NCBI GenBank assembly: GCA_944324135.1
Contig: CALUVE010000012.1
Coordinates: 1-54,727, forward strand
Reading direction: 5' to 3'
DNA from: Candidatus Gastranaerophilales bacterium
GTDB lineage: Bacteria; Cyanobacteriota; Vampirovibrionia; Gastranaerophilales; Gastranaerophilaceae
DNA: 54,727 bases
This document shows, one piece after another, positions 1 through 54,727 of this stretch (within the stretch, counting starts at the first letter, position 1; the number at the start of each line of letters is the position of its first letter). The position numbers and the translations under genes were made by a program. Under the pieces are notes generated by a model, which was given only the letters and a program-made list of their open reading frames with translations, was not told the origin of the DNA and made no database searches.

Positions 1-2634
1 AAGTCAAGTCTGGTTGACAACGCAGAGCAATTGGAATTGCTTATTGAAAGAGTTAAGAAAGCTCAAAAAATTTACTCTACATTTACTCAGGAACAAGTTG
101 ATGCAATCTTCAAAGCAGCTGCTACTGCAGCAGATAAAGCACGTATTCCTTTAGCAAGAATGGCTGTTGAAGAAACAGGAATGGGTGTTTTAGAAGATAA
201 AATTATCAAAAACCACTTTGCATCAGAATACATTTACAACAAACACAAAAATGCAAAAACTTGCGGAATCATCAAAGAAGACAAAACAAACGGGATTAAA
301 ACTGTTGCAGAACCTTTAGGGGTAATCGCAGGTATCATTCCTACAACCAACCCTACATCAACTGCAATTTTCAAATCTTTGATTGCATTGAAAACAAGAA
401 ACGCAATCATCTTCTCACCGCACCCAAGAGCTACAAAATGCACAATCGCTGCAGCTAAATTAGTACTTGATGCAGCTGTAAAAGCAGGTGCTCCGGAAGA
501 TATCATCGGATGGATTGATGTTCCGTCAATTGAACTTTCTAACCAATTAATGAAACACGAATCAATCGCCTGCATACTTGCAACCGGCGGCCCTGGTATG
601 GTTAAAGCAGCTTACTCTTCAGGCAACCCGGCATTAGGTGTCGGCCCTGGTAACGCAGCAGCTGTTATTGATGAAACAGCTGATATTAAAATGGCAGTTT
701 CTTCAATCATTATGTCAAAAACTTTTGATAACGGTATGATTTGTGCATCTGAACAATCAGTTATCGTAGTTGACAAAGTTTATGAAGAAGTTAAAAAAGA
801 ATTCATCTACAGAGGCTGCCACCTTTTGAGCGCTGCAGATGAAAAGAAAATGATTGCATTGCCGTTTATTGATCCGAAACGCGGTACTGCACACCCTGCT
901 ATTGTTGGTCAACCGGCTCGCAAAATTGCTGAACTTTCAGGATTTGAAGTTCCGGAAAATACAAAAGTTCTGCTTGCTGAAAGACCTACAGTTGATTGGG
1001 AAGATCCGTTCTCAAGAGAAAAATTGTCACCGATTTTGACAATGTACAAAGCAAAAGATTTTGAAGACGCTACTGAAATGGCATATGAATTAGTATCAAA
1101 AGGCGGTGCAGGTCACTCTGCAGACCTTTACACAGATACTCGCCGTCAGGACAGAGTTGACAAATTCTCTGAAAAAATGCCTGCTTGCCGTGTTCTGATT
1201 AACTCACCATCAGCTCAAGGCGGTATCGGTGACTTATACAACTTCAAACTTGAACCGTCATTATCTCTCGGCTGCGGTTCTTGGGGTAAAAACGCTATCT
1301 CTGGTAACATCGGAGTTGAAAACTTATTGAACTACAAGACAGTTGCAGAAAGGAGAGAAAATATGCTCTGGTTTAAAGTTCCGCCGAAAGTTTACTTCAA
1401 AAGAGGTGCAGTTGACCTTGCTCTCCGTGAACTTGAAGGCAAAAAACGCGCCTTTATTGTAACTGACAGATTCTTGTTCAATTCCGGCGCTGTAGACAGC
1501 ATCGTTAATGTATTGGATGAAATCGGTATTGACCACCAGATTTTCTTCGACGTAAAACCGGATCCTACATTATCTACAATCAATCAGGCTATGGAAATCA
1601 TCAGACCGTATGAACCGGATGTTATCATTTCACTCGGCGGCGGTTCTCCGATGGATGCTGCTAAGATTATGTGGCTGATGTATGAACAACCTGATACTGT
1701 ATTCGAAGATATCTCTATGAGATTCATGGATATCAGAAAGAGAATTTGCAGAATCCCTGAATTAGGCAAGAAAGCTACAATGGTTGCTATCCCGACTACA
1801 TCAGGTACAGGTTCAGAAGTTACACCGTTTGCTATCATTACTGATGATGAAACTCACGTAAAATATGCAATCGCAGATTATGCTCTGACACCTAATATGG
1901 CTATCATTGACCCGAATTATGTAGACGGTATGCCAAAAGGCTTGACAGCTGCATCTGGTATTGACGCACTTGTTCACGCTATTGAAGCTTACGTTTCAGC
2001 AATGGCTACTAACTTCACAAATTCAAATGCCTTAGAAGCTGCAAAACTTGTATTCAGATACCTTGAAAGATCTTGGTCTGAAGGTGCAAACGATCCTATC
2101 GCAAGAGAAAAAATGCACTATGCCGCAACAATTGCAGGTATGGCATTTGCAAACGCTTTCTTAGGACTTTGCCACTCTATGGCTCACAAACTCGGTGCTA
2201 CATTCAACGTACCGCACGGTGTTGCTAACGCATTGTTAATCAGACAGGTAATCAAATACAACGCTGTCGATTGTCCGAAAAAACAATGTATCTTCCCGCA
2301 ATACAAGTTCCCGAATGCTAAGGCTAAATACGGTCAAATTGCTGACGAACTTGGCTTAGGCGGTAAAAACGATGATGAAAAAGTTGAATTGCTGATTGCT
2401 GCTATCGACAAATTGATGAAAGCTATCAATCTGCCAAATTCAATTAAAGACTTCGGCGTTAAAGAAGATGACTTCTACGCAAAATTAGACCACATGGTTG
2501 AACTTGCATTCGACGACCAGTGCACAGGCGCTAACCCTGCATATCCGTTGATGGAAGACATCAAAGCTATTTATATTGACGCATTCAACGGTGTAGTAAG
2601 AGATTACTATCCGTCAGCTAAAAAATCAAAATAA
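1..2634 (+). CDS. adhE: Bifunctional acetaldehyde-CoA/alcohol dehydrogenase AdhE (5' end cut by window edge)
   Basis: AdhE reduces acetyl-CoA to acetaldehyde and then to ethanol, re-oxidising two NADH in fermentation; the family forms cytoplasmic filaments called spirosomes. The reading frame is open from base 1 (KSSLVDNAEQLELLIERV), so only a few N-terminal codons are missing; a start at the TTG at 31 would cut into the conserved first helix. The N-terminal half is an aldehyde dehydrogenase with the catalytic Cys in NGMICASEQS (codon at 742-744). The C-terminal half is an iron-type alcohol dehydrogenase with GGGSPMDAAK, the His of SGIDALVHAIEAY, CHSMAHKLG and PHGVANALL for metal binding. The two halves are joined as in typical full-length family members of about 860-890 residues. 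The gene ends at a strong hairpin terminator. Identification is secure. Confidence 0.97.
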   Translation, partial: KSSLVDNAEQLELLIERVKKAQKIYSTFTQEQVDAIFKAAATAADKARIPLARMAVEETGMGVLEDKIIKNHFASEYIYNKHKNAKTCGIIKEDKTNGIKTVAEPLGVIAGIIPTTNPTSTAIFKSLIALKTRNAIIFSPHPRATKCTIAAAKLVLDAAVKAGAPEDIIGWIDVPSIELSNQLMKHESIACILATGGPGMVKAAYSSGNPALGVGPGNAAAVIDETADIKMAVSSIIMSKTFDNGMICASEQSVIVVDKVYEEVKKEFIYRGCHLLSAADEKKMIALPFIDPKRGTAHPAIVGQPARKIAELSGFEVPENTKVLLAERPTVDWEDPFSREKLSPILTMYKAKDFEDATEMAYELVSKGGAGHSADLYTDTRRQDRVDKFSEKMPACRVLINSPSAQGGIGDLYNFKLEPSLSLGCGSWGKNAISGNIGVENLLNYKTVAERRENMLWFKVPPKVYFKRGAVDLALRELEGKKRAFIVTDRFLFNSGAVDSIVNVLDEIGIDHQIFFDVKPDPTLSTINQAMEIIRPYEPDVIISLGGGSPMDAAKIMWLMYEQPDTVFEDISMRFMDIRKRICRIPELGKKATMVAIPTTSGTGSEVTPFAIITDDETHVKYAIADYALTPNMAIIDPNYVDGMPKGLTAASGIDALVHAIEAYVSAMATNFTNSNALEAAKLVFRYLERSWSEGANDPIAREKMHYAATIAGMAFANAFLGLCHSMAHKLGATFNVPHGVANALLIRQVIKYNAVDCPKKQCIFPQYKFPNAKAKYGQIADELGLGGKNDDEKVELLIAAIDKLMKAINLPNSIKDFGVKEDDFYAKLDHMVELAFDDQCTGANPAYPLMEDIKAIYIDAFNGVVRDYYPSAKKSK

Positions 2635-2654
2635 TAGCTGTATAATATACTGAA

Positions 2655-2690
2655 AATAACCGTCAATTAAAACTTGGCGGTTATTTTTTT
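2655..2690 (+). terminator. Rho-independent terminator after adhE
   Basis: AATAACCGTC (2655-2664) pairs with GGCGGTTATT (2676-2685), with one G-T pair and an 11-nt loop, and is followed by a T run. It lies about 20 bases past the adhE stop. Confidence 0.9.
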
Positions 2691-2769
2691 GTGTGGAATT
2701 TGTTATCTTAGATAGCAAAAAAAATTTTCATCAGTTTTTAATAACATAACATTTAGAAAGAGGTGTATC

Positions 2770-3305
2770 TTGAGTAATAAAGTAAATAATTTTACAATAT
2801 TTTTAAACTATTTTACTCCGGTTGGCAGATTCGCAAATCAAGAGATAAAAAATTTGCGTTCAGTATGCTCTAACCCCCCGTCTATCAAAAAAGATTATGC
2901 TGTGATACGATAGTACTTCAACATGACGAATGCTGGAAAAATGTTCACAAGTCTACAACCGTAATGCTTGACTCCAAAGGTGCTAAGAATATCACAACCA
3001 GAGAAAAAATACATTTTAAAGGCGGTTTTGACCTGCTGACAATTATTAAAAAAGGATTTTTCGGCGAGAAAACAAAATTTGAAAAGCAAGTATTATATAA
3101 CACCGAAAACGGAAAAATAGAAGAAAAAGCGACAAAATATATAAGTCTTGATGGTCCGTCAAACCTGACAGTAAAATCTTCTGCCGCGAGAAAATCTGTA
3201 TTTCCTTCCACTCGCCTCGGGGGGTCTATTCATCCGGCTGTAGCAGAAAGAGAAATATTAGAAAACGGTGATGTTGTCTACACCGAAGCGTATCCATACC
3301 GTTAA
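2770..3305 (+). pseudogene. Taxon-restricted unknown protein, interrupted by a frameshift
   Basis: I do not recognise a family. A TTG start at 2770, preceded by AGAAAGAGG, opens a frame reading MSNKVNNFTIFLNYF and on through TPVGRFANQEIKNLR to a TAG at 2911. The next frame is open from upstream of that stop (IVLQHDECWKNVHKST) through LDSKGAKNITTREKIHFKGG to 3305, where it ends in DVVYTEAYPYR. The two pieces look like one protein of about 178 residues with a single lost base somewhere near 2895-2912. A six-A run (2887-2892) lies just upstream, so an indel or sequencing error, transcript slippage or programmed shifting are all possible. If no shift occurs, the downstream part could start at the ATG at 2964 (113 residues). 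No signal peptide or membrane segment is visible. Confidence 0.6.
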
Positions 3306-3362
3306 AATTATAAAATAACCAATGGTTGAAAACTGGCGGGGGCTTTTGGGGATGAGAAAATG

Positions 3363-4107
3363 TTAGTCCCAGTGCTTATTCCCTACCTTAATTTTTTCCC
3401 ATTCTTCATCAGTAAGTTCACGATGCAGATAGTCCATATTGCCCATTTTTAACACCCACGTTGCGCATGCTCCGCCTGACCACCAGGCAGCACTTTCTGT
3501 CACTGAGCATGAACGCCTTGAAACCCACCATAAATCATACCATTCAACTACAACTTTATTGGGTTCTAAAAATAAGAGAAAAACATCTTTCCCCAGCACG
3601 TTAGGTTTTTGTTGTCCGTTAACATCTACAATCAAACCTACGAAATAGTGATTTTCGCCATATTCCTGGTCATTTTCAACATCTTCACCCTGTCCGTTGG
3701 CGGCTGTTTTCATAAGAGAAATTATAGTGCCGTTATTTAGTACAAACCCGTAATTCGATGAACTATTTCATCCCGGGGGCAAAAACACCAACCCCATCAA
3801 GCTCTTTTATGGCATAATTAAATCTTTTATCCGATACAAGCGGTTTTTGAATATAATCTTTCAAATAATTAAAATACCGCTCTGCTCTTTGATCATCTGT
3901 ACCATTATGATTCCATTCGGCAGAAACTCCATACTCATTTGAAGCCATCAAATAGGCCTGTGACAAGACCGCTGCTGTGTGTTTTAATCGTGTAATCCAA
4001 ACTCTTTCCTGAAATTCAGAAATCAATGTCGGCAAAACCATTGCTGCCACTACGCCAATAATGCCCAGTGTAATTAACACTTCTGCTAATGTGAATGCAC
4101 GCCTCAT
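3363..4107 (-). pseudogene. Type IV pilin-like prepilin, frameshifted in the middle
   Basis: The N-terminus MRRAFTLAEVLITLGIIG is a type III (prepilin) signal: a short basic leader, a cleavage site before the hydrophobic helix, and Glu at mature position 5. It reads in frame to a TAG at 3763-3765 after VFAPGMK. Dropping one base there continues the protein (SSSNYGFVLNNGTIISLMKT) straight into the second open stretch, which ends at 3363 with Cys-containing SRRSCSVTES and GGACATWVLKMGNMDYL. The shift therefore breaks one gene of about 248 residues. The downstream piece alone would lack the pilin helix and a credible start. Pilin-like proteins of this kind are usually exported pseudopilins or minor pilins. 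A second copy with nearly the same N-terminus starts at 54633. A real mutation and a sequencing error are both possible. Confidence 0.75.
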
Positions 4108-4150
4108 GTATCACCGCCTTTACTGGTAATAATCCAGTAAAATTAGTCAA

Positions 4151-4369
4151 GTGAACGAAAATGAACTTTATGCAAAATTAGGGAAGAGAATAAAAAAACT
4201 CCGGCAAAATGCGAACTTGACGCAAGAAAAACTTGCAGAAAAAAGCGGGATAAGTCTGGACTACCTCGGTAAAATTGAAGTTAACATAAACAAACCGGGA
4301 TTAAAAACACTGATAAAAGTTGCCAATGCATTAGATATATCTATAAAAGCTTTATTTGACTTTGATTAA
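4151..4369 (+). CDS. XRE-family helix-turn-helix regulator, 72 residues
   Basis: This is a single-domain Cro/C1-type DNA-binding protein. LGKRIKKLRQNANLTQEKLA followed by EKSGISLDYLGKIEV and PGLKTLIKVANALDI matches the five-helix HTH_3 fold, with TQEKLAEKSGIS as the helix-turn-helix. It has no sensor or dimerisation extension. The start is the GTG at 4151, and no clear ribosome site precedes it. It lies back to back with the broken prepilin gene (44 bases between starts), so it could act on that promoter, but the sequence does not prove this. The target is unknown. Confidence 0.85.
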   Translation: MNENELYAKLGKRIKKLRQNANLTQEKLAEKSGISLDYLGKIEVNINKPGLKTLIKVANALDISIKALFDFD

Positions 4370-4428
4370 GTCGTGGACTTATATAGCAAATTTTACAAAA
4401 AATTTTTCAAAACTGCGTCATACTGAGT

Positions 4429-4470
4429 ACTCTGCCGAACAAAACGATTAAGTATCGTTTTGTGAGAGGT
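4429..4470. repeat. Hairpin repeat element, copy 1
   Basis: ACTCTGCCGA (4429-4438) is followed by a perfect 10-bp stem, ACAAAACGAT/ATCGTTTTGT (4439-4448 with 4454-4463, loop TAAGT), then GAGAGGT (4464-4470). The flanks can pair too (CTCT with AGAG). The same flanks enclose a different stem at 4957-5002. Confidence 0.7.
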
Positions 4471-4491
4471 TGAAGTATCTAAATAAGAAAG

Positions 4492-4520
4492 ATTCTTCGG
4501 GCTAAAGCCCTCAGAATGAC
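4492..4520. repeat. Palindromic intergenic repeat ending in GAATGACA
   Basis: ATTCTTCGGGC (4492-4502) pairs with GCCCTCAGAAT around a TAAA loop, apart from a TC/TC mismatch. It ends in GAATGACA, like the longer palindromic repeat at 23389-23467. This looks like a dispersed, non-coding intergenic repeat. Confidence 0.6.
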
Positions 4521-4573
4521 AGACTTTTAATAGTAGTTGTGTAATTTGCTACATAAGTCACTTTCACGGTGGC

Positions 4574-4602
4574 TTGACATGCTGCCATGTCTTTTTTATG
4601 AT
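4574..4602 (+). promoter_or_regulatory. Sigma-70 promoter of tRNA-Cys
   Basis: TTGACA (4574-4579), a 17-base spacer and TATGAT (4597-4602). The expected transcript start is near 4609, nine bases before the tRNA. Confidence 0.8.
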
Positions 4603-4617
4603 AGAGTAACGAGGAAT

Positions 4618-4688
4618 GGCGACATGGCCAAGTGGTAAGGCAGAAGCCTGCAAAGCTTTTACCCCCGGTTCGAATCCGGGTGTCGCCT
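4618..4688 (+). tRNA. tRNA-Cys (anticodon GCA)
   Basis: The acceptor arms GGCGACA/TGTCGCC pair fully. There is a D arm with GGTAA, an anticodon loop CTGCAAA giving GCA, and a T arm CCGGG/CCCGG around TTCGAAT. CCA is not encoded. A consensus promoter precedes it, and a small-protein gene follows within about 20 bases, possibly on the same transcript. Confidence 0.97.
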
Positions 4689-4710
4689 TTTTTATATTAG
4701 GAGGTTAACT

Positions 4711-4938
4711 ATGGGCAAAATATTCGGAATTTCAGACAATCCTGTTTCTACAATAGATAAAGCTCTTAAGCCTCTTACTTTAAAAAAGCCGGCGGAATCT
4801 GTCAAAATACTTCCTAAGGCTCAAGATACAACTGATAAATTTATTTCATCAGAAAAACCGCATACGTCAAATCCGTTTATAAAAATGCGGAACGGTATCG
4901 GTAAATTAATGGCACATTTCAGTAAAAAACAAAGTTAA
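4711..4938 (+). CDS. Small unknown protein, 75 residues
   Basis: I do not recognise a family. A strong AGGAGG (4700-4705) sits six bases before the ATG, which is good evidence of translation. The product is basic (MGKIFGISDNPVSTIDKALK at the start, KLMAHFSKKQS at the end) and rich in Lys, Pro and Ser. It has no signal peptide, membrane segment or Cys. It lies directly after tRNA-Cys with no visible terminator between them, so it may be co-transcribed. It is one of several small, probably lineage-specific genes in this window with strong ribosome sites. Confidence 0.75.
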   Translation: MGKIFGISDNPVSTIDKALKPLTLKKPAESVKILPKAQDTTDKFISSEKPHTSNPFIKMRNGIGKLMAHFSKKQS

Positions 4939-4945
4939 ATTACCT

Positions 4946-4956
4946 GGGCGATTAGC
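4946..4956 (+). repeat. Copy of the tRNA-Val 5' end
   Basis: GGGCGATTAGC is identical to the first 11 bases of tRNA-Val (5057-5067), 111 bases downstream. It runs straight into the second hairpin element, so the rest of a tRNA is missing. Confidence 0.5.
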
Positions 4957-5020
4957 ACTCTGCCGACGAAAATATGACTAAATGTCATATTTGAGGAGAG
5001 GTAAGGTAGCGCGCGCTACC
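4957..5020. repeat. Hairpin repeat element copy 2, plus an adjoining 16-bp palindrome
   Basis: ACTCTGCCGA (4957-4966) and GAGAGGT (4996-5002) match copy 1, but the enclosed stem is AAATATGAC/GTCATATTT (4970-4978 with 4984-4992), unlike copy 1. It is followed at 5005-5020 by the perfect palindrome GGTAGCGCGCGCTACC. Confidence 0.65.
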
Positions 5021-5056
5021 AACAAGCCCATTTTGATAATTTAATATCTTTTACAA

Positions 5057-5129
5057 GGGCGATTAGCGCAGTTGGTAGCGCATCACATTGACGTTGTGAG
5101 GGTCACGTGTTCGAGTCACGTATCGCCCA
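5057..5129 (+). tRNA. tRNA-Val (anticodon GAC)
   Basis: The acceptor arms GGGCGAT/ATCGCCC pair fully with discriminator A. The D arm is GCGC...GCGC and the anticodon stem is TCACA/TGTGA around TTGACGT. The T arm is ACGTG/CACGT around TTCGAGT. CCA is not encoded. Fragments of both its ends lie nearby (4946-4956 and 5274-5290). Confidence 0.97.
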
Positions 5130-5135
5130 AATGAG

Positions 5136-5163
5136 GACTCCCCTTTATCGGGAGTCTTTTTTT
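5136..5163 (+). terminator. Terminator of tRNA-Val
   Basis: GACTCCC (5136-5142) pairs with GGGAGTC (5150-5156), followed by seven T. Confidence 0.9.
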
Positions 5164-5175
5164 ATTGTCGACTCG

Positions 5176-5264
5176 AACAGGTTTGTTTGCTCTCGAAGTC
5201 GCAAACAAACGGTGTTCTACCCGTACGAGTATCCAGCCTCGTTAGGCTCGTGTAGCTCGCCTAC
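5176..5264. repeat. Three hairpins between the duplicated tRNA ends
   Basis: GTTTGTTTGC (5181-5190) pairs perfectly with GCAAACAAAC (5201-5210), and the stem extends with a bulge through GAACA/GTGTTC. It is followed by AGCCT/AGGCT (5235-5248, loop CGTT) and GTAG/CTAC (5252-5264). No protein or tRNA fold fits this stretch. Confidence 0.6.
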
Positions 5265-5296
5265 GATGCCGGAGAGTCACGTATCGCCCAAATAAG

Positions 5297-5324
5297 GACT
5301 CCCCTTTATCGGGAGTCTTTTTTT
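5297..5324 (+). terminator. Second copy of the tRNA-Val terminator
   Basis: The same GACTCCC/GGGAGTC hairpin and T7 tail as 5136-5163. It overlaps the last codons of the opposite-strand DUF4186 gene and has little T-rich tail on the minus side, so it mainly serves the plus strand. Confidence 0.75.
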
Positions 5325-5668
5325 ATTTGCTGCTGTTTTATCCATTCCATAATCAGTCCAACCAAATATTCCTGCTGTGTGGGGGTAAGTTCACAATTTT
5401 TAGGGAATTTATGCCATTTGTTGATACATCCGCGGCAGCAGCAGGCTGTAGCGTGCTGTGCTACGAAAACAGGATGTCCTCTCATCGGTGTCTGTTTCCC
5501 GTCGTTTTTTATGGCTGCAGGCGATATTCTTTTTGTAATGAAATCGCGGGCATGAGATTGGATTACGTCAAGCCCTTTTTTGTTTATATATTCTATGTCA
5601 GCATCTTTCAGTCTGAATTTTCTCCTGAAATCTGATTTTGACAACCTATCTAAAATTTCTTCATACAT
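5306..5668 (-). CDS. DUF4186 family protein, 120 residues
   Basis: The central block GHPVFVAQHATACCCRGC followed by INKWHKFPKN is the hallmark of DUF4186, a small family with conserved His and Cys residues that look able to bind a metal; its function is unknown. The N-terminus (MYEEILDRLSKSDFRRKFRL) and the following helix also fit. The last residues (IKKDSR) and the stop codon lie inside the duplicated tRNA terminator, so the C-terminus was probably redefined when that sequence arrived. The gene starts about 20 bases past a terminator, with a possible -10 (TAGAAT) immediately before the ATG and no ribosome site. Confidence 0.85.
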   Translation of the reverse strand: MYEEILDRLSKSDFRRKFRLKDADIEYINKKGLDVIQSHARDFITKRISPAAIKNDGKQTPMRGHPVFVAQHATACCCRGCINKWHKFPKNCELTPTQQEYLVGLIMEWIKQQQIKKDSR

Positions 5669-5684
5669 ACCAATATTCTATCTC

Positions 5685-5710
5685 AAAAAAAAGAGCCTCA
5701 AATAAGGCTC
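5685..5710 (-). terminator. Minus-strand terminator upstream of the DUF4186 gene
   Basis: GAGCCT (5693-5698) pairs with AGGCTC (5705-5710). Read on the minus strand, the hairpin is followed by eight T (A run at 5685-5692). It stands about 130 bases beyond the gcvPA terminator, so it may end a short separate transcript or be a backup. Confidence 0.7.
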
Positions 5711-5840
5711 GTTGGAATTAAGAATAGCTGGAAGTATGAAAAAGATTTAATTATATTAAACGTAAAGTGTACACCTTATTCAATTACCTGACTTGGTAGT
5801 TTTTGTTGTGTATTATAAAAAGTTTTATATTTTGAACAGA

Positions 5841-5868
5841 AAAAATCCGCCTGATTCAAGGCGGATTT
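5841..5868 (-). terminator. Terminator of the gcvT-gcvH-gcvPA operon
   Basis: AAATCCGCCT pairs with AGGCGGATTT around GATTCA. On the minus strand it ends in a T run. It lies about 20 bases after the gcvPA stop. Confidence 0.85.
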
Positions 5869-5890
5869 AATACTCCTGTAATTCTTTTTT

Positions 5891-7141
5891 TTAAACAGAG
5901 GCTATGTATAAATCAATATCAGCCTCCGAAATCATTTCGGTTGCGGCAACAAGAATTCTGTTTTTATCAAGCTTTAATCCGCCTATGATGCCGGCTTTTT
6001 TAAGTCTGGCTAAAAATTCATCCGCATCATTAACCTGAATTACAAATTCGTTGAAAAAGTTCTTGTTTAAGGTTTTTATACCTTTAAAATCTGCAAGTTT
6101 TTCAGAAAGCATGTGCGCCATTTTAGCAGAAAGAAAACCTGCCTGTCTGAAACCTTTTTCTCCCATTAAGCTCAAATAAAGATTTGCGCAAAGTCCCATC
6201 AGTGCTTGATTTGAGCAAATATTGCTGGTTGCTTTTTCCCGTTTGATATGCTGTTCACGGGTTTGTATAGTTAGTGTGAATGCCTGGTTCCCGTCCGCAT
6301 CTATGGTTCTGCCGGCGAGTCGTCCTGGGAGTTGTCTTACGTATTTTTCTTTGCAAGCCATAAATCCGGCATGCGGACCTCCAAATGACATCGGAAGTCC
6401 TAGCGTCTGAATATCTCCTACAACAATATCAGCACCGTATTCTGACGGCGGTTTAAGGATTGATAAGGTAGAAACGTCAGTACATACAACAAGCAATGTA
6501 TCAACAGGTTTTATTTCTCTTATTTCTCCGTAAAAGTCAGGGGTTTGAACAAGAACACATGCGTAGTCAGATGTGTTCTCCGGTATAACAGCGTCAAACC
6601 ATTCTATTTCAATTCCGTTAGCGTGCGCGTAAGTTTTAATAACTTTGTTATACTCCGGATTAAGGTCATCAGAGACAAGAACCCGTTTGCATTTTTTTAT
6701 TCTTGATGCCATTAATAGTGCTTCAGCGCATGCAGTTCCGCCGTCATAAACAGTTGCGTTTGCAACATCCATACCTGTCAGGCGGCAAATCATTGTTTGA
6801 AATTCATACATAATTTGAAGAGTACCCTGAGCGATTTCCGGCTGATAGGGTGTGTATGCAGTCAGAAATTCAAACCGCCCAGCAATCTGTGAGATAGCCG
6901 CAGGGATAAATTTGTTATAGCATCCTGCACCAAGAAAGCTTATATAATCTGTTTTGTTCTTTTTTGCCAGCGATTTTATGTTTCTCTGGCATTCTAATTC
7001 GCTTAAAGCCTCGTCAAGCGTAAGTTCTGATGCTCTAGCCTGCGCCGGAATTTCTGAAAATAATTCCTCTATAGAAGAAACTCCGATAGCGTCCAGCATC
7101 TTTTTTTTGATTTCATCTGTATGTACTAAAAAATTTTTCAT
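5891..7141 (-). CDS. gcvPA: Glycine dehydrogenase (decarboxylating) subunit 1, GcvPA
   Basis: This is the N-terminal-half subunit of the P protein of the glycine cleavage system, which decarboxylates glycine and passes the aminomethyl group to lipoyl-GcvH. FLGAGCYNKFIPAAISQIA, TAYTPYQPEIAQGTLQ and ANATVYDGGTACAEALLMA are typical of the split-type subunit of about 440 residues; at 416 residues it is near full length. The PLP-lysine normally sits in subunit 2 (GcvPB), which is not found next to this gene: the stop is followed directly by a terminator. The start codon overlaps the gcvH stop by one base (TAATG), implying coupled translation. Confidence 0.95.
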   Translation of the reverse strand: MKNFLVHTDEIKKKMLDAIGVSSIEELFSEIPAQARASELTLDEALSELECQRNIKSLAKKNKTDYISFLGAGCYNKFIPAAISQIAGRFEFLTAYTPYQPEIAQGTLQIMYEFQTMICRLTGMDVANATVYDGGTACAEALLMASRIKKCKRVLVSDDLNPEYNKVIKTYAHANGIEIEWFDAVIPENTSDYACVLVQTPDFYGEIREIKPVDTLLVVCTDVSTLSILKPPSEYGADIVVGDIQTLGLPMSFGGPHAGFMACKEKYVRQLPGRLAGRTIDADGNQAFTLTIQTREQHIKREKATSNICSNQALMGLCANLYLSLMGEKGFRQAGFLSAKMAHMLSEKLADFKGIKTLNKNFFNEFVIQVNDADEFLARLKKAGIIGGLKLDKNRILVAATEMISEADIDLYIASV

Positions 7142-7524
7142 TATTCTAATTCTTCTTTATAATCTTCGTATTCAAGCAAATCATTCTGCTCTGATTCATC
7201 TCCTGTTGCTTCGACTTTGACAAGCCAGCCTTTTTCATAGCTGTCCTCGTTCAAAATTTCAGGTGCATCTACAAGAGGTTCGTTAATTTCAATAATCTTG
7301 CCGCTGATTGGCATATAAATTTCAGAAGCAGCTTTTACGGATTCTACTGTTGCAAAAGTATCACCTTTAGCAAATTCGTTACCTACTTCCGGCAGCTCTA
7401 AAAATACGATATCTCCGAGTTGTTCTATTGCATAATCAGTCAACCCGATTGTATACGTATTGTCACCGTTGTCTTGTAAAAATTCGTGCGATTTTGAACA
7501 CAAAATATTCTCAGGAATGTTCAT
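7141..7524 (-). CDS. gcvH: Glycine cleavage system H protein
   Basis: GcvH is the lipoyl carrier that moves the aminomethyl intermediate between P, T and L proteins. The lipoylation site is Lys64 in TVESVKAASEIY, within the standard lipoyl-domain fold (YTIGLTDYAIEQLGDIVFL at the start, SGKIIEINEPL after). The length of 127 residues is normal. An acidic C-terminal tail (EQNDLLEYEDYKEELE) is a little longer than usual. It lies between gcvT (17-base gap) and gcvPA (one-base overlap), with AGGAG just before the ATG. Confidence 0.97.
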   Translation of the reverse strand: MNIPENILCSKSHEFLQDNGDNTYTIGLTDYAIEQLGDIVFLELPEVGNEFAKGDTFATVESVKAASEIYMPISGKIIEINEPLVDAPEILNEDSYEKGWLVKVEATGDESEQNDLLEYEDYKEELE

Positions 7525-7541
7525 AATTTCTCCTTTATATC

Positions 7542-8648
7542 TTAATTCACTCTAATAATATTTCTTTTAGGTACGAAAGGCCGCTTTACAACGATTGCAT
7601 CATGCAGTTTTTCCCTTATCATAACCTGAATAGTTGCGCCAGCGCAAATTTCTTTAATATTTTTTACATAGGCTAAACCTATATTTGCACCAAGAACCGG
7701 CGAAACTCCGCCGCTTGTTACAACACCAATTTTTTCTCCATTGAAATAAACTTCATACTCGTGGCGTGCAATGGCTTTATCCATCATTTTAAAGCCAATC
7801 AGACGTTTTTCAGTACCGTTCTGCAGCTGATTCATGATTACATCGCGTCCGTTGTAGTATTCGGGTTTGTCTTTTGGAATTGACCAGGAAAGTCCTGCTT
7901 CAATTGGCGTTGTATTTTCATCTAAATCATTGCCGTATAAGTGTAATGCCGCCTCCAGACGTAAAGTATCACGTGCGCCGAGTCCGATAGGTTTTATCCC
8001 GAATTCTTGTCCGTCATTTAGAATTTTATCCCAGAGAAATTCCGCGTGTTCGTTCTCAACCAGAATTTCAAACCCGTCCTCCCCTGTATATCCGGTACGG
8101 GAGGCGAGTACTTTAAGCCCGCAAAGTTCTGAAAGTTTTATTGTGAACGAATCCTGATGGGTATTCAAACCCATTTTATTCATCAATTCAACAGCTTTGG
8201 GGCCTTGAATAGCCAGGAGGGAATAGTTGTGTGACTGGTTGTCAATTTTAACATTCAATCCGCGTTTATTACGTACCATCCAGTTTAAATCCTCGTCTAT
8301 TCTTGACGCGTTACAGATAATCAAAAATAAGTCAATTCCGAGTTTATAAATAATTAAGTCATCAATCAGTCCGCCGTTTTTATTTGGCAGCTGACAGTAA
8401 ATCGCTTTTTCGTAAGCGAGTTTGGAGATATCCTGCGGAACGATTTTATTCAGAAACTTTTCTGCATCTTTGCCCGATACAAAAACTTCACCCATATGAG
8501 AAACATCAAATAATCCTACATTTTCTCTTACGGTTTTGTGTTCTTCAATTATGGAAGTGTATTGAACTGGCATGTGCCAGCCTGCGAAATCTACCATTCT
8601 GGCGCCGAGTTGAACATGTTTATCGTGCAAATATGTTTCTTTTGTCAT
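7542..8648 (-). CDS. gcvT: Aminomethyltransferase, glycine cleavage T protein
   Basis: GcvT transfers the methylene group from aminomethyl-GcvH to tetrahydrofolate, releasing ammonia. Family motifs are VDFAGWHMPVQY, GLFDVSHMGEV, SRTGYTGEDGFEI and GLGARDTLRLEA, and the 368-residue length is standard. It is the first gene of gcvT-gcvH-gcvPA, preceded by AGAGGGGG. A small hairpin (CCTGAT/ATCAGG) lies in the leader, but I see no tandem glycine-riboswitch architecture. With serine dehydratase elsewhere in the window it fits amino-acid catabolism and one-carbon supply. Confidence 0.97.
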   Translation of the reverse strand: MTKETYLHDKHVQLGARMVDFAGWHMPVQYTSIIEEHKTVRENVGLFDVSHMGEVFVSGKDAEKFLNKIVPQDISKLAYEKAIYCQLPNKNGGLIDDLIIYKLGIDLFLIICNASRIDEDLNWMVRNKRGLNVKIDNQSHNYSLLAIQGPKAVELMNKMGLNTHQDSFTIKLSELCGLKVLASRTGYTGEDGFEILVENEHAEFLWDKILNDGQEFGIKPIGLGARDTLRLEAALHLYGNDLDENTTPIEAGLSWSIPKDKPEYYNGRDVIMNQLQNGTEKRLIGFKMMDKAIARHEYEVYFNGEKIGVVTSGGVSPVLGANIGLAYVKNIKEICAGATIQVMIREKLHDAIVVKRPFVPKRNIIRVN

Positions 8649-8749
8649 AGTAATCCCCCTCTATACCTGATATTTTCCGATTAATCAGGGGCTCTGTCAA
8701 GAATTTATTTAGATTAGTGAAGTTTTATTGGTTTTTGTATTTTTTTATA

Positions 8750-8779
8750 TTGATGTGAGTATCAATTTTAGAATATAAT
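8750..8779 (+). promoter_or_regulatory. Promoter of comF, predicted to give a leaderless transcript
   Basis: TTGATG (8750-8755), an 18-base spacer and TATAAT (8774-8779). The ATG begins at 8786, where transcription would be expected to start. No ribosome site is present. Confidence 0.6.
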
Positions 8780-8785
8780 TATTGT

Positions 8786-9436
8786 ATGAAAAAATTTTTT
8801 ATCGGATTGTTGGATTGGATTTATAAAAAGAAATGCTACTTTTGCAAAAGCTCTAAAGAATGCGTTAAAATGTGCTCGCGGTGTTATGCAGAATTGGAAC
8901 ATCTTTCTCCGTCTGTTAACAGAATTGTTTATTCCAAAAATGTATTTTGCGCAGGCGTTTATTCTAAAAATCTTCAAAAATTAATCCGGGGGCTTAAATA
9001 CCACAATCAGCCGGATTTAGCTTATTATCTGGCAAAATTTATGTATGAGTACTGGGTGCAATTGACGGATGCTGCCGATTATCAAATTGTACCGGTTCCG
9101 ATTTATTCCACACGCCTTAGGAAACGTAAATATAATCACATGCAGCTTGTTGCGGAAGAATTTTCTAAATTGAGCGGTTATCCTGTGAACAGCGGCTTGA
9201 TTTTAAGAGTTAAAGATACACGTCCGCAATATAAACTCAAACGCGCAGAACGTCTGGAAAATCTAAAAAATGCATTTAAAGTTGATATATCACAACTTGA
9301 CAGGCGTCGCAAAATACTTATTCTCGATGATATTTGTACTACCGGTTCTACTTTTGAAGAAATGATTAAAGAGTTTGAGAAAAATAATATTTATGATATA
9401 ACTTGTTTTGCAGCGACAACCCCTTTTGAGGATTAA
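8786..9436 (+). CDS. comF: ComF family phosphoribosyltransferase-like protein
   Basis: ComF-type proteins are needed for uptake of transforming DNA into the cytoplasm in competent bacteria, though they are also widespread in species not known to be competent. The N-terminus carries a zinc-ribbon pattern (CYFC and MCSRC). The C-terminus has the phosphoribosyltransferase PRPP loop ILILDDICTTGST, preceded by the family block RKRKYNHMQLVAEEFS and RPQYKLKRAERLENLKNAF. At 216 residues it is normal for the family. A type IV pilus cluster lies nearby (10740-13273), which is compatible with competence. The next gene starts one base after the stop, so the two are co-transcribed. Confidence 0.92.
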   Translation: MKKFFIGLLDWIYKKKCYFCKSSKECVKMCSRCYAELEHLSPSVNRIVYSKNVFCAGVYSKNLQKLIRGLKYHNQPDLAYYLAKFMYEYWVQLTDAADYQIVPVPIYSTRLRKRKYNHMQLVAEEFSKLSGYPVNSGLILRVKDTRPQYKLKRAERLENLKNAFKVDISQLDRRRKILILDDICTTGSTFEEMIKEFEKNNIYDITCFAATTPFED

Positions 9437-9437
9437 A

Positions 9438-9755
9438 ATGATACTCGCAGAATTTTCAAAGTATTTGCAATCTCGAAAAGATGAAATTACTGACGGTAAA
9501 ACTTCCGCCACTAAAATTCTCTGCGATTGGATTAGATTTGTTATTTATAAAAATCCCAAAAATCACGTGGATAAAATCATCCATAGAGAACTTATGCTGG
9601 CTGAAAATCCGCTTGGCGATTATTTGATTGTCGGAAAATCCGATAGCGGAAGAGTTCTTGCAAATGCCCTTTTTAACTACGCTCAAAGTTATGAACATTA
9701 TATTATGAGCCGCTGGCTTCTTGATAAAAAACCGGACGATTTTACCGAAAAGTAA
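9438..9755 (+). CDS. Unknown protein, 105 residues, coupled to comF
   Basis: I do not recognise a family. The start is the ATG at 9438, one base after the comF stop, with GAGGAT just upstream in the comF tail; an earlier in-frame start would overlap comF for no reason. The product is mixed helical (MILAEFSKYLQSRKDEITDG at the start), with no signal peptide, no membrane segment and a single Cys (KILCDW). The close coupling suggests a shared role or at least shared expression with ComF. A weak hairpin with a T run (around 9757-9780) follows. Confidence 0.75.
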   Translation: MILAEFSKYLQSRKDEITDGKTSATKILCDWIRFVIYKNPKNHVDKIIHRELMLAENPLGDYLIVGKSDSGRVLANALFNYAQSYEHYIMSRWLLDKKPDDFTEK

Positions 9756-9843
9756 TTGCCGTGTTGGCGGATTTTTTTATGGTTAATATCTTTGTAAAAT
9801 AATTTTGACTTGAATAAATATTTCTGCAAAAGGAGAGTTGATT

Positions 9844-10713
9844 ATGACTAGTACTATCTGGCAAGCCCCTGTCTGTGAGCTTGATGAACTGAACAATCTT
9901 TTTATCGAGATGACGGCAAAAAATTGTAATAACCGCTGCAAACATTGCTATATTGATTTTCCGCTTACTAAAAATGTGAAAGATTTTATCTCTGTCGATT
10001 TGGTTAAAGATGCACTGGAATCTTCAATTGGTGAAAATCTTCACTGCATATATCTGACCGGTGCTGAACCTATGACTCATCCGGATTTTAATACTATACT
10101 GCGGCTCGGGTTGAAATATTCAAATGTTTGTATCTGCACTAACGGCAGTTTTATCAACGAAAAAAAAGCACGTTTTCTCAAACGTGTTCAGTCCGAAAGT
10201 AGTTTCGAAATTATTTTTCAATTAAGTATTGACCACTATAATGAAATAAAGTGCGATGATATAAGGGGACGAGGCGCATATAGAAACGCTATTTCCGCTA
10301 TAAAAAATCTTGTTAAGTATGATTTTAATCCTATATTATCAATTACCGACTACTACAATGAGGGGCGGGAAGTTTTGATTAACGAATTTATGAATGTCGC
10401 AAGAAAAATCGGTTTTCCAGCAGAACTCTCTAATTTTAAAATTAACAAGTATTATGATAAAAATAATAAGAATATCCAGATTGATTATGAAAAGCCTGTA
10501 GTTACGGAAAAACTGGACTGCAAAAACGGAAGAATTTTAACGACAAAAGGTATTTATACCTGTCCATTTCTCGCTAACGACCATAGGGGACGATGCGGTG
10601 CCGATTTGAAAAATTTTTCCAGAAAAAATATTCTCGAAACAGATTTTTGCGCAACTTGTATTGCGAATAAAAACAAAATTTTCGCAATTGATTTTTCTCA
10701 ATTCACGAAATAA
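9844..10713 (+). CDS. Radical SAM protein with a Cys-rich C-terminal extension
   Basis: Cys28, Cys32 and Cys35 in CNNRCKHC form the CxxxCxxC site for the S-adenosylmethionine-binding 4Fe-4S cluster, and TGAEPMTHPD stands at the usual GGEP position. The rest fits the partial TIM barrel. The C-terminal part (LDCKNGRILTTKGIYTC, then GRCG and FCATC) resembles a SPASM or twitch domain holding auxiliary clusters, as in peptide-modifying or sugar-modifying enzymes. AGGAGA seven bases before the ATG at 9844 sets the start. The substrate is unknown: no precursor peptide gene or partner is seen beside it, and it is followed by a bidirectional terminator. Confidence 0.85.
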   Translation: MTSTIWQAPVCELDELNNLFIEMTAKNCNNRCKHCYIDFPLTKNVKDFISVDLVKDALESSIGENLHCIYLTGAEPMTHPDFNTILRLGLKYSNVCICTNGSFINEKKARFLKRVQSESSFEIIFQLSIDHYNEIKCDDIRGRGAYRNAISAIKNLVKYDFNPILSITDYYNEGREVLINEFMNVARKIGFPAELSNFKINKYYDKNNKNIQIDYEKPVVTEKLDCKNGRILTTKGIYTCPFLANDHRGRCGADLKNFSRKNILETDFCATCIANKNKIFAIDFSQFTK

Positions 10714-10745
10714 AAAAAACAGCCTTTAAGGCTGTTTTTTTATTT
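10713..10745. terminator. Bidirectional terminator between the radical SAM gene and pilO
   Basis: AACAGCC (10718-10724) pairs with GGCTGTT (10730-10736), with A and T runs on either side. The pilO stop codon lies in the right-hand tail. Confidence 0.88.
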
Positions 10746-11324
10746 TTGTGCGTAAAGTTTAAGCTGCATATTAACTAACAAGATTTTTTTATTCTTTTGA
10801 TACGGTGTAATTTCAATAGCCTCCATATCAAGGTAATGTTCATGTTTGTATAAATCCTGCAAAAATCGTTCAAAAGCTTTGTAATCAGAGATGAGTTCCA
10901 GAGTGAGTCTGCAAACGTGATATTTATCTCCGGCGTTAGCCACAAAAGAATCATCTTCCGGGTCATAGTCGTAGTCAATAGAGCGCGCTTTAATCATATT
11001 AGCACGGAGTATTGATATAACATCCTGCAGCTGGTCAGTAATGACAGCCTCTGTATCAAAACCTTCAACAATAGGTTTATAAAATTTCTTTGTTATTACA
11101 TCGACTTGCTTGCTCTTTTTTTCCGCCTGAATTTTTACAGTCTGAAGAGTACGTTCTTTTTCTTCGTAAGTTTCCACTTGAGTTTTATATTTTTTATTGT
11201 CGTTAAATATAGATTGAATGGTCGGCGTTAATTTTGTAAGCAAATATACAAATAAAAATATACCGAATATTAACAGTAATATTGCATTTTTAAATTTTTC
11301 AAAGTATATTTTGTATTCTTCCAT
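10740..11324 (-). CDS. PilO-like type IV pilus assembly protein
   Basis: One N-terminal membrane segment (about residues 13-32, AILLLIFGIFLFVYLLTKL) is followed by a coiled coil (about 40-75) and a C-terminal alpha/beta domain. This is the plan of PilO/GspM inner-membrane alignment proteins, which bridge PilM/PilN to the secretin. Sequence similarity alone would be weak; the call rests on the architecture and on being the last gene after a PilM-PilN fusion. It starts three bases after the preceding small gene, so the three genes form one operon, ended by the hairpin at 10713-10745. Confidence 0.7.
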   Translation of the reverse strand: MEEYKIYFEKFKNAILLLIFGIFLFVYLLTKLTPTIQSIFNDNKKYKTQVETYEEKERTLQTVKIQAEKKSKQVDVITKKFYKPIVEGFDTEAVITDQLQDVISILRANMIKARSIDYDYDPEDDSFVANAGDKYHVCRLTLELISDYKAFERFLQDLYKHEHYLDMEAIEITPYQKNKKILLVNMQLKLYAQK

Positions 11325-11327
11325 AAA

Positions 11328-11540
11328 TTACTGTTCTCCTTGTGTGTTGTGGCTGCCATTTTGCAAGTCACCGACAATTTCCGGTGCATATCCTTCCGGA
11401 GTCAATTTATTTCCTTGAGATGAGTCAAAATGTGACCTGATTGAGCGTTCCTGTAATATGCCTGTTATTTCGGATTTAAATAGAACTCCTGCCGTAATCA
11501 GCAATATTATTGCAATAAGACTTGTTATAAAGCTTTTCAT
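11328..11540 (-). CDS. Small membrane-anchored protein in the pilus operon, 70 residues
   Basis: The first 25 residues (MKSFITSLIAIILLITAGVL) form a signal anchor or uncleaved signal peptide. The rest is a short hydrophilic tail ending in GDLQNGSHNTQGEQ. I do not recognise a family. It sits between the PilM-PilN fusion (14-base gap) and pilO (3-base gap), so it is very probably part of the pilus assembly platform. It could play a PilP-like linking role, but it is too short and dissimilar to claim that. Confidence 0.7.
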   Translation of the reverse strand: MKSFITSLIAIILLITAGVLFKSEITGILQERSIRSHFDSSQGNKLTPEGYAPEIVGDLQNGSHNTQGEQ

Positions 11541-11554
11541 AATCAGGTTATCTC

Positions 11555-13273
11555 CTATTTGCCGGTTATTTCTTTAGCGTACTTTTTCCCGCTGCGTGAT
11601 GATTTTTGTCCCGGCTGATTTTTGGGTGGTTTTGAGTTGTTGGAAACTGATTTATCTCCTGCATCGTCACCGGAAAGCTCCTCTGCAGAACCTAATTCTT
11701 CTTCCGACATATTTGTTATTTCAAAATCATAACCTTGTGACAGGATATCACTTTCTACAAGGTCATCAACATTATTTGATGACAACTCAAGTTTGTGCAG
11801 ACGCAAATTTGAGTTGATGAGTGAATCTTTCATATTTCTGAAAAATGCATAGACATCTTCAACGCTTTCTGCCTGGCCCTGAATATCAATCTGCCCGTTA
11901 TTTTTTGCGGAAAAATATGTAATCCAAAGAGTCTGCGGCACTGATGCTCCGAGTGCGGAATAACTCATTAATTTAGTTTTATTGTTTTCAAGCGTTGCCT
12001 TTATAGTTGCCTGCTCGTTAAATTTATTTAAGTTATTCATATTAGAAATTTTTTGTATTTCTCCGTCAATAGTTTCAATTTTTTTATTTATTTCACTGAC
12101 CCTTGCCGCTGCATTCTGGGCTGTTTTCGGGAGCAGCATCAATAGCAGAAGCACCGGCACTACAAGTATTGCACAAGCAATTCCGGAAATTTTCATTGCT
12201 GTCATCGGAGAGACTTCAAATTCGTTTTCTCCTATTGAAATCTTTACCGGTTCATTATCGTCACCGCTTGAGACAACCTGTTTTTGAATAAAATCAAATT
12301 TGACAGGGTAATTCATTGTTCTCGGTGCTGCGATACCGATGCTGTTCGCTGAAATTTTTAAAACATAATCAGGCAATACAGAGAGACTTGCCGGAATTAA
12401 TTCCTGCTTTTTATACTGGTTATTATCCAGAAAATCTACTGTGCTTTCAGAATTGATATTTTTAGCAATTAATTCTGCACTTACCATATTAGTTTCTGAA
12501 ACAATATATAGATAGTTCGCAGGGTAACTCATTAACGTAATATTGGCAGATGAACAGATGGCGTTATAAATTTCATCGCCCTCAAATGTTTTTATCGCAA
12601 GCGGTTCTTCATAGTAATCGACAATATTTTTCCCTACCATTGAAATGATGTAGTATCCGCTTGAACCAATCAGCATAAGATTCCAGGTAATCCCGTCTTT
12701 CATCTGAGTTTCGGTGGCGCCGGAATAGTCCAGAGCTTTCAAAAGCGATGTCAGGGACATTTCTACACCCTGAAGAGTTGCACCGATTTCTGCTAGCGCA
12801 GCAGAAAGATTATCAACTACTGATTTTTGGATAGCTGTATAAAGAATTTTTCTCATATCGTTTGAAACACTGGAATTTGAATCTGTCCAGGCAACAATCG
12901 GTTCATGTCTTTTAAATACATAAGACTGCTCAACATCTGATATAAGAGATTCTTTTACTGCATCATCACTCAGAATCAGCGGCCTTTCGGTAATTCCGAA
13001 ACTAACCATAGGCATATTGAGGATAACATTACTCTTGGTAGTAATGCGGAGTTCGTCAAACAACTCCTGTGCTGCTGTTTTAAACTGTTCATAATCAGCA
13101 GGTTCGCGGAGTGTTTCATTATAATCCAGCGGTCTGCAAGCATATGCCGCGACAGTTTTTGTGTTGTTATCCAGCTGAATCATTTCAAGCCCGACACCCG
13201 GAGTGACGGACATATATACTGTACCCTTAGTCTTTACGCCTAATTGTGATAAAATATTGTTCTGAGCTGCCAT
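11555..13273 (-). CDS. PilM-PilN fusion protein of the type IV pilus platform
   Basis: Residues 1 to about 330 look like PilM, the cytoplasmic actin-like protein that normally binds the N-terminal tail of PilN (opening AAQNNILSQLGVKTKGTVYM, then NVILNMPMVSFGITERPLI and a VVDNLSAALAEIGATLQGVE region). A single membrane helix at about 362-382 is followed by a coiled coil (about 388-430) and a PilN-like domain (VPQTLWITYFSAKNNGQIDI, then VEDVYAFFRNMKDS). A basic low-complexity tail (PPKNQPGQKSSRSGKKYAKE) closes the protein. PilM and PilN are usually separate subunits, so this is a covalent fusion. It heads the operon with the 70-residue protein and PilO. Confidence 0.78.
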   Translation of the reverse strand: MAAQNNILSQLGVKTKGTVYMSVTPGVGLEMIQLDNNTKTVAAYACRPLDYNETLREPADYEQFKTAAQELFDELRITTKSNVILNMPMVSFGITERPLILSDDAVKESLISDVEQSYVFKRHEPIVAWTDSNSSVSNDMRKILYTAIQKSVVDNLSAALAEIGATLQGVEMSLTSLLKALDYSGATETQMKDGITWNLMLIGSSGYYIISMVGKNIVDYYEEPLAIKTFEGDEIYNAICSSANITLMSYPANYLYIVSETNMVSAELIAKNINSESTVDFLDNNQYKKQELIPASLSVLPDYVLKISANSIGIAAPRTMNYPVKFDFIQKQVVSSGDDNEPVKISIGENEFEVSPMTAMKISGIACAILVVPVLLLLMLLPKTAQNAAARVSEINKKIETIDGEIQKISNMNNLNKFNEQATIKATLENNKTKLMSYSALGASVPQTLWITYFSAKNNGQIDIQGQAESVEDVYAFFRNMKDSLINSNLRLHKLELSSNNVDDLVESDILSQGYDFEITNMSEEELGSAEELSGDDAGDKSVSNNSKPPKNQPGQKSSRSGKKYAKEITGK

Positions 13274-13383
13274 AATAAATTTTCTATATTCCTATGCTAA
13301 TTCCTATTTTTATTATACAATATATACTGTTAAGTTCTTTAATTTAACATAAATTTACACTAAACGGAGGATAATTTACCTTA

Positions 13384-14292
13384 ATGTCAGAGCTTGCAGC
13401 AAAGATAAACAGACTTAAAAAAGAAAAAAATGCGGTTATACTCGCGCACTGCTATCAAAATGCAGAAATAGACGAAGTCGCTGATTTTGTCGGAGATTCT
13501 CTCTACTTAAGCCAGATGGCTGCTAATACTGATGCTGATATTATAGTTTTTGCCGGTGTTTATTTTATGGCGCAGACTGCAAAAATTCTCTCGCCGGACA
13601 AAAAAGTGCTGCTACCAAGAGTGGAAGCCGGTTGTGCTATGGCTGATATGATTAATCTGGAGCAGTTGAGAAATTTCAAGGCTAAAAATCCGGGTATACC
13701 TGTGGTGTGTTATATTAATTCCACAGCAGAAGTTAAATCGGAATGTGATATTTGCTGCACAAGTTCTAATGCCTTGAAGATTGTTGAAAGTCTAAAAGCT
13801 CCGAAAGTACTGTTTCTCCCTGATCAATACCTTGGCAAATGGGTTGAATCAAAACTTGATGTAGTTGAGGTGATTACTTATAACGGATATTGTCCTATCC
13901 ACCACAGAATTTTTGCCGAAGATGTTCAAAAGGCCAGAAAGGATTATCCGGATGCTAAAATCTTGACTCATCCGGAATGCAGAAAGGAAGTTACCGAGCT
14001 TTCCGATTATGTCGGCAGTACAACAGGCATTATGAAATATGCCTCCGAAAGCAGTACGAAAAATTTTGTAATAGCAACTGAAAAAGGGGTTGTAGACAGA
14101 CTCCGCCGCGATTGTCCGGAAAAAAACTTTGTTCTGATAAAGGAAAATCTTCTCTGCGACAGTATGAAGTGTACAACTCTTGATGATATTTATAATGCTC
14201 TTTTGAATGAAAAATATGAAATAACCGTCGATAAAGAACTTTCAGAAAAAGCCCTTTCCTGCATAGATAGAATGCTGGAGGTGTCAAAATAA
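13384..14292 (+). CDS. nadA: Quinolinate synthase
   Basis: NadA condenses iminoaspartate with dihydroxyacetone phosphate to give quinolinate, the second step of de novo NAD synthesis, using a 4Fe-4S cluster. Family landmarks are the start (LKKEKNAVILAHCYQNAEI), VGDSLYLSQMA, the EAGCAMADM block with Cys84, GYCPIHHR with Cys170, HPEC, and MKCTTLDDIY with Cys263. The cluster ligands are probably among these. At 302 residues it is the shorter form. GGAGG lies upstream of the ATG. Its stop overlaps the next gene's start (ATAATG). NadB and NadC lie 5 kb away on the same strand. Confidence 0.96.
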   Translation: MSELAAKINRLKKEKNAVILAHCYQNAEIDEVADFVGDSLYLSQMAANTDADIIVFAGVYFMAQTAKILSPDKKVLLPRVEAGCAMADMINLEQLRNFKAKNPGIPVVCYINSTAEVKSECDICCTSSNALKIVESLKAPKVLFLPDQYLGKWVESKLDVVEVITYNGYCPIHHRIFAEDVQKARKDYPDAKILTHPECRKEVTELSDYVGSTTGIMKYASESSTKNFVIATEKGVVDRLRRDCPEKNFVLIKENLLCDSMKCTTLDDIYNALLNEKYEITVDKELSEKALSCIDRMLEVSK

Positions 14293-15041
14293 TGGAAGAT
14301 ATTATTTTCGGCAAAAATTCAGTTCTGGAAGCATTGATATCCGGTGAACGCGAAATTAACAAAATTCTGATATCAAAAACAGCGCACAGCGATGCGAAGA
14401 TTAATAAAATAAAAGAGCTTGCACAGGCGAACGGTGTTGTTTTTCAGTTTGTAGCAAAAGAAAAATTCCAGCCGTATGCGGAATATAACCATCAGGGAAT
14501 AATAGCGCAGATTTCTCCTATAAAATATTATGATTTAGATGAATTTCTGGAACTTCCGCATCAAAACCAATCAATTGTAATTTTAGACGGGATAGAAGAT
14601 TCTCATAATCTCGGTGCTATTATCAGAACCTGTGTGTGCGCCGGAGTTGAGGCTATCATAATACCATCCAGACGCAATGTCCAGGTTAATTCAATTGTAG
14701 AAAAAACAAGTGCTGGCGCCGTCAATCATATCAAAATCATAAAAGTCAATAGCCCGGTGAATGCAGTTCAAAAGCTAAAAGATAACGACTGGTGGATAAT
14801 TGCGGCAGATGCATCAGCAAAGGATAATTATTTTGATGTAAATTATAATGATATGAATTTTGCCGTGATAATGGGCGCTGAGCATGCAGGTGTTTCAAAA
14901 TCACTTTTAAAACTTTCAGATTTTGTTGTAAAAATACCGATGATGAACAATTTTAACTCTTTAAATGTATCAACCGCATTCAGTGCAATAATTTTTGAGA
15001 CAGTACGCCAAAAAATCCTAAAATCGGCAAAAGTTAAGTAA
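14292..15041 (+). CDS. rlmB: 23S rRNA (guanosine-2'-O-)-methyltransferase, TrmH/SpoU family
   Basis: A substrate-binding N-terminal domain (IIFGKNSVLEALISGEREI) precedes a SPOUT methyltransferase domain with the knotted motifs SIVILDGIEDSHNLGAIIRT, AVIMGAEHAGVS and KIPMMNNFNSLNVSTAFSAI. These resemble RlmB, which methylates G2251 of 23S rRNA, more than tRNA TrmH, but the exact target base cannot be fixed from sequence alone. Length is standard (249). It overlaps the nadA stop, so it is translationally coupled. Confidence 0.88.
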   Translation: MEDIIFGKNSVLEALISGEREINKILISKTAHSDAKINKIKELAQANGVVFQFVAKEKFQPYAEYNHQGIIAQISPIKYYDLDEFLELPHQNQSIVILDGIEDSHNLGAIIRTCVCAGVEAIIIPSRRNVQVNSIVEKTSAGAVNHIKIIKVNSPVNAVQKLKDNDWWIIAADASAKDNYFDVNYNDMNFAVIMGAEHAGVSKSLLKLSDFVVKIPMMNNFNSLNVSTAFSAIIFETVRQKILKSAKVK

Positions 15042-15110
15042 AGTAACAAATTAGTTTTACATCTTTTGATAAATTATAATTAAAAAACAGAAGAGACGGA
15101 GTTTTGTAAA

Positions 15111-16112
15111 ATGAAAAAAGCAATAGAAAAATTAGGATTGTTAGATACTGAAATTTCCGATGAGGGCGTGGATTTCCACAAACTTGAGTATGACGATGAA
15201 GTCGCAGAAGTTCTGGAATCTGTTTCTGATCCGAAAGTGCAGGAAAGTCTTGAATCTATAAATGCTGATGACAGCGTAAGACTTTATTTACAACAAATCG
15301 GCAAGATTCCGCTTTTGTCTTATGAGGAAGAACTTGAGGTCGCTAAAAAAGTTCACGACTCACAGGATAAGTTCGCTAAAAATATTCTTGTTAATGCAAA
15401 TCTTCGTCTTGTCGTAAGTATTGCTAAAAGGTATATCGGACGCGGACTTTCATTTCTTGACCTGATTCAAGAGGGTAATCTGGGATTGATTAAAGCCGCT
15501 TCAAGATTTGATTATTCCAAAGGTTATAGATTTTCCACTTATGCAACTTGGTGGATACAACAGTCCATAACAAGAGCAATTGCCGATAAAGCCAGAATTA
15601 TAAGACTCCCGATTCACATGATAGAATCTTTGAGTAAAATCCGCCGCGCGACACTTGATCTTGCCACCGAGCTCGGCCACACGCCGACAAAACAGGAGAT
15701 TGCCTATCGTCTTGGAGTGCCGGTAAGTAAGATTACCTCAATTATTAAATCTGCTCAGGCAACCATTAGTATGGAATCACCGGCAACAACGGATGAAGAA
15801 TCTTCTAAAATCGCGGATTTTATTGTTGATGAAACTACTATTGCGCCAGAAAGCAGAGTTACTCAGGAAAATATGTCCGAGGATGTGAGCAAAATCCTTT
15901 CACAATTAACCCCGAAAGAGCGGGATGTGTTAATTTTGAGATACGGGCTTGATACAGACGGTACAAAAAGAACGCTTGATGAAATAGGGTCGCAATACGG
16001 GGTATCCCGTGAGCGTATCCGTCAGATAGAAAACCGTGCTCTGGCAAAGTTGAAAAGAATGTGCAAAAATGAAGAACTTGCATTTGGGTTGAAAACTTAT
16101 TTCAGAGAATAG
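15111..16112 (+). CDS. RNA polymerase sigma-70 factor, RpoD/SigA type
   Basis: Region 1.2 (DDSVRLYLQQIGKIPLLS), region 2 (NLRLVVSIAKRYIGRG, DLIQEGNLGLIKAASRFDY, YRFSTYATWWIQQSITRA), region 3 (about residues 195-255) and region 4 (LTPKERDVLILRYGLDTDG, SRERIRQIENRALAKLK) are all present. Region 1.1 is short. It could be the housekeeping factor or a group 2 sigma of the kind cyanobacteria carry in several copies; the sequence does not decide. A -10-like TATAAT lies in the short intergenic stretch, and GACGGAG precedes the ATG. A bidirectional terminator follows. Confidence 0.93.
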   Translation: MKKAIEKLGLLDTEISDEGVDFHKLEYDDEVAEVLESVSDPKVQESLESINADDSVRLYLQQIGKIPLLSYEEELEVAKKVHDSQDKFAKNILVNANLRLVVSIAKRYIGRGLSFLDLIQEGNLGLIKAASRFDYSKGYRFSTYATWWIQQSITRAIADKARIIRLPIHMIESLSKIRRATLDLATELGHTPTKQEIAYRLGVPVSKITSIIKSAQATISMESPATTDEESSKIADFIVDETTIAPESRVTQENMSEDVSKILSQLTPKERDVLILRYGLDTDGTKRTLDEIGSQYGVSRERIRQIENRALAKLKRMCKNEELAFGLKTYFRE

Positions 16113-16130
16113 AACTTTATATTTATAATA

Positions 16131-16166
16131 AAAACTCCCGTGAATTTGTTTTCGCGGGAGTTTTTG
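16131..16166. terminator. Bidirectional terminator between sigma factor and rpsA
   Basis: AAAACTCCCG (16131-16140) pairs with CGGGAGTTTT (16155-16164). The A and T flanks suit both converging genes. Confidence 0.85.
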
Positions 16167-16185
16167 TTAGTCATTTAAAAATTAA

Positions 16186-17256
16186 CTATTCTGCATCTTT
16201 ATTGATATCTTTTATGCTGAGTGCGATGCGGTGTTCTTGCGGAGTGAATTTTTTGATAAGAACTTCAACGCTGTCGCCAACTTTGAATTTATTGAACGGG
16301 TTGATGTTTTCTTCAGCCATTTCAGAAACAGGGAGCAAAGCTTCTACGCCAGGGAATATGTTGATGAATGCGCCAAAACCTGTTACTTTATTAACTGTAC
16401 CGGAAATGATTTGGCCTTCTTCAAATTGTCCTTCAATTTGCTGCCATGGATCTTCGCCCATTCTTTTCAAAGAAAGAGAAATTCTCTTTAATTCAGTATC
16501 AATTTTGATGATTTTAACTTCAATAGTTTCACCGAGAGAGATAACATCTGACGGGTGTTTAATTCTCTGCCAAGAAATTTCAGAGATAGGAAGAAGTCCG
16601 TCAATACCGTTGATGTCAACAAAAGCGCCAAAGTCAGCAATTCTGACAACTTCACCTTTAACTATCATATCTTCTTTCAATTCAGCTAAGATATTATCAA
16701 CAACCTGATCTCTTTGTTCTGCAACAGCAAGTCTTTGAGAGAGGATGAGTTTGTTTTTCTTAGGATCAGCTTCAAGAACTTTAACTTCTACTTTCTGGTC
16801 AATTAATCCGTCAAACGGAGTGCCAGTTCTCAATTGTGATGACGGGATGAAGCCTTTGAGATCTGCAACGTCAACAAGAACGCCGCCTTTAACGATTGAA
16901 ACAACTTTAGCAAGGATAGTATCACCTTGAAGTTTAGCATCGTTAAGCTGTGCCCATGCTTGAGCAAAAGCAAGTCTTTTCAATGAAAGAAGCATGCCGT
17001 CTTCATCGTTTTCTTCTTTAAGTACATAAAACTCTTTTACATCGCCGATATCAAGAGTTTCTTCGCCTGACGGAAGTTCTTTGTTAGGAAGAAATGCTTC
17101 TGTTTTAGCACCTCTAACGCTTACGAGATAACCGTCTTGTTCTTTTTTAATTACTGTACCTTCTACTACATCAGCTACTGAATAGCTTTTAGAGAAAGAT
17201 TCTTCCAATAATTTTTCAAATTCATCAATAGATGTTTTTTCTAATGTTGCTGTCAT
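16186..17256 (-). CDS. rpsA: 30S ribosomal protein S1 with four S1 domains
   Basis: S1 helps the ribosome bind and unfold mRNA leaders. Four OB-fold S1 repeats are visible, beginning near VADVVEGTVIKKEQDGYLV, GDTILAKVVSIVKGGVLVDV, EDMIVKGEVVRIADFGAFVD and EGQIISGTVNKVTGFGAFIN. The 356-residue, four-domain form is shorter than the six-domain proteobacterial protein and close to cyanobacterial and Gram-positive forms. It starts four bases after the ispH stop. The ispH-S1 neighbourhood is also known from clostridia, where the two can be fused. Confidence 0.93.
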   Translation of the reverse strand: MTATLEKTSIDEFEKLLEESFSKSYSVADVVEGTVIKKEQDGYLVSVRGAKTEAFLPNKELPSGEETLDIGDVKEFYVLKEENDEDGMLLSLKRLAFAQAWAQLNDAKLQGDTILAKVVSIVKGGVLVDVADLKGFIPSSQLRTGTPFDGLIDQKVEVKVLEADPKKNKLILSQRLAVAEQRDQVVDNILAELKEDMIVKGEVVRIADFGAFVDINGIDGLLPISEISWQRIKHPSDVISLGETIEVKIIKIDTELKRISLSLKRMGEDPWQQIEGQFEEGQIISGTVNKVTGFGAFINIFPGVEALLPVSEMAEENINPFNKFKVGDSVEVLIKKFTPQEHRIALSIKDINKDAE

Positions 17257-17260
17257 TTTA

Positions 17261-18130
17261 TTATTCTCCTTTTTTTAATTTTGTTATGACATTATCAATA
17301 ATATTTTGCGGTGTTGATGCGCCGGCAGTGACGGCAATTTTTTCTGATTTTTTTATGATATCAGAATAATCATCAAGTTCCGCATCAGTTTCTATATGAA
17401 TAGTTTTTGTGATACCTTTTAAGATTTCTGCAAGGTGGGTCGTGTTAGCGCTTTTTTTAGAACCGACTACAATCATAAGATTATTTTCAGCAGCGAGTTC
17501 TCTTGCTTCTTTTTGTCTCATGGAAGTGCTTGCGCAAATTGTGTTTGCAATATGTAACTCTTTAGAAATAGAAGTAAGAAATTCCACAATTTTATTAAGA
17601 GTTTCAATACGCTGGGTTGTTTGGACAACGACACCGACTTTTTTATGCGCTTTAATTTTATCCTGAATAGGGAGCAGCTGCTCAACTGAACTTGCAACGG
17701 TGACATTATCAGTCCAAAGTGCAGCATTCGCGCGAATCGCAATAACTTCAGGATGTTCTGATTTGCCGACAATAACAACAAAGTAGTCATCCTTGGCAAG
17801 CTCTATTGCTTTTTGTTGAACTTTTTTTACATCAGGGCAGGTCAAATCTACAGGGGTAAAACCGGCCTGTTTAATTTTTTCAATAACTTCCGGGCTTTCA
17901 CCGTGGCTTCTTATGACACAAATACCGGAACCTGCCTCAGGTATTTCGTTTAATGTTCTAATCCCGAGAGCCTCAAGTTCCTTAATGACTTCTGCATTGT
18001 GAATAAGTTCTCCGAGAACAGAGACCTGTACATCTTTATTTTCTGCTTTTAATTTTTTAGCGGTTTCTACTGCCCGCTTAACTCCGTAGCAGAATCCCGC
18101 ATATTTAGCCAGTGTAATTTCTTTGGGCAA
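17261..18130 (-). CDS. ispH: 4-hydroxy-3-methylbut-2-enyl diphosphate reductase
   Basis: IspH makes IPP and DMAPP in the last step of the MEP isoprenoid pathway using a 4Fe-4S cluster. The three ligand cysteines are Cys14 (GFCYGVKRAVE), Cys98 (DLTCPDVKKVQ) and Cys199 (NTICASTSMRQKEA). IRSHGESP and VVVQTTQRIETLNK are family blocks, and TVTAGASTPQ-like AVTAGASTPQNIIDNVI ends the protein. Length 289 is typical. It is co-transcribed with rpsA. Confidence 0.96.
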   Translation of the reverse strand: MPKEITLAKYAGFCYGVKRAVETAKKLKAENKDVQVSVLGELIHNAEVIKELEALGIRTLNEIPEAGSGICVIRSHGESPEVIEKIKQAGFTPVDLTCPDVKKVQQKAIELAKDDYFVVIVGKSEHPEVIAIRANAALWTDNVTVASSVEQLLPIQDKIKAHKKVGVVVQTTQRIETLNKIVEFLTSISKELHIANTICASTSMRQKEARELAAENNLMIVVGSKKSANTTHLAEILKGITKTIHIETDAELDDYSDIIKKSEKIAVTAGASTPQNIIDNVITKLKKGE

Positions 18131-18218
18131 TTTTAAATTGTCTTCTTTCTAAATGAACTTGCATATAAAAAATATGCTGTACCATTATTAGAATACAAAC
18201 AAAAATAAAAATCAATAT

Positions 18219-18893
18219 TTACACTAACCCCTCTTTCAGCGCTTTTACAGCAGCCTGCGTGCGGTCGTCTACTACAAGTTTTTGTATAATATTACATACA
18301 TGAGCTTTTGCCGTATGTTCCGATATTGTCAGGGTCTCTGCGATTTCGTAATTTGATTTGCCGTCTACTATGAGTTTTAACACTTCGTATTCGCGCTGGG
18401 TTAAATTGGCGTGTTGTTCTTTAAACATTGCGCGGGACATCTGCCGCGGCGGGATTACCCCGCAGTTTTTCTCCCGTAATATCGGCACCACCTGCGGGTC
18501 TAACCACATTGCCCCTTCTTTTATTGTCATTATTATCATTTTCAACACTTCTGTATTTATGTCTTTCATCACATAAGCGCACGCTCCAGCTTGGAGTGCC
18601 GAAAGGACTTCTTCTTCACTCAGATGTGATGTCAGTATTACTATTCTTGCTTTTGGATGCTGTGCCAGTATCCTTTTTGTCGCTTCAATCCCGTTGATGT
18701 CAGGCAGTCCTATATCCATCAAGACGACATCAGGATGTGTAATTGTATATTTTTCAACTGCCTCTTTGCCGCTTTGTGCTTCTGAAATAATTTCCACTCC
18801 GTCCTGTTCTTCAAATAGAGATTTTAATCCGACTCGCATAAGTTTTTGATCTTCTACTAATAATATTTTTACAGATTTATTATGATTATTCAT
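18219..18893 (-). CDS. NarL/FixJ-type response regulator
   Basis: The receiver domain (about residues 8-125) has the acidic pair Glu14-Asp15, the phospho-acceptor Asp60 in VVLMDIGLPD, Thr88 and Lys110. A LuxR-type helix-turn-helix follows (LTQREYEVLKLIVDGKSNYE, then ISEHTAKAHVCNIIQKL). It should be a DNA-binding transcription factor. No histidine kinase is adjacent; the only kinase-like protein in the window (33272) lacks its phospho-acceptor, so the partner must lie elsewhere. It starts about 250 bases from the divergent nadB, whose promoter region it shares. Confidence 0.93.
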   Translation of the reverse strand: MNNHNKSVKILLVEDQKLMRVGLKSLFEEQDGVEIISEAQSGKEAVEKYTITHPDVVLMDIGLPDINGIEATKRILAQHPKARIVILTSHLSEEEVLSALQAGACAYVMKDINTEVLKMIIMTIKEGAMWLDPQVVPILREKNCGVIPPRQMSRAMFKEQHANLTQREYEVLKLIVDGKSNYEIAETLTISEHTAKAHVCNIIQKLVVDDRTQAAVKALKEGLV

Positions 18894-19139
18894 ATTTGAC
18901 CTCTCAAGTTTTTATTTCCGGTATTATTACTCTATAATTTATTTCTTCAACTGTAATTCCCTTTTCTTTAGTTTTTGATGATTATATTTTCCGGATATTA
19001 CTTTTAATTTTTATTTTAGTTAAATTTATAAAAAACTTAATGAAAATTTAATATTAGGACTATGGAAATATTTTTCTTTTTGGTTTAAAATACTATAGAT
19101 AACAAAAACAAGTGTATCGGGTTTGTAAGGACAATAATT

Positions 19140-20756
19140 ATGAAATATTCAAGTTACTCAGTCGTAATAATAGGCAGCGGAATAGCAGGTCTGTATGCTG
19201 CGTTAAAAATTGAACAGCAGGCAAAACTTCCTGACGGGATTTTGCTGATTACAAAGGGTAAACTCGGAGAAAGCAACTCCCGTTATGCGCAAGGCGGTAT
19301 GGTTGCTGTATTGAAAGAAAATAAAGATGATTCAGTATCTTCTCACATAAGTGATACCATCCGTGCCGGTGCCGGATTAAGTGATTTTAATACTGTTAAA
19401 TTCATATCGGAAAATTCTGATACTGTCGTAAAGGATTTGCTTGATTTAGGTGTGGAATTTGACAGAGACGAAAATAATAAACTTACATTTACTATGGAAG
19501 CTGCTCACAGTGCAAGAAGAATTCTGCACGCCGGCGGAGACGCAACAGGACGTATGATGGAGCAGGCTCTTTCTAAAAAAGTCCATGAAAATTCAAATAT
19601 TGATATCTACGAAGAAACAATGGCTGTAGAACTTCTGGTTAATTCTTCTTCTGAATGCAGAGGGGTCATTGTTTATAATGAGTTGACTGAAGAATATGAA
19701 ACAATATATTCTTCTGCCGTAATACTTGCAACAGGCGGAGTAGGCCAGTTGTACAAATATACAACAAATCCGGCAGGTGCGACAGGTGATGGGTTTGCTC
19801 TTGCATATAATGCAGGTGCTGTTATGCAGGATATGGAATTTGTTCAGTTCCACCCGACTGCTCTTGCTTTTGATGATGATGAAAACAGATTTTTAATATC
19901 AGAAGCAGTCAGAGGAGAGGGGGCAAAACTCGTTGATGCTGACGGCATTGAATTTATGCAGAAATATGATGAGCGCAGGGAACTGGCACCAAGAGATATA
20001 GTAACCCGTGCTAACTTTAACGAAATGCTAGAAAAGGGACTGGATAATGTTTATCTTAACGCTTCTTGTATTGATAAAGATAAACTTGCTCACAGATTTC
20101 CTAACATCTCCAAAAAATGTCTTGAACACGGAATAGATATCTCCCGTGATTTTATTCCGGTTGCACCGGCTGCGCACTACTTTATGGGTGGTGTTAAAAC
20201 TGATTTACAGGCAAGAACTTCTGTCAAAGGACTTTACGCTATAGGCGAAGTTGCATCAACCGGTCTGCACGGCGGCAACAGGCTGGCTAGTAATTCAATT
20301 TTGGAATGTGTCGTTTGCGCTTATGAGGTCGCAGATTATATAAAAACTCTTACACTCAAGACTCCAAAACAAATCAGTGAAGAATTAAAATCCGTAATTG
20401 ATGAATATTCTGTACCGCTTGAAAATGAGGATATGAATATTCAAGAAATGAAAAAAGAGTTAAAAGAAATTATGTGGGAGAATGTTGGTATTCTTCGCAG
20501 CGAGCAGTCCTTGATGACGGCGATAGAAAAACTCGGGGATTTGCGTCTGAGATTTAAACGTAATATTAAATGTATGAATAAAGATGAGTACGAATTCAAA
20601 AATATGCTGACAACAGCAATGCTTATTGCAACGTCAGCTCTGAAACGCCGTGAATCCAGAGGCGCGCATTACAGATTAGACTATCTGCAGACTGATGAGG
20701 TTTGCAGACACAATTGTTTTGACAGAACAGAGGGAGAATTTAGCTTTGTTAAGTAA
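19140..20756 (+). CDS. nadB: L-aspartate oxidase
   Basis: NadB oxidises aspartate to iminoaspartate, the first step of de novo NAD synthesis; in fermenters fumarate can replace oxygen as acceptor. The FAD-binding motif (VVIIGSGIAGLYAALKIEQQ) opens the protein. SRYAQGGMVAV, HSARRILHAGGDATG, MEFVQFHPTAL, EAVRGEGAKLVD and GLHGGNRLASNSILECVV are succinate dehydrogenase/aspartate oxidase family blocks. Length 538 is normal. AAGGAC precedes the ATG. The nadC start lies inside its end. Confidence 0.96.
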   Translation: MKYSSYSVVIIGSGIAGLYAALKIEQQAKLPDGILLITKGKLGESNSRYAQGGMVAVLKENKDDSVSSHISDTIRAGAGLSDFNTVKFISENSDTVVKDLLDLGVEFDRDENNKLTFTMEAAHSARRILHAGGDATGRMMEQALSKKVHENSNIDIYEETMAVELLVNSSSECRGVIVYNELTEEYETIYSSAVILATGGVGQLYKYTTNPAGATGDGFALAYNAGAVMQDMEFVQFHPTALAFDDDENRFLISEAVRGEGAKLVDADGIEFMQKYDERRELAPRDIVTRANFNEMLEKGLDNVYLNASCIDKDKLAHRFPNISKKCLEHGIDISRDFIPVAPAAHYFMGGVKTDLQARTSVKGLYAIGEVASTGLHGGNRLASNSILECVVCAYEVADYIKTLTLKTPKQISEELKSVIDEYSVPLENEDMNIQEMKKELKEIMWENVGILRSEQSLMTAIEKLGDLRLRFKRNIKCMNKDEYEFKNMLTTAMLIATSALKRRESRGAHYRLDYLQTDEVCRHNCFDRTEGEFSFVK

Positions 20757-21576
20757 TTTTTATATAGAAGAGCACATAAAAGCTGCTTTGAATGAAGATA
20801 TAGGGTTTGGCGATATTACAACTGAAAATCTGGCGGAAGAGACAGATATGCTTAAAGGCTCGCTTGATACAAGAAGTGAGGGTATTCTGTGCGGATGCGA
20901 GGTTTTTAAAACTGTTTATAAAATTTTGTCTCCGGATATTGAAATAAAATTCTATTTCAAAGACGGTGACGTTATTAAAAAAGGTGATAAAATCGCAGAT
21001 ATTTCAGGCCCTGCAAAGTATCTTCTTATGGGTGAAAGAGTTGCGCTGAACTATATTCAGCGAATGAGCGGTATTGCAACCGAGACACGTAAATATCAAG
21101 ACGCCATAGGCTCTCTCCCAGCCAAAATAGTTGATACAAGAAAAACAACACCGAATTTCAGAGCATTTGAAAAATATTCCGTAAAAACAGGCGGCGGTGC
21201 TCTCCACAGATTTAATCTCTCGGATTGTGCCATGATTAAAGATAATCACATCCGTCTTGCAGGTTCTATAACAAATGCAGTCAATAAGTTGAGACAAAAT
21301 ATCTCCCATGCGCACAAGATAGAAGTTGAATGCGATACCCTGGAGCAGGTAAAAGAGGCAGTAGCAGTCGGCGCAGATATTATTATGCTTGATAATATGG
21401 ATGTTCCGACTATGAAAAAAGCCTGCGAAATCATCAATCATCAGGCGGTTGTTGAAGCCAGCGGCAATGTAAACCTTTCAACCGTCAGAGAGATTGCGTC
21501 TACAGGTGTCGATATTATATCCTCAAGCGCTATTGTTGCAAAAGCGCCTACCCTTGATTTGGGGCTGGATATGTAA
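20746..21576 (+). CDS. nadC: Nicotinate-nucleotide pyrophosphorylase (carboxylating)
   Basis: NadC turns quinolinate and PRPP into nicotinate mononucleotide. Family motifs are DTRKTTPNFRAFEKYSVKTG, GGALHRFNLSDCAMIKDNH, IEVECDTLEQ and VEASGNVNLSTVREIASTGVD. I choose the TTG at 20746 (MLSNFYIEEHIKAAL), with AGGGAG ten bases upstream; the ATG at 20695 would add a stretch that is only nadB read in another frame. The gene overlaps the nadB end by 11 bases, so the pair is translationally coupled. A strong terminator follows. Confidence 0.95.
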   Translation: MLSNFYIEEHIKAALNEDIGFGDITTENLAEETDMLKGSLDTRSEGILCGCEVFKTVYKILSPDIEIKFYFKDGDVIKKGDKIADISGPAKYLLMGERVALNYIQRMSGIATETRKYQDAIGSLPAKIVDTRKTTPNFRAFEKYSVKTGGGALHRFNLSDCAMIKDNHIRLAGSITNAVNKLRQNISHAHKIEVECDTLEQVKEAVAVGADIIMLDNMDVPTMKKACEIINHQAVVEASGNVNLSTVREIASTGVDIISSSAIVAKAPTLDLGLDM

Positions 21577-21621
21577 TTGTGTAAATTTCACACTAATTGT
21601 TAAGCTATTATAATTTAATTA

Positions 21622-21655
21622 AAAATGCAGAGTTTTAAGTTCAACTCTGCATTTT
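21622..21655 (+). terminator. Terminator of nadB-nadC
   Basis: AAAATGCAGAGTT (21622-21634) pairs perfectly with AACTCTGCATTTT (21643-21655). Confidence 0.88.
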
Positions 21656-21770
21656 CTATATTAAATGAATGATTTTGCTTAATATTTTGTAAACATTAAT
21701 GTTAAAAGTAGCAAAAATTTTTTCTTTTTATTTTAAAATATATGTGTATCACATAACGTAATGGTGGAAT

Positions 21771-23309
21771 ATGAAAGTAAGTTTGATTCAGAATTATAGT
21801 AATCAAAAGCAGCGAATTCCTCTGCAAGATAATACCCCGAAGGAATTTAAAGAGCATACGGGTGCGGGTTTATGTAGTAACGAGGATAAAAATGGATATA
21901 ATGTGACGTTTAGCGGCGGCTTACCAGGAAAGAGTGGGGCTGCCGCTAAGTCGTTAGGAGACAGAATCCTTGGCAGTAAAGCTTTTGATAAAATATTAAC
22001 AATGGCAGAAGAAAGTCCTATCGTATGTAACTCGTTATTTGCGTTAGGACTTGCCGGTATTTTGAGACCTGCTACTCTTATTGCAATGGGCGGTAAGAAA
22101 GATAAAGAAGATAATATTTATGCTTCAGGTCACGCGGTATCTTCAGGTATAATCGGGTTTATATCTTCAATTATTTTAACTACTCCGTTAAACAAAATGG
22201 TTGACAGAATTAAAAATGCAGATAACCCGGAATTATACCTTAAAGAAAAAACAGTTAAGCTCTTGGGATTAGACGCAGCAAAAGATGCAAAAGCTGTTAA
22301 AGCTATTATGAAAGAGGGCACTTTATTTAAGAATATGCAGAATATCGTTAAACTCGGCAGCGGTATTATTATAGGTGTTCCTCAGGCAATGATTACAATT
22401 GCATTAATTCCGCCTATCTTGAAATATGTATTCGGCATTGAAAAGAAACCAAAAGGTGCACCTGTTCCAGTAATGGCACAGTCTGATGTGGCAAACTTCC
22501 AAAAGACTATGCACATCCAAAAATCATTCCAGGATTTCACCGGCGGAATGAAAGTTAATAATGCAAAACCTGCATTCACAGGTTCTCCTGTACAGGCTGG
22601 CGAAGAAATTGTTGCAACAGTAGCAAGCAAATCAAAATTATTTGATCCGCTTTTCAGAATATGGGATAGTTTCATTGGATTTGGTGCAAAACATATAATA
22701 GCACCATTCTTGGATTTCAAACCTATCAGATGGTTTGCTAATAAAACAAAGGATGTTGATGGTATGGTTAACCACTTGAACGTAGCAAGTTCTGCAGCTA
22801 TCAGTGGTATGTATATCAAAAAGACACTTGATAACGATAAATTAGATAAAGATAGAAGAAATACTCTTGCAATAAACCAGACACTTGTATTTGCGGTCTC
22901 AACAGCAGGTTCTTATCTGTTGGATGATTCTCTGGGTAACTGGTGGAACAATACGGTAACTCCTAAATATGCAGGTGTATTCCTTGATGAAAAAGACAAA
23001 ATGGCTGAATTCATCCAGAAAAATAAAGAAATAAGAAAATTCAACAAAACAGCATCTAAAGACGCTAAGAAAGATATGCTTAAGGTAATGGATTACGTTA
23101 AGAAAGAAATCAATCCTGATTCAATAAAACTGGAAAAATTGAATACACGTCTTAAAGGTATGGATGTCGCTAAGAAACTCTTCATCTTTGCAACAGTATA
23201 CAGATACATCGCACCAATACTTGTAACTCCTCTGGCTAACAGAATTGGTGACAGATACCTGCAATACAAAAAAGCAAAAGAAGCAGAACAAACTAAACAA
23301 GCTGCATAA
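21771..23309 (+). CDS. Unknown membrane protein, 512 residues
   Basis: I do not recognise a family. The first 60 residues are hydrophilic and disordered-looking and contain NVTFSGGLPGK; a similar short phrase, KPAFTGSPVQ, occurs near residue 270. Hydrophobic segments lie near residues 88-106 (NSLFALGLAGILRPATLIAM), 122-140 (SGIIGFISSIILTTPL), 195-215 (GSGIIIGVPQAMITIALIPP), 370-385 and 465-485. Several loops are strongly basic. There is no N-terminal signal peptide, so insertion would be internal. It stands alone between two terminators. Its length, the presence of a terminator of its own and steady codon use support a real gene, probably restricted to this lineage. Confidence 0.85.
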   Translation: MKVSLIQNYSNQKQRIPLQDNTPKEFKEHTGAGLCSNEDKNGYNVTFSGGLPGKSGAAAKSLGDRILGSKAFDKILTMAEESPIVCNSLFALGLAGILRPATLIAMGGKKDKEDNIYASGHAVSSGIIGFISSIILTTPLNKMVDRIKNADNPELYLKEKTVKLLGLDAAKDAKAVKAIMKEGTLFKNMQNIVKLGSGIIIGVPQAMITIALIPPILKYVFGIEKKPKGAPVPVMAQSDVANFQKTMHIQKSFQDFTGGMKVNNAKPAFTGSPVQAGEEIVATVASKSKLFDPLFRIWDSFIGFGAKHIIAPFLDFKPIRWFANKTKDVDGMVNHLNVASSAAISGMYIKKTLDNDKLDKDRRNTLAINQTLVFAVSTAGSYLLDDSLGNWWNNTVTPKYAGVFLDEKDKMAEFIQKNKEIRKFNKTASKDAKKDMLKVMDYVKKEINPDSIKLEKLNTRLKGMDVAKKLFIFATVYRYIAPILVTPLANRIGDRYLQYKKAKEAEQTKQAA

Positions 23310-23328
23310 TGGTTAATATAATAAAAAG

Positions 23329-23354
23329 AAAAGCCCCGAAATTTCGGGGCTTTT
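23329..23354 (+). terminator. Terminator after the 512-residue protein gene
   Basis: AAAAGCCCCGAAA pairs perfectly with TTTCGGGGCTTTT, 13 bp with almost no loop; either strand could use it. Confidence 0.88.
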
Positions 23355-23388
23355 GGTTTAGCAAATTCTACTAATAATAGCTAAAATT

Positions 23389-23467
23389 GTCACCCTGAAC
23401 TTGTTTCAGGGTCTTTCCGGTGGTAAGATTCCGAAACACGGAGGTCAATCCGTCATTCGGAATGACA
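23389..23467. repeat. Palindromic intergenic repeat
   Basis: CCCTGAA/TTCAGGG (23393-23411) forms one hairpin. ATTCCGAA pairs with TTCGGAAT across the second half, and GTCATTC/GAATGAC closes the element. It resembles widespread bacterial intergenic repeats of the type GTCACCCTGAAC...GAATGAC. A shorter relative lies at 4492-4520. Confidence 0.7.
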
Positions 23468-23528
23468 TTATGCTTATCTTTTAATAATATTTGGTGGAAA
23501 CATATACATAAGTCCCGGGCTTTTCTAC

Positions 23529-23557
23529 TTGATAAAAAACTATTTTTGTAGTATTCT
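23529..23557 (+). promoter_or_regulatory. Promoter of the HEAT-queC-DUF366-SPOR operon
   Basis: TTGATA (23529-23534), a 17-base spacer and TATTCT (23552-23557). Transcription should start near 23564, which excludes translation starts before the GTG at 23580. Confidence 0.65.
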
Positions 23558-23579
23558 CATCAGTAGGAGCAAAAGGTTA

Positions 23580-24557
23580 GTGGACGAGAAAGAATTAGAG
23601 AAATTAGCTGAACAATGCAACCTGTATGATAATTCGGACTCTGTTTCCGTCATACAGCATATTTCCGCCCTCGAAGAAAACTATGAATCCCCGCAATTGA
23701 TTGAAATTTATAATTATTTCCTCGGTGTGACTAAATCTCCTGATGTTGTCATGTTTCTTATAAAAAATCTCGACCGCTACAGAGATTCTTCAAGTCTGAA
23801 TGCCCTGTTGGACATTCTTTTATTAAGAAATATTGAAACAAAAGATAATTCAGAAAAAGAAAAATATATTAATGCCCGCGCCCTTTGTGCCAAGGCAATT
23901 GCAAATATGAAAGATACCTCAGCTGTCACCCCGCTTTTGTATTGCCTTAATAACAAGGACGAAAACTACAAGGTTCGTCTGGCATGTGCAGATGCGCTCG
24001 GTAAAATCGGCGACAAATATGCTGTTGCTCCTCTGATTGATGTTGTGCAGGATGAGGGGGAAAAATCTGTTTATCTGAGAGAATCCGCAGCGTCGGCTCT
24101 GGGAATGCTTGGCGATTTACGTGCTGTTGACCCGCTTGTCAGTATTCTTGAGACTAAAAAGGGTATTCTCGACAAATTTACTTTTTTGAAAGAAAGGGTT
24201 ATAGAAGCTCTCGGCAAATTAAGATTGAATGATAATGAACGGGTATTCCACGCGCTGAAAAATTCTCTGGCAGATGAGTCTGCGCAAATCCGTATTAATG
24301 CTATAGAAGCGATTATGGACAGCGACCACCCAGATGCTTATGATGTCATATATGAGTGTTTGAAAGACCCTGATGACGAAGTTAAGAAAAATGCGCTCAT
24401 TGCATTGTATAATATGCGCGGCCGCAAAATTCTGGATGAAGTTATTGCAAGTCCGGATTTTTCTGATGTTTTAAAGTTTGAAGCAGTTTCAATAATTGAA
24501 GAATACGAAGAGGGCGATTCTCTCTCTGAAGCTATTCGTGAGGAGTTGGATGATTAA
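23580..24557 (+). CDS. HEAT-repeat protein
   Basis: At least five helical repeats of the PBS-lyase HEAT type are visible, for example TSAVTPLLYCLNNKDENYKV, DKYAVAPLIDVVQDEG, LRAVDPLVSILETKKG and HPDAYDVIYECLKDPDDEV. Such alpha-solenoids act as protein-binding scaffolds; in cyanobacteria relatives include bilin lyases (CpcE type), but nothing here implies phycobilins. The GTG at 23580 is chosen because the -35 box of the likely promoter lies at the earlier possible start. AGGAG precedes it. The gene overlaps queC by eight bases (ATGATTAA). Confidence 0.85.
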   Translation: MDEKELEKLAEQCNLYDNSDSVSVIQHISALEENYESPQLIEIYNYFLGVTKSPDVVMFLIKNLDRYRDSSSLNALLDILLLRNIETKDNSEKEKYINARALCAKAIANMKDTSAVTPLLYCLNNKDENYKVRLACADALGKIGDKYAVAPLIDVVQDEGEKSVYLRESAASALGMLGDLRAVDPLVSILETKKGILDKFTFLKERVIEALGKLRLNDNERVFHALKNSLADESAQIRINAIEAIMDSDHPDAYDVIYECLKDPDDEVKKNALIALYNMRGRKILDEVIASPDFSDVLKFEAVSIIEEYEEGDSLSEAIREELDD

Positions 24558-25218
24558 ATCTTTGATTTTGCTCTCCGGCGGATTGGATTCGCTTGTCAGT
24601 CTCGGGCTAAAACGTAACGAGTATAATATTACAGCAGCTATAACTTTTGATTACGGGCAAAAATCGGCACGTCAAGAAATTGAAACTTCTAAAAAAATCT
24701 GTGATTATTATGATATGGAGCATATTGTTATTAAGCTTGACTGGCTGAAAGATATCACAAAAACTTCACTGGTCAGCGATGAAAATGTGCCGACTGGGAG
24801 CGAACTGGACAATCCGAAAATATCTGCCCAAAAGGTCTGGGTGCCGAATAGAAACGGGTTATTTTTGAATGTTGCTGGCAGTTTTGCGGATTCTTTCGGA
24901 TTTAATTATATTTTCATCGGCGCAAACAAGGAAGAAGCTCAAACTTTTCCGGATAATACCGGAGAATTTATTGAGGCGGTTAATAATGAATTCAAATACT
25001 CAACGCGGGTACAGCCAGAGGTTGTAGCGCCCTTGATTAATTTTGATAAAAATGATATAGTGAAAATAGCTCTGGAATCGGGCATTCCGCTTGAATTAAC
25101 CCGCAGCTGCTATAACGGTGCAGAAAAACATTGCGGCAAGTGTGAATCCTGCACCAGATTAATAAATGCCCTGAAAGCAAATAACGATACAAAATATACT
25201 CAAATTTTATTCGGATAA
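24550..25218 (+). CDS. queC: 7-cyano-7-deazaguanine synthase
   Basis: QueC converts 7-carboxy-7-deazaguanine to preQ0 with ATP and ammonia, on the way to queuosine. The PP-loop LLSGGLDSLVSL lies at the N-terminus, VWVPNRNGLFLN and IGANKEEAQTFPDNTGEFI are family blocks, and the C-terminal Cys set SCYNGAEKHCGKCESC binds zinc. The ATG at 24550 with AGGAG before it gives 222 residues, the usual size. It overlaps the HEAT gene and is followed at once by the DUF366 gene. The next pathway enzyme seen, QueF, is at 41289. Confidence 0.95.
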   Translation: MIKSLILLSGGLDSLVSLGLKRNEYNITAAITFDYGQKSARQEIETSKKICDYYDMEHIVIKLDWLKDITKTSLVSDENVPTGSELDNPKISAQKVWVPNRNGLFLNVAGSFADSFGFNYIFIGANKEEAQTFPDNTGEFIEAVNNEFKYSTRVQPEVVAPLINFDKNDIVKIALESGIPLELTRSCYNGAEKHCGKCESCTRLINALKANNDTKYTQILFG

Positions 25219-25219
25219 T

Positions 25220-25777
25220 ATGATGAAAACACAATACTTGGAACAGGAAATTAAATATGAAGGGTTTCAGCTTGCCCCGCACTGGATTTATAAAAATTTT
25301 AAAATCCAGGGAGATGCAACAGTCGCTTTTTGCGGAGAATGTGACGTTAAATTGACTGAAATGGTTGATATAGAAGATGTTATTAATAACGAACCCATAT
25401 ATAGCAAGAGTATGCTGAGTTTTATATCAGAGCAGTTTAATGTTGGTCTTGTTGAGGGTGTATTCAGACAAAGGCTTCTGATTTGCATAATCAAAGAGGC
25501 TCTGGAACGCCGAGGAGTTAAACTTGTTCGCAGCGGGGATGATTTATACTGGAACGATAAAAAATTAACTGTTTCTATCGCAACAAAATCAACAACTTCA
25601 ATATTAATACATACAGGTATTAATATTGATTCTACGGGGGCACCGGTCAAGGCTTGCGGCTTGACGAACGATTTAGGTATAACTGATATTAAAAATCTTG
25701 CAATAGAAATTATGGGTAAATATTCCGAAGAGTTAGATGATATTGTACTTGCAAGTACAAAAGTAAGAGGAGTTTAA
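25220..25777 (+). CDS. DUF366 family protein
   Basis: YLEQEIKYEGFQLAPHWIYK, GDATVAFCGECDV, MVDIEDV, RQRLLICIIKEALERRG, RSGDDLYWNDKKLTVSIATK and LIHTGINIDSTGAPV follow the DUF366 pattern, a family known from archaea and bacteria and without an assigned function that I can name. There is no signal peptide or membrane segment. It starts one base after queC (two possible ATGs, at 25220 and 25223). Its place between queC and a SPOR protein gene shows co-expression; a role in deazaguanine metabolism is only a guess from position. Confidence 0.85.
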   Translation: MMKTQYLEQEIKYEGFQLAPHWIYKNFKIQGDATVAFCGECDVKLTEMVDIEDVINNEPIYSKSMLSFISEQFNVGLVEGVFRQRLLICIIKEALERRGVKLVRSGDDLYWNDKKLTVSIATKSTTSILIHTGINIDSTGAPVKACGLTNDLGITDIKNLAIEIMGKYSEELDDIVLASTKVRGV

Positions 25778-25781
25778 ATTT

Positions 25782-26648
25782 ATGAACGAAGCGCCAAGAG
25801 TTAAAAAGACTTCGCATATTACATACAAAGATTACAAAAAACGTGTCGGCAAGCGAAATAATCAAGGTATGATTATTTTTGTATCTGCATTTTTTATGAT
25901 GCTGCTGATATTTTTGGGTATAGCAAAACAAATGTCGCCTGACGTTGACGTTTCTATCGGTGACAATGAAATGACACAGGAAGAAATGGTAAAATCCTCT
26001 GTAGATGACAGATTGAAGCTGCTTCACATGGAGGATAATTCAATAGATAATACTGATGATACATTCTCTCCTGAATTGGAAGAAAAAGTTAAATTACCTG
26101 ATAATGCTAAAAAAGAGGATGTTGTTGACAATTCTGATGACTGGGCAGACCTCAGTGCATCAAACAAAAAGGCTGAAGAAAAAACTAAAAAGCCTACTGA
26201 AGAAATTGATAATAAAACACAGGCCGAGCTTGATGCAACAGTGAAACATCATCAGGAAATTATGAAAAATCTGAATAATATGAAACCTGTACAGCCCACC
26301 CCTGTAACAGGCGTGCAGAGCACTATGCCGTCAGGAATTTCATTGAGTAAACCTGTAGTTAAGCCTGTAGAAGTAAAAAAAGTTCCGGTTCCTGCGCCTA
26401 CTGCGCCGACTCCTGCTAAAACCATATCAGCAAAAGTTGTCGTCGGTAACTACGCAACAATGGAGCAAGCCCAGGTGGCTAAAGGTATTATCTCAGAAGC
26501 CGGTTTAAATATCGACCCGTTTGTCAGAAATATCGGCGGAACTTATACAATCCAAACAGGTTCATTTACTTCAAAAGAAAAAGCTCAGGCTGCCGCTAAT
26601 GACCTTTTGAGAAACAACTTCCCTGCAAGAGTCATCATTGAGCAGTAA
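25782..26648 (+). CDS. SPOR-domain membrane protein
   Basis: A basic cytoplasmic N-terminus is followed by one membrane helix (about residues 29-47), a long acidic then Pro/Lys-rich linker (about 50-210) and a C-terminal SPOR domain (KVVVGNYATMEQAQVAKGII and TIQTGSFTSKEKAQAAANDL). SPOR domains bind denuded glycan strands of septal peptidoglycan, so it probably works in the periplasm at the division site, as FtsN or DedD do in other bacteria. AGAGGAG precedes the ATG, four bases after the DUF366 stop. A terminator ends the operon. Confidence 0.9.
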   Translation: MNEAPRVKKTSHITYKDYKKRVGKRNNQGMIIFVSAFFMMLLIFLGIAKQMSPDVDVSIGDNEMTQEEMVKSSVDDRLKLLHMEDNSIDNTDDTFSPELEEKVKLPDNAKKEDVVDNSDDWADLSASNKKAEEKTKKPTEEIDNKTQAELDATVKHHQEIMKNLNNMKPVQPTPVTGVQSTMPSGISLSKPVVKPVEVKKVPVPAPTAPTPAKTISAKVVVGNYATMEQAQVAKGIISEAGLNIDPFVRNIGGTYTIQTGSFTSKEKAQAAANDLLRNNFPARVIIEQ

Positions 26649-26663
26649 TAAAGATTAAACTAC

Positions 26664-26715
26664 AAAAAAGATTCTTCCAATCTGTCATTAACAAAATCGG
26701 AAGAATCTTTTTTTT
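26664..26715. terminator. Terminator between the SPOR gene and surE
   Basis: AAAAGATTCTTCC (to 26678) pairs perfectly with GGAAGAATCTTTT (from 26699), with A and T runs outside, so it can serve both converging operons. Confidence 0.85.
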
Positions 26716-26745
26716 ATCCGCGAAATTATTGCCTTAACTGTCTTT

Positions 26746-27540
26746 TTATGTCCATTTTCTGGTGTCATCGGTTCTTAAAACCTTGTCCAAATCCGACATC
26801 ACACTTTCTTTTGTCATTTCATAAGTTACAGGTGTTATTGAGATTTTATTGTTTCTGACAGCTGCAATATCTGTTTTTGCGTTTGTTGATTCACTGATTA
26901 GCTCGCCTGCCATCCAGTAGTAGACTTTTCCTCTCGGGTCAACTCTTTTTTCGTAGTTATCAGTAAACATTTTTTTGCCTAATTCTGTTATTGCAACTCC
27001 TGCGATATCATCTTCATCCAGCGCCGGAATGTTGACGTTCAGAATGCTTTTAGGCGGAAATTGAAAGTCTTTCAGTTTGTGTAAAAGTGCATTCACAAAC
27101 TGTGCAGGGTATATAAAATCCTCATAGTCGCTCTGCATACTGGCTAAAGATACTGCGATACTCGGAATTCCCATCATTGCACCCTCCATTGCGCAGCTCA
27201 CTGTTCCTGAATACAAGATGTCAGAGCCGAGATTCGGCCCGTGATTTATCCCGGAAATTACAAGGTCAGGAATTTCTTCAGGTGATAAAATTGCATTGAT
27301 AGCTATTTTAACACAGTCTCCCGGAGTTCCTGTCGTTACCCAGGTTCTTTTGGCTCCGGTTTTTGTCTCTTCAAGCTCTTCAACTCTCAATGGTGTGTGT
27401 AATGTCAGTGAATGACCTGCGGCACTTCTTTCTCTATCCGGTGCTACAACATATACTTCGTGTTCTTTTGAAAGTGTTTCCGTGAGCGCGCGGATACCGT
27501 TTGCAGCTATGCCGTCGTCGTTTGAAATTAATATTTTCAT
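26746..27540 (-). CDS. surE: 5'/3'-nucleotidase SurE
   Basis: SurE is a metal-dependent phosphatase of nucleoside monophosphates. MKILISNDDGIAANGI holds the metal-binding Asp pair; VVAPDRERSAAGHSLTLH and GTPGDCVKIAI are family blocks; SGINHGPNLGSDILYSGTV carries the conserved Asn; EGAMMGIPSIAVSL follows. Length 264 is standard. AGGAG lies just upstream of the ATG. It is a single-gene unit convergent with the SPOR operon. Confidence 0.95.
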   Translation of the reverse strand: MKILISNDDGIAANGIRALTETLSKEHEVYVVAPDRERSAAGHSLTLHTPLRVEELEETKTGAKRTWVTTGTPGDCVKIAINAILSPEEIPDLVISGINHGPNLGSDILYSGTVSCAMEGAMMGIPSIAVSLASMQSDYEDFIYPAQFVNALLHKLKDFQFPPKSILNVNIPALDEDDIAGVAITELGKKMFTDNYEKRVDPRGKVYYWMAGELISESTNAKTDIAAVRNNKISITPVTYEMTKESVMSDLDKVLRTDDTRKWT

Positions 27541-27845
27541 AACTCTCCTTTATACAATAAAATACAGTCTTTTTATCTTTTTATATATTATCTTATTCCT
27601 CCCGCGGTGGCAATGTTATAACGTTTTTGGATTGTAAATTTATGTTACAAAACATAATTCATAAATCATTATTATGGCAATTATATATAACAAAAATTTT
27701 TTATATATATACAACACGAGGAACGCTTAAAATTGAGGAAAAACAAAACATTTTAAGCACACTACACACACTACACTTCACACATTACGAGGAATGATAC
27801 CAAGTTTACATTCCAAGGAGCCCTTTAAAAAGGCTCTTTTTTTTA
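27541..27845 (+). ncRNA. 302-base gene-free stretch holding a candidate structured small RNA (about 27718-27845)
   Basis: Bases 27541-27700 are AT-rich leader sequence for surE with nothing else clear. From about 27718 there follows a perfect 9-bp hairpin GCTTAAAAT/ATTTTAAGC (27725-27733 with 27750-27758), an unstructured C/A-rich stretch, a GGAATG/CATTCC hairpin (27791-27796 with 27809-27814) and a terminator hairpin with eight T. No convincing reading frame crosses it. A -10-like TATATA within TTATATATATACAACA (27701-27716) would start transcription at about the right place, and the same 16-mer lies before the gene at 29820. No known RNA family is recognised. Confidence 0.4.
27818..27844 (+). 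terminator. Terminator of the candidate small RNA
   Basis: GAGCC (27818-27822) pairs with GGCTC (27832-27836), followed by eight T. It also overlaps the tail of the opposite-strand 46-residue gene. Confidence 0.75.
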
Positions 27846-27983
27846 TTTATTGGTTAACAAAACATAGGCAAGGTTGCCGTTGTTATCTTTATCTTTGAAC
27901 TTAATTTCTTTCTTTGTTTCAAATTCAGATTTGTCCGGTTTTTGATAATTTATTAAAAATCGCATAAACTCAGGGCTAAACAT
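27843..27983 (-). CDS. Small unknown protein, 46 residues
   Basis: The ATG at 27983 is preceded by AAAAGGAGAAAT, a strong ribosome site, so I prefer it to starts further upstream that lack one. The product (MFSPEFMRFLINYQ at the start, AYVLLTNK at the end) is charged, with EFETKKEIKFKDKDNNGN in the middle. No signal peptide, Cys or membrane segment is seen, and I do not recognise a family. It is divergent from sdaAB. Confidence 0.6.
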   Translation of the reverse strand: MFSPEFMRFLINYQKPDKSEFETKKEIKFKDKDNNGNLAYVLLTNK

Positions 27984-28167
27984 ATTTCTCCTTTTTATTT
28001 TAAGACACACAAAATTAAATACTACACACTTATATAAAAACATAATAACATACAAATTTGCCAAAATTTAATATAATCTTAATCAAATATTTACATAAGT
28101 TCATTATTCATTTTAGAAATTTAATGCTATAATCATTCGTAACAGCGATAAACAAAGAGGTTAGAGG

Positions 28168-28827
28168 ATGCGTCAGTCATCTATAATGGATATAATTTCC
28201 CCGATAATGGTAGGACCGTCAAGCTCCCATACGGCAGGCGCGGTTCGTCTGGGGCTTATGGCGCGGAATGTGTATGATGCACCTATAAAAAAGATTACAT
28301 TCAGACTTTATAATTCTTATGCACAAACCGGCAAAGGCCACGGCACTGATAAGGGGCTGCTTGCAGGAATTCTCGGGCTGCGCGTTGATGATACAAGGAT
28401 AAAGAATATATTTGAGTCCAATCTTGCAAGAGAAATAGATTATAAATTTGAATATAAGGAAGATTTTAACCGTCATCCGAATGCAGTGGACTTTCTGTTT
28501 GACGGCAATTTGAGTATGCAGGTTTCAGGCGATTCTATCGGTGCCGGCGAAATTGTGATAACAAAGATAGATAATTTTTCTGTCAATCTTACAGGTAAAT
28601 ATAATACGCTGCTCCTTGTGTATAAAGATGTACCGGGGATGATTTCGCGTGTTACAAAACGCATTGATGTCAATATCGCCTCACTCCAGTGTGACAGGTA
28701 TGCAAAAGGCGATGATGCTTCTATGTGTATTTGTCTTGACGGCGAGGTGGACAAATCGCTTATTGAAACACTGAAAGCTTTTGATGATGTGTATATGGTT
28801 AGATACATAAGAAAATTGGAAAATTAG
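28168..28827 (+). CDS. sdaAB: L-serine dehydratase, iron-sulphur type, beta subunit
   Basis: With SdaAA this deaminates serine to pyruvate and ammonia. The domain opens with IMDIISPIMVGPSSSHTAGA, where the SSSHT loop is conserved, followed by TGKGHGTDKGLLAG and an ACT-type C-terminal domain (about residues 150-215, TLLLVYKDVPGMISRVTKRI), which usually senses serine. The ATG has AGAGG upstream and a TATAAT at about 28129. It is four bases from sdaAA. Confidence 0.94.
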   Translation: MRQSSIMDIISPIMVGPSSSHTAGAVRLGLMARNVYDAPIKKITFRLYNSYAQTGKGHGTDKGLLAGILGLRVDDTRIKNIFESNLAREIDYKFEYKEDFNRHPNAVDFLFDGNLSMQVSGDSIGAGEIVITKIDNFSVNLTGKYNTLLLVYKDVPGMISRVTKRIDVNIASLQCDRYAKGDDASMCICLDGEVDKSLIETLKAFDDVYMVRYIRKLEN

Positions 28828-28831
28828 TCGT

Positions 28832-29716
28832 ATGGTAAAGAGTGTAAACAGTTTTGAACAGTTGAGGGATATATGTGATTTTAAAAATTTGCATATAAGC
28901 GATTATGTGGTGAAAAGAGAAGCTGAACTTGCTGAAATATCCATAGAGGATATGCGTCTGCAGGTTAAAAAGAGTTTAGACGCAATGAAAGATGCGATTA
29001 AATCCGGTCTGAACAGCAAAGAAATGTCTATAAGCGGTATGTGCGGAGATGACTGTTACAGGCTGCAAAAAAGGTTTGCGGTTCGCGGTGCATTATTTGG
29101 CAAGCTGTTTGAAAAAATTACTACATACGCGCTTGCTACCATAGAAGAGAACCTCCGTATGGGCAAAATTGTTGCCTGCCCGACCGCAGGCTCTTGCGCT
29201 ATTGTTCCATCCGTGCTTGTTGCCGTTTCTGAAGAACTTAATATTGCGGAAGAGGAACAAATAAACGCGCTGATTACGGCAGGCGAAATCGGTCGTATAA
29301 TTTCCAACAAAGTTGCACTTGCAGGTGCAGTAGCCGGATGTCAGGCAGAATGCGGTGTGGCATCTGCAATGAGTGCCGGAGCTCTATGCCAGCTTCTTGG
29401 CGGTTCTAATGAACAAATTTTTAATGCAGTAGCTCTTGCAATGAAAAATCTTTTGGGACTCACCTGTGACCCTGTTTGCGGTCTGGTTGAAATCCCATGC
29501 GTAAAACGTAATCCGTTCCTTGCAATTCACGCTGTTACAGCGGCTGAACTTGCACTCTCTGATGTTAAGTCTAAAATCCCGCTGGATGAAGTAATTGATG
29601 CTCTTGAGCAGACAGGAAAACTGATGTCCCCGACTTTGAAAGAAAGCTCTCAGGCCGGTTTGGCTAAAACCAAGACTGCAATTGAGTTAGAGAAAGTTTT
29701 TCTTAAAAATATGTAA
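28832..29716 (+). CDS. sdaAA: L-serine dehydratase, iron-sulphur type, alpha subunit
   Basis: This is the catalytic subunit carrying an oxygen-sensitive 4Fe-4S cluster. Cysteines in KIVACPTAGSCAIVPSVLVA, GAVAGCQAECGVASAMSAGA and GLTCDPVCGLVEIPCVKRN match the family's cluster and active-site residues. Length 294 is standard for the two-gene form. It directly follows sdaAB. Together with the glycine cleavage genes it points to serine/glycine fermentation and an anaerobic life. Confidence 0.95.
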   Translation: MVKSVNSFEQLRDICDFKNLHISDYVVKREAELAEISIEDMRLQVKKSLDAMKDAIKSGLNSKEMSISGMCGDDCYRLQKRFAVRGALFGKLFEKITTYALATIEENLRMGKIVACPTAGSCAIVPSVLVAVSEELNIAEEEQINALITAGEIGRIISNKVALAGAVAGCQAECGVASAMSAGALCQLLGGSNEQIFNAVALAMKNLLGLTCDPVCGLVEIPCVKRNPFLAIHAVTAAELALSDVKSKIPLDEVIDALEQTGKLMSPTLKESSQAGLAKTKTAIELEKVFLKNM

Positions 29717-29768
29717 ACTTTTGTAAATGTTTTTCTGTTATTAAGCAATCCTGTGAAAGAGAAATACT

Positions 29769-29784
29769 TTATATATATACAACA
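29769..29784 (+). promoter_or_regulatory. Probable -10 region of the 71-residue gene, shared 16-mer
   Basis: TTATATATATACAACA is identical to 27701-27716 before the candidate small RNA. It is preceded here by AAATACTT, as is a TATATA box upstream of the small gene at 49430 on the minus strand. Confidence 0.4.
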
Positions 29785-29819
29785 TATAGAGTATAAATGT
29801 ATTTCATAAGGAGATATAT

Positions 29820-30035
29820 ATGACACACGGTTTTAAAGTTGATGCAGTCCGCTCAGGCGAGCCTACATACATGAGTCAGTTGGATAAATTGAATAAGAAA
29901 CTGGAAGAGGAATTGGCTGCAAAAGCAACACACCAGAATCCGGGCGGTCAAAGCCCATCAATTTACACTGCTTATACAAGAACTAACGGCGTGAGCGGTG
30001 ACAATGGCGAAGGCGCAACCTGTATTTACACATAG
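29820..30035 (+). CDS. Small unknown protein, 71 residues
   Basis: AAGGAGATATAT before the ATG is a near-ideal ribosome site. The product has a helical, charged middle (MSQLDKLNKKLEEELAAKA) and a Gly/Thr/Ser-rich C-terminus ending GEGATCIYT with a single Cys. No membrane segment is present. I do not recognise a family. It sits alone between sdaAA and coaX with its own probable promoter. Confidence 0.75.
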   Translation: MTHGFKVDAVRSGEPTYMSQLDKLNKKLEEELAAKATHQNPGGQSPSIYTAYTRTNGVSGDNGEGATCIYT

Positions 30036-30099
30036 GGCATTTTGCAAATTCATAATTTTTGAGATAAGATAATCCTTGAAAAGTGAGGATTATCTTATT

Positions 30100-30879
30100 A
30101 TGCTGTTAACAGTTGATATAGGGAATACGAGTATTACACTCGGATTGTTTGATGAAGAAGCTCTGGTCGAAGAATTCCGACTCGCTTCAGATAAGGATTT
30201 ATCGCTAGAAGAGTACGAAATTCTTTTAAAGTCATTATTTAAGGATTATACGGTGAAAGATTGTATAATTTCGTCTGTAGTTGAGGAATTGACTTCAAAG
30301 TTTAAATCCGCGGTAGACAGTGTATTCAAGCTTGATTCGCTTGTATTATCTACAAAGATAAACACAGGTGTAAAAATTAAACTTGATTATCCGGAAGAAG
30401 CCGGTGCTGACAGAATTGCAAATGCAGCAGGCGCATATATTTTGTATAAGCATCCCGTAATTGTAGTGGATTTTGGTACCGCCACATCTTTTGATATCGT
30501 GAACGCAGACGGTGACTTTATCGGCGGCGCAATTGCTCCTGGTATAAATTTACAGATGAAAGTTTTGAACAAATTCACCTCTAAACTTCCGCGGACTGAT
30601 GTCGCAATTTCAACAAACGCAATAGGCAGCAACACGACAGATGCTATATTATCAGGCGTAATCAGAGGTACAGCAAGTATGATAGACGGGCTTGTAGAGC
30701 AGTGTGAGACTGAGTTAGGCGCAAAAGCTGTCATTGTTGGTACAGGCGGATATTGCGGTTTGATTGCAAATTATATGAAAAGACCGTTTGATTTTATCAA
30801 TCCGACACTTACTCTTGAGGGTTTGAGACATCTTTATTACATTAATAAAGGTGTTGCAAGTGTTCAGACTGCTAAATAA
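30100..30879 (+). CDS. coaX: Type III pantothenate kinase
   Basis: CoaX phosphorylates pantothenate in the first step of coenzyme A synthesis and, unlike type I enzymes, is not inhibited by CoA. The ASKHA-fold motifs are MLLTVDIGNTSITLGLFDE, DYPEEAGADRIANAAGAYIL, VVDFGTATSFDIVN with catalytic Asp, and GGAIAPGINLQMKVL. I choose the ATG at 30100 with GAGGAT nine bases upstream, giving 259 residues, the usual length; the earlier frame only adds MKSEDYLI. Confidence 0.95.
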   Translation: MLLTVDIGNTSITLGLFDEEALVEEFRLASDKDLSLEEYEILLKSLFKDYTVKDCIISSVVEELTSKFKSAVDSVFKLDSLVLSTKINTGVKIKLDYPEEAGADRIANAAGAYILYKHPVIVVDFGTATSFDIVNADGDFIGGAIAPGINLQMKVLNKFTSKLPRTDVAISTNAIGSNTTDAILSGVIRGTASMIDGLVEQCETELGAKAVIVGTGGYCGLIANYMKRPFDFINPTLTLEGLRHLYYINKGVASVQTAK

Positions 30880-31020
30880 AAGCCGGTTTGTATATTCAAA
30901 TACAGTTTATAATAATCATTTTGTAAAATAATTATTGCTAAGTATTCCGTTTTGTAACGAAAAGGGGTATAATCTAATCATATAAACTTTACATATAGCC
31001 ATGTTTATTATTAATTAGAC

Positions 31021-31692
31021 ATGACGCATAATACAGGATGGAAAAAGTTGTTAAATAATTACGAAAATTTTGATAATTCAGAAACTTCAGCAAGAAAATC
31101 TTCTCTTATACAGGAGCGTGTAAACCTTGTTTCAACTCATATGTATAAGCAGTTTTTGGATTACCAGCACGCAACAGTCAATTCCAATGAGATTTTTCAG
31201 AGGATGATTGACAATCTGCAGGTTGTGTCAGAAACCCTGAAGCAATCTTTTTCCTCCCGCGGAATTACCACCCAGAATATATATGTTGATACGGATGTTC
31301 AGCGCTCTGTTGCTATTATTAATATTCTGTGGCACAAGATGAGCTTTACGACCCGTTGTAATTTCCAGCCTCAGGCTTTATACAGAGAAGATGGAAAACA
31401 CCTGTTTTCCGGCAGAATTATGGCGATAAAAGGTAATTATAACGAGATAATGAAAGGTGTTGCCGACCACGATGAAGAAATGGTCAGACTTCTCGACAAT
31501 GAAATCGCATCGCTTTTCATCCCGGCAGAACAGAATCAGAACTGTATCCTTAAAATCCGCCATCTTCCTAACCGCGAATTTTACCTGAATCAGCTTGATG
31601 CACCGCGCGAATTTGTTCTCAAAGTTGTCGAGACAATATGCGGCGGCGGCTTCTATCACGAAGAAGGAGCCAGAAAAAGCTTTAATATTTAG
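31021..31692 (+). CDS. Unknown protein, 223 residues
   Basis: I do not recognise a family. The first half is mainly helical (EQ-rich, QERVNLVSTHMYKQFLDYQ). The second half (HKMSFTTRCNFQPQALYRED, KHLFSGRIMAIKGNYNEI and CILKIRHLPNREFYLNQLDA) looks like a mixed alpha/beta domain. It is soluble, with no signal peptide. There is no clear ribosome site before the ATG. It is convergent with an 85-residue gene only nine bases away. Length and codon use support a real gene. Confidence 0.75.
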   Translation: MTHNTGWKKLLNNYENFDNSETSARKSSLIQERVNLVSTHMYKQFLDYQHATVNSNEIFQRMIDNLQVVSETLKQSFSSRGITTQNIYVDTDVQRSVAIINILWHKMSFTTRCNFQPQALYREDGKHLFSGRIMAIKGNYNEIMKGVADHDEEMVRLLDNEIASLFIPAEQNQNCILKIRHLPNREFYLNQLDAPREFVLKVVETICGGGFYHEEGARKSFNI

Positions 31693-31700
31693 GGTAAATT

Positions 31701-31958
31701 CTAGTTGTTATCAGGCGTCAAAAGAGAAGATATCTCTGCGACGATGCGGGCAATATCTGCTCCGCCTATGGATACTTCAAGTATCAACGGGCTTTGTATC
31801 AGAACAGTTTCTGAAAACTCCATTGTCTCTACATCAACAATGTCAAATTCAATGAAGTCCTCACCGGCATAAACAAGTTTGCCGTACTCTCTTCCCGTTG
31901 CCCATTTGATAAACATGTATTGATTTTCGTACTCTTTTAATTTCTCAATTAATCTCAT
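31701..31958 (-). CDS. Unknown small protein, 85 residues
   Basis: The sequence (RLIEKLKEYENQYMFIKWAT, then GREYGKLVYAGEDFIEFDIV and VLIQSPLILEVSIGG) has the alternating hydrophobic pattern of a small beta-barrel, reminiscent of Sm-like or other five-strand folds, but I cannot name a family. It is soluble and acidic. It converges on the 223-residue gene. A weak ribosome site (AGTAGG) lies upstream. Confidence 0.65.
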   Translation of the reverse strand: MRLIEKLKEYENQYMFIKWATGREYGKLVYAGEDFIEFDIVDVETMEFSETVLIQSPLILEVSIGGADIARIVAEISSLLTPDNN

Positions 31959-32065
31959 TTAAGATACCTACTATCCTATACATTTTATATTTTAGTAATT
32001 TTTTTGTGAATGTCAATATTAACTTAAGGAAAGTTAAAGGTGTCTAAACAGGTGAAAAAATCCTC

Positions 32066-32099
32066 AAAAAAAAAGCTACATCTTTGGTTTGTAGCTTTT
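32066..32099 (-). terminator. Hairpin terminator, stronger on the minus strand
   Basis: AAAAGCTACA (32071-32080) pairs with TGTAGCTTTT (32090-32099). Nine T follow on the minus strand, but only four on the plus strand. Confidence 0.75.
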
Positions 32100-32170
32100 G
32101 AACAATAATCTTGGGAGGAGATTTGGGGATAGTTGTACATGCATGATAATGCAAGCATGGCAAATTTGTT
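32066..32170 (-). ncRNA. Candidate minus-strand small RNA with an anti-Shine-Dalgarno stretch
   Basis: On the minus strand a CATGC/GCATG hairpin (about 32138-32159) is followed by single-stranded ATCCCCAAATCTCCTCCCA (about 32113-32131), then a perfect 10-bp terminator hairpin and nine T. CTCCTCCC is complementary to ribosome sites. No gene on this strand ends here, so the terminator needs another transcript to serve. Promoter boxes are weak. On the plus strand the same bases could give only a 13-residue frame with poor spacing from GGGAGGAG. Confidence 0.3.
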
Positions 32171-32198
32171 ACATGTGTAAAAATAAATTTAATAAAAA

Positions 32199-32227
32199 TT
32201 TACAATTGCTTGATTTTATACTATAAT
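32199..32227 (+). promoter_or_regulatory. Promoter of aroQ
   Basis: TTTACA (32199-32204), a 17-base spacer and TATAAT (32222-32227). The start site should lie near 32234, only about 14 bases before the ATG at 32248, which rules out the earlier in-frame ATG at 32230. Confidence 0.75.
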
Positions 32228-32247
32228 AATTGTATGGAGAGTGGTCT

Positions 32248-32694
32248 ATGAAAATACTTGTTATAAACGGCGTAAATATGAATATGCTTGGAGTTCGGGA
32301 GCCTGAAAAGTACGGACGCATGACTTTAGCCGAGCTGGAAGATAAAATTCGTGGCTATGCGCAAACACTCAATGTTGAAGTTGATACTTATCAGAGCAAC
32401 ATTGAGGGTGAAATTGTCGAAAAAATACAGCAATCACGCGGTGTTTACGACGGGATTGTATTGAATGCGGCTGCATATACTCACACAAGTGTGGCAATAA
32501 GAGATGCGATTTCTGCGGCGGAACTTCCGGTTGTTGAAATTCACATGACAAATATTCATAGCAGAGAGGATTTCCGTAAGAAATCTTTAATCGCTCCTGT
32601 ATGTATCGGACAGATATCCGGTTTTGGGGAAAATAGTTATATACTGGGTCTCAAGGGGTTAGTGGACTGTCTGTCCACCGAAAAGAATCAGTGA
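32248..32694 (+). CDS. aroQ: 3-dehydroquinate dehydratase, type II
   Basis: AroQ dehydrates 3-dehydroquinate to 3-dehydroshikimate in aromatic amino acid synthesis. The family opening NGPNLNLLG appears as NGVNMNMLG. The catalytic Tyr is in [22 protein letters not shown] and [16 protein letters not shown] follow, and the catalytic His is in [18 protein letters not shown]. Length is 148 residues, as expected. The short leader contains GGAGAG. It stands as a single gene, not in a shikimate cluster. Confidence 0.95.
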
Positions 32695-32722
32695 CAAAGG
32701 ATAAACATATAAATTTTTAAAA

Positions 32723-33076
32723 TTATTTTGTAAATTCGTCAGCGTAAGCTTTCATCAGAGAGAGTGCTTTTTCTTCTCCGACAATGTTAGCGGTGATATC
32801 ATAGAATTTAAGTGATTTTTCTATGGCATCATTGACTTTTTTCAGCTTTTCAGGATCGCTTGCATTTTCTACAAAAAGTTTCAAGTCCTGTTCCAAATTG
32901 TCGCTATTGGCAACTTGAGAACGACCGAGAGATTCTGCAGGGTTGTTAGCAAGATCTTTAATTTCTTTTTGATTTTTGTCTGCATTAACATCTTGCTGAA
33001 CTGCAGGCGTTTCTGCCTTTTTAACTTGTGGAACTTGATTAATACCGTTTGCGGGTGTATTATTGATTTCTCTCAT
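32723..33076 (-). CDS. Unknown protein, 117 residues
   Basis: The first 50 residues are hydrophilic and Asn/Gln/Pro-rich (MREINNTPANGINQVPQVKK). The rest is helical and acidic (DNLEQDLKLFVENASDPEKL and EEKALSLMKAYADEFTK). There is no signal peptide, Cys or membrane segment, and I do not recognise a family. AAGGATGG precedes the ATG and can be hidden by a small hairpin in the leader. It is one of the window's small, probably lineage-specific genes. Confidence 0.75.
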   Translation of the reverse strand: MREINNTPANGINQVPQVKKAETPAVQQDVNADKNQKEIKDLANNPAESLGRSQVANSDNLEQDLKLFVENASDPEKLKKVNDAIEKSLKFYDITANIVGEEKALSLMKAYADEFTK

Positions 33077-33079
33077 AGT

Positions 33080-33116
33080 CCATCCTTCTTTCTGGATGAT
33101 ATCTCCTCATATCATC
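33080..33116 (-). promoter_or_regulatory. Leader with two mutually exclusive hairpins before the 117-residue gene
   Basis: On the minus strand GGATGATAT pairs with ATATCATCC (33108-33116 with 33093-33101), with GAGGAG in the loop. The last five bases of that stem, CATCC (33093-33097), can instead pair with GGATG of the ribosome site (33080-33084). The first pairing exposes the true ribosome site and the second hides it. Confidence 0.4.
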
Positions 33117-33271
33117 CTGCGTTTTTGCATTTGTATCATCTTATGCTTTAAAACATGAAATTCTGATTTTTTGCTACTATGTACAAAAAAAATTACAAAA
33201 ATTAATATTTAAAAAAATATCGCAATTTTTTATGCTATCATTTATTATATACCAAGTTAGAAAGTAATGCA

Positions 33272-34435
33272 ATGAATTTAATAAATGTATTCAGTTCAGT
33301 AAACTCTAAAGAAGTTTTGAGATATCTCCCTGATGCGGTGTTTGTAACAGAAGCCGACGGGAAAATTGTTTGGGTAAATGACAAGGCTACAATAATTTTT
33401 GAAGCCGGCAAATCCTTATTAAAAAATTATTATATAGATGATTTGATAGACGGCGGGATGGAAGTCCTTGAAAAATCCGCATCAAGACGTGTATCAGTTG
33501 TCGCAGGTGCTTTTACCCCTAATTCAAAAGAGTTTTTTGTTGAGTTGAATGCTAAGAAGTATGATTCTCAGTATTTTATAACTATCCGTGATGTGACAGC
33601 AATGACGCATGTCCTTTCTATGGCTGAAAAAACAGGACGTCTTAACAAAGAAAAAAATATGATGATTTCAAAACTCTCTAATGAGTTTAAATCTCCTATT
33701 CAGTCTATAACCAGCTTTTCTCAAGCCTTGATGGACGGTGCGGCAGGTGAGTTGTCTGACAAACAGAATAAATATGTTAGAATTATCAATAAAAACGCTG
33801 CTGAGTTTTCAAATTTCATAGATAAATTCCTTGAGTTTTCGCAGGCTGAATCATCTTTAATTCCGCCTGATTATCAAACTTTTGACTTGATATCAGCAAT
33901 TCAATCAGTTATAAAAAGCCATGAAAGTGCTTTTATCAACAAAAATATAATGATAAATCTTGACTGTGATGAATTGAGAAAAAGGGTTATCTATTCTGAA
34001 GAAAATTATCTTAAAATGATTTTGGGCGATATCATTGATACATCAATCCGCTTGACAGATATCGGTTCTATCAATATCAAGGTTATAAATCCTGATATAG
34101 CAACTGTAAAAGCGCGCGGGATGGATGTTCCGATGGGTGCCTATGACAGTTCTTATGTTATGATTACGATAAAAGACAGCGGTATGGGACTGCCTGAGGC
34201 AGATTTGGACGGCATCTTTGAACCGTATGTTCAGCTTGACAAGCCGAATAAAAAGAATTTTGTGAGAGCTCTTGCTCTTGGCGCCGCAAGTGTGCTCCTT
34301 AAAAAATTAAACGGGGTTATGTGGGCCGAATCAGAGGTGATGAAAGGTACATCTTTTAATATTATAATTCCTATTGACAAATATGAACCGCCTGTGAACG
34401 ACGATTTTGAGGATTTTTATTCTGAAGAGGAGTAG
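33272..34435 (+). CDS. PAS/histidine-kinase-like protein lacking the phospho-acceptor His
   Basis: A PAS domain (about residues 15-110, LRYLPDAVFVTEADGKIVWV) is followed by a HisKA-like dimerisation helix pair (about 125-190) and an HATPase_c domain (about 205-375). In the H box the usual SHExxxP reads SNEFKSPIQSI, with Asn137 (codon AAT at 33680-33682) in place of His. The N box is also degenerate (ILGDIIDTSIRLT where Asn residues are expected), while the G1 box (IKDSGMGLPE) and the G2 region (KGTSFNIIIP) look normal. It therefore cannot autophosphorylate in the standard way and may be an allosteric or scaffold pseudokinase. The acidic tail ends DDFEDFYSEEE. It lies seven bases from the ATPase gene. 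Confidence 0.88.
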   Translation: MNLINVFSSVNSKEVLRYLPDAVFVTEADGKIVWVNDKATIIFEAGKSLLKNYYIDDLIDGGMEVLEKSASRRVSVVAGAFTPNSKEFFVELNAKKYDSQYFITIRDVTAMTHVLSMAEKTGRLNKEKNMMISKLSNEFKSPIQSITSFSQALMDGAAGELSDKQNKYVRIINKNAAEFSNFIDKFLEFSQAESSLIPPDYQTFDLISAIQSVIKSHESAFINKNIMINLDCDELRKRVIYSEENYLKMILGDIIDTSIRLTDIGSINIKVINPDIATVKARGMDVPMGAYDSSYVMITIKDSGMGLPEADLDGIFEPYVQLDKPNKKNFVRALALGAASVLLKKLNGVMWAESEVMKGTSFNIIIPIDKYEPPVNDDFEDFYSEEE

Positions 34436-34441
34436 ATTGCT

Positions 34442-35488
34442 ATGAGCAATGTTGTTTTAAAGAATTTGAGCAAGATTTATGACAAAAAGGTTATAATTGA
34501 CAACATAAATCTTGAAATTCAGGATAAGGAATTTATTGTTCTTGTCGGTGCCTCCGGCTGCGGCAAGTCTACTATCTTAAGAATGATAGCAGGGCTGGAG
34601 GATATTACCTCAGGTGAAATTTTAATTGGCGGCAAGAGAGTGAATGATATTCAGCCAAAAGACAGAGATATAGCTTTTGTCTTTCAGAGTTATGCACTCT
34701 ATCCGCATATGACAGTCAGAGAAAACATCGCATTTGGCTTAAAGATGCGGAAAGTAGATAAAAAAACTATAGAACAAAAAGTGCAGGAGGCTGCAGAAAT
34801 CCTTGATTTGACAGAGTATCTGGATAGAAAACCAAAGCAGCTTTCCGGCGGACAGCGTCAGCGTGTTGCTCTTGGACGTGCTATTGTCAGAAATCCCAAA
34901 GTTTTTCTTATGGACGAACCTCTGTCCAATTTGGATGCAAAACTTAGAGTACAGATGCGTTCTGAAATTAAAAAATTGCACCAAAAATTGCAGACAACCT
35001 TTATTTATGTTACTCATGACCAGACAGAGGCACTGACTATGGGGGACAGGATTGTAGTGTTAAATAACGGTGTTATCCAGCAGGTTGACAGGCCGGAAGA
35101 AATTTATAACAATCCGAAAAACACTTTTGTCGCCGGTTTTATCGGTTCTTCGCAGATGAATTTTATAGATGCGCAGATAAACGGTACTTATCTGGAATTT
35201 GGCGGGACTAAGGTTAACGGTTACGGCAATTTGTTTGATGTTAGAGAATTGACTGTCGGGATTCGTCCTGAAAAAATGCAATGCGCGGACGGCGATATAA
35301 AAATTGATGTTAATGTCGATATGGTTGAGTTACTTGGCAGTGAAAAGATAGCTTATTTTAATATCGGAACAAACAGATGTAGTGCAAAGTTACCATCGGA
35401 TTTTTCAACAGAAACAAAACTCCAATTATCTATAAATAAAGAGGATTTGTATCTTTTTGATAAAGAAAGCGGCAGCCGCATTCAATAA
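34442..35488 (+). CDS. Carbohydrate ABC transporter ATP-binding protein, MalK/UgpC/MsmK type
   Basis: Walker A is GASGCGKST, the Q loop is FVFQSYALYPHMTV, the signature is LSGGQRQRVALGRA, Walker B is VFLMDEPLSNLDAKLR and the switch His is VTHDQTEA. The C-terminal 110 residues form the TOBE regulatory domain of the MalK group (VGIRPEKMQ). It powers import of sugars or glycerol phosphate, but no permease or binding-protein genes are adjacent. It may be a shared ATPase serving several importers, as MsmK does in streptococci. It follows the pseudokinase gene in one operon. Confidence 0.93.
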   Translation: MSNVVLKNLSKIYDKKVIIDNINLEIQDKEFIVLVGASGCGKSTILRMIAGLEDITSGEILIGGKRVNDIQPKDRDIAFVFQSYALYPHMTVRENIAFGLKMRKVDKKTIEQKVQEAAEILDLTEYLDRKPKQLSGGQRQRVALGRAIVRNPKVFLMDEPLSNLDAKLRVQMRSEIKKLHQKLQTTFIYVTHDQTEALTMGDRIVVLNNGVIQQVDRPEEIYNNPKNTFVAGFIGSSQMNFIDAQINGTYLEFGGTKVNGYGNLFDVRELTVGIRPEKMQCADGDIKIDVNVDMVELLGSEKIAYFNIGTNRCSAKLPSDFSTETKLQLSINKEDLYLFDKESGSRIQ

Positions 35489-35490
35489 TT

Positions 35491-35655
35491 TCAATCTTCA
35501 TCATTTTCAACCCATATAATTGTGAAGTTCAGCGGTTCTTTGTAAGTTCTTTTAAACGGGTTTGTGATATTCGGATTCAGAAAATTATTTTTGGTCATAA
35601 TATCATAATACCTTATTTGTTCTGATAATTTTTTTGTGTAAGAGAGTAAATTCAT
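35491..35655 (-). CDS. Small unknown protein, 54 residues
   Basis: An intact reading frame from the ATG at 35655, preceded by TAGGAA at suitable spacing, runs to a TGA at 35491. It encodes MNLLSYTKKLSEQIRYYDIM with a C-terminus FTIIWVENDED. An in-frame ATG at 35598 is a less likely start. The tail, NPFKRTYKEPLNFTIIWVEN, has the flavour of a short beta-rich protein. I do not recognise a family. It converges on the ABC ATPase gene, with only two bases between the stops. Confidence 0.5.
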   Translation of the reverse strand: MNLLSYTKKLSEQIRYYDIMTKNNFLNPNITNPFKRTYKEPLNFTIIWVENDED

Positions 35656-35810
35656 AAAAATATTCCTAACTATTACCTGTTAATATTATTATTTTTTTCG
35701 TATTTATTATAATCCCCATAACGGATTGTCTTTTGGATTTTATTGCTGCCCGGGCGGGTAATTGTCCGTTGTATATCTGTTTTTTAAACTGAATACAAAA
35801 AGGAGGGATT

Positions 35811-36392
35811 ATGACAAACAAAACAAAGTTATCAGGTACAAAAACAGAGCAAAATCTGATAAACGCATTTGCTGGGGAATCACAGGCGCGCAACAAGTAT
35901 CATTTTTTTGCTAAGGTGGCAAAAGAAGAGGGGTACGAACAGATAGCCGCTATATTTGAAGAAACTTCAGAAAATGAAAAGGAACATGCGTGGAGATTTT
36001 ACGAACAGTTAGGCGATTTGAAAGGAACGGTTAATGCCTCATACCCGTTTTCATACGGAACAACGGAAGAAAATCTTGCAAATGCTGTCTCAGGTGAACG
36101 TGAGGAGTGGGAATTTCTGTACGCAAAAGGGGAAAAAGAAGCAAAAGAAGAGGGCTTTGAGGATATTGCGGAGATTTTCCGGCATGTGAGAGAGGCTGAA
36201 AAACATCACGAATCCCGATATAAAAAACTCTTAGAAAATGTGAAAAACGGCACCGTGTTTAAAAAAGATGTAGAAACCAACTGGATGTGCCGAGAATGCG
36301 GATATGTATTAAAAGGGAAAGAAGCTCCGAAAAAATGTCCTAATTGTGAACACCCGCAGGCGTACTTTCAGGTTCTGTGCGAAAATTATTAG
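35811..36392 (+). CDS. rbr: Rubrerythrin
   Basis: Rubrerythrin reduces hydrogen peroxide in anaerobes using a di-iron site and a rubredoxin centre. The four-helix domain carries ENLxNAF/E-x-x-H type ligands (NLINAFAGESQARNKYHFFA, EETSENEKEHAW, GEREEWEFLYAKG, HVREAEKHHESRYKK). The rubredoxin-like tail has MCRECGY and KCPNCEHP. Length 193 is typical. AAGGAGGG precedes the ATG, and the leader is about 95 bases from a TATAAT near 35708. It is a single gene and supports an anaerobic lifestyle. Confidence 0.95.
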   Translation: MTNKTKLSGTKTEQNLINAFAGESQARNKYHFFAKVAKEEGYEQIAAIFEETSENEKEHAWRFYEQLGDLKGTVNASYPFSYGTTEENLANAVSGEREEWEFLYAKGEKEAKEEGFEDIAEIFRHVREAEKHHESRYKKLLENVKNGTVFKKDVETNWMCRECGYVLKGKEAPKKCPNCEHPQAYFQVLCENY

Positions 36393-36440
36393 AGCTTTTA
36401 ATGACTTTCTTTATGAATTTAAAAAATATGTAAATTTCTT

Positions 36441-36468
36441 TTGCCTGCGGTCTGTATTATGCTATAAT
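36441..36468 (+). promoter_or_regulatory. Promoter of the AsmA-like gene, nearly leaderless
   Basis: TTGCCT (36441-36446), a 16-base spacer and TATAAT (36463-36468). The expected start is near 36475, about five bases before the ATG at 36480. Confidence 0.6.
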
Positions 36469-36479
36469 TATTGAGGATT

Positions 36480-39400
36480 ATGGGTGTAAAGAGCAAAATT
36501 TTAATATCTGCAATAGCCCTGTCACTTTTATACGGCGGGTATTATCTGGGGATACCCGCAGCTTTAAATATTCAGAAGCGGATGCCGGCTATTGAAGCTA
36601 AGATTAAACAACAAACAGGTCTTAACGTTTCTGTGACTGCACCCGAGCTTAAGATGGGGCTTGTGCCGGCTGTATTTTTTAAAGCCGGTGATGTAGTTGT
36701 TTACAGTGGCGATGGTTCAAAGGCTCTTGAGATAAAAAATCCTGATGTACATTTGAAGCTCCTGCCGCTTTTATTAAACAAGGTCTCCATCGACAAATTG
36801 AACGCTGATACAATAACAGCAGATTTTTCTCTCGGAAAAGATTCAAAATTCAGGCTCGGAGATTATATTTTGCCGGAGATGCCTGAGAGTAAACTGAATT
36901 TTAACATAAGCGGCGTCAGTGTAAAAAAATACAGTTTCAGTTTCTTCGATACTTTGCGTAACAAAAATTTTCTCTATTCCGGAGAGGATTTTCTGCTGGA
37001 AGAATTTTCTAAAAATAATGTGTCATTCTCGACCAAATCCGATTTGTCAGTTGATAAAAAAAATTCCAGAATAAATCTTGATATCACCTCTAAATTGCCG
37101 TTGAATAAGATTAATGAGAATCATTTGACAATCAATGCGGATGTGGAAAATCTTGATTTAGGTAATTTTTCTGAATATGCCAGATTTTTTACTAAAAACG
37201 AAATAAAAGAACTCGACGGCATTATCAACATTAAAGCCGTGACCACAATGACAGATGACGGACATAAAAATATTGTCTCAGATATTATTATTGATAATCT
37301 TGCTATTGTTAACACGGATAAATTTAAGTCAATTTATTCTAAAAGCCCTCTGAAAATTTCATCAAATATGAGCACTGCCAGAAACGGGTTTTTAGTTAAT
37401 AATATGCAGATAAACTCTAAAGGTATTGATATCAATTTGAACGGGAAAGTCAAAAATATTACCGCTAAAATTCCTGACCTTGATAATTTTACTATTAATA
37501 TAAATCCGTCACGCACAGAGGCATTTATACCGCTATTACCCGGGGAGCGTAATCTTTCTCCTGATGTTGATATGTATGCATTAAAAGAGCATCCTTTTTA
37601 CGGAGATGTTTCAGGGCAGCTGAAAATGAACGGAAATGCTCTCACTCCTGATATCATAGGAAAAGTTAATGTTACAAACGGCTATCTTGAACACCCTATT
37701 AAGGGAGCTCCTAAAGGTGCGGATATAAAATTATTGTTTGAAAAAGATTATCTGACTATAGATGCTTTTGTACCCGCATCCAAGACCGAAAACGTAACGG
37801 TTACAGGCGGGTCTTATATTTATGGTGAACAGCTTGCTGATTTGTATATAAAATCAACACGAAATGTCGATTTGAAAACAGCGCAGTTAGTTCTGAATCC
37901 ATTACACAAAATACTGAAATTTTTAATAGGGCCTGTGCCAGTTATGGATATCAACGGCATCGGAAATATTGATTTGCATGTAACGGGAAATAGGAAAAAG
38001 CCGCACGCATTCGGGCAGTTTAATTTTCGGGATGCAAAAGTTTCATTTTTAGAAATTCATAATATGCTTGTCGAAAACGGCGAGGGATTTTTGAAGTTTA
38101 ACGACATAGATACATACTTTGAAAATTCCGCCGGCTCTATGCATGGTAAACCTGTTAAAATAACCGGAACGTGTAATCTTTACGGGGTTTTGGATTTTAA
38201 TGTGCTTGCAAACGGTCAGGATATCGGCGATTTATTGAAAATTTTGAGAACCTCACCTATGCTGAAAGATATTCAGCCAATGGTTGCCCCGATAAAAGAG
38301 GCAAAAGGCCCTGTTGATTTCAAATTAAATATTACAGGGGAAGTTCCTGATATTGATAATATGGTATTTAACAAAAATCTTTTTGCAGGCGGTGCTTTAA
38401 ATCTTCTTTCGGTTGATGTTATCCCTCAGGGGCTTAGTGTTCCTCTTTCAAACACTACCGGGGTTTTGAATTTTAAAAATACAAATGCTGATATGGCGTT
38501 GTCATCTTTTCTCGGTAAATCTAAAATTGATGTCTCCGGTAAGATTACTGATAACAAGGCTGATTTAGAAATTTCTTCCGGTAAATTCAGAGTCGGTGAT
38601 GCTTTTATTCTTCTCGGAGATAAGTTCAAATTACCGTTCAGAGAAGATTTTTCAACCATTACTACAAGCTTTAATGCCCGATATTCCGGACTCTTAGACA
38701 AGATTGATTTAAATAATATAAACCTGCAGGGAAAAATTTATTCAAATAAAAACAGCAAGAGCATTGTGTATATTTCTGATTCGGATTATTCTCTTAAGAA
38801 AGGTGCAGTAAAGATTTCTCCTCTACACGGCACGTTCAATTCAGTGCCTTATAATTTGAATTTGAATGTAGAGAATGCGTTTGACAAAAATAGAAAAATT
38901 TCCGGCGGTTTCAAGATGAAAGGTTTTAATCTTGAGACTCTTTCAAAACTCCAAAGTGAAAATATTATACCGGAAGATATCAGAAAAGAACTCTCTAATA
39001 TGACAGAGATTCAAGGTACTCTTGATATAAATGCTTCAGCCCGGAATAACTCTGTACATGCATTTATAAATCCTCGCGAGGTCAGTTTTATCTATCAACC
39101 GTCAAGAATGCTTGTTAAGCTGAATAGCGGTAATATTTCAGTGAATAATGATACTTTATATCTGAACAAACTCAATTCGTATGTGGGGGAAATGCCTTTG
39201 CTTCTTGACGGGAGAGTCAGCCGGATTTTTAAAACTCCATATATTGATTTGTATGTTAATGCTAAACCTACACAGGAATTTTTCGACCAGTTTTTTAACA
39301 ACAGGGCTCTTTATCCTCTCAAATTGAAAGGGGATATGTTGTTGTCCTCCAAAGTTACAGGATATCTCGATAATATCAGGTCAAAAATTAATTTAGATGT

Positions 39401-40949
39401 TGCGGAAAATTCAAGTCTTTATTATATGGGTGCATCTATTGGCGGTGCCGACAGGGTAGTGAAAATTTATCTTGATAGTGAGCTTACTCCGTTAAAATTT
39501 AAGATTAATGATTTTAAATACAGCAATCTTATTCAGTCTCAAAACAACAAGTCTTTTGAAATGGAGATGCTGGCTGCCTCCGGCGCTGTGAGGATGATTG
39601 ATGAGAATACTATTGTATTTGAAAATATGAAAATAAAGACGGAAAATCCGACTGATGCAAAAATTTTCAATATAATCTTTAGAAAGCCGTTTATGAAACA
39701 GGGACTTTTCTCTGCGGATTTAACACTTAACGGGAATGTTATGTATCCAAAGGTACGCGGGGTTCTTGATGTAACGAGTATTGACGTTCCGTTTTATGAT
39801 TCTACTATAAACGATATCCACGTTGATTTTACCTCAAGTGATGTCCTTGTGCATACCAAAGGTGTAGTCCTGACAAGCGATGTTGATTTCTTTGCAAGGA
39901 TGAAGAATGATTTGAAACCGCCTTATATCCTGAAAAATGTGAAACTTGAACTTGCAGATTTGAATATAAATCACATAATGCGGATTATTAGAGATTTGGA
40001 AATAGATTATCAAAGGAATAATCAGGTTGCCAAAAACGCGGTTGCACAAAACACTCAGATTCCTGTCGACATGTCTCAATTCAGAATTGAAGATGCCAGA
40101 ATACTTGCAGATACTATTAAGGTTAAAAATATTAGTGCAGAAGATTTTGATGCTGCGCTCAAGCTTGATGACGAGATGAATCTCTCTGTTGATAAATTTA
40201 ACTTTAAACTTGCAAACGGTAATGTTAACGGAGATTTAAAATACAATCTTGGCTCCAATCTGCTGGATATGACTTTGAATTTACAAGACGCAGATGCCCA
40301 GATAATGTCTGAGGCCCTGTTTGACTTGAAAGGCCAACTGTACGGGAATATGACAGGTAATATCAATCTTTCCTGTGACGGCAAGTCTCAGGAGTATTGT
40401 TCTAAAACTCTTGCAGGAGCCGGTAATTTTGTTATAAAAGAGGGGAAAATGCCGAAGTTAGGCTCTCTTGAGTATCTTTTGAAAGCCGGAAATCTTATTA
40501 CAGGCGGGCTCAGAGGACTTTCTATTAACGGAATTATAGATTTGATTACCCCGCTCAAAACAGGAGAATTTGACGATATAAGCGGGGATATTGTGATTAA
40601 AGACGGTATAATTTATCCGATAAATATTTATTCCCGCGGGCGTGATTTGAATATTTATCTGACAGGTGAATATAATATACTTTCCGCTGTTGCTAATATG
40701 CAGGTCTACGGTAATCTGTCACGTAATATGTCTACTGTATTCGGCAAAATCAAAAACGCATCCCTGAATTCACTTTTGAATACTTTGCCATTTATGAACA
40801 GGACTGAAATTGACGAAGAAATGCGTAAAGAATTGGAAAAAATTCCTAATACAACGGTCGACAGCAGCGAGTCCAGAATTTTTGCCGTTGAAGTTGAGGG
40901 TAATATTAACGGCGATGCGTATGTCAAAAGTTTCAAATGGGTTAAATAG
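36480..40949 (+). CDS. Giant AsmA-like protein (TamB/YhdP type)
   Basis: One N-terminal membrane anchor (MGVKSKILISAIALSLLYGG) is followed by about 1,460 residues of repetitive beta structure, with recurring patterns such as ITGEVPDIDNMVF, LNGNVMYPKVRGVLDVTSI and LKLLPLLLNKVSIDKLNADT; the last 60 residues are amphipathic. This is the plan of AsmA-like bridge proteins, which carry phospholipids through the periplasm to the outer membrane. AsmA, DUF3971 and TamB subfamilies are hard to separate by eye. It implies a diderm envelope. I choose the ATG at 36480 over the TTG at 36471, which would precede the expected transcript start. It stands as a single-gene unit, ending eight bases into the convergent yraN. 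Confidence 0.85.
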   Translation: MGVKSKILISAIALSLLYGGYYLGIPAALNIQKRMPAIEAKIKQQTGLNVSVTAPELKMGLVPAVFFKAGDVVVYSGDGSKALEIKNPDVHLKLLPLLLNKVSIDKLNADTITADFSLGKDSKFRLGDYILPEMPESKLNFNISGVSVKKYSFSFFDTLRNKNFLYSGEDFLLEEFSKNNVSFSTKSDLSVDKKNSRINLDITSKLPLNKINENHLTINADVENLDLGNFSEYARFFTKNEIKELDGIINIKAVTTMTDDGHKNIVSDIIIDNLAIVNTDKFKSIYSKSPLKISSNMSTARNGFLVNNMQINSKGIDINLNGKVKNITAKIPDLDNFTININPSRTEAFIPLLPGERNLSPDVDMYALKEHPFYGDVSGQLKMNGNALTPDIIGKVNVTNGYLEHPIKGAPKGADIKLLFEKDYLTIDAFVPASKTENVTVTGGSYIYGEQLADLYIKSTRNVDLKTAQLVLNPLHKILKFLIGPVPVMDINGIGNIDLHVTGNRKKPHAFGQFNFRDAKVSFLEIHNMLVENGEGFLKFNDIDTYFENSAGSMHGKPVKITGTCNLYGVLDFNVLANGQDIGDLLKILRTSPMLKDIQPMVAPIKEAKGPVDFKLNITGEVPDIDNMVFNKNLFAGGALNLLSVDVIPQGLSVPLSNTTGVLNFKNTNADMALSSFLGKSKIDVSGKITDNKADLEISSGKFRVGDAFILLGDKFKLPFREDFSTITTSFNARYSGLLDKIDLNNINLQGKIYSNKNSKSIVYISDSDYSLKKGAVKISPLHGTFNSVPYNLNLNVENAFDKNRKISGGFKMKGFNLETLSKLQSENIIPEDIRKELSNMTEIQGTLDINASARNNSVHAFINPREVSFIYQPSRMLVKLNSGNISVNNDTLYLNKLNSYVGEMPLLLDGRVSRIFKTPYIDLYVNAKPTQEFFDQFFNNRALYPLKLKGDMLLSSKVTGYLDNIRSKINLDVAENSSLYYMGASIGGADRVVKIYLDSELTPLKFKINDFKYSNLIQSQNNKSFEMEMLAASGAVRMIDENTIVFENMKIKTENPTDAKIFNIIFRKPFMKQGLFSADLTLNGNVMYPKVRGVLDVTSIDVPFYDSTINDIHVDFTSSDVLVHTKGVVLTSDVDFFARMKNDLKPPYILKNVKLELADLNINHIMRIIRDLEIDYQRNNQVAKNAVAQNTQIPVDMSQFRIEDARILADTIKVKNISAEDFDAALKLDDEMNLSVDKFNFKLANGNVNGDLKYNLGSNLLDMTLNLQDADAQIMSEALFDLKGQLYGNMTGNINLSCDGKSQEYCSKTLAGAGNFVIKEGKMPKLGSLEYLLKAGNLITGGLRGLSINGIIDLITPLKTGEFDDISGDIVIKDGIIYPINIYSRGRDLNIYLTGEYNILSAVANMQVYGNLSRNMSTVFGKIKNASLNSLLNTLPFMNRTEIDEEMRKELEKIPNTTVDSSESRIFAVEVEGNINGDAYVKSFKWVK

Positions 40950-41289
40950 ATTTGATATGCTCTATTTTTAATTCAGGCTGGAGGGTTATTCCGATTACAT
41001 CTATGCGAAAGTTTTTATATTTGACAGGGGTGTTTTGTAAATAAGAAAAAACTCCGGTTTTTATATTATTTAATTTCGCAGCGGTAACTGCTTCCAGTGG
41101 AGACCCAAAATCATTATTTTTGCGGGTTTTTACCTCTATAAATACCAGAGTGTCTTTTTGTTCTGCAATAATATCAATTTCACAGAACTTGGAAAAATGT
41201 ACATTCCTTTCCAGTATCTTATATCCGTTTTTTGTTAGATATTCGCAGGCTAAATCTTCGCCCTTGCTTCCAAATTCACGTTTGTTCAT
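40942..41289 (-). CDS. yraN: UPF0102 (YraN) family nuclease-like protein
   Basis: GEDLACEYLTKNGYKILERN, KFCEIDIIAEQKDTLVFIEV and KTRKNNDFGSPLEAV give the Holliday-junction-resolvase-like core (E...EID...EVKTR) of the UPF0102 family; activity has been little studied. Length 115 is normal. Its ATG shares bases with the queF stop (41289), so it is coupled to queF, and its 3' end overlaps the giant AsmA-like gene by eight bases. Confidence 0.92.
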   Translation of the reverse strand: MNKREFGSKGEDLACEYLTKNGYKILERNVHFSKFCEIDIIAEQKDTLVFIEVKTRKNNDFGSPLEAVTAAKLNNIKTGVFSYLQNTPVKYKNFRIDVIGITLQPELKIEHIKSI

Positions 41290-42206
41290 TACTGTTTTAT
41301 CCCGTGTCTTGCAAAACTTTTCAGATTCAGCAATTTGTCAGTGTCTTCTATATGGCAATTTTTGCTCCATCTGACAGGACAAATATCAATCCCGCCGCGT
41401 CTTGTGTACAGCGCACAGACAAAAAGTTCATCCTCTTTATTTAATAAATCCGAAAGTCTTTTATAAATCATTTCACAGCATTCTTCGTGAAAATGAAATT
41501 CAGACCTGAAAGATGTAAGATATTCGACAAGACTTGTTTCATCAATGTGTTTGGTTGATTTGTAGTATATAAAAGCATCTCCAAAATCCGGTTGATGAGT
41601 TACCCTGCAGTTTGAGCGTAGTGAGTTGAATTTTAGATAGTGCTCTTTTTTTTCTTCTGCTTCTGTGGTTTGTAGTACTTCAGGAGCTTCTTTGAAACTG
41701 TCAATTTTTAGATTTTTTTCATCAACAAAGTCCATCAGGTTTTTGAAATTAAGGAAAATTTCCGTCCGTGGAGTTGTATCAGGGATGAATTCAACTTCTA
41801 CGTCGGTTTGTAGTTTTTGACTCAAATCACGGGTTATTGTCTCGCGGCAGATGCGTTTGCAGTCCTCTATATCAGTCCCCAGTTTTGTCATATTGAATGA
41901 ATTCAAGTATAGTTTCAGTGATTTTGACTCAATAAGAAATTGGTTATTACAATTATATTTGAGTTTTAGAACCTCTGTTACAGGAACACCGTTTTCTGTG
42001 AGTGCAGAAAATTCATACGCATGCCATACATCCCATCCAGCAAAAGGAAGTTCATCATTTTGAATAGCATACTGCCTGCGGTTTTCTTCTCGTGGAACAG
42101 CTACAAGCAAATCAGGCTTGTAGGTTTCACTTCCGCTAATTTTTTTCCCAAGCAGTGTAGCTGCAATCTCATCGGTTTTCATTGTTTGCTTATGCGAGTT
42201 CTTCAT
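41289..42206 (-). CDS. queF: NADPH-dependent 7-cyano-7-deazaguanine reductase, long type
   Basis: QueF reduces the nitrile of preQ0 to preQ1 on the path to queuosine. The catalytic Cys lies in SLRSNCRVTHQPDFGDAF, ESKSLKLYLNSFN is the conserved QueF motif in the N-terminal half, and RRGGIDICPVRW is typical of the C-terminal half. The tandem tunnel-fold, 305-residue form is the E. coli-like one. The start may be the ATG at 42206, overlapping the upstream gene by 17 bases, or the one at 42182; neither has a good ribosome site. QueC is 17 kb away at 24550. Confidence 0.95.
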   Translation of the reverse strand: MKNSHKQTMKTDEIAATLLGKKISGSETYKPDLLVAVPREENRRQYAIQNDELPFAGWDVWHAYEFSALTENGVPVTEVLKLKYNCNNQFLIESKSLKLYLNSFNMTKLGTDIEDCKRICRETITRDLSQKLQTDVEVEFIPDTTPRTEIFLNFKNLMDFVDEKNLKIDSFKEAPEVLQTTEAEEKKEHYLKFNSLRSNCRVTHQPDFGDAFIYYKSTKHIDETSLVEYLTSFRSEFHFHEECCEMIYKRLSDLLNKEDELFVCALYTRRGGIDICPVRWSKNCHIEDTDKLLNLKSFARHGIKQ

Positions 42207-43512
42207 ACTTAGCAGGGTTATTTAGCAGGTCGTAATTAATTTCATTTTCGTTATCAGCAATAGCTGCGACAACAACCGCATCAGATGTGACGTTTACAAG
42301 GGTTCTCATCATATCTGTAATTCTTTCGATAGTGAACAGGAATGCAAACCCTGCAACAAGTTGTTCAGGGCTTAATCCCATACCGTTCAGGATGAGCGCA
42401 ATAGTAATCAAACCAGCTCCAGGAATGCCTGCACAAGTGCTGGATGCGATTATAGCAAGCAATGCGATTTGAACGATTAAGAACGGAGTGAGTGCAACAC
42501 CGTATGCTTGAGTTAAGAATATGACAGCTACTACTTGCAAAAGTGCTGTTCCATCCATATTCAATGTAGCACCGAGCGGGAGTACAAAACTTGAAATTTT
42601 ATGAGAGATACCGCGTTTTTCGCAGCAAGCAATAGTCAAAGGCAATGTTGCAGAAGAGCTTGCAGTACCAAAAGCAACCATCATAGCTTCTGCGATTGCA
42701 GAATAGAGCATCCAGATTGAAACTTTTGAGAAAAATCTTAAGAACAGCGGATAAACCACAAACAACTGTAATAGGAAACCTATTGCAAGTACCAATAAAT
42801 ATTTAGAAATGCTTGCGAATATATCAATACCAAAACTGGAAACAGCAGATGCAGTCAGTGCAAATACACCGGGAGCTGCAAGGAACATAATCCAGTCAGT
42901 TATTTTCATTGTAGCGGCAAAAACAGATTCAAAGAAAGAAACAATAGGTCTGTTCACATCACCGACTTTAGCGAGTGCAACGGCAAAAATCAATACAAAT
43001 ACAATGATTGCAACCATATTGCCGTTAGCAAGAGCATTCAGAGGGTTGCTCGGAATAAAACCGAGGAACATATTCAAAATGTTACCTTGTTGTTCAGCCA
43101 TAGCTGTTGCGACGGTAGCCTGAACTTCTGCAGCAGCATTTGCATTTATGTAGTTTGCGGCACCGTTACCCGGATGCATTACAAGCGCAAGAACGGCACC
43201 GATTACAACAGCGGCTATGGTTATTATCCCGTAGTACAAAATCATTTTTGAACCGAATTTGCTGAGCTGTTTGTTATCACCAATACTTGTAACCCCGATT
43301 ATGATTGCGGATACAACAAGCGGAATTACAACCATTTGAATTAATCTAATAAATATTTGACCAACAAAAACAAGGATATTAGAAACTAAAATATTTTGAT
43401 GTGAATGCAGAAATATACCAACCAGGATACCGGCAATTATACCGAAAAATATGTGCCAGTTTCTTTTAATACCTAATCCAAGAGCGATTAAAATCTGCAT
43501 ATGTAGTTTCAT
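42190..43512 (-). CDS. Dicarboxylate/amino acid:cation symporter (DAACS family)
   Basis: This is an eight-helix plus two-hairpin transporter related to GltP and DctA, importing glutamate, aspartate or C4-dicarboxylates with Na+ or H+. Hairpin 1 has the serine-rich FGTASSSATLPLT, helix 7 has LGATLNMDGTALLQ, and hairpin 2 has STCAGIPGAGLITIALIL. The extracellular insert AAAEVQATVATAMAEQQGN is longer than in some relatives. Substrate cannot be fixed from sequence. A consensus promoter and ATGAGG precede it, and queF-yraN follow in the same direction. Confidence 0.93.
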   Translation of the reverse strand: MKLHMQILIALGLGIKRNWHIFFGIIAGILVGIFLHSHQNILVSNILVFVGQIFIRLIQMVVIPLVVSAIIIGVTSIGDNKQLSKFGSKMILYYGIITIAAVVIGAVLALVMHPGNGAANYINANAAAEVQATVATAMAEQQGNILNMFLGFIPSNPLNALANGNMVAIIVFVLIFAVALAKVGDVNRPIVSFFESVFAATMKITDWIMFLAAPGVFALTASAVSSFGIDIFASISKYLLVLAIGFLLQLFVVYPLFLRFFSKVSIWMLYSAIAEAMMVAFGTASSSATLPLTIACCEKRGISHKISSFVLPLGATLNMDGTALLQVVAVIFLTQAYGVALTPFLIVQIALLAIIASSTCAGIPGAGLITIALILNGMGLSPEQLVAGFAFLFTIERITDMMRTLVNVTSDAVVVAAIADNENEINYDLLNNPAKYEELA

Positions 43513-43548
43513 ATATATAACCTCATCATTGTACTATTGAACTAGTCT

Positions 43549-43577
43549 ATTATATCACTCAGGTATAAAAATTTCAA
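43549..43577 (-). promoter_or_regulatory. Promoter of the symporter gene
   Basis: On the minus strand TTGAAA (43577-43572), a 17-base spacer and TATAAT (43554-43549). The ATG is 37 bases downstream with ATGAGG between. Confidence 0.75.
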
Positions 43578-43641
43578 ATATTTTTGCTAAAAATCATAGT
43601 CTTGGTGGAGAGTTTTAAAGTAAAAAGAATGCAGTAAAAAA

Positions 43642-43715
43642 TCGGAATGACAGGATTCGAACCTGCGACCCCCGCGACCCGAACACGGTGCGCTACCAAA
43701 CTGCGCTACATTCCG
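43642..43715 (-). tRNA. tRNA-Pro (anticodon CGG)
   Basis: The acceptor arms CGGAATG/CATTCCG pair fully with discriminator A. The D arm is GCGC...GCGC, the anticodon stem is CCGTG/CGCGG around TTCGGGT, and the T arm is GCAGG/CCTGT around TTCGAAT. CCA is not encoded. Confidence 0.95.
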
Positions 43716-43806
43716 ATAACATGTCTATTATATTACAGCAAATTTTAATATCAAGAGGTAAAATAATTTTTATTCTCTTTGGTTAATTTGAATTTTCTAT
43801 TGTCAA

Positions 43807-44262
43807 TTAGTCAGAAATTTTATTCCAGTATGCTAACAATTTTTTGTACCATTTCATTCTGGAGGTTTTTAATTTTGAAGTATCAACGCAGAAGTTTTCA
43901 AAATATGATTCAATGGCTTTTCTTTTATAGATTGTTTCAGGATAAAGTTCTCTGTAGGAGCTGTTAAACAGCATTGTTTCAAACGGAAATTTTTGAGTTA
44001 GTTCATTTAATTTGGAGGACATAGACCAGTTCTCCGTGCCTCTTCTTTTTGATTTAGGAAGGTCGAGCGGTTTTATATTTTGGTTTTCCGGGGCGTTTAA
44101 AGCTTCTATGAATTTTAATTTTGCATACCCTGGAGCTTTTTCTCCTGCGATAAGGAATTTTTGATAACTTTTTTCTGCGCGAGGATCATTCGCTTTTAAA
44201 TATCTTATAGTATCGTAGGCGTGTTGTGTGATACTTTTCGTGTTTGTGACTTTTAGAATCAT
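43807..44262 (-). CDS. Unknown protein, 151 residues
   Basis: AAGGAGTCC before the ATG is a strong ribosome site. The product is basic, helical and soluble (MILKVTNTKSITQHAYDTIR at the start, SRMKWYKKLLAYWNKISD at the end), with one Cys near residue 129. I do not recognise a family or a catalytic motif. It is separated from the CLC gene by about 65 bases and may be co-transcribed with it or stand alone before the tRNA. Confidence 0.7.
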   Translation of the reverse strand: MILKVTNTKSITQHAYDTIRYLKANDPRAEKSYQKFLIAGEKAPGYAKLKFIEALNAPENQNIKPLDLPKSKRRGTENWSMSSKLNELTQKFPFETMLFNSSYRELYPETIYKRKAIESYFENFCVDTSKLKTSRMKWYKKLLAYWNKISD

Positions 44263-44326
44263 TAGGACTCCTTCTGGTTTTGCATGCGTTATGTTGGAAC
44301 GAAAAACTCCTGAAAGATTTTTTTTG

Positions 44327-46039
44327 CTAGTTATTTAATAATTCTTTATGAAAAGCATTGTTTATATCCAGTCGAGTAATAATTCCTTTAATTTTATTAT
44401 TTCTGTCAATTACAACAAGCCACTCAGTGTCATTCGAATGAAGTCTATAATAGGCGATATACAAATTGTTTTGCGGAGCTATTGTAACAGGTGCTGGATT
44501 CATTATTTTATCGATTGTTGTCGATTCCGGAATCCCCTGAAAAAGAGCATCTTCAATGTCAGATTTGGTTATGATTCCTGCGAGTTTATTTTTGGAATTA
44601 ATAATCGGATAAGCGCCGTGTCCGTATTTGGATAGTGCATTTTCAGCCTGTTTAATAGTTGAATCGGTATTTAGCGTAACTACATTCCGAGCCATGACAT
44701 CCTTAACATATAGTCTGCTGAGCAATTTTGCTTCTTCTGATTGCGCTTGATTTACTATAAGACTTGCATAGATAGGTCTGTGATTCATTTTTTCTGCAAC
44801 CAGATCAGCAATCGCAGCGCTGAGCATTATCGGAAGAATATGGTGGTATCCGCCTGTCATCTCAAATACCATAACTACGGCAGTAATAGGCGTTCTGGCA
44901 ACTGCCGATAAAAACGCTCCCATTCCTATCATTGCGATGACAATAGGGTTTACGTCAACACCTAATTTACAGAAAACAGTTCCAATGCCGTATCCGAGAA
45001 AAGACCCCAGCATTAACATCGGTAAGAAAATCCCGCCGGCAGCTCCTGAACCAAAACATAACGGAGTGATGAAAAATTTGGTGAGAAAAATTATCGCAAC
45101 AGTACTTAGTGCAAATTTATGCTGCAAAAGTAAATCAACGGAGATATTTCCTGAACTTAGAACCCACGGAATAAATAACCCTGTAATTCCTGTTATCAAG
45201 CCTGCAATTGCCGGTTTTGCCCAATTTTGTACATTAATCTTTGAAAATATATCATTAAATTTGAATATAACTTTTGAAAAAATGACGCCCAGAATTCCTG
45301 CTGTAATTCCTAGTATTACACAGGCTAAAATAATATTTAAAGAAAGTTCTCCCCCAGTGACATAAGGGAGTTTGAACGATGGATTTGAACCCAGATAGTG
45401 TCTTGCGACAGAGGCTGCCGTAACGGTTGCAACGAGTACCGGAAACAAAAGTGCCGGTGAAAATTTTTGGACAAGTTCTTCCAGTACAAAAACTGTTCCG
45501 GCAATAGGTGCGTTAAAAGTAGCCCCGATTGCAGCACCGGCGCCTGAGGCTATTAATTTATCTTTGTCTGTGCCTTTCATATTGAAAATTTTTCCGACCA
45601 GTGCTCCGGCACCGGCTCCAAGCTGAACGCTCGGCCCTTCTCGTCCGAGAGAAAGACCGCTGCCGATTCCTGCAATCCCTGCAAAGAATTTTACAAATAT
45701 ACTGCGAATTCTTGTCAAATTGCCCATTCTTGCCATTGTCATTTTGACATAAGGGATTCCGCTCCCTTTTGTTTCCGGTGCTATTTTAAATACCAGCAGT
45801 CCGGAAATTAATCCGCCGGCTGTAGTTATAAGTGGAAAGATAATGTATCTTTGTATCACAGTTAGTCCGCTGCAAAAAGCTTGTATGTGGCTGAAAATAC
45901 TATCTATGCTGACTTTAAACAGCACAACGAGTGCGCCGGCTATCAGCCCGACAAGAACTGCCTGCAAGACAATTTTGCTTCTTGCAATTTCTTGTAGAAA
46001 ATATCCCGTCTGTTTAAATATTTTACTGCTTATATGCAT
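44327..46039 (-). CDS. CLC chloride channel/antiporter with two CBS domains
   Basis: Selectivity-filter motifs are GSGIP (residues 92-96), GREGP with the gating Glu134, and GSGAAGGIFLPMLMLG. About ten hydrophobic segments are present. Two C-terminal CBS domains (VKDVMARNVVTLNTDSTIKQ and IDKIMNPAPVTIAPQNNLYI) probably bind adenine nucleotides. This architecture fits the bacterial CLC family rather than the fluoride-specific branch, which lacks CBS domains. Whether it is a channel or an H+/Cl- exchanger cannot be decided here. Length is 570 residues. Confidence 0.95.
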   Translation of the reverse strand: MHISSKIFKQTGYFLQEIARSKIVLQAVLVGLIAGALVVLFKVSIDSIFSHIQAFCSGLTVIQRYIIFPLITTAGGLISGLLVFKIAPETKGSGIPYVKMTMARMGNLTRIRSIFVKFFAGIAGIGSGLSLGREGPSVQLGAGAGALVGKIFNMKGTDKDKLIASGAGAAIGATFNAPIAGTVFVLEELVQKFSPALLFPVLVATVTAASVARHYLGSNPSFKLPYVTGGELSLNIILACVILGITAGILGVIFSKVIFKFNDIFSKINVQNWAKPAIAGLITGITGLFIPWVLSSGNISVDLLLQHKFALSTVAIIFLTKFFITPLCFGSGAAGGIFLPMLMLGSFLGYGIGTVFCKLGVDVNPIVIAMIGMGAFLSAVARTPITAVVMVFEMTGGYHHILPIMLSAAIADLVAEKMNHRPIYASLIVNQAQSEEAKLLSRLYVKDVMARNVVTLNTDSTIKQAENALSKYGHGAYPIINSKNKLAGIITKSDIEDALFQGIPESTTIDKIMNPAPVTIAPQNNLYIAYYRLHSNDTEWLVVIDRNNKIKGIITRLDINNAFHKELLNN

Positions 46040-46062
46040 ACATTAATAATATAACAAACTTT

Positions 46063-46593
46063 TTAATCAGGGAGATATATCTGTTTCAGCATATTTAAGT
46101 CATTAGGGGAAAGAAACACCTGCCCGTGTACCAGCGGATACATAATATCCATTCTGGAAGTTGAGTGCTGCAGTCCAAGTGCGTGCCCTATTTCGTGTAA
46201 GGAGATTTCATAGATTTCTTGGTCACTGAGTGGTCTGCCGGTATCAGGACTCAGCAAAAATATGGTTAAATCAACTTTTGCATAAAACCCGAGCGGGCTC
46301 TGAGTTGCCGCAAGACCTACGGCGTGTGAAAAATCTTTTTTCTGCACTTTGGGATTTTTGTCCTCAAATTTTACGTGCAGAGATGATGCGAGTTTGGCAT
46401 CTTTCATCCTGAAAGATACAATCTCGCCGGAGGCTGTCTGCCACGTGTTAAATGCGCTTTCAACAATAGCTTTTTTAGGATGGTCTTCTATATAAACATT
46501 AACAGGAAGATAGCCCCATCTGGGTGTCCGCCATGCAAATGCTCCTGTGCTGCATATCACAAACAAAAACAGTGCAAGTAAAAATTTTTTCAT
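46063..46593 (-). CDS. Secreted matrixin-like zinc metalloprotease
   Basis: A signal peptide (MKKFLLALFLFVICSTGAFA) is followed by a small zincin domain. The zinc site HEIGHALGLQHS has His133, Glu134, His137 and His143, with a Met-turn DIMYP (Met151), as in M10/matrixin-type proteases. There is no recognisable prodomain or C-terminal attachment domain. It should act in the periplasm or outside the cell. It is translationally coupled (TAATG) to the preceding, inactive paralogue, so the two are made together. Confidence 0.9.
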   Translation of the reverse strand: MKKFLLALFLFVICSTGAFAWRTPRWGYLPVNVYIEDHPKKAIVESAFNTWQTASGEIVSFRMKDAKLASSLHVKFEDKNPKVQKKDFSHAVGLAATQSPLGFYAKVDLTIFLLSPDTGRPLSDQEIYEISLHEIGHALGLQHSTSRMDIMYPLVHGQVFLSPNDLNMLKQIYLPD

Positions 46594-47147
46594 TAATTGG
46601 CTCCGGAATCCTGACGTTTTTGAATAGTTTCTTTTATGGAGGTCTCTTTATAAGTTTTTTCCAGTACCTCTATATCTTTATTTTGAAGTTCATTAGGTTG
46701 TGTTAATTGTTCATAATAAGTTTTTGTAGTTACATAACCTGGATCGTCAATAAGTTTCAGTGCAAGCGCATTGGCGATTTCGTGGAGTGCTGCACCTTTA
46801 AATCGTTCATCAGTGAGTTCTTTGCCTCCGACTGATTCAGCCAGTGTCACATCAACTTTAAACAAATATGTCGTTGCTGCGTGGATATCTGTTGACCCTG
46901 GAGATTCAGCCTCCTCAACTACATCAAATACTATGTTTGCGGAAATTTTGCTTTTTGATGTTTTAAAACTTATCAGCCCGTTAGATTTGGAACTCCATTC
47001 CTCCAGAGCCTCGTTGATAATTTCAGCCTTGTCGCCTGCAGGTACATATACCTTTACAGGGAAAAAACTCCATCTTGGCATTGTGAATGCAAAAGCTGAT
47101 ACAGCTGTTGTAAATAATAGTCCTAAAATTAATAATATCTTTTTCAT
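46593..47147 (-). CDS. Pseudoprotease paralogue of the matrixin-like protein
   Basis: The signal peptide (MKKILLILGLLFTTAVSAFA) and the next block (MPRWSFFPVKVYVPAGDKAE) match the neighbour's (PRWGYLPVNVYIEDHPKKAI). The zinc motif, however, reads HEIANALALKLI: the first His and Glu remain, the second His is Asn126 (codon AAT, 46770-46772) and the third is Leu132. It should not bind catalytic zinc. I take the ATG at 47147; a GTG at 47156 is possible, and neither has a good ribosome site. Roles as inhibitor, chaperone or partner of the active copy are conceivable but unproven. Confidence 0.85.
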   Translation of the reverse strand: MKKILLILGLLFTTAVSAFAFTMPRWSFFPVKVYVPAGDKAEIINEALEEWSSKSNGLISFKTSKSKISANIVFDVVEEAESPGSTDIHAATTYLFKVDVTLAESVGGKELTDERFKGAALHEIANALALKLIDDPGYVTTKTYYEQLTQPNELQNKDIEVLEKTYKETSIKETIQKRQDSGAN

Positions 47148-47210
47148 AATGTTCACTATATCATTTTTTTTTAGTTTTGTACATACCGGCTGATTATCCG
47201 ATTATGGGTA

Positions 47211-47239
47211 TTGAGTTTTTTATAATTTTAGGTTATCCT
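47211..47239 (+). promoter_or_regulatory. Promoter of the SEC-C protein gene
   Basis: TTGAGT (47211-47216), a 17-base spacer and TATCCT (47234-47239). GGGAGAGG lies before the ATG at 47265. Confidence 0.55.
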
Positions 47240-47264
47240 TTAATTTGAAAATAAGGGAGAGGAT

Positions 47265-48569
47265 ATGACTACAGAAATTCAAGAAGAATTAAAGGTTATA
47301 AACGATGCAATAAAAGAGGTTGCAAATTTTGTTCAAACTGATGAGATGGTGAAACCTGATTTTGATGAATATATCAAGACAATAAGCGGTGGAAAACCTC
47401 ACTTGATAAATTTTCAATCAGCTTGTTTCAACTATATTTTTGAGAGAAATCTGGGTGAGGAACATAAATCTGTATTTGAATTGTATCTTTTGAATACTAA
47501 AAAAATTCCTGCGGAGACTAAAAAAGTTATTAAGGCTCTCCAAAAATCAGTATCCTCTGTTTTTGAAGTTAAAAAAGTCCACAGAACAGGTTTTGAACTT
47601 GATAATATAATTAATGAAAAATTATACAACGTGACCTCACTTGTTAAAATGACTTCTTTCCGTGGAATTGGGCCGGGGCAGTTTGTTGTTGCACGAATTT
47701 TCAAATACAATAAAGAACATTATCTGCTTGAAATTTCAGGTGTTCTTTCCTCCTCAAAACGCGACGATGCCTTGAGATTTGCGGTCGCAAAGATTATCCA
47801 GAATCCTGAACTGGTTTATATGGATAACCCTGAAAAATTAAAAGAAATTGAAAAAAATGTTGCTAAATTGTATAAAGATTTCGTGGACTATTTTGGCTCT
47901 GATGAAGTTGTTACAACAAATAAATACGCTGATGATATCATCGGTTTGTTTAACGATTATGCCGAAACCGGTGAAAAACGTGAGTTTGCTGATAAAATCC
48001 ACGAACCTGCTGCTTATAGATTTTTCAATGTAAGTGAATTTAACAATTCATATTCAAACTTTTTGGAAAATTCACTCGGCGGATTTTCCTCTCATAAAGA
48101 AGAGTACGATGTCGGTATTCTTTTTGACGAAGAACTTGGGCTTTATGCGGTTCCTTTCTACGCAACTTTTAACAAAATTTTTGAAGCCAAGGATTATTCA
48201 AAAGTTATCAACTACGATAAATGTATTGAATATATGCTCAAAAATGATAAACTATCTGCAAATTTAATCAAAAAAGTTGCCTCAAAACACGATAATTTTA
48301 TGCAGGTTATAAATGAAGTTCTTAAGAAAAATTATACTCTCGAAGAACTTTTGCAAACTTATAAAGCTCCGTATCTGGAACAGAAAATCTTTTCATCAAC
48401 CACTGTTCTTTATAAATCAAAGGCATTCTCAAGAACGCTCGGGATTATTGAAGAACATGAAGAACGTCCCAAAATTGATACAACCGGCGTCGGCAGAAAT
48501 GACCCTTGCCCTTGCGGAAGCGGTAAAAAGTTCAAAAAATGCTGCGGCGCTGCGGCGTTAACTAATTAA
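47265..48569 (+). CDS. Unknown protein with a C-terminal SEC-C zinc motif, 434 residues
   Basis: The last 25 residues ([19 protein letters not shown]) form a SEC-C metal-binding motif, as at the C-terminus of SecA and many unrelated proteins, where it often mediates protein or ribosome contacts. The first 400 residues are helical and charged ([20 protein letters not shown]) and match no family that I recognise. There is no signal peptide or membrane segment. It is convergent with maf, overlapping it by 12 bases. Confidence 0.85.
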
Positions 48570-49118
48570 TTCCATAAGTGCATCAGGACATAAACCAATA
48601 ATATTTTTGAAACTGCCCTCCACGTTTTTTACAAAACCGGCGGGCAGTTCCTGTATCCCGTAAGAGCCCGCTTTATCCAGCGGTTTGTAATCTTCTACGT
48701 AGGATTTAATCATCTCATCTGTCAGGTTTTCAAATTCAACATACGATGTTACAGCCTTTTTTTTCACGGTGTTGTCTTTTGTATTTATAACAGCAATCGC
48801 TGTGACAACTTTATGCCTGCGTCCGGAGAGCCGTTTAAGCATTGAAACAGCTTCTTCTTCATCTTTTGGTTTGCCTAAAATTTCATCGTCAAGCACAACA
48901 ACTGTGTCAGCACCTATCACGAGAGCTTCCTCAGTTGTCCTTTGAGCAACTTCAAGTGCTTTGTTATATGCAAGTTTTTCTATAAATTCATAAGAAAAAA
49001 CCGTCTGAGTATGATCTTCTTCATACTTTGACGGTACAACTTTAAACTTTATATGAGTTTCTTTTAAGATATTTTGTCTTCTGGGAGATGAAGACGCAAG
49101 TATAATTTTTCCCATCAT
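48558..49118 (-). CDS. maf: Maf-type nucleoside triphosphate pyrophosphatase
   Basis: Maf proteins hydrolyse dTTP, UTP or modified nucleotides and are linked to septum control. Motifs are [51 protein letters not shown] and KAGSYGIQ. Length 186 is normal. Two adjacent ATGs could be the start. Its 3' end overlaps the SEC-C gene. Substrate subgroup is not certain, though YhdE-like (dTTP/UTP) is most likely. Confidence 0.94.
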
Positions 49119-49190
49119 TTGTTCCTTTTATTGCTTCTGCAAGTTCAGTTTAGCAGAAAAATAAAAGGAACTAAAATTCCGGTTTTTCAA

Positions 49191-49430
49191 TTACTGCAAA
49201 GTCCGTGTTCGATTGTATCTTGCAGTTTTTGCATTTATTGCATAACAGGCAATATTCAGACGTTGTTTCAACAACATCATATTCCTGCTCATGCTGGCAT
49301 AATCATTCATTGCACCCATCATTTTATCAGGGTCAACCATTGATTCCATATTGTCGTGATTATCTACACGTTCGTCTTGATACTTTTTGACCAGTAGCTG
49401 GTCGATGTAGTCTTCAGCACCTATTGCCAT
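49191..49430 (-). CDS. Small unknown protein, 79 residues
   Basis: GGGAGGATCGGC precedes the ATG, a strong ribosome site. The product is helical and rich in Met, Asp and Asn (MESMVDPDKMMGAMNDYASM), with one Cys in LNIACYAINAKTA. I do not recognise a family. About 65-80 bases upstream is AAATACTTTGTATATACA, similar to the -10 region of the 71-residue gene at 29820. Confidence 0.72.
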   Translation of the reverse strand: MAIGAEDYIDQLLVKKYQDERVDNHDNMESMVDPDKMMGAMNDYASMSRNMMLLKQRLNIACYAINAKTARYNRTRTLQ

Positions 49431-49610
49431 GCCGATCCTCCCTATTGAATTGTGTGTGATGAGAAAGTTAAAATATCCTAAATATATTCCTTATGTATAT
49501 ACAAAGTATTTTTTCTTTTAAAAATTGCGTTTTTTATGGTAAATATGAAGAAATGTTAAAATAAATTTTAAATATTTCTTTTTCACTCGCAGGAGAATAT
49601 AATAAAACGT

Positions 49611-51254
49611 ATGAAAGAGATTAGTATAATTGCACCGTTAAAGAAACCGGAAGATATTGATTTATTCTGCGAATCCACTAACTGCCGCTCGTATTATGTT
49701 TATTATAAAAAGTTTTTGAATAACAATTTTGAGTACGTGAACGAGTTTGTAGAGGCATCAAAAAAGCGTGGGTGTAAGCTGTATATCAATTTTAAGCACG
49801 ATATTACGGAGGAAAATCTTCCGGAAATTAAAAAAATGCTCAAATTTTTGAAAACAGCCGGAATTGACGGGATTTTTATAAACAGTTTTGCAATGCTGGA
49901 GGCTATAAAGGTATTCAAACTTCCTTTTGATGTAATTGTAGATTCTTATTTTGATATACATAATCTCTCGGGGATTGATTTTATCAATAGTTTCCACAAG
50001 GTTAACGGGGTTATCATAACCGAAGAAATCTATATGAAAAACATTGCCAAGATAAAAAAATACACAAATCTTCCGCTGGCAATAGATTCAGACAATCTCC
50101 CGTGGTGCGCGGAGGATATAATTAAACTCAATGCGATAGACCACGTTGTTATAAAAGGAAAATTTGCCTCTTCTGATGAAATTCTTGAGGGGATTGAACT
50201 TGTTGAAAAAATTCTTGAAAAGCCGAAACTATTTAAAAACCAGAAGCTCCCCTTCAAACATGTAAGAAAATGTATTTACCAGACAAACCATTTTTCAGGC
50301 GAGATGGTGAGCGCGCAGGGGCGTGATTTCAAGTTCAGCAGGCATATCCAGAATTTTGAGTGGGATATTAAACGGGCAAGAGTTTCAAAAAACATTAACT
50401 ATGACCGAAACGCAGATATAAAGATAAATTTAAGGCTTTCTGAACTTGAACAGCTAAAAGAGCTGCATAAATACATCAAAAAAATCGGTACAAATCCCGT
50501 TTATTCAATTGAATATGGCGAAATCCTGTCTACAGCCGACCTTGCTACAAGCAGTTTCCACGACATTATTTTAAAGGTAAAAAAATTCTGCACGGATAAC
50601 GGAATACATTTTCAGCTTTCTACTCCGAGAATCCTGATAGAGCGTGACTTTGACAGAGTTTTTGAGTACGAAAAGCAAATTTTGCTGGATGAACCGGCAC
50701 CTTCCTCGTTGATTATAAACAATATCGGTTACTTTTGGGCGGTTATAAACGACCCTGAAATCAATCATATTTCGCTTGAAATCGGGCAGGGCATCAACCT
50801 GCTTAACAGTATGTCAATCAAGTGTCTGAATAACCTGCATCAGTTGAATACTGTTGATTTCACCTCGTTTAATGATGTAGAAAGTGTTATTAAAACTCTG
50901 AAAAAGGTTCGCAATGTTATTGAAAACAAAAAATACACTATAGCAGGGAATATCAGGGTGCCGAGCCTCGGGTTGTGTCCGTTGAATAATGACAGTGCTA
51001 TAATTTCGCGGCTTTCGTGCAAAGCTCCGTGCCACAGAGGCGGATATGCTTTGAAAGACCCGTCTTTGAAGAAGATTTATCCTTTCACCTGCGATGGTTT
51101 TTGCAGAATGCACATGTTTGAAGACAGAATCCTTGAGGATTTCAGCTGTATTGATGAACTCACCGACGCCGGAATAAATGAGCTTGTATTTGATTTCAGC
51201 GCACTGCCTGCAAAATACGTCCCGATATTGTTGGATAAGTTTTTCAACAGGTAA
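49611..51254 (+). CDS. Peptidase U32-like protein, 547 residues
   Basis: The N-terminal part looks like a TIM barrel (SIIAPLKKPEDIDLFCEST and INSFAMLEAIKVFKLP). The C-terminal part carries a Cys-rich block (LSCKAPCHRGGYALKDPSLK and YPFTCDGFCRMHMFED) followed by IDELTDAGINELVFDFS, which resembles the U32 signature region. U32-family members include collagenase-like proteins and RNA-hydroxylating (TrhP/RlhA) enzymes; the Cys residues may hold an iron-sulphur cluster. Standard U32 motifs are only partly matched, so the function is open. TATAAT lies just seven bases before the ATG, suggesting a leaderless transcript, and AGGAG is too far away to serve. Confidence 0.7.
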   Translation: MKEISIIAPLKKPEDIDLFCESTNCRSYYVYYKKFLNNNFEYVNEFVEASKKRGCKLYINFKHDITEENLPEIKKMLKFLKTAGIDGIFINSFAMLEAIKVFKLPFDVIVDSYFDIHNLSGIDFINSFHKVNGVIITEEIYMKNIAKIKKYTNLPLAIDSDNLPWCAEDIIKLNAIDHVVIKGKFASSDEILEGIELVEKILEKPKLFKNQKLPFKHVRKCIYQTNHFSGEMVSAQGRDFKFSRHIQNFEWDIKRARVSKNINYDRNADIKINLRLSELEQLKELHKYIKKIGTNPVYSIEYGEILSTADLATSSFHDIILKVKKFCTDNGIHFQLSTPRILIERDFDRVFEYEKQILLDEPAPSSLIINNIGYFWAVINDPEINHISLEIGQGINLLNSMSIKCLNNLHQLNTVDFTSFNDVESVIKTLKKVRNVIENKKYTIAGNIRVPSLGLCPLNNDSAIISRLSCKAPCHRGGYALKDPSLKKIYPFTCDGFCRMHMFEDRILEDFSCIDELTDAGINELVFDFSALPAKYVPILLDKFFNR

Positions 51255-51289
51255 TTAACAGTGATGATATAATTATAGTATGTTCCGGT

Positions 51290-51321
51290 GAAGAAGAGCA
51301 GTTTCGTCCAAACTCTTCTTC
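51290..51321. terminator. Hairpin between the U32-like gene and the TPR/NHL gene
   Basis: GAAGAAGAG (51290-51298) pairs perfectly with CTCTTCTTC (51313-51321). There is no T run on either side, so it may be a weak terminator or an RNA-processing element between converging genes. Confidence 0.4.
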
Positions 51322-51389
51322 TACGCAAGAAGTGCCTACGTTTAGTCGTCAAATCTTGGGAGCGGAACTTAATATCAATATAATATTGT

Positions 51390-52226
51390 TTAGTCGGCGA
51401 TTTTATACTTAATAATTGAATTAGAGCCCTGAGAGGATATGTAGAGGATGTTTCCACCTATGTGCAAGCCGTAAGGTTTTTGGACATTTCCCAGTAATAT
51501 GGAGACATAACCGTTTTTGCCGACCTTTAGAACATTATTGCTGTTGTAATTTGCAATATAGATGTTGTCATCAGCGTCGCTAGCCATACCTATAGGGCCA
51601 TTCAGGCGTGAATCTTTCAGAAAAACAAGCCGTCTGCCGTCTGTGGTGAGTTTATATACTATATTATCCGAAAATCCTGCAACGTAGAGGTTTCCCTCTT
51701 TATCTGTCGTAATCCCTGTGGGGCTGATAATTTCTTCATAAATTCCGGGTTTTGAAGTCTCGGAATTTGCTTTCAGCTGGTCAGCTTTAATAGTTTCCAA
51801 ATCAGTGTTCAGTGAATATGCAAGCTCCTGTGCTTTCTGGTAAATCGGGGCATTGGGCGGAATTATGGAAAGATATGATTTTGCATTTTCTGTCTGTCCG
51901 AGTTTGGAGCTTAAGTATGCTGCCTTGTAGGTTGCCTCATAATCATTAGGATTTCTTACTATTATTTGTTTGAAAGTAGAAAGCGCTGCGTCATACTGCT
52001 GCAAATATTCCAGTATTGAGCCGAGATTGAAATATGCATCCGTGTAATTGGGATCAAGTTCAATAGCTTTTCTAAAGGCAGCCATGGATTTGTCATAGAG
52101 TCCGACTTTGTAGTGGTCGACACCCTGATTGTAGTATAATTTCGCTTCTGTGGTGACATCTTCCGGCGCGGCGAAAGATGTCATCCCAAAAGCTAATATA
52201 AAAGCTGTTATCAACAGTTTTTTCAC
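51390..52226 (-). CDS. Secreted TPR and NHL-repeat protein
   Basis: A signal peptide (MKKLLITAFILAFGMTSFAA) leads into three TPR units (about residues 25-125; AKLYYNQGVDHYKVGLYDKS, DAYFNLGSILEYLQQYDAAL). A beta-propeller-like NHL stretch of about three blades follows (GITTDKEGNLYVAGFSDNIV, GMASDADDNIYIANYNSNNV). Both parts are protein-binding folds. It should work in the periplasm or outside the cell. Its start overlaps the MalQ stop by one base, so the two are coupled, an odd pairing of a cytoplasmic enzyme with an exported scaffold. Confidence 0.85.
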   Translation of the reverse strand: MKKLLITAFILAFGMTSFAAPEDVTTEAKLYYNQGVDHYKVGLYDKSMAAFRKAIELDPNYTDAYFNLGSILEYLQQYDAALSTFKQIIVRNPNDYEATYKAAYLSSKLGQTENAKSYLSIIPPNAPIYQKAQELAYSLNTDLETIKADQLKANSETSKPGIYEEIISPTGITTDKEGNLYVAGFSDNIVYKLTTDGRRLVFLKDSRLNGPIGMASDADDNIYIANYNSNNVLKVGKNGYVSILLGNVQKPYGLHIGGNILYISSQGSNSIIKYKIAD

Positions 52227-54094
52227 TACTTACTGATTTCCTCTAATTCTTCAATGAGTTTTGAGTTCTTTCCGGCAAATTCACTACCTCTTGCTATTAT
52301 AGCAAGTTTTAGAATATTTACAAGATTAATCGGCGTCATATCTTTGTAGTTATCCGCCAATCTTAAAGACCAGTTCTGGTCGCCGGATGTTCCAGGTCTG
52401 TTGTATACATCACAGATTTGGAAGAAATCGGTGAAGAATATCTGGATATTTTCTGCTTTTGATGCAAAAATTTCTACAAGTTTTGTCTCTGTCAAGAAGT
52501 CAACATCATCAGTCAACCTTACGATAATGTCATCTTTGTTGTCGCATTCGGCAAACAAGTCATCAGCCAGATTTTTAGCGTGCAGATAGCCCTCGTGGGT
52601 GTGAATCATAGATTGTGCCCACATTCTGATAGGTTCATTATCGTGAGTTCCGACCATTGCCCAGACATTTTTTTCTATATTGCAGCAGCGGTAAGGATGT
52701 TCAGGTTTTTCCGGCACTACAAACTGGGTTAGTCTCATACCTTGAAGTTTGTACTCTTTCATAACCGCAGCAACCGGATTAGTCAGAGTGCCCAAATCTT
52801 CGCATACGATAGCGTTTTTATCAAGCCCCTCTTCTTCGGCAGCTGCAATTACGATTTTTTCTATTAGTCTGCCGTAAGCTTTTATCTGTGCTTTAGTCAA
52901 AGATTTTACGCGTTTTTCTTTGTCAGCCTCAAGCTCCATATCCAAATCGTCAAGTTTGGCTATAGCAAACTGTTTCAGGAAAGGATGTTCCGGTGAAGAA
53001 TACAATCTGCCTGCACCCTCTTCAATTTTCGGTTTTTTGCCGGCTTTGTAAACCCATGGGTCAATAAGTCCTACAATGTGGTCAATTCTGACACCGCCCG
53101 GATTTTCGCGGAACATTTTTTTGTATAACTGTTTCATAAGCATTCCGCCTTCTCCGAGTGAACCGTCTGAATTGTACATTGTATCAGGATTCATTACAGG
53201 AAAACCCCACGCCTGTCCGTCTTTTGAAAAATAATCAGGCGGGCAGCCCAGCATCCAGCCGTCTAAGAATAGGGATTGATATGCCCATGTGTCTCTGTCG
53301 GAGAATGCTACCTGACGGTCTGCTATCATTTTTATGCCGTTTTCAAGCGCGTATTCTCTTGTTTTTTCGTTTTGTTTGTTCAATACAAACTGGATGAATT
53401 TATATTTTTCAATATCATCTTCGTATTTTTTAGAAATTTCGTCTATACGTTTTGCAAACTCCATTTTTTCTTCAATGGATTTTGGATTAAACAGATTTTT
53501 GTCAGTTTCAGAATCCCACAGCGGCCAGTAATCATTGCCGTGTTCTATTGAAAGAGCTTCATATAGACTGTCTTTATCAAGCCAGAAGTCGTTTCTGATT
53601 TTATATTCCTGGAATTCTTTCAAAAGTTTTTTGTCAGGATTGGCTTTAAAATTTTTCCATGCCTCATCAAGGGCTTCTGCCTGTTTCTTATATATGTAAG
53701 AATAAGCTGTTTTAGAGGTATTTTTATTAGGATTATTGGCAACAATATCCTCAAAAGTTTCGTTAGACAGGATAGAATGCCATTCCGGAGTTGTGAGTTG
53801 TTTCAGGTCAATGAAAAGCGGGTTGCCTGAAAAAATAGTTCCGGTGTAAGGTGATGCATCGCAGCTTTTTGTTTTGCCGGCAGGCCCGAGTTGGATTGCG
53901 TTAAAAATCCCTGACGCAAAGTCAATAATTGCCTTACCGCCATTGGAATTGATTGTGCCGAAACCTGTGTTTTCACCGTCTGCAGCCGGAAAACTTCCGC
54001 CGTGCATAATGAGCGCAAAGTTCTTTTTGTTCAGCGCCTTAAGCGCTTTTTGAATGGTTTTTACTCTCTTTTTGTCATCTGTTTTACAAAGCAT
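52226..54094 (-). CDS. malQ: 4-alpha-glucanotransferase (GH77, amylomaltase)
   Basis: MalQ moves maltooligosaccharide units between alpha-1,4-glucans in maltodextrin or glycogen metabolism. The nucleophile Asp is in GGVRIDHIVGL, the acid/base Glu in IVCEDLGT, and the third carboxylate in VGTHDNEPIRMW. GPAGKTKSCDASPYTGTIFS and LGCPPDYFSKDGQAWGFPVM are GH77 blocks. At 622 residues it carries a long helical insertion (about residues 140-245) beyond short bacterial forms. It is the first gene of a two-gene unit with the TPR/NHL protein. Confidence 0.95.
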   Translation of the reverse strand: MLCKTDDKKRVKTIQKALKALNKKNFALIMHGGSFPAADGENTGFGTINSNGGKAIIDFASGIFNAIQLGPAGKTKSCDASPYTGTIFSGNPLFIDLKQLTTPEWHSILSNETFEDIVANNPNKNTSKTAYSYIYKKQAEALDEAWKNFKANPDKKLLKEFQEYKIRNDFWLDKDSLYEALSIEHGNDYWPLWDSETDKNLFNPKSIEEKMEFAKRIDEISKKYEDDIEKYKFIQFVLNKQNEKTREYALENGIKMIADRQVAFSDRDTWAYQSLFLDGWMLGCPPDYFSKDGQAWGFPVMNPDTMYNSDGSLGEGGMLMKQLYKKMFRENPGGVRIDHIVGLIDPWVYKAGKKPKIEEGAGRLYSSPEHPFLKQFAIAKLDDLDMELEADKEKRVKSLTKAQIKAYGRLIEKIVIAAAEEEGLDKNAIVCEDLGTLTNPVAAVMKEYKLQGMRLTQFVVPEKPEHPYRCCNIEKNVWAMVGTHDNEPIRMWAQSMIHTHEGYLHAKNLADDLFAECDNKDDIIVRLTDDVDFLTETKLVEIFASKAENIQIFFTDFFQICDVYNRPGTSGDQNWSLRLADNYKDMTPINLVNILKLAIIARGSEFAGKNSKLIEELEEISK

Positions 54095-54632
54095 ATATTA
54101 CCTCTTTCCCAAAATAATCAACATAATTATATTATCATGTAAAAATATTTTCGCAAATTTGAGGATTTATATATATTTCCACCAGATATTAGGGCCTTAT
54201 TATAAGTCTCAGATATTATTAAGTGATAAACGCGAGGTAATTACCGGTTGTATCAGGTGTTATTTTTGGTGTTTAGCCTTGTTTAAAACTGCGTATTCCG
54301 TTCCTTTATTACGAAATTTTAAGAAATTAAAAGAAATGTGTACTATTTTTACAAAAACATTACAATCTAATTCTAAAGGATTAGTTGGTTTTAATTACTT
54401 TAAAATCAAGGGTTTTTAGCTTTTTGTAGGGCTGGAAATCATGCAAATGATGTATAACTACCATTGACAACGGGTTTAAAATGGTTTAAAATAAATATAG
54501 ACTAATATTTTGGTTATAACAACTCGTTTCGGTGTTTTCAATACGTGATTATTTAGAGAGTATATCAGAGTATGAAAGCAGAGTTGAAAAAATATTATGT
54601 ACATAGTTACTAAAAAGAAAGGTGAAAAAGTT
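54095..54632. other. 538-base gene-free stretch before the prepilin gene
   Basis: The malQ leader occupies the left end. A perfect 10-bp palindrome, GGTAATTACC, lies at 54236-54245 and could be an operator. A reading frame running to 54418 exists, but it has no ribosome site, overlaps the malQ start and looks composed of AT-rich noise. The right end holds the prepilin promoter and a leader of about 130 bases. Confidence 0.5.
54464..54492 (+). promoter_or_regulatory. Promoter of the prepilin gene
   Basis: TTGACA (54464-54469), a 17-base spacer and TAAAAT (54487-54492). The expected start near 54499 leaves a leader of about 130 bases. Confidence 0.75.
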
Positions 54633-54727
54633 ATGACAAAACGTTTCGGGTTTACTTTGGCAGAAGTATTGATTACTCTGGGTATCATCGGCGTTGTAGC
54701 TGCTATGACAATGCCTACATTGATGAA
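54633..54727 (+). CDS. Type IV pilin-like prepilin, cut by the window end
   Basis: MTKRFGFTLAEVLITLGIIG, then VVAAMTMPTLM, is a prepilin leader, cleavage site and hydrophobic helix, with Glu at mature position 5. It is nearly the same as the broken prepilin at 3363-4107. GAAAGG lies before the ATG. The globular part is beyond the window. Confidence 0.92.
   Translation, partial: MTKRFGFTLAEVLITLGIIGVVAAMTMPTLM

Follow-up and report, generated by a model that had tools for sequence, protein, structure and literature searches.

A clade-restricted family of very small modular hairpins with constant feet and tips in Gastranaerophilales, gathering in broken tRNA ends

The 54,727-nt stretch of Candidatus Gastranaerophilales bacterium DNA analysed here (contig CALUVE010000012.1, referred to throughout as the window) carries two members of a modular hairpin family, named el, which is restricted to one clade, varies in copy number, has sharp ends and gathers in broken tRNA ends. 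We consider it probable, at roughly 0.68, that el, only 40-48 bp long, is a mobile but non-autonomous DNA hairpin with constant feet and tip and a paired spacer stem. Its ends are the same at many unrelated sites. Closely related genomes differ in it, tandem arrays of it lie outside tRNA genes, and it takes the place of a few nucleotides starting with G, either in a hairpin arm of a tRNA end or in the small loop of the repeat that hosts one of the window copies. Small palindromic repeats are common in bacteria and, to our knowledge, the movement of the smallest of them is mostly unexplained. Among the open-licence papers listed on Gastranaerophilales or Melainabacteria, cyanobacterial small repeats, REP and RAYT, or partial tRNA duplication, we found no description of el.

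An element consists of a left foot (ACTCTGCCGA), a variable complementary stem that ends in a tip, and a right foot (GAGAGGT), and the exact pattern used for searching comprises both feet. The initial annotation had reported two copies with fixed flanks in the window, and both are indeed present with the two feet exact, against 0.00 expected from 100 dinucleotide shuffles:

4429 to 4470, forward strand: el copy 1, an exact pattern match (covariance model 59.6 bits; fold z -4.4 as single-stranded DNA), made up of left foot 4429-4438, stem 4439-4448, loop 4449-4453, stem 4454-4463 and right foot 4464-4470
4957 to 5002, forward strand: el copy 2, an exact pattern match (covariance model 62.4 bits; fold z -4.2 as single-stranded DNA), made up of left foot 4957-4966, CGA 4967-4969, stem 4970-4978, loop 4979-4983, stem 4984-4992, GAG 4993-4995 and right foot 4996-5002

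The stem of copy 1 is ACAAAACGAT/ATCGTTTTGT around the loop TAAGT and that of copy 2 is AAATATGAC/GTCATATTT around TAAAT; folded as RNA, the copies reach z scores of -3.5 and -4.7, respectively. The two stems do differ, as had been claimed, but their tips belong to two of four recurrent classes (NACTAAATGTN and ATTRAGTAT). Similarly, copy 2 does pair as described, but the description had omitted its outer CGA/GAG, in which a C-G pair closes two opposed G and A.

Compensatory change between fixed flanks, which had been proposed from these two copies, is strongly borne out by the wider family. Among 186 pattern matches with loci, 157 (112 distinct) pair at all but at most two positions of the inner stretch, compared with 1.25% of same-letter shuffles. 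This first pairing filter left out 29 matches; on our reading, 14 of them are el copies whose stems are offset or mismatched, and the other 15 are chance matches that do not pair, 12 of which have titles naming another group, such as Streptomyces or Kosakonia. A covariance model was built from 61 distinct elements picked among 121, and in the model alignment both partners change in each of the 12 variable-stem pairs, and 90.3% of cells pair. The covariation score was 0.316; shuffles gave 0.097, with 0 of 500 as high, and slid partners did not exceed 0.145. The way the alignment was built makes its feet invariant, and relaxed searches give slightly different feet. The only terminal inverted repeats are ACTCT/AGAGGT, which are bulged and whose invariance is likewise built into the alignment. 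At the other end of the hairpin, the four tip classes, which are loose and were defined after the list had been inspected, account for 132 of 134 distinct stems: NACTAAATGTN (49), ATTRAGTAT (49), CCNGTG (24) and CCGAACCRTTGAGG (10). G and A often face each other between foot and stem: 20 of the 134 stems begin with CGA and end with GAG. G-T pairs make up 22 of 1319 pairs in el stems (1.7%; 21 G-T and 1 T-G) and 25 of 491 (5.1%) in tRNA acceptor stems from the same loci, two sets that differ in age and pair calling; this scarcity points to DNA rather than RNA, but is suggestive only.

Hairpins with other feet were also encountered. A second foot type, AAGG(A)CTCC...GGAGG, has tips of the same kinds (L006, L066, L115, L129, L262 and L268), and 6 of its 8 distinct copies follow a tRNA-Pro-like 5' end at the position that el takes; in L115, two such copies have tips that are reverse-complementary to each other. 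Upstream of tRNA-Ala in the genome to which the window belongs (the own genome; 1.82 Mb in 47 contigs), an array of units (L243) reads the tRNA-Ala 5' end, GGGGCGTTAGC, and then hairpins with AGGGACCCGC... feet; these feet are different, yet the hairpins carry the el tip GACTAAATGTC. In L258 and L260 a larger palindrome (GCGRATTTGC...GCAAATYCAAGA) is nested in el right after ACTCTGCCGA. Reverse-complemented, the left foot of el (ACTCTGCC) gives GGCAGAGT, a common sequence at D-arm ends (for example in tRNA-Gly, L248), which may possibly be the origin of the foot or a coincidence.

What el displaces can be seen in the surroundings of copy 1, which lies in a dispersed palindromic repeat:

4417 to 4520, forward strand: host repeat of copy 1, reading GTCATACTGAG-el-TGAAGTATCT ... 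AGATTCTTC-GGGCTAAAGCCC-TCAGAATGAC, found both with and without el in the own genome and in congeners
4618 to 4688, forward strand: tRNA-Cys(GCA)

The general form of this repeat is GTCATACTGAG-...-GAAGTATCT...AGATTCTTC-...-TCAGAATGAC. We aligned 18 hand-picked copies, 13 of them el-free and 5 el-bearing. Those without el have 7 nt between GTCATACTGAG and GAAGTATCT (or a variant of it), namely CGNTAGC in 10, CGACAGC in 2 and CGTAAGC in 1, whereas the el-bearing copies read GAG(C/T)-el-(T/C)GAAG, so that el replaces about six bases starting with G. Both copies had been described as lying beside tRNA genes. For copy 1 this holds only in terms of distance: it is 147 nt upstream of tRNA-Cys, with which it shares no sequence, and of the 14 nt to its left no more than 5 match the tRNAs of the locus. 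Copy 2, by contrast, directly follows a copy of the 5' end of tRNA-Val and is 54 nt upstream of the gene:

4946 to 4956, forward strand: exact copy of tRNA-Val nt 1-11 (GGGCGATTAGC), immediately 5' of el copy 2
5003 to 5030, forward strand: fold-back of the tRNA-Val 5' end, made up of AA and GGTAGCGC (tRNA-Val from nt 18 onward), an inverted copy, GCGCTACCAAC, and AAGCCC
5031 to 5056, forward strand: AT-rich leader (TTTTGATAATTTAATATCTTTTACAA) that precedes the intact tRNA-Val, with similar leaders in array units
5057 to 5129, forward strand: intact tRNA-Val(GAC)
5166 to 5290, reverse strand: partial copy of the tRNA-Val 3' end, without el, comprising 17 nt (5274-5290) and a different insert and fold-back

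The antisense 3' copy at 5166-5290 is accompanied by a duplicated terminator-like hairpin. Between tRNA-Cys and tRNA-Val lies a small ORF (4711-4938, about 75 aa), and, judged by eye, similar sequence occupies the same place in three congeners. Across congeners, the locus running from tRNA-Cys and the small ORF to tRNA-Val holds 0 (G003), 1 (window), 2 (G001) or 5 (G002) el units.

Junctions of the tRNA kind were tabulated for 166 elements, of which 85 have no matching tRNA end in the locus (many loci end too early to tell whether one exists) and 14 show no resumption; merging repeats in the remainder gave 48 distinct junctions. The 5' pieces stop after tRNA nt 8-9, 11-12 or 18-20 and the 3'-end pieces, which are antisense, after nt 11-14. 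The tRNA stretch lost is 4-10 nt long, mostly 5-7, and its first base is G in 48 of 48; the base preceding el is C, G or T and never A in 152 distinct contexts. A target-site duplication, as is typical of MITEs, is seen neither in the host repeat, where there is replacement instead, nor at these junctions with their losses. Within tRNA-end copies el sits in the D or T arm and once, by eye, in the anticodon arm, that of a tRNA-Ile copy in the own genome (L250).

The association with tRNA genes is also apparent in the 69 of 123 elements that have 500 nt on both sides. Of these 69, 38 have a tRNA within 500 nt, compared with 7.3% of positions drawn at random from the same loci. Stop-free frames of 100 codons or more hold 18 of the 69, compared with 80% of the random positions. 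Where a tRNA is found within 500 nt, the nearest one is downstream in the orientation of el in 60 of 63 cases, 47 of these being sense and 13 on the opposite strand. Since el points at the gene from either end, it is in sense with a tRNA whose 5' end it adjoins and antisense to one whose 3' end it adjoins, which favours a process at the level of DNA. Several own-genome contigs (G000:C20, C24, C47, C18 and C41) end in or beside a tRNA gene, as would be expected if arrays of tRNA ends break assembly. At the end of another, C19, an element (L171) stands in a stretch that looked like antisense 5S rRNA, a reading that Rfam does not support at gathering.

We also surveyed the tRNA ends of the own genome without reference to el, using 40 ARAGORN tRNAs from the stretches read and those 72 of their ends that have 150 nt or more of sequence outside, seeded with exact 9-mers within 450 nt, a seed that misses diverged copies. 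Partial copies numbered 13, at 11 ends; every one is interrupted, without an intact run through nt 30. The inserts are el in 2, el with a larger palindrome in 1 and el-like or other sequence in the rest. In the el-free genome G035, there are 3 partial copies at 2 of 78 ends, again all interrupted. Loci selected for el hold 101 partial copies whose exact match to the gene end is 20 nt or shorter, a figure subject to selection bias. Given that 0 of the 16 partial ends in the own genome and G035 are intact, partial end and insert appear to go together, whatever the order of events. A separate history of duplication followed by insertion does not predict this, and it counts against the mobile-hairpin reading, as does the share of elements (85 of 166) lacking a matching tRNA end, with the same reservation over truncated loci. 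Tentatively, a single event of a system not described before may be responsible, in which a stem of a working tRNA gene is hit, a modular hairpin replaces its 5' side, the end is folded back and the gene is re-created, so that broken ends pile up outside.

The same 16 ends speak for passive amplification, in which hairpins would stall replication and template switching would duplicate tRNA ends with fold-backs and copy el into the junction, with no dedicated enzyme involved and el no more than a preferred template. An inverted match of at least 8 nt to the first 20 nt after el occurs in 26 of 111 contexts, compared with about 2% in swap controls, which fits such a process, as does the presence of other hairpins (those with AAGG(A)CTCC or AGGGACCCGC feet) at the same D-arm position. 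What makes this account unlikely in our view is the precision of the junctions: both ends of el are sharp in unrelated contexts, the lost stretch begins with G at all 48 junctions and, by eye, there is no microhomology at the left junction, the lost stretch starting with G and el with A. The claim that the left flank forms a palindrome is weak, its pairing with downstream sequence being slightly above that of the swap control (5.44 vs 5.15), and this too counts against the mobile-hairpin reading.

The distribution of el among genomes is that of a variable-copy family. The annotation had recommended scanning the genome for further paired copies; the exact pattern finds only the 2 window copies in the own genome, but the covariance model finds 14. 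We searched 59 relatives, comprising 36 genomes of family 1 (the window's own family), 4 of family 6, 3 of family 7 and 16 others. The exact pattern is present in 29 of the 59, the reversed-pattern control giving 0 throughout, and the covariance model matches 38, made up of 33 of 36 in family 1, 3 of 4 in family 6, 2 of 3 in family 7 (one of these two being weak, at E 0.008) and none of the 16 others. Copies per genome by this model range from 0 to 62, and G011, G035 and G323 are family members that it does not match. In a species genome collection the exact pattern occurs in at least 116 stretches, and among the 80 matches listed there 34 are from Candidatus Gastranaerophilales. A sample of the phylum gave matches in 128 of 292 genomes, 127 of family 1 and one of family 6; among the non-matching genomes listed, 3 are of family 1, with 144 other non-matching genomes not itemised. 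A contig titled Heliobacteriaceae (L057) carries a well-paired element. Carriage by phage was considered and rejected: of 45 pattern matches in viral_contigs, 2 pass the pairing test and only one, L276 (IMGVR_UViG_3300011008_000426), looks genuine.

If el moves, it would be as folded single-stranded DNA by means of an enzyme acting in trans. Such a putative recombinase would read the folded single strand by its foot and tip and put el exactly where the 5' side of a target hairpin had been. Among tRNA loci, only those that also carry or regain an intact gene would survive, and el would therefore be left in broken outer copies that point at the gene. Recombination sites recognised as folded single-stranded DNA are exemplified by the ends of IS200/IS605 and by integron attC sites; el differs from these in that no element body or associated gene was found, and attC cores are not evident by eye. 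Mobile DNA is favoured by the el-free versions of the host repeat, presence and absence at an orthologous locus, the antisense placement at 3' ends and the rarity of G-T pairs. Against it stand our failure to find a mobilising gene, the lack of target duplication and the travel of some copies in larger repeats. The initial annotation had offered a structured RNA or a structure-recognised mobile repeat, and it is the mobile half of that alternative that the evidence favours, with the fold presumably being what is recognised.

Neither a Y1 transposase nor a reverse transcriptase tracks el cleanly across the 59 genomes, and we rejected both as the obvious mover. RVT_1, which a reverse-transcribed element would lead one to look for in carriers, is found in 22 of 59 genomes; it is absent from the two richest in el, G008 (62 copies) and G023 (41 copies), and present in the el-free G011 and G035. 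In the loci examined, unpaired left feet revealed no larger, autonomous el-ended copy around a gene; these feet belong to mutated, edge-cut or masked elements, to chance matches, or to elements with a larger palindrome nested inside (L258, L260, L142). By eye, no transposase was recognised among the ORFs between paired elements in L033 and L146. In G003 el rides inside larger dispersed repeats, and since elements are carried in this way or duplicated in tandem, there must be fewer independent moves than copies.

Mobilisation as a REP-type repeat by a RAYT, which is a Y1 transposase, deserves separate consideration. REP and BIME sequences, as treated in PMC3733652, are like el in being short extragenic DNA hairpins with many copies, some of them inside palindromic targets, and REPs are reported there in Cyanobacteria. 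By the definition given in the same source, a REP hairpin carries GTAG or CGTC as an unpaired tag at one of its ends, and neither ACTCTGCCGA nor GAGAGGT contains either tag. A conserved stem within a family is a further REP feature, and in el every variable-stem pair varies on both sides, with only feet and tip held constant; el moreover replaces target bases. Y1_Tnp is found in 21 of 59 genomes and is missing from the el-rich G002, G012, G023 and G031. Within family 1, 15 of the 33 genomes with el have it, as do 0 of the 3 without el, numbers too few to tell; the other 18 genomes with el lack it at E<=0.001, and 6 genomes outside the family have it without el. In the 8 Y1 loci that were read (2.3-3.4 kb each; 36 Y1 matches were listed), no element lies beside the gene, so a RAYT flanked by el was not seen. 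We accordingly regard mobilisation by a RAYT as distinctly unlikely.

Other small repeats offer further parallels. The repetitive hairpin-forming elements of mitochondria, as described in PMC2800124, resemble el in being small, spread through intergenic DNA and of unexplained mechanism; there, the helix is the conserved part and the loop takes the substitutions, whereas in el the stems vary and the tips are constant. Closer to Gastranaerophilales, in a sister lineage, are the small dispersed repeats of Nostoc. These were reportedly described by Elhai et al. in 2008 as "very small mobile repeated elements" and are said to be nested in other repeats; as so described, they would share with el its tiny size, mobility and nesting, but differ from it in exact size. 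We know of no covarying stem with fixed feet among them. El thus resembles REPs and, going by that description, cyanobacterial small dispersed repeats in kind, yet fails the REP features tested, and the best reading is of a REP/SDR-like small palindrome of a new variety.

Least probable of all, and by our estimate very improbable, is that el is a structured RNA, either a cis-regulatory leader or a small RNA with its conserved foot and tip bound by a protein: strong covariation, stable RNA folds and the AT-rich tRNA leaders that adjoin many copies would suit it, but el is antisense to tRNAs at their 3' ends, has few G-T pairs, and varies in number and place among relatives, and Rfam 15 gives no match over either window copy at the gathering score or at E<=10.

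We therefore favour the mobile DNA hairpin. With its constant feet and tips and exchangeable paired spacer, the el-free versions of its host repeat and the 0/1/2/5 series at the tRNA-Val locus, the family amounts to a mutational scan, made by nature, of the requirements of such a hairpin. Should the coupling with rebuilt tRNA ends prove real, both the origin of partial tRNA genes and the breaks that assemblies show at tRNA loci would be connected with mobile hairpins.
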